Shown: piece by piece, positions 1 through 12,365 of the stretch
Position numbering within the stretch: position 1 is the first letter of the stretch
How the letters are laid out: each line of letters starts with the position of its first letter
NCBI GenBank assembly: GCA_017631215.1
Contig: JAGBTR010000235.1
Location: 1-12,365, forward strand
Direction: 5' to 3'
Length of the DNA stretch: 12,365 bases
Origin: Clostridia bacterium
GTDB taxonomy: Bacteria; Bacillota; Clostridia; Oscillospirales; CAG-272
Notes under the pieces: model-generated
Databases searched by the model: none
The model's input: the letters and a program-made list of their open reading frames with translations, nothing else
What the model was told of the DNA's origin: nothing
Position numbers and translations under genes: made by a program

Positions 1-2
1 CG

Positions 3-1577
3 CGCGACGGGGCAACCGAGGCGCTGGGTGAAATTCTTGTGCCGTTTCCGCCCGAATCGAGACTCTCGGGCATCGAGCGGCGCTTTGACAAGAACGATAC
101 GCTCGTCTATGAGCGCACCGTCACACTGCCCGACGGCTTTACCAAAGATCGGCTGATGCTCCATTTCGGTGCGGTCGACCAATATGCACGCGTGCTCGTC
201 AACGGCACGCCCGTCGGTGCGCATGAGGGCGGCTACCACCCCTTCTCGCTCGATGTGACGGATGCGTGGCGCGAGGGTGAGAACGTGCTGTGCGTCGAGG
301 TGCGCGATCCACTCGACAAAGACCTGCCTTACGGTAAGCAAAGAGAAAAGCGCGGCGGTATGTGGTACACGCCGACGAGCGGCATTTGGCAGACCGTGTG
401 GCTGGAGGCGCTGCCCGCCGAGCATATCACGTCGCTCCGCCTGACGCCCACGCTTGACAGCGTGACGGTCGAGACGGTCGGCGGTGCGGCACAAAAGATG
501 ATTATCCTGCACACCGAGGCGGGCGACAAGGAATACGTCTTTGAGGGTGACCGCTTCGTGCTCGCCCCCGACGAGGTGAAACTGTGGACGCCCGATGCGC
601 CCTATCTCTACCGCTTCACGCTCGTTTGCGGCGAGGATCGCATCGAGTCGTATTTCGCGCTACGCACGGTGTCCGTGGTGGAGGGCAAGAGAGGTCCCGT
701 CCTCGCGCTCAACGGCAAGCCCTATCTCTTCCACGGTCTGCTCGATCAGGGCTATTTCTCGGACGGCATCTATCTGCCCGCCAGCTCCGAGGGCTACCGC
801 TATGACATCGAGACAATGAAGTCGCTCGGCTTCGATATGCTGCGTAAGCACATCAAGATCGAGCCTGCGCTGTTCTACTATTACTGTGACAAGCTCGGTA
901 TGGTCGTCTTTCAGGATATGGTCAACAGTGGGCCGTATTCGTTTTTGATCGACACCGCACTGCCCACCGCTGGTCTTAAGCGCGGTGTGACTCACCACGC
1001 AAGCCCCCGCCGCCGCGCAGCCTTTGAGAGTGCCGCACGCGACACGGTCGAGCTGCTGTATAACCATCCCTCGGTCTGCTACTACACCATTTTCAACGAG
1101 GGCTGGGGGCAGTACGATACCGACCGCATCTATGACGAGCTCAAGGCGCTCGACCCCACGCGCATCTGGGACAGCGCGTCGGGCTGGTTCCGACCGAAAC
1201 GGAGCGACGTGCAAAGCGAGCACGTCTACTTCAAGCCCGTCAAGCAGAAGGCAAATAAGCAGCGCCCCGTGGTGCTGTCCGAATTCGGCGGCTATTGTCT
1301 TGGCGTAGAGGGGCATATCTTTAATTTGGATAAGTCCTACGGCTACGCCACCTATGCCGACAGCGAGGCGCTGACGGTGGGCTTTGAGAAGCTGTACGGC
1401 GAGCAGATCGTGCCCGCCCTGCAAAGCACCAACCTGTGTGCCCTCGTGCTGACGCAGGTGAGCGACGTTGAGGACGAGGTCAACGGTCTTGTCACCTACG
1501 ATCGCCAATGCGTCAAGGTCGACCCCGCCCGTATGCGCGAGATCGCAGAGCGGCTGAGAAGAGCGTTTGACGCGTGA
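3..1577 (+). CDS. Glycoside hydrolase family 2 protein (beta-galactosidase-like), 5' partial
   Basis: The reading frame is open from base 3, so the true start lies upstream. The visible protein begins inside the N-terminal sugar-binding (jelly-roll) domain, and a few tens of residues are probably missing. The GTG at 39 is an internal Val (in VPFPPESRLSGIE), not a start. Residue numbers here count from base 39. The jelly roll runs to about 125 and carries the GH2 hallmark GGMWYTPTSGIWQTVW (106-121). An immunoglobulin-like domain follows (about 126-215), then the TIM barrel. The acid/base Glu is E354 in FNEGWGQ (codon 1098-1100) and the nucleophile Glu is E415 in VLSEFGG (codon 1281-1283), so both catalytic residues are intact. 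The enzyme should cleave beta-linked sugars with retention; substrate cannot be read from sequence. No signal peptide can be judged because the N terminus is missing. It converges on the araC array, and a link to the radical operon is only by proximity. Confidence 0.93.
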   Translation, partial: RDGATEALGEILVPFPPESRLSGIERRFDKNDTLVYERTVTLPDGFTKDRLMLHFGAVDQYARVLVNGTPVGAHEGGYHPFSLDVTDAWREGENVLCVEVRDPLDKDLPYGKQREKRGGMWYTPTSGIWQTVWLEALPAEHITSLRLTPTLDSVTVETVGGAAQKMIILHTEAGDKEYVFEGDRFVLAPDEVKLWTPDAPYLYRFTLVCGEDRIESYFALRTVSVVEGKRGPVLALNGKPYLFHGLLDQGYFSDGIYLPASSEGYRYDIETMKSLGFDMLRKHIKIEPALFYYYCDKLGMVVFQDMVNSGPYSFLIDTALPTAGLKRGVTHHASPRRRAAFESAARDTVELLYNHPSVCYYTIFNEGWGQYDTDRIYDELKALDPTRIWDSASGWFRPKRSDVQSEHVYFKPVKQKANKQRPVVLSEFGGYCLGVEGHIFNLDKSYGYATYADSEALTVGFEKLYGEQIVPALQSTNLCALVLTQVSDVEDEVNGLVTYDRQCVKVDPARMREIAERLRRAFDA

Positions 1578-1587
1578 GCATCCGACA

Positions 1588-1626
1588 AAAAAAGAACGCA
1601 CCCAAAGCGTGGGTGCGTTCTTTTTT
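1588..1626. terminator. Bidirectional intrinsic terminator between GH2 and araC-1
   Basis: A perfect stem pairs 1594-1604 with 1610-1620 (GAACGCACCCA / TGGGTGCGTTC) around a 5-nt loop. A-run 1588-1593 lies on the left and T-run 1621-1626 on the right. It lies 10 nt after the GH2 stop and 6 nt after the araC-1 stop (read on the minus strand), so it ends transcription from both convergent genes. Confidence 0.9.
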
Positions 1627-1632
1627 CGTTGT

Positions 1633-2568
1633 TTAGTTGTTGTCGCGGAAGGAATTGCGGTATTGGAGCGGCGTCATACCGATGTGCCGCTTGAAGATGC
1701 GGATGAAATAGGAGCAATCCGAAAAGCCGCTCTCGTAGCAGGCATAGGTCACCGACCGTCCCTCCTCGAGCAGCTGCTTGGCGAGCGCGATCTTGCGCGC
1801 CTGCAGATAACTGATGAGCGGCACGCCGATATGCTTGCGAAAGACGGCGGACAGATAGGGCGCGGAGACGTGGATGGCATCCGCCAGCTCACTGACCGAC
1901 GAGATACGCGCGACGTTGTTCTCAATATAAGGAAGCACGTCGCGGATGGGGGCGGGAAGAGCCGAGGTGTTGACGTGCTCGCCCGCGATCTGCACCGAGG
2001 TGCACTTCTCGCTCAGCGTACACAGCAGCTGAAGCATCTTGGCGTAGATCTTGGTGTGCACCAGCTCGCCGTTGCCCGTCTGCTCGTTGCGGCAGACCGT
2101 GGCGATGTCATAGAGCATCTGCTTGATCTGCTCACTGCTCTCGGGCGACAGCATCAGCCGCGCCGAGGAGCCTCCCGTGCGGCGGAGCAGGGGAGAGAGG
2201 GGGCTGGTGATGTGATGGGCGAAGATGTTGCCGGGGATGACCATATAAAAGCGCTTGTAATAGCAAGGCTTTTTCAGCACAAGGCTGTGCATCTCGTTGG
2301 GCTTGATGAGCATCAGGTCGCCCGGGGAGAGCGTGTAGTAGCCGTTTTTGACGATGTAGTCCGCCTCGCCCTCGACGAAGTAGTACAGCTCGTAATTCTG
2401 GTGGATATGCAGGTGATGATCCTCGGGGCGATCGAAGGTCTCTTTGTAAGCGAAGATGATGGGGTCGCGGTCGGTAAAGATGTGCAGCTTGCGTTCCAGA
2501 TACACATTGTGCGACTCGTCGCTACCGCGGTGGGTCGTGAGCTGTCGGTCAAATTCCATCGTGCCCAT
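1633..2568 (-). CDS. AraC-family transcriptional regulator 1 (cupin sensor + double HTH)
   Basis: This is a 311-aa AraC/XylS-type regulator. The N-terminal cupin-like sensor domain (about 30-120) has an HxH motif (H54, H56) followed by NYELYY, and a second cupin strand at SPGDLMLIKP. The C-terminal DNA-binding domain has helix-turn-helix 1 at about 225-246 (VSELADAIHVSAPYLS) and helix-turn-helix 2 at about 273-296, ending in the family signature SYFIRIFKRHIGMTPLQYR. The start chosen is ATG 2568: AGGAG at 2576-2580 is spaced 7 nt from it, whereas the in-frame ATG at 2583 overlaps that site. It has its own promoter at 2647-2675 and is the most divergent of the four paralogs here. Family members usually sense a sugar and activate nearby catabolic genes. 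The GH2 gene or the 5725 operon are plausible targets, but this is inference. Confidence 0.95.
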   Translation of the reverse strand: MGTMEFDRQLTTHRGSDESHNVYLERKLHIFTDRDPIIFAYKETFDRPEDHHLHIHQNYELYYFVEGEADYIVKNGYYTLSPGDLMLIKPNEMHSLVLKKPCYYKRFYMVIPGNIFAHHITSPLSPLLRRTGGSSARLMLSPESSEQIKQMLYDIATVCRNEQTGNGELVHTKIYAKMLQLLCTLSEKCTSVQIAGEHVNTSALPAPIRDVLPYIENNVARISSVSELADAIHVSAPYLSAVFRKHIGVPLISYLQARKIALAKQLLEEGRSVTYACYESGFSDCSYFIRIFKRHIGMTPLQYRNSFRDNN

Positions 2569-2595
2569 AGCGTTTCTCCTCATAGAATCATTGTA

Positions 2596-2638
2596 AAAGT
2601 TCTATTTTTATAAAATAAACAGAATAAACAGAACTTTT
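2596..2638. promoter_or_regulatory. Putative AraC operator or leader inverted repeat upstream of araC-1
   Basis: AAAGTTCT (2596-2603) is matched by its inverse AGAACTTT (2630-2637), and the AT-rich arms extend inward (ATTTTTAT at 2604-2611, ATAAA at 2624-2628). Two tandem 9-bp copies of ATAAACAGA (2615-2623 and 2624-2632) sit inside. The block lies just downstream of the minus-strand -10 box, at about the start of the leader. A clearly related block lies at 5586-5624 at the same distance from its promoter. It could be an operator or an RNA hairpin; the paired, spaced arms fit an AraC dimer site. Confidence 0.55.
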
Positions 2639-2646
2639 CCAATACC

Positions 2647-2675
2647 ATTATAGTATAATCTTGACAAAAAGTCAA
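2647..2675 (-). promoter_or_regulatory. Sigma-A promoter for araC-1
   Basis: On the minus strand TTGACT (2675-2670) and TATAAT (2652-2647) are separated by exactly 17 nt. The -35 box lies inside a palindrome, CTTGAC-AAAAA-GTCAAG (2660-2676), which could be an operator. The leader to ATG 2568 is about 70 nt. Confidence 0.85.
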
Positions 2676-2690
2676 GCGTTTTTCGCTTTT
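2661..2690 (-). terminator. Possible weak terminator after the araC-2/3/4 operon
   Basis: On the minus strand, shortly after the araC-2 stop, AAGCG-AAAAA-CGCTT (2689-2675) forms a 5-bp stem, followed after GAC by TTTTT (2671-2666 region). It overlaps the -35 box of the araC-1 promoter. The stem is short, so read-through into araC-1 is possible. Confidence 0.35.
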
Positions 2691-2695
2691 TTGTG

Positions 2696-3637
2696 TCATT
2701 CTTGCTTGGACGGCACCGTGGGCTTGACCTCTCCCCCTGCGCCCTCGGCGGCGCGAAAGGCGTTGCGGTAGCGGAGCGGTGTCGCACCGAGGTGCCGCTT
2801 GAAGATGCGGATAAAATAGGAGCAATCGGTATATCCCGTCTCGCGGCAGGCGTCTGCCACGGTGTAGCCCTCCTCAAGCATCTGCTTGGCGATGCTCATC
2901 TTGAGCGACTGGAGATAGTAGACGAGCGGCACGCCCATATGCTTGCGGAACAGGGCAGAGAGGTAGGAGGGCGAGACGTGGATGGCATCCGCGATCTCCT
3001 TGACCGAGGTGATGGTCTTGAGATGTCGGTCGATGTATATCATCACGTCCGCCAGCGGTGTCGCCAGCTCGGTCTCGACCGTCTGGCTCTCGGGCGTTTG
3101 GATGAAGGCGGCGTTCTCGCTGACCGTGCAGAGGATCTGGAGCGTGTTGGCGTAGACCTTGGTCTGGATGAGCGGCGAGGACTCGGCGGTGTCCTCGCGG
3201 CAGATCTCCAGCGTCTCATACAGCAGTGAGCGGACGCTCTCCCTGATCTCGGGCGGCAGACGGAGCCTTGCCGACGTGCCCCTCGTCAGACGGAGCAGAG
3301 GCGCGAGCGGGTCGGTCGTGTGTTGGGAGAAGGAGCTTGGGGGAAGGATGATGAAAAAGCGCTCGTACTGGTGCGGCTTGCGAAGGGTGACCTTATGCAC
3401 CTCGCCCGGGTCGATGATGACGATGTCGCCCGGCTGGAGCGTGTAGTAGGAGTTGTTGACGACGTAGTCCACGTGCTCGCTGATGCAAAAGTACAGCTCG
3501 ATATTCTGATGGACGTGAAAGGGATGCTGATCCAGACCGGCGTAGGAGTTGACGTAGGAAAAGGTGATGGGAGGTCGGTCGTGAAAGATGTTCAGCTTTT
3601 TCTTGACCTCACATTGAATATCCTCTACGAAATTCAT
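2696..3637 (-). CDS. AraC-family transcriptional regulator 2
   Basis: This is a 313-aa paralog with the same plan: a cupin-like sensor at about 15-105 (HVH at 41-43, NIELYF, LQPGDIVIIDPG) and a double helix-turn-helix at about 211-232 and 259-282, ending SYFIRIFKRHLGATPLRYR. The start is ATG 3637, preceded by GGGAGG with 6 nt spacing; the longer frame to 3691 would lie inside the upstream gene. Its ATG overlaps the stop of araC-3 by four bases (ATGA), so translational coupling is expected. It is the last gene of the three-gene operon driven from 5636-5664. The C-terminal tail after residue 294 (EGAGGEVKPTVPS) is an extra, low-complexity extension. The ligand is unknown. Confidence 0.95.
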   Translation of the reverse strand: MNFVEDIQCEVKKKLNIFHDRPPITFSYVNSYAGLDQHPFHVHQNIELYFCISEHVDYVVNNSYYTLQPGDIVIIDPGEVHKVTLRKPHQYERFFIILPPSSFSQHTTDPLAPLLRLTRGTSARLRLPPEIRESVRSLLYETLEICREDTAESSPLIQTKVYANTLQILCTVSENAAFIQTPESQTVETELATPLADVMIYIDRHLKTITSVKEIADAIHVSPSYLSALFRKHMGVPLVYYLQSLKMSIAKQMLEEGYTVADACRETGYTDCSYFIRIFKRHLGATPLRYRNAFRAAEGAGGEVKPTVPSKQE

Positions 3638-4584
3638 ATTTTGCCTCCCTTCCTCAAGGTGCTGGGATCGCCCTCCTCCTTGCCCGCGCAAAAGGCGGCA
3701 CGGTATTTGAGGGGCGTCATGCCCAGATGGCGCTTGAATATGCGGATGAAATAGGAGCAGTCGGTATAGCCCAGCTCGCGGCAGACGTCCGCCACTGTGT
3801 AGCCCTCCTCGAGCATCTGCTTTGCCAGCGACATCTTGAGCGACTGCAGGTGGTAGATGAGCGGCACGCCCAGATGCTTGCGGAACAGCGCCGACAGATA
3901 GGGAGGCGAGACGTGGACCGCCTTGGCGATCTCCGCCACGTTCTGGATCTCCTTGAGGTGCTTCTCCATATAGATATAGACGTCCGAGATCAGCTCGGAC
4001 AGCTCGGTGCGGTCGGCGCGGCGCTCGGCGGGAAGAAGATCGTCTGCGTGCTCACACAGCGTGCAGAGGATCTGCAGACAAAGGGAATACACGCGCGTCT
4101 GCACCAAGGGGGCGAGCTGGGCGGTCGAGCCCTCGTGGCAGATGCTCAACGCGTCGTACAGCATCGCGTGGATGCTCTGACCGACCTGCGCCGAGGGGCG
4201 GAGTCTCGCCGAGCGGTGCTCGGTCTGCTTGAGCAGGGCGGACAGCGGTGCGAGCAGCGGCTCGGGCAACGGATCAGTGGGCAGAGCGATGAAAAAACGC
4301 TCGTATTGGTGCGGCTCGCGGATGACGACCTTGTGGATGGCGCCCGGTCGGATGATGACGATATCACCCGGCCGGAGCGCGTAGTAGGCATCGCCCACGA
4401 CGTAGTCCACGTATCGGCTGATGCAAAAGTAGACCTCAACGTGGGGGTGGACGTGCAGCGTGTGTTGGTCGACATCGGTGTAGGAGTCGATGTGATTGAA
4501 GGAGGCGGGGGAGCGATCGTGAAAGATATTCAGTTTTTTTCGAGTCTCGTACTGGATGTCCTCGATGTATCGGTTCTCTTGCAT
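3634..4584 (-). CDS. AraC-family transcriptional regulator 3
   Basis: This is a 316-aa paralog. The cupin-like sensor spans about 18-105 (HVH at 44-46, VEVYFCIS, LRPGDIVIIRPG), and the double helix-turn-helix lies at about 215-236 and 262-285, ending SYFIRIFKRHLGMTPLKYR. Two adjacent ATGs are available. The second (4584) is preferred because AGGAGG at 4590-4595 is 5 nt from it but only 2 nt from the first (4587). It is the middle gene of the operon, 24 nt after the araC-4 stop and overlapping araC-2 by 4 nt. Its last coding bases are almost identical to those of araC-4 (79 of 81 bases), which suggests recent duplication or gene conversion. Confidence 0.95.
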   Translation of the reverse strand: MQENRYIEDIQYETRKKLNIFHDRSPASFNHIDSYTDVDQHTLHVHPHVEVYFCISRYVDYVVGDAYYALRPGDIVIIRPGAIHKVVIREPHQYERFFIALPTDPLPEPLLAPLSALLKQTEHRSARLRPSAQVGQSIHAMLYDALSICHEGSTAQLAPLVQTRVYSLCLQILCTLCEHADDLLPAERRADRTELSELISDVYIYMEKHLKEIQNVAEIAKAVHVSPPYLSALFRKHLGVPLIYHLQSLKMSLAKQMLEEGYTVADVCRELGYTDCSYFIRIFKRHLGMTPLKYRAAFCAGKEEGDPSTLRKGGKI

Positions 4585-4608
4585 CATATCCTCCTTATTT
4601 TCCGTCGG

Positions 4609-5544
4609 TCACGGTGCGGGCTTGTTCTCCTTGCCCGCGCAAAAGGCGGCACGGTATTTGAGGGGCGTCACGCCCAGATGGCGCTTGAATACGCGGATGA
4701 AATAGGATTGGTCGGTATATCCTGCGGCAAGGCAGGCGTCCGCGACCGATTGCCCCTGCTCGAGCAGCTGCTTGGCAAGGCTCATCTTGCGCGATTGCAG
4801 ATGATAGACGAGCGGCACGCCGAGATGGTTGCGGAACATCGCGGAGAGATAGGAGGGCGCGAGGTGGACGGCGTCCGCGATCTCATTGACCGACTCGATG
4901 CTCTTGAGGTTCTTGTCGATGTACAGCATCACGTCCGCCAGCGGCTCGGGCAGATGCTCGTCCTCGGCGATGCCGTCCGCGCCCAGCACACGGTCGGCAC
5001 ATTCGTTGAGCAGGCACAGCAGCTCGACCGTTTTGGCGTAGATCTTGGTCTGGTGCAGGGCGAGCAGCCCCTCGGCGATGTCCTCGCGGCAGACGGTCAG
5101 CGTATCATAGAGCAGCGCCTCGATGGCGCTCCGTTGCTCTGCCGAGGGACGCAGACGGGCAGACCCGCCGCCCAGCGCGTGCATCAGCGAGTGGAGCGGA
5201 TCGTGCGAGAGCGTGGGGAAGACCCTTGCGGGGAGCTGGATGAAGAAGCGCTCATATCGGTGCGCCTCGCGCAGCACCACGCGGTGCGCCTCGCCCGCCC
5301 GCACGATGACCACGTCGCCCGGGGCGAGACGGAGATAGCTCTTGCCCAGCACGTAGTCCACCTTGTCGCTGATGCAAAAATACAGCTCGGTGTTCTCGTG
5401 GATGTGCAGGGGATGGTTCATCTCAAGGTCGGTGAACGAGTTGATATAGGTGAAGGTGAGGGGAGGGCGACCGTGCAGGACGTCCAGCGTTTTGGTCACT
5501 TCAAAGCGGATGGTGTCCGCGCCTGCCCATTGAATATCCTTCAT
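4609..5544 (-). CDS. AraC-family transcriptional regulator 4 (first gene of the regulator operon)
   Basis: This is a 311-aa paralog. The cupin-like sensor spans about 20-110 (HIH at 47-49 followed by ENTELYFCIS, then LAPGDVVIVRAG), and the double helix-turn-helix lies at about 218-240 and 266-289, ending SYFIRVFKRHLGVTPLKYR. Helix-turn-helix 1 reads VHLAPSYLS where its paralogs have IHVS or VHVS. Start ATG 5544 has GGAGG at 5554-5558, 9 nt away. It is transcribed divergently from the radical-enzyme operon, and the shared 180-bp gap makes it the most likely regulator of that operon. That link is inference from position. Confidence 0.95.
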   Translation of the reverse strand: MKDIQWAGADTIRFEVTKTLDVLHGRPPLTFTYINSFTDLEMNHPLHIHENTELYFCISDKVDYVLGKSYLRLAPGDVVIVRAGEAHRVVLREAHRYERFFIQLPARVFPTLSHDPLHSLMHALGGGSARLRPSAEQRSAIEALLYDTLTVCREDIAEGLLALHQTKIYAKTVELLCLLNECADRVLGADGIAEDEHLPEPLADVMLYIDKNLKSIESVNEIADAVHLAPSYLSAMFRNHLGVPLVYHLQSRKMSLAKQLLEQGQSVADACLAAGYTDQSYFIRVFKRHLGVTPLKYRAAFCAGKENKPAP

Positions 5545-5585
5545 TTGCTCGTCCCTCCTCTCAAAAATATAAAAAAGCGCAAAAA

Positions 5586-5624
5586 CGTCCCATTTTTATC
5601 GAAAAAATTCCTATAAATAGGACT
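5586..5624. promoter_or_regulatory. Putative AraC operator in the divergent control region
   Basis: The arms CGTCCCATTTTTAT (5586-5599) and ATAAATAGGACT (5613-5624) form an imperfect inverted repeat with 13 nt between. It matches the block at 2598-2635 in arm sequence, arm spacing (12 versus 13 nt) and distance to the minus-strand -10 box (11 nt in both). Overlapping it is TCCTAT-AA-ATAGGA (5609-5622). For a plus-strand start near 5650 the block would cover the -35 region, the usual place for an AraC-type activator. Confidence 0.6.
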
Positions 5625-5646
5625 CTTATAAGATTATTATAATAAT
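5625..5646. repeat. Abutting palindromes in the divergent promoter region
   Basis: Two perfect palindromes touch each other: CTTATAAG (5625-5632) and ATTATTATAATAAT (5633-5646). The second contains a TATAAT hexamer on both strands, at 5641-5636 (minus) and 5638-5643 (plus), so transcription in the two directions may compete for the same melting region. Confidence 0.6.
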
Positions 5647-5664
5647 GAAAAGGTAAATTGTCAA
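5636..5664 (-). promoter_or_regulatory. Sigma-A promoter for the araC-4/3/2 operon
   Basis: On the minus strand TTGACA (5664-5659) and TATAAT (5641-5636) are both perfect consensus with 17 nt between. The leader is about 85 nt. It contains a short hairpin followed by ATTTTTT (around 5622-5602), which might attenuate transcription weakly. Confidence 0.88.
5638..5643 (+). promoter_or_regulatory. Candidate -10 box for the 5725 operon, without a -35
   Basis: TATAAT on the plus strand has no recognisable -35 at 16-18 nt upstream (the bases there read AAATAG or similar). The start would be near 5650, giving a leader of about 75 nt. A good -10 with no -35 just downstream of an inverted repeat fits an activator-dependent promoter. 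The exact start is not certain. Confidence 0.35.
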
Positions 5665-5724
5665 GTATAGCACGAGGAAAAAGTGCAACAACAAAAAATC
5701 TTTCTAAAAAAAGGAGACGAATTT

Positions 5725-7611
5725 ATGTACGTATCTGTATTCACCGACGAGCTTCAAAGAGAAGTAACCGAGATCCTGCCCACTCTTGCGGGCTGGGGTA
5801 TGAAGTACGTGGACTTCCGTTCCCGCGTGTTCGGCAAGCCCATTGAGAATCTGACCATGGATGAGCTCAAGGCTCTGCGCGCTCAGCTGGACGAGCTGGG
5901 TCTGAAGACGGGTGTTATCCAGTCCTCGCTGTGCAAGGTCCATCTGCCCGGTCCCGACGTGGTAGCCAAGGAGATGCAAAAGCTCGAGGGCATCATCCGC
6001 GCGGCTGACGTGCTGGACTGCCGTCTGGTCCGTTCGTTCAACTTCTGGCAGCACGATCAGTACGATCCCAAGTGCGGCGAGCTGGCTATGCGTCCCGACG
6101 CACAGGCTCAGGTGATGGAGATGTTCTATCCCTTCGCTAAGCGCGCCCAGGAGGCAGGTCTGATCCTCGGTATCGAGAACTGCGGTCAGACGCCCGATGA
6201 GGTCATTACTGTTCTGGAGCAGCTCAACGTGCCCGGTTGGGGTATGGCTTGGGACGTTTCCAATATGTTCGAGATCCTGCCCGAGGCTAAGGGTGACTGT
6301 GTCGATTACTTCACCAAGTGCCTCAAGTACGCCAACATGCTGCACGTCAAGTCGCGCGGCGTTCTGGCTGAGGTCGAGGGTAAGAAGGTTCCTTGGGAGA
6401 GAGTTCTCCGCGGCGCACTCGTTACGGGTAAGGATATGCCCGTATCCATCGAGACGCACGTTCCCGCCGGTGTCGGCCTGAACGGTGAGGAGGCAACCAA
6501 GAAGTGCTATGATTATCTGAAGAGAGTTTGGCCCGCAAGCGCACCCGGCGATATGAAGTCGGCACTCTCGCCCGTTCAGATGTTCGACCGTCCCTACAAC
6601 GATAACCCCGTCAATATGGTCGTCGTCGGTCTGGGTATGGGTAAGAACCGCTGCGCACAGATCACCAACACCAACGGTATCAAGCTGTACGGTGTTTGCG
6701 ATACCAACGAGACGCGCGCCAAGGAGATCGGCGAGCAGTTCAAGGTTCCCTACAGCGCCGATATCAACACCTTCCTGAACGATCCCGCTGTTGAGGTTAT
6801 GTACGTCGTCGTTCCCACGGGCGATCACTGCCGCGTGGCAAGACAGTGCCTTGAGGCTGGCAAGCACGTTCTGCTGACCAAGCCCATGGATATCAACCAC
6901 GAGCGTTGCGACGAGCTGATCGCTTTCGCGAAGGAAAAGGGTCTGCTTCTGGGCGTTGACTTTGACCTGCACTTCCGCGGCCCGCTGAAGGAGCTTCAGC
7001 TGGCTGTCAAGAACGGCTTCTTTGGCAATCTCAAGAGCGCCAATATGATCCTGAACATCAAGCGCGATAAGAAGTACTTCGACGAGAACGGCGGCTGGAG
7101 AGGCACCTGGGCAATGGACGGCGGCGGAGCACTGAGCAATCAGGGTATCCACGAGATCGACAGACTGCTCGCTTGCTTCGGTATGCCCAAGCGCGTGAGC
7201 TGCACGACCTACAAGCAGACGCACGACATTGAGGCCGAGGACTACGGTATCGCAGAGTGGCAGTACGAGAACGGCATGATCGCCCGCATCTCGACGACCA
7301 CCTCCTTCCCCTTCAACGCATGGTACACCCGTCTTGAGGTCTACGGCGACAAGGGCGCATATATGCTGACCGCCGGCGGTCCCGAGGGTGAGCACATCTA
7401 CTGGAACGGCGACGGCAAGTGGACGGAGGAGTCCCCCAATCCCGTTCAGCGTGAGTTCAACCAGGGTGCGGACAACTTCGCATACTGCCTGCGCACGGGC
7501 GCAACGCTCGTCGTCGATCCCAAGGAGGGAAGCGATTCGCGCTACATTCTGGATAAGATGTACGAGAGTGCCAAGCAGAATGGCGCGTGGGTAGAGCTCG
7601 AGGAAAGATAA
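5725..7611 (+). CDS. Fusion protein: xylose-isomerase-like TIM barrel + Gfo/Idh/MocA oxidoreductase
   Basis: This is a 628-aa protein of two enzyme domains. Residues 1 to about 272 are a sugar phosphate isomerase/epimerase-type (AP endonuclease 2) TIM barrel. The expected metal ligands are in place: E151 (GIENCG), D177 (AWDVSN), H207 (MLHVKS) and E243 (SIETHV). After a linker (about 273-295), residues 296-628 are an NAD(P)-dependent Gfo/Idh/MocA oxidoreductase with Rossmann VVVGLGMG (299-306), the conserved Lys K386 in LTKPMD, and GGGALSNQGIHEID with H476. Asn472 stands four residues before H476, where many relatives have Asp. Start ATG 5725 has AAGGAG at 5711-5716, 8 nt upstream. Each domain is about full family length, so this is a true fusion. 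It probably oxidises a polyol or sugar OH to a ketone and isomerises or eliminates from the product. It is the first gene of the operon, and its stop overlaps the next start (TAATG). Confidence 0.93.
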   Translation: MYVSVFTDELQREVTEILPTLAGWGMKYVDFRSRVFGKPIENLTMDELKALRAQLDELGLKTGVIQSSLCKVHLPGPDVVAKEMQKLEGIIRAADVLDCRLVRSFNFWQHDQYDPKCGELAMRPDAQAQVMEMFYPFAKRAQEAGLILGIENCGQTPDEVITVLEQLNVPGWGMAWDVSNMFEILPEAKGDCVDYFTKCLKYANMLHVKSRGVLAEVEGKKVPWERVLRGALVTGKDMPVSIETHVPAGVGLNGEEATKKCYDYLKRVWPASAPGDMKSALSPVQMFDRPYNDNPVNMVVVGLGMGKNRCAQITNTNGIKLYGVCDTNETRAKEIGEQFKVPYSADINTFLNDPAVEVMYVVVPTGDHCRVARQCLEAGKHVLLTKPMDINHERCDELIAFAKEKGLLLGVDFDLHFRGPLKELQLAVKNGFFGNLKSANMILNIKRDKKYFDENGGWRGTWAMDGGGALSNQGIHEIDRLLACFGMPKRVSCTTYKQTHDIEAEDYGIAEWQYENGMIARISTTTSFPFNAWYTRLEVYGDKGAYMLTAGGPEGEHIYWNGDGKWTEESPNPVQREFNQGADNFAYCLRTGATLVVDPKEGSDSRYILDKMYESAKQNGAWVELEER

Positions 7612-8546
7612 TGATGATGGATGACGATAACAAGCTCACGGGTGCCATTAAGGGCATCGTGACCGAGATCCAGAGATTTTCTCTGCAGGATGGTCCCGGT
7701 ATCCGTACGACCGTCTTCCTCAAGGGCTGCAATATGCACTGCACGTGGTGTCACAACCCCGAGACGCTCAAGCATATGCCCGAGATCATGTTCTATCCCA
7801 TCCGTTGCATCGGCTGTGGCAAGTGTGTCGAGGTCTGCCCCGAGGGCGCTCACACCATGGGCAACGGCAAGCACACCATCGACCGCACGCTCTGCGTGGG
7901 CTGTGGTAAGTGCGCCGACGCCTGCTACGCCGAGGCGCTCCAGCTGTGCGGCAAGCGTATGTCTGCCAAGCAGATCATGGATGAGGTCGAGCAGGATAAG
8001 CCCTACTATGACAATTCGAACGGCGGTATGACCATCTCGGGCGGCGAGTGTCTTTGCCAGTCTCCCTTCGTGGAGCAGCTGCTCGACGCGGCACACGAGA
8101 AGGGCATCCACGCCGCCATCGAGACCAATCTCAGCTTTGATTTTGAGAGAATCGAGGACGTGCTTCGCAAGTGCGATCTCGTGATGTTCGACATCAAGCT
8201 GATGGACGACGAGGCGCACAAGACGTACACGGGCGTGAGCAATGCCAAGGTGCTTGCCAACGCCAAGAAGCTCGACGAGCTGGGTGTCCCCTTCATCGTG
8301 CGTACCCCCCTCATCCCCGGTGTGACGGATACCGACGAGAACGTGTCCGCCATCGTGGATTACATTAAGGATATGAAGCATCTCGTTCGCTACGAGCTGC
8401 TCAACTTCAACACGCTCGGCGGCGCGAAGTATGAATCGCTGTCTGCCGACAACGCCCACGCGGATGCCCGTCCGCTTGCCAAGGCACGCCTTGACGAGCT
8501 GGGCGCCATCATCGATCGCGCGGGCATCGCAGGAAAGGTGGTATAA
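7611..8546 (+). CDS. Glycyl radical enzyme activase (radical SAM, PFL-activating family)
   Basis: This 311-aa radical SAM enzyme would use S-adenosylmethionine and a [4Fe-4S] cluster to abstract a hydrogen from the glycine of its partner GRE. The radical SAM motif is C40-x3-C44-x2-C47 (GCNMHCTWCHNPE). An inserted ferredoxin-like domain follows with two cysteine sets: C66, C69, C72, C76 and C95, C98, C101, C105. This is the layout of activases for non-PFL GREs, such as the dehydratase and decarboxylase types. The SAM-binding GGE lies in ISGGECL (142-148). The start overlaps the preceding stop as TAATG at 7609-7613, with GAGG at 7600-7603; three ATGs in a row (7611, 7614, 7617) leave a small uncertainty. 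The GRE starts 2 nt after its stop, so this is certainly its cognate activase. Like all such enzymes it needs anoxic conditions. Confidence 0.96.
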   Translation: MMMDDDNKLTGAIKGIVTEIQRFSLQDGPGIRTTVFLKGCNMHCTWCHNPETLKHMPEIMFYPIRCIGCGKCVEVCPEGAHTMGNGKHTIDRTLCVGCGKCADACYAEALQLCGKRMSAKQIMDEVEQDKPYYDNSNGGMTISGGECLCQSPFVEQLLDAAHEKGIHAAIETNLSFDFERIEDVLRKCDLVMFDIKLMDDEAHKTYTGVSNAKVLANAKKLDELGVPFIVRTPLIPGVTDTDENVSAIVDYIKDMKHLVRYELLNFNTLGGAKYESLSADNAHADARPLAKARLDELGAIIDRAGIAGKVV

Positions 8547-8548
8547 GA

Positions 8549-10759
8549 ATGAGTGCCATCAAATTTGTCAACTGCTATTCCCCCGAGGAGGAGCTGTCCT
8601 ACGATAAGCGTATCGCTCTGCTCCGTCAGCGCAAGGTCGACCAGACGGCTGAAAAGGCAAAGCTGGGCGGCGCGGACGAGGACGATTACGGTCTGATCGT
8701 TCAGGACGAGTTCAAGTTCCAGCTGCAGCCCAGCCACAAGAACGGCTCCATCTACGGCTACGACGCGTGGTCGCAAAACTATTGCCGACTGCTCTCGGAG
8801 CATCCGCTCTATCTCGACGCGCTCGATGCGTTCGTCGGTAAGGGATTTCTGTTCCTTGAGAGACTGCGTCCGCCCAAGAAGAAGTGGAACCCCGACTACG
8901 CTTACCCCGATCTGCAGCAGATCTTTGATCGTTACAACATCATTTCGGGTATCGACAACTGTCACCACTTCACGCCCGACATTCAGATCGGTTTCGATCT
9001 TGGCTGGGGCGGCATTCTTGCCAAGCTTGAGGAGCAGGAGAAGCTGCACGACGAATCTCACGCCGATTTCTATCGCGCCGAGATCGCCGTTGTCAAGGCC
9101 ATCATCGCCTTCCTCGACCGTATGACCGACGAGATCGAGGCGCAGGCGGAGCGCGAGACGCATCCCGTGCTCAAGCAGAACCTGATCGATATGGCAGAGT
9201 GCAACCGCGCCATCGTTTCGGATAAGCCCAAGACGTTCCGTCAGGCGGTGCAGTGGATGTGCTGGTTCTCCATGCTGTCCCGTACCTACAACCGCGGAAG
9301 CGCGGGCGGTCAGCTTGACGAGATGCTGCGCCCCTACTACGAGCGCGACGTCGAGGCGGGCATTCTGACCGACGACGAGGCTGTGTTCTATCTGGCTTGC
9401 CTGTTCCTGCAGGACAGCCGTTACTTCCAGCTCGGCGGTCCCGACGAGAACGGCGAGGATATGATCTCGCACATCTCTTATCTGTGCCTTGAGGCGGCAG
9501 ATAAGATCAACATCGCTTGCAACCTGACCGTGCGCGTGCACGACAAAATGAACGAGGACTTCTTCCGCAAGTCGGTGGCCTACCTGTTCAAGAACAAGCA
9601 GGGTTGGCCGCGCTACTCGTCCGACAACGCACTGGTCGAGGGCTTTATGAAGTGCGGCTATTCCAAGGAGCTCGCCCGTCGCCGCGTGGCGGCAGGCTGC
9701 CATTGGATGTGTATTCCCGGTATGGAGTACACGATGAACGATACCGTCAAGATCAATCTGCTCAAGGTGTTTGACGTCGCTTACCGCGATATGATGGCAC
9801 ACGCCGACGAGCCGAGCATCGACGCGCTGTGGGAGTGCTACAAAAAGCACCTCAAGGTCGCCGTTGACGCGACGGGCGCGGGCATTATGCATCACCTCAA
9901 GTACCAGTCCAAGAGCCAGCCTGAGCTCATTCTCAACCTGTTCCAGCACGGTCTGATCGAGAAGGGTCTCAACATCACCGACGGTGGTGCAAACTTCTAC
10001 AATATGTGCGTGGACGGCAGTGGTCTTGCTGTGGTCGCGGACAGCTTTGCTGCCTGCGAGAGCCGCATCGACCGCGAGGGTAAGCTGACCTACGCGCAGC
10101 TGACCGAGCTGCTCGACCGCAACTTTGAGGGCGGCGAGTACGTCCGTCAGATGCTTCAGCACAGCCCCCGTTACGGCGGCGGCTGCACGCTGGGCGACGC
10201 TTGGGCACAAAAGGTCAACGAGCTGTACACCTCGCTCGTCCGCGATCTGTGCAATCAGTACAAGGGCGTCAACTTCATCCCCGGCTTCTTCTCTTGGTCG
10301 AACACCATCGGTCTTGGTAAGACGGTCGGTGCTACGCCCAACGGTCGTAAGGCGTTCGAGCCCATCAACCACGGTGCCAACCCCAACGGCGGCTTCCGCC
10401 GCGACGGTGCGGTCACCTCGATGTGCAACTCGATCGGCGCGATCCAGCCTGGTTACGGCAACTGTGCACCCGTTCAGCTTGAGCTCGACCCCGGCATCGT
10501 CGGTGACGAGGAGGGTGTCGATAAGATGGCCGCTATGATTAAGACGATCATGTCGACGGGCAACACGCTGCTCAACATCAACATCATCGACGGCAAGAAG
10601 ATCCTCGAGGCTCATAAGGATCCTATGAAGTATCCCGACCTTGTCGTTCGCGTCACGGGCTTCACCGCCTTCTTCGCGATGCTCTCGCCCACCTTCCGCC
10701 AGCTCGTCGTCGACCGCGTCATGTCGGTCAACGGCTCGCGACTGGAAGAGGATCAGTGA
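8549..10759 (+). CDS. Glycyl radical enzyme of unassigned type (atypical GCHW active-site loop)
   Basis: This 736-aa protein is a PFL-like glycyl radical enzyme, somewhat shorter than the roughly 780-850 aa of dehydratase-type members. The glycyl radical site is G704 in RVTGFTAFFAMLSP (codon 10658-10660), close to the family form RVxGYSAxF. The thiyl cysteine is C384 in RVAAGCHWMCIPG (codon 9698-9700). It follows the expected helix PRYSSDNALVEGFMKCG, which is equivalent to PSFxNDE of relatives. Other family landmarks are NCHHFTPD (137-144) and ATPNGRKAFEPINHG (595-609). Choline, glycerol, hydroxyproline and related GREs carry Cys-Val-Glu at the active site; here it is Cys-His-Trp, so the Glu general base is missing and different chemistry is implied. 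A second Cys (C388) is nearby. It is co-operonic with the fusion enzyme and the activase, which suggests a sugar- or cyclitol-derived substrate. It probably acts in the cytoplasm; there is no shell-targeting N-terminal extension and no shell gene in view. Confidence 0.95.
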   Translation: MSAIKFVNCYSPEEELSYDKRIALLRQRKVDQTAEKAKLGGADEDDYGLIVQDEFKFQLQPSHKNGSIYGYDAWSQNYCRLLSEHPLYLDALDAFVGKGFLFLERLRPPKKKWNPDYAYPDLQQIFDRYNIISGIDNCHHFTPDIQIGFDLGWGGILAKLEEQEKLHDESHADFYRAEIAVVKAIIAFLDRMTDEIEAQAERETHPVLKQNLIDMAECNRAIVSDKPKTFRQAVQWMCWFSMLSRTYNRGSAGGQLDEMLRPYYERDVEAGILTDDEAVFYLACLFLQDSRYFQLGGPDENGEDMISHISYLCLEAADKINIACNLTVRVHDKMNEDFFRKSVAYLFKNKQGWPRYSSDNALVEGFMKCGYSKELARRRVAAGCHWMCIPGMEYTMNDTVKINLLKVFDVAYRDMMAHADEPSIDALWECYKKHLKVAVDATGAGIMHHLKYQSKSQPELILNLFQHGLIEKGLNITDGGANFYNMCVDGSGLAVVADSFAACESRIDREGKLTYAQLTELLDRNFEGGEYVRQMLQHSPRYGGGCTLGDAWAQKVNELYTSLVRDLCNQYKGVNFIPGFFSWSNTIGLGKTVGATPNGRKAFEPINHGANPNGGFRRDGAVTSMCNSIGAIQPGYGNCAPVQLELDPGIVGDEEGVDKMAAMIKTIMSTGNTLLNINIIDGKKILEAHKDPMKYPDLVVRVTGFTAFFAMLSPTFRQLVVDRVMSVNGSRLEEDQ

Positions 10760-10774
10760 GGAGAAGAGGATGAC

Positions 10775-10959
10775 GTGGGGCCAGCCCCACACCCCGCTTA
10801 AAGCTTTCTTGGAAGAAAGCTTTAAGAATTCAAAGAACTTAAATAAAAAATATAGCGATCGCTCCGAGTATTCTCGAACTGTTTTGTAAGTTTTTGAGGA
10901 TTCCCAAGGAACTTTTTTCAAAAAGTTCCTTGGGCGGGGCTCGGGGCAGCGCCCCGAAG
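10775..10959. repeat. Composite REP/BIME- or MITE-like palindromic element
   Basis: Two similar units stand in inverted orientation around an AT-rich centre. The left unit is a GC hairpin (GTGGGGC 10775-10781 / GCCCCAC 10784-10790), the link ACCCCGC, then a 14-bp hairpin with 2-nt loop (10797-10810 / 10813-10826). The right unit, in reverse, is a GC hairpin (TCGGGGC 10941-10947 / GCCCCGA 10951-10957), the link GCGGGGC, then a 15-bp hairpin with 2-nt loop (10903-10917 / 10920-10934). The centre is 10827-10902. No transposase and no long U-tract follow either hairpin. It fills almost the whole GRE-cupin gap and is probably dispersed in this genome. Confidence 0.75.
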
Positions 10960-10971
10960 AAAGGAAATATC

Positions 10972-11754
10972 ATGAAGCACGATCTTCACATGGAAGTCAT
11001 TGATATGACTCAAAAGGAAAACCGCGTCCTTCCCCTGTGCCACGGCGTCATTCCCGGCTCGCGTCCTTACCACCACACCATCGTGGCAGGCTCTGAGACC
11101 GTCTTTGCTGCCAACACGGGCTACTACCACATTCTCATCCTCATCGGCGGCGAGGCTGATTTCGTCTGCAACGGCGAGACCGTCCGCTTCGACGAGAGAG
11201 TGACCTTCGTTCCCGGCGCTGATCAGGAGCTGACCGTTAAGGCACTGACCGACACGCAGATCCTTGAGATCCAGTGGGATATCTTCCCCGAGGACGAGGG
11301 TATGCTCAAGGAGTACGGTACGACCTTCCCGCACTACGTTCTGTACCGCAACTCCATCCAGTACATCGACCGCAACAAGAGTGAGAAGACCATCAGCCGT
11401 ATGATGATCCCCCACAAGGTCATCCCGCGCTTCTCGCTGGGCTCGGTTGAGTCGTTCGGCTATGACCTGGTCAAGCCCCACAGCCATCCTATGCTCGACC
11501 AGTTCTTCTTCAGCTTCCCCGAGAACGACATGGAGGTCATCATCGACGACGAGAAGATCCCCATGAAGGGCGATACCATTCTGTACATTCCTCTGGGCTC
11601 CAACCACGGCGTTGAGGTTACGGGCGACCGCCACATGCACTACATGTGGATCGACTTCCTGCCGGACAACGAGCTGGGTCTGAAGAGACTTGAGAGCAGC
11701 CATATGCCCACGGGTAAGTGGAATTCGTTCAGCGCAGACGGTAAAAAGAGCTGA
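10972..11754 (+). CDS. Two-domain cupin protein
   Basis: This is a 260-aa cytoplasmic protein with two cupin barrels. The start is ATG 10972 with AAAGGA upstream; the longer open frame from 10894 runs through the repeat element and is not coding. The first barrel (about 20-105) has the fold pattern (YYHILILIGGEADFVCNG) but no HxH, so it probably binds no metal. The second (about 155-228) carries HSH at 170-172, and the closing motif GDTILYIPLGSNHG (200-213) with H212. The acidic ligand normally 4-5 residues after HxH appears as D176/Q177 instead of Glu. There is no helix-turn-helix, so it is not an AraC regulator, although the first barrel resembles AraC sensor domains. It may be a sugar isomerase or a sugar-sensing accessory protein of the operon; the function is not recognised. 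Confidence 0.85.
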   Translation: MKHDLHMEVIDMTQKENRVLPLCHGVIPGSRPYHHTIVAGSETVFAANTGYYHILILIGGEADFVCNGETVRFDERVTFVPGADQELTVKALTDTQILEIQWDIFPEDEGMLKEYGTTFPHYVLYRNSIQYIDRNKSEKTISRMMIPHKVIPRFSLGSVESFGYDLVKPHSHPMLDQFFFSFPENDMEVIIDDEKIPMKGDTILYIPLGSNHGVEVTGDRHMHYMWIDFLPDNELGLKRLESSHMPTGKWNSFSADGKKS

Positions 11755-11761
11755 TTGCCCC

Positions 11762-11790
11762 TTGACATAAAAGAAAAACCGTGATATACT
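11762..11790 (+). promoter_or_regulatory. Sigma-A promoter for the FAD oxidoreductase gene
   Basis: TTGACA (11762-11767) and TATACT (11785-11790) are 17 nt apart, giving a near-consensus promoter 8 nt after the cupin stop. Transcription should start at about 11797, so the oxidoreductase can be expressed independently of the upstream operon. Confidence 0.85.
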
Positions 11791-11800
11791 AAACCCAACG

Positions 11801-11836
11801 AAGGGCGAGGCGTCATCGTCTCGCCCTTGTCTTTTT
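11801..11836 (+). terminator. Terminator-like leader hairpin (possible attenuator)
   Basis: AAGGGCGAGGCG (11801-11812) pairs with CGTCTCGCCCTT (11817-11828), a 12-bp stem with one G-U pair and the tetraloop TCAT, followed by GTC and TTTTT (11832-11836). It begins a few bases after the predicted start of the 11762 promoter, and its T-run directly abuts the GGAGGG ribosome site. It could terminate the upstream operon, attenuate the downstream gene, or both. Confidence 0.6.
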
Positions 11837-11845
11837 GGAGGGATT

Positions 11846-12365
11846 ATGGCAAATATTACACTGCAATTGGAGTGCGAAAACCTCGGCAAATACGACGTCA
11901 TCGTCGCAGGCGGCGGCCTTGCGGGCGCGGCGGCGGCACTGGCGGTCGCACGCGAGGGTAAGCGCGTGATGCTCATCGAAAAATCGCAGAAGCTGGGCGG
12001 TCTTGGCACGCTGGGACTGATCAATCTGTTCGTTCCCATGTGCAACGGACGCGGCAAGCAGATCATTTTCGGCATGGCCGAGGAATTCTTGCGGCTGTCC
12101 ACCAAATACAGCTGGGACACCATCCCTGAGGGCTGGGAGCAGGGCGGCGAGTATCAAGGCCCCGAACCCCAAGACGGCAATTATCCCCGCTACGTCAACC
12201 GCTATTCGCCCGATATCTTCGCGCTGACGCTGACCGAGGTGCTGGCCGATGCGGGCGTTGAGCTGATGTTTGATACCATCGTTACCCGCCCCGTTATGGA
12301 GGACAAGCATTGCAAGGGTCTTGTCGTGGAGAACAAGTCGGGTATGGGCTATTACGAGGCGAATA
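11846..12365 (+). CDS. FAD-dependent oxidoreductase (FAD_oxidored/PF12831-like), 3' partial
   Basis: The frame is open to the window end, giving 173 residues. Start ATG 11846 follows GGAGGG (11837-11842) at short spacing. The N terminus holds the FAD-binding Rossmann motif: GGGLAG at 22-27 after YDVIVA, E45 at the end of strand 2 (VMLIEK) to bind the adenosine ribose, and GGLGTLGLINLF (51-62). The last is typical of the large FAD_oxidored family common in glycan-degrading gut bacteria. There is no signal peptide, so it should be cytoplasmic. The substrate is not recognisable. It might oxidise a sugar-derived hydroxyl or reduce an unsaturated intermediate from the neighbouring pathway, but it has its own promoter, so the link is only positional. 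The C-terminal catalytic part lies outside the window. Confidence 0.88.
   Translation, partial: MANITLQLECENLGKYDVIVAGGGLAGAAAALAVAREGKRVMLIEKSQKLGGLGTLGLINLFVPMCNGRGKQIIFGMAEEFLRLSTKYSWDTIPEGWEQGGEYQGPEPQDGNYPRYVNRYSPDIFALTLTEVLADAGVELMFDTIVTRPVMEDKHCKGLVVENKSGMGYYEAN

Follow-up and report, generated by a model that had tools for sequence, protein, structure and literature searches.

Glycyl radical enzymes (GREs) share the superfamily fingerprint RVxG[FWY] with its glycine (PMC11528403), and no function has been assigned to many of the abundant ones (PMC11574389). In CutC, Cys489 abstracts a hydrogen and Glu491 deprotonates the hydroxyl of the radical (PMC12451663), while PflD and YbiW have been placed in a pathway for 1,5-anhydromannitol/anhydroglucitol 6-phosphate (PMC12441222). 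Here we describe a GRE of 736 aa at positions 8549-10759 (+ strand) of a 12,365-nt window, i.e., the entire contig C251 of a 1.89-Mb, 73%-complete genome in 343 contigs (G000). It shares with CutC and HypD the GRE Pfam families, the radical glycine and cysteine, and the type of activase; however, it scores 194 and 213 bits against their models (cut-offs, 1050 and 1100) and lies on the opposite side of the tree. With PflD and YbiW it has in common an activase partner, an apparent place in sugar metabolism and a similar Cys-loop context, but it is 26% and 25% identical to them, has C-x-W for C-x-E and ~20 fewer residues, and none of the PTS or aldolase (fsaA-like) neighbours of pflD and ybiW occurs in the window, a short contig and the one locus searched for PTS genes. 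Inositol catabolism (IolG, IolE/IolO, IolB) offers a further comparison. Its enzymes are of the Gfo/Idh, AP_endonuc_2 TIM-barrel and bicupin-fold kinds, all of which are present here, but the fused TIM-Gfo/Idh protein of the window scores 83 bits against iolG (cut-off, 355) and the operon has a GRE where the inositol route has a ring-opening hydrolase. Likewise, a stand-alone TIM protein at locus L008, of a kind absent from the window, reaches 72 bits against IolO (cut-off, 300); its best model is D-psicose 3-epimerase (77 bits; cut-off, 300), and its closest relatives are TM_0416, which we take to be IolO, and 3-keto-D-glucoside 4-epimerase (~50 bits each). The 3-keto-glycoside beta-eliminases and BT_2158/2159-type dehydrogenases resemble our system in oxidising a sugar and then acting beside the ketone with a metal TIM barrel (PMC10628242) and in a PF06439 gene at L023, yet the fusion scores 24 and 21 bits against their models (cut-offs, 750 and 650), and the window operon adds a radical step. 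In AtOGE, as described in PMC10628242, the catalytic His lies two residues after the first metal ligand, whereas the fusion, compared by motif rather than by direct alignment, has a Cys there (E151-N-C153).

The GRE gene closes a tight operon of three genes. The first (5725-7611, +, assigned by Pfam) encodes the fusion of a TIM barrel to a Gfo/Idh/MocA dehydrogenase and starts at an ATG with a good Shine-Dalgarno sequence; its TAA stop (7609-7611) shares 1 nt with the ATG (7611) of a radical SAM GRE activase with extra ferredoxin-type clusters (7611-8546, +; TIGR02494, 341.7 bits; cut-off, 174). ATG codons at 7614 and 7617 are possible alternative starts of the activase, and the GRE starts 2 nt after its stop. 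The coupling of the three genes by a 1-nt overlap and a 2-nt gap, as originally predicted, is real, and the arrangement recurs, with an activase-to-GRE gap of -11 to +30 nt in 26 of 30 loci (starts picked mechanically). A gap of 212 nt (10760-10971) containing two palindromes (10798-10934) separates the GRE from a bicupin gene (10972-11754, +), which is followed by an FAD-dependent oxidoreductase gene truncated by the contig end (11846-12365, +; PF12831, 94.4 bits). The 21-base palindrome arm tested has a single copy in the genome (≤1 mismatch allowed), ruling it out as a genomic repeat. Consensus matches upstream of the FAD gene comprise a promoter-like site (11762-11790, 11/12) and a terminator-like hairpin (11801-11828) and, together with the palindromic gap, suggest that, in the window, the cupin and FAD genes might have transcripts of their own. 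On the other side, an AraC-type regulator gene (4609-5544, -) is divergent from the operon, has a sigma-70-like promoter nearby (5664-5636, - strand; 12/12 by consensus match) and is accompanied by three paralogues (3634-4587, 2696-3691 and 1633-2583, all -). HTH_18 and cupin domains were present in the two of the four regulators scanned with Pfam, and all four match a regulator HMM built from fusion-bearing loci. Since single related regulators lie beside fusions elsewhere, this tandem array (1633-5544), flanked by a GH2 gene on one side and by the operon on the other, has the look of an expansion at this locus.

With PF02901 and PF01228 scores of 320.9 and 52.4 bits, both over cut-off, the protein clearly belongs to the GRE superfamily. 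Its fingerprint, RVTGF, holds an invariant radical glycine, Gly704, ruling out an aminoacyl radical enzyme of the Ala/Ser/Thr kind, and the catalytic Cys384, mid-protein, is likewise invariant; indeed, G383-C384-H385-W386-M387-C388 is unchanged across 24 aligned rows, window included. The best NCBIfam match was PFL2-3 (265 bits; cut-off, 678), HpsG gave 220 bits (cut-off, 1000) and two decarboxylase models gave ~113 bits (cut-offs, 1100 and 1150). Among solved GREs, the best relatives were HypD (183 bits) and PflD (177.8 bits), with PFL at 60 bits. Considering that the matched NCBIfam equivalogs all fall far below cut-off, orthology to a GRE of a known pathway is unsupported, and the GRE is likewise no orthologue of those compared as solved relatives or in the trees; the original expectation that the operon matches no named pathway is thus not refuted by GRE orthology. 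Most functionally distinct GREs are set apart at a level above 40-50% identity (PMC11528403), and since our GRE is far from the characterised ones, a different reaction is expected. Among the open-licence papers listed by ranked and capped searches, none was seen to describe the GRE or a matching pathway, though absence there is a weak sign.

A quick tree of 63 rows gave the clade split an SH-aLRT support of 100 and a branch of 4.29 changes per site, and a careful tree of 36 rows, made after removal of a second GRE of the same genome (own_C65), the second GREs of two other loci and 24 of 47 clade rows, gave bootstrap/SH-aLRT values of 100/100 and 3.47 changes per site. L030 was dropped as too short, four of five CutC and four of six HypD loci were included, and the tree tool flagged long branches, one of them where own_C65 meets the clade. 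Decarboxylase, X-succinate synthase and sulfonate GREs were compared outside the trees, by NCBIfam scores and PDB matches. By these sequence comparisons, the GRE lies in a deep, uncharacterised branch of its own.

The branch is marked by a rewritten catalytic motif. At the position of the eliminase C-x-E, the alignment has C-[H/N/S]-W in 48 of 48 branch rows (30 from the window's own subfamily and 18 from sister branches, with duplicate-sequence pairs L014/L090 and L016/L091), a count that describes the branch and is not an independent sample, since rows were chosen by score. The sister rows represent 18 of 24 matches, fetched as 7.5-20 kb regions, and the matches in G499 and G542 lie outside the motif count. 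Eight further members also have the motif, namely the partial GREs of L032, L035, L037 and L038 and, as C-N-W, those of L061, L064, L066 and L067; two other partial GREs outside the 48 rows, L039 (the piece ends before the loop) and L040 (split), yielded no such Cys-loop. The clade rows also lack ~20 residues before L-G-G that PflD, YbiW and both PFLs possess. C-x-E occurred in 11 of 11 eliminase-type references (PflD, YbiW, four CutC and four HypD that pass their cut-offs, and one GRE retrieved with the CutC search that does not reach its cut-off) and in all 12 loci retrieved by the CutC and HypD searches. In view of the role of Glu491 in CutC, the exchange of Glu for Trp would be mechanistically important. 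Radical cleavage, the activity first proposed for this GRE, is one that we infer, and the loss of the C-x-E base speaks against a plain carry-over of eliminase chemistry.

Homologues of the GRE are numerous, at least 2458 at E ≤ 1e-30, not all of which need carry the C-x-W motif. Among the matches listed, the named close homologues are from Oscillospiraceae, Lachnospiraceae and Clostridia MAGs, and several are annotated 'formate acetyltransferase', a label that masks the divergence of the C-x-W GREs. At E ≤ 1e-70, GRE matches were found in 3 of 398 genomes searched phylum-wide and in 23 of 196 family genomes, with G000 counted in both; own-subfamily GREs (>1500 bits) occur in 4 of the 196, and the remaining family matches are sister branches. 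A GRE of the C-x-W kind was found in none of the five same-genus draft genomes searched, two of which have the fusion alone, beside an AraC-type regulator (L095, 3117-5000; L096, 6573-8453), and the distribution of the GRE is thus patchy.

Neighbouring genes were compared at 34 loci (33 from one genome-contig scan plus the window) in MAGs titled Clostridia, Spirochaetales, Kiritimatiellae and Verrucomicrobia, using HMMs made from clustered neighbour genes and counting among loci with enough flank. The GRE neighbourhoods are strongly conserved and not random, so that the survey called for by the original prediction does not refute it. An activase lies near the GRE in 29 of 29 loci (the L038 copy is a fragment), a cupin in 27 of 29, a mannose-6-phosphate-isomerase-like (PMI-like) gene in 21 of 24 (missing in L015, L022 and L038), a Gfo/Idh-type gene, fusion counted, in 23 of 28, and a TIM or fusion gene in 19 of 28. 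The two loci missing the cupin are L026, which has 165 nt upstream where its relatives have the cupin, and L038, where the GRE is split and has no partner but the activase fragment. GRE adjoins cupin in 27 loci and cupin adjoins the PMI-like gene in 21, commonly at -4 nt. FAD genes were found in 8 of 28 loci, and the FAD family of the window occurs in L011, L013 (in two pieces), L016, L018, L020, L025, L032 and L040. The cupin and FAD genes, which were originally proposed as a possible extension of the module, do recur but, in the window, are possibly separate transcripts. The gene set and operon foreseen originally are real, but the conserved core is activase-GRE-cupin-PMI-like isomerase and not the fusion, which an HMM search found in 9 of 34 loci and which, in the two same-genus genomes, stands without a GRE. 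The core neighbours stay the same across MAGs whose titles span four phyla. L023 (Kiritimatiellae-titled) and L031 (Verrucomicrobia-titled) have the order cupin-activase-GRE-PMI and branch with L026, which argues against mere contamination. The GRE of L028 (Kiritimatiellae-titled) is nearly identical to that of L027 (Clostridiaceae-titled), and one of the two, possibly L028, is probably misbinned.

The PMI-like gene is absent from the window contig and was not found in the 73%-complete genome, in a search run without a positive control; at other loci, its product matches mannose-6-phosphate isomerases below the manA cut-off. The predicted model of the cupin (pLDDT 90) has the bicupin fold of DUF861 proteins, quercetinase, IolB-like proteins and KduI, a shared fold that by itself shows no function; a sequence test for homology to KduI was negative, the match being in fold only. 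The bicupin is likely a metal-dependent isomerase or lyase. The FAD enzyme of L018 had no solved relative at E ≤ 1e-5. Pfam scans of 60 chosen further neighbours revealed the 3-keto-disaccharide hydrolase (PF06439) of L023, second gene after the PMI-like one, together with an SSF symporter, rhamnosidases and a fucosidase at L010 and L012, a PfkB kinase close to the sister GRE of L088 but on the other strand, and unrelated housekeeping genes.

In the fusion, a PF01261 xylose-isomerase-like TIM barrel (residues ~1-275) precedes the Gfo/Idh/MocA dehydrogenase (residues ~290-628, Pfam). The metal quartet assigned by motif (E151, D177, H207 and E243) and K386, N472 and H476 of the Gfo half are invariant in 10 of 10 aligned fusions. 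The solved chains nearest to the Gfo domain are 3q2i/3q2k (~85 bits; GWRGTW...NQ..H in common), which we take to be WlbA-type UDP-GlcNAcA 3-dehydrogenases, whereas the TIM half had no clear solved relative (a single match, E 0.048). Since it is present in 9 of 34 loci, the fusion appears to be one of several oxidation modules.

Transporters vary among the loci. Mem_trans carriers occur at L008 and, by HMM label, at L033 and L034, and TRAP genes are divergent from the GRE in four of eight Spirochaetota loci (L018, L019, L037 and L039); the L037 piece contains only part of the TRAP set, L020, L025 and L032 have <2.3 kb upstream, and L015 shows no TRAP genes. At L019, Gfo/Idh and TIM genes are on the TRAP-gene strand. 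The L018 TRAP binding protein has 4n8y, 4mhf/4mij and 4n15 as best solved chains (123-137 bits; 113-114 bits against sialate and isethionate binders); for that of L019, 4n8y and 4n15 come first, while 4mhf is 18th (95.7 bits), below sialate binders. According to PMC7660916, 4MHF binds D-glucuronate and D-galacturonate and 4N15 served as template for a glucuronate binder, two Arg and one Asn of which seem, when mapped by eye, to be matched in L019. The TRAP binding proteins thus give a weak hint of a sugar acid. Several sister GREs lie near sugar genes (GH2, GH26, UxaC, ABC or MFS transporters), and L072 has a ribose-type ABC transporter and a ROK regulator. At L085, a gene for UxaC (glucuronate isomerase, 660 bits; 11230-12693) adjoins the sister GRE on the opposite strand, and a GH2 gene lies upstream of the activase. 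Of 14 genomes searched, 11 encode a UxaC that exceeds cut-off, and two of these are same-genus genomes that lack the GRE; the match was weak in G324, and none was found in G000 or G503, both incomplete. UxaC co-occurrence is therefore uninformative as a test of whether the classical uronate route is replaced. Genes labelled Gfo/Idh lie upstream in nine of ten sister loci L075-L084 (exception, L078), and none was found near the GRE in L085-L089 (0/5), L072 or L073, so the ketone partner is not general.

The reading that we tentatively favour is that the operon serves anaerobic catabolism of keto-sugars, with the GRE performing a radical deoxygenation in which a carbonyl replaces the Glu base; the starting compound is probably a uronate- or aldonate-type sugar acid, or else a related polyol. 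The gene set, conservation, motifs and branch are read from sequence, from which we infer every reaction, their order and the substrate. The Gfo/Idh domain would oxidise a ring hydroxyl with NAD+, and the fused metal TIM barrel would then epimerise or eliminate adjacent to the new ketone. The activase would install the glycyl radical at Gly704, passing to a thiyl radical on Cys384, which would abstract hydrogen from the OH-bearing carbon beside the ketone; the C-O bond beta to the radical would break to yield a deoxy-dicarbonyl. By our own argument, the neighbouring carbonyl would acidify the radical, so that no Glu base is needed and Trp386 is tolerated. The bicupin and, where present, the PMI-like protein would isomerise the product, and the FAD enzyme and other Gfo/Idh enzymes would balance redox. 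The conserved neighbours, relatives among sugar-ketone enzymes, TRAP acid transport and the C-[HNS]-W motif are consistent with this reading; against it stand the two genomes with the fusion but without the GRE, the lack of a general ketone partner, the variation of transporters by locus (TRAP, Mem_trans, SSF), the weakness of the TRAP hint and the missing solved relative for the TIM half of the fusion. No kinase or aldolase recurs among the scanned genes to account for the end of the pathway. It is possible, though we hold this wider view more loosely, that the C-x-W branch is a further carbohydrate-linked GRE class with base-free ketone radical chemistry, be it deoxygenation, ring opening or C-C cleavage, and that interchangeable oxidation modules feed its Gfo/Idh-linked members. 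If so, many anaerobes would hold an oxidise-then-radical sugar route that bypasses phosphorylation. The gene set offers a concrete, testable starting point for finding new sugar chemistry among the anaerobes of gut and digester communities.

The GRE could instead be a C-C lyase, its thiyl adding to the ketone as in pyruvate formate-lyase so that the adjacent C-C bond breaks and the ring or chain opens, with Cys388 of the own subfamily as a possible relay. We regard this as unlikely, though not negligibly so. It would accommodate the missing C-x-E base, the ketone-forming partners and the single aldolase beside the core among the genes scanned (class II, in L017), and both Cys384 and Cys388 are invariant in the aligned own-subfamily rows (Cys at 388 in 30/30). 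However, only 11 of 18 sister rows have Cys at 388, the other seven having S, G or A; the adjacent Cys-Cys pair of PFL is absent (G-C-H-W versus C-C-V-S in two PFLs), as is the Arg aligned opposite His140; and similarity to eliminase-type GREs far outruns that to PFL (183 versus 60 bits). Another reading is a divergent but ordinary dehydratase, of PflD/YbiW anhydrosugar or diol type, drawing its base from elsewhere in the pocket. In its favour, only one solved relative scores better than PflD, the rest of the Cys-loop is similar (GCVELSIPG versus GCHWMCIPG) and a PflD His is aligned to His140. We nevertheless find this doubtful, given the low identity to PflD and YbiW, the length of the clade branch in both trees, the loss of C-x-E and of the residues before L-G-G, and the absence of a PTS or fsaA-like neighbour from the short window, unlike pflD and ybiW. 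It seems more improbable still that the fusion oxidises sugars as an independent system housed in the same operon, with the GRE, cupin and PMI-like protein using another substrate. Its rarity, its occurrence without the GRE and a conserved core that excludes it would fit, but the fusion is directly joined 5' to the activase on the same strand in five loci, window included, and Gfo/Idh-type genes are near the GRE at most loci. All other explanations combined are very unlikely.

Additional GREs were seen near clade GREs and in the window's own genome. Contig C65 of G000 (L043) has another odd GRE (own_C65), a 794-aa open frame with the fingerprint RIWGWSAYFVE, whose branch measures 4.7 changes per site. 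The clade GREs of L013 and L075 each have a second, very distant GRE nearby, at 1147-4241 in L013 (with its own activase) and at 14290-16446 in L075. A regular expression found no Cys-loop in own_C65 or the second GRE of L013, while that of L075 has the loop GCNQIDIMG. At L013 and L075, a single pathway may employ two distinct radical enzymes.
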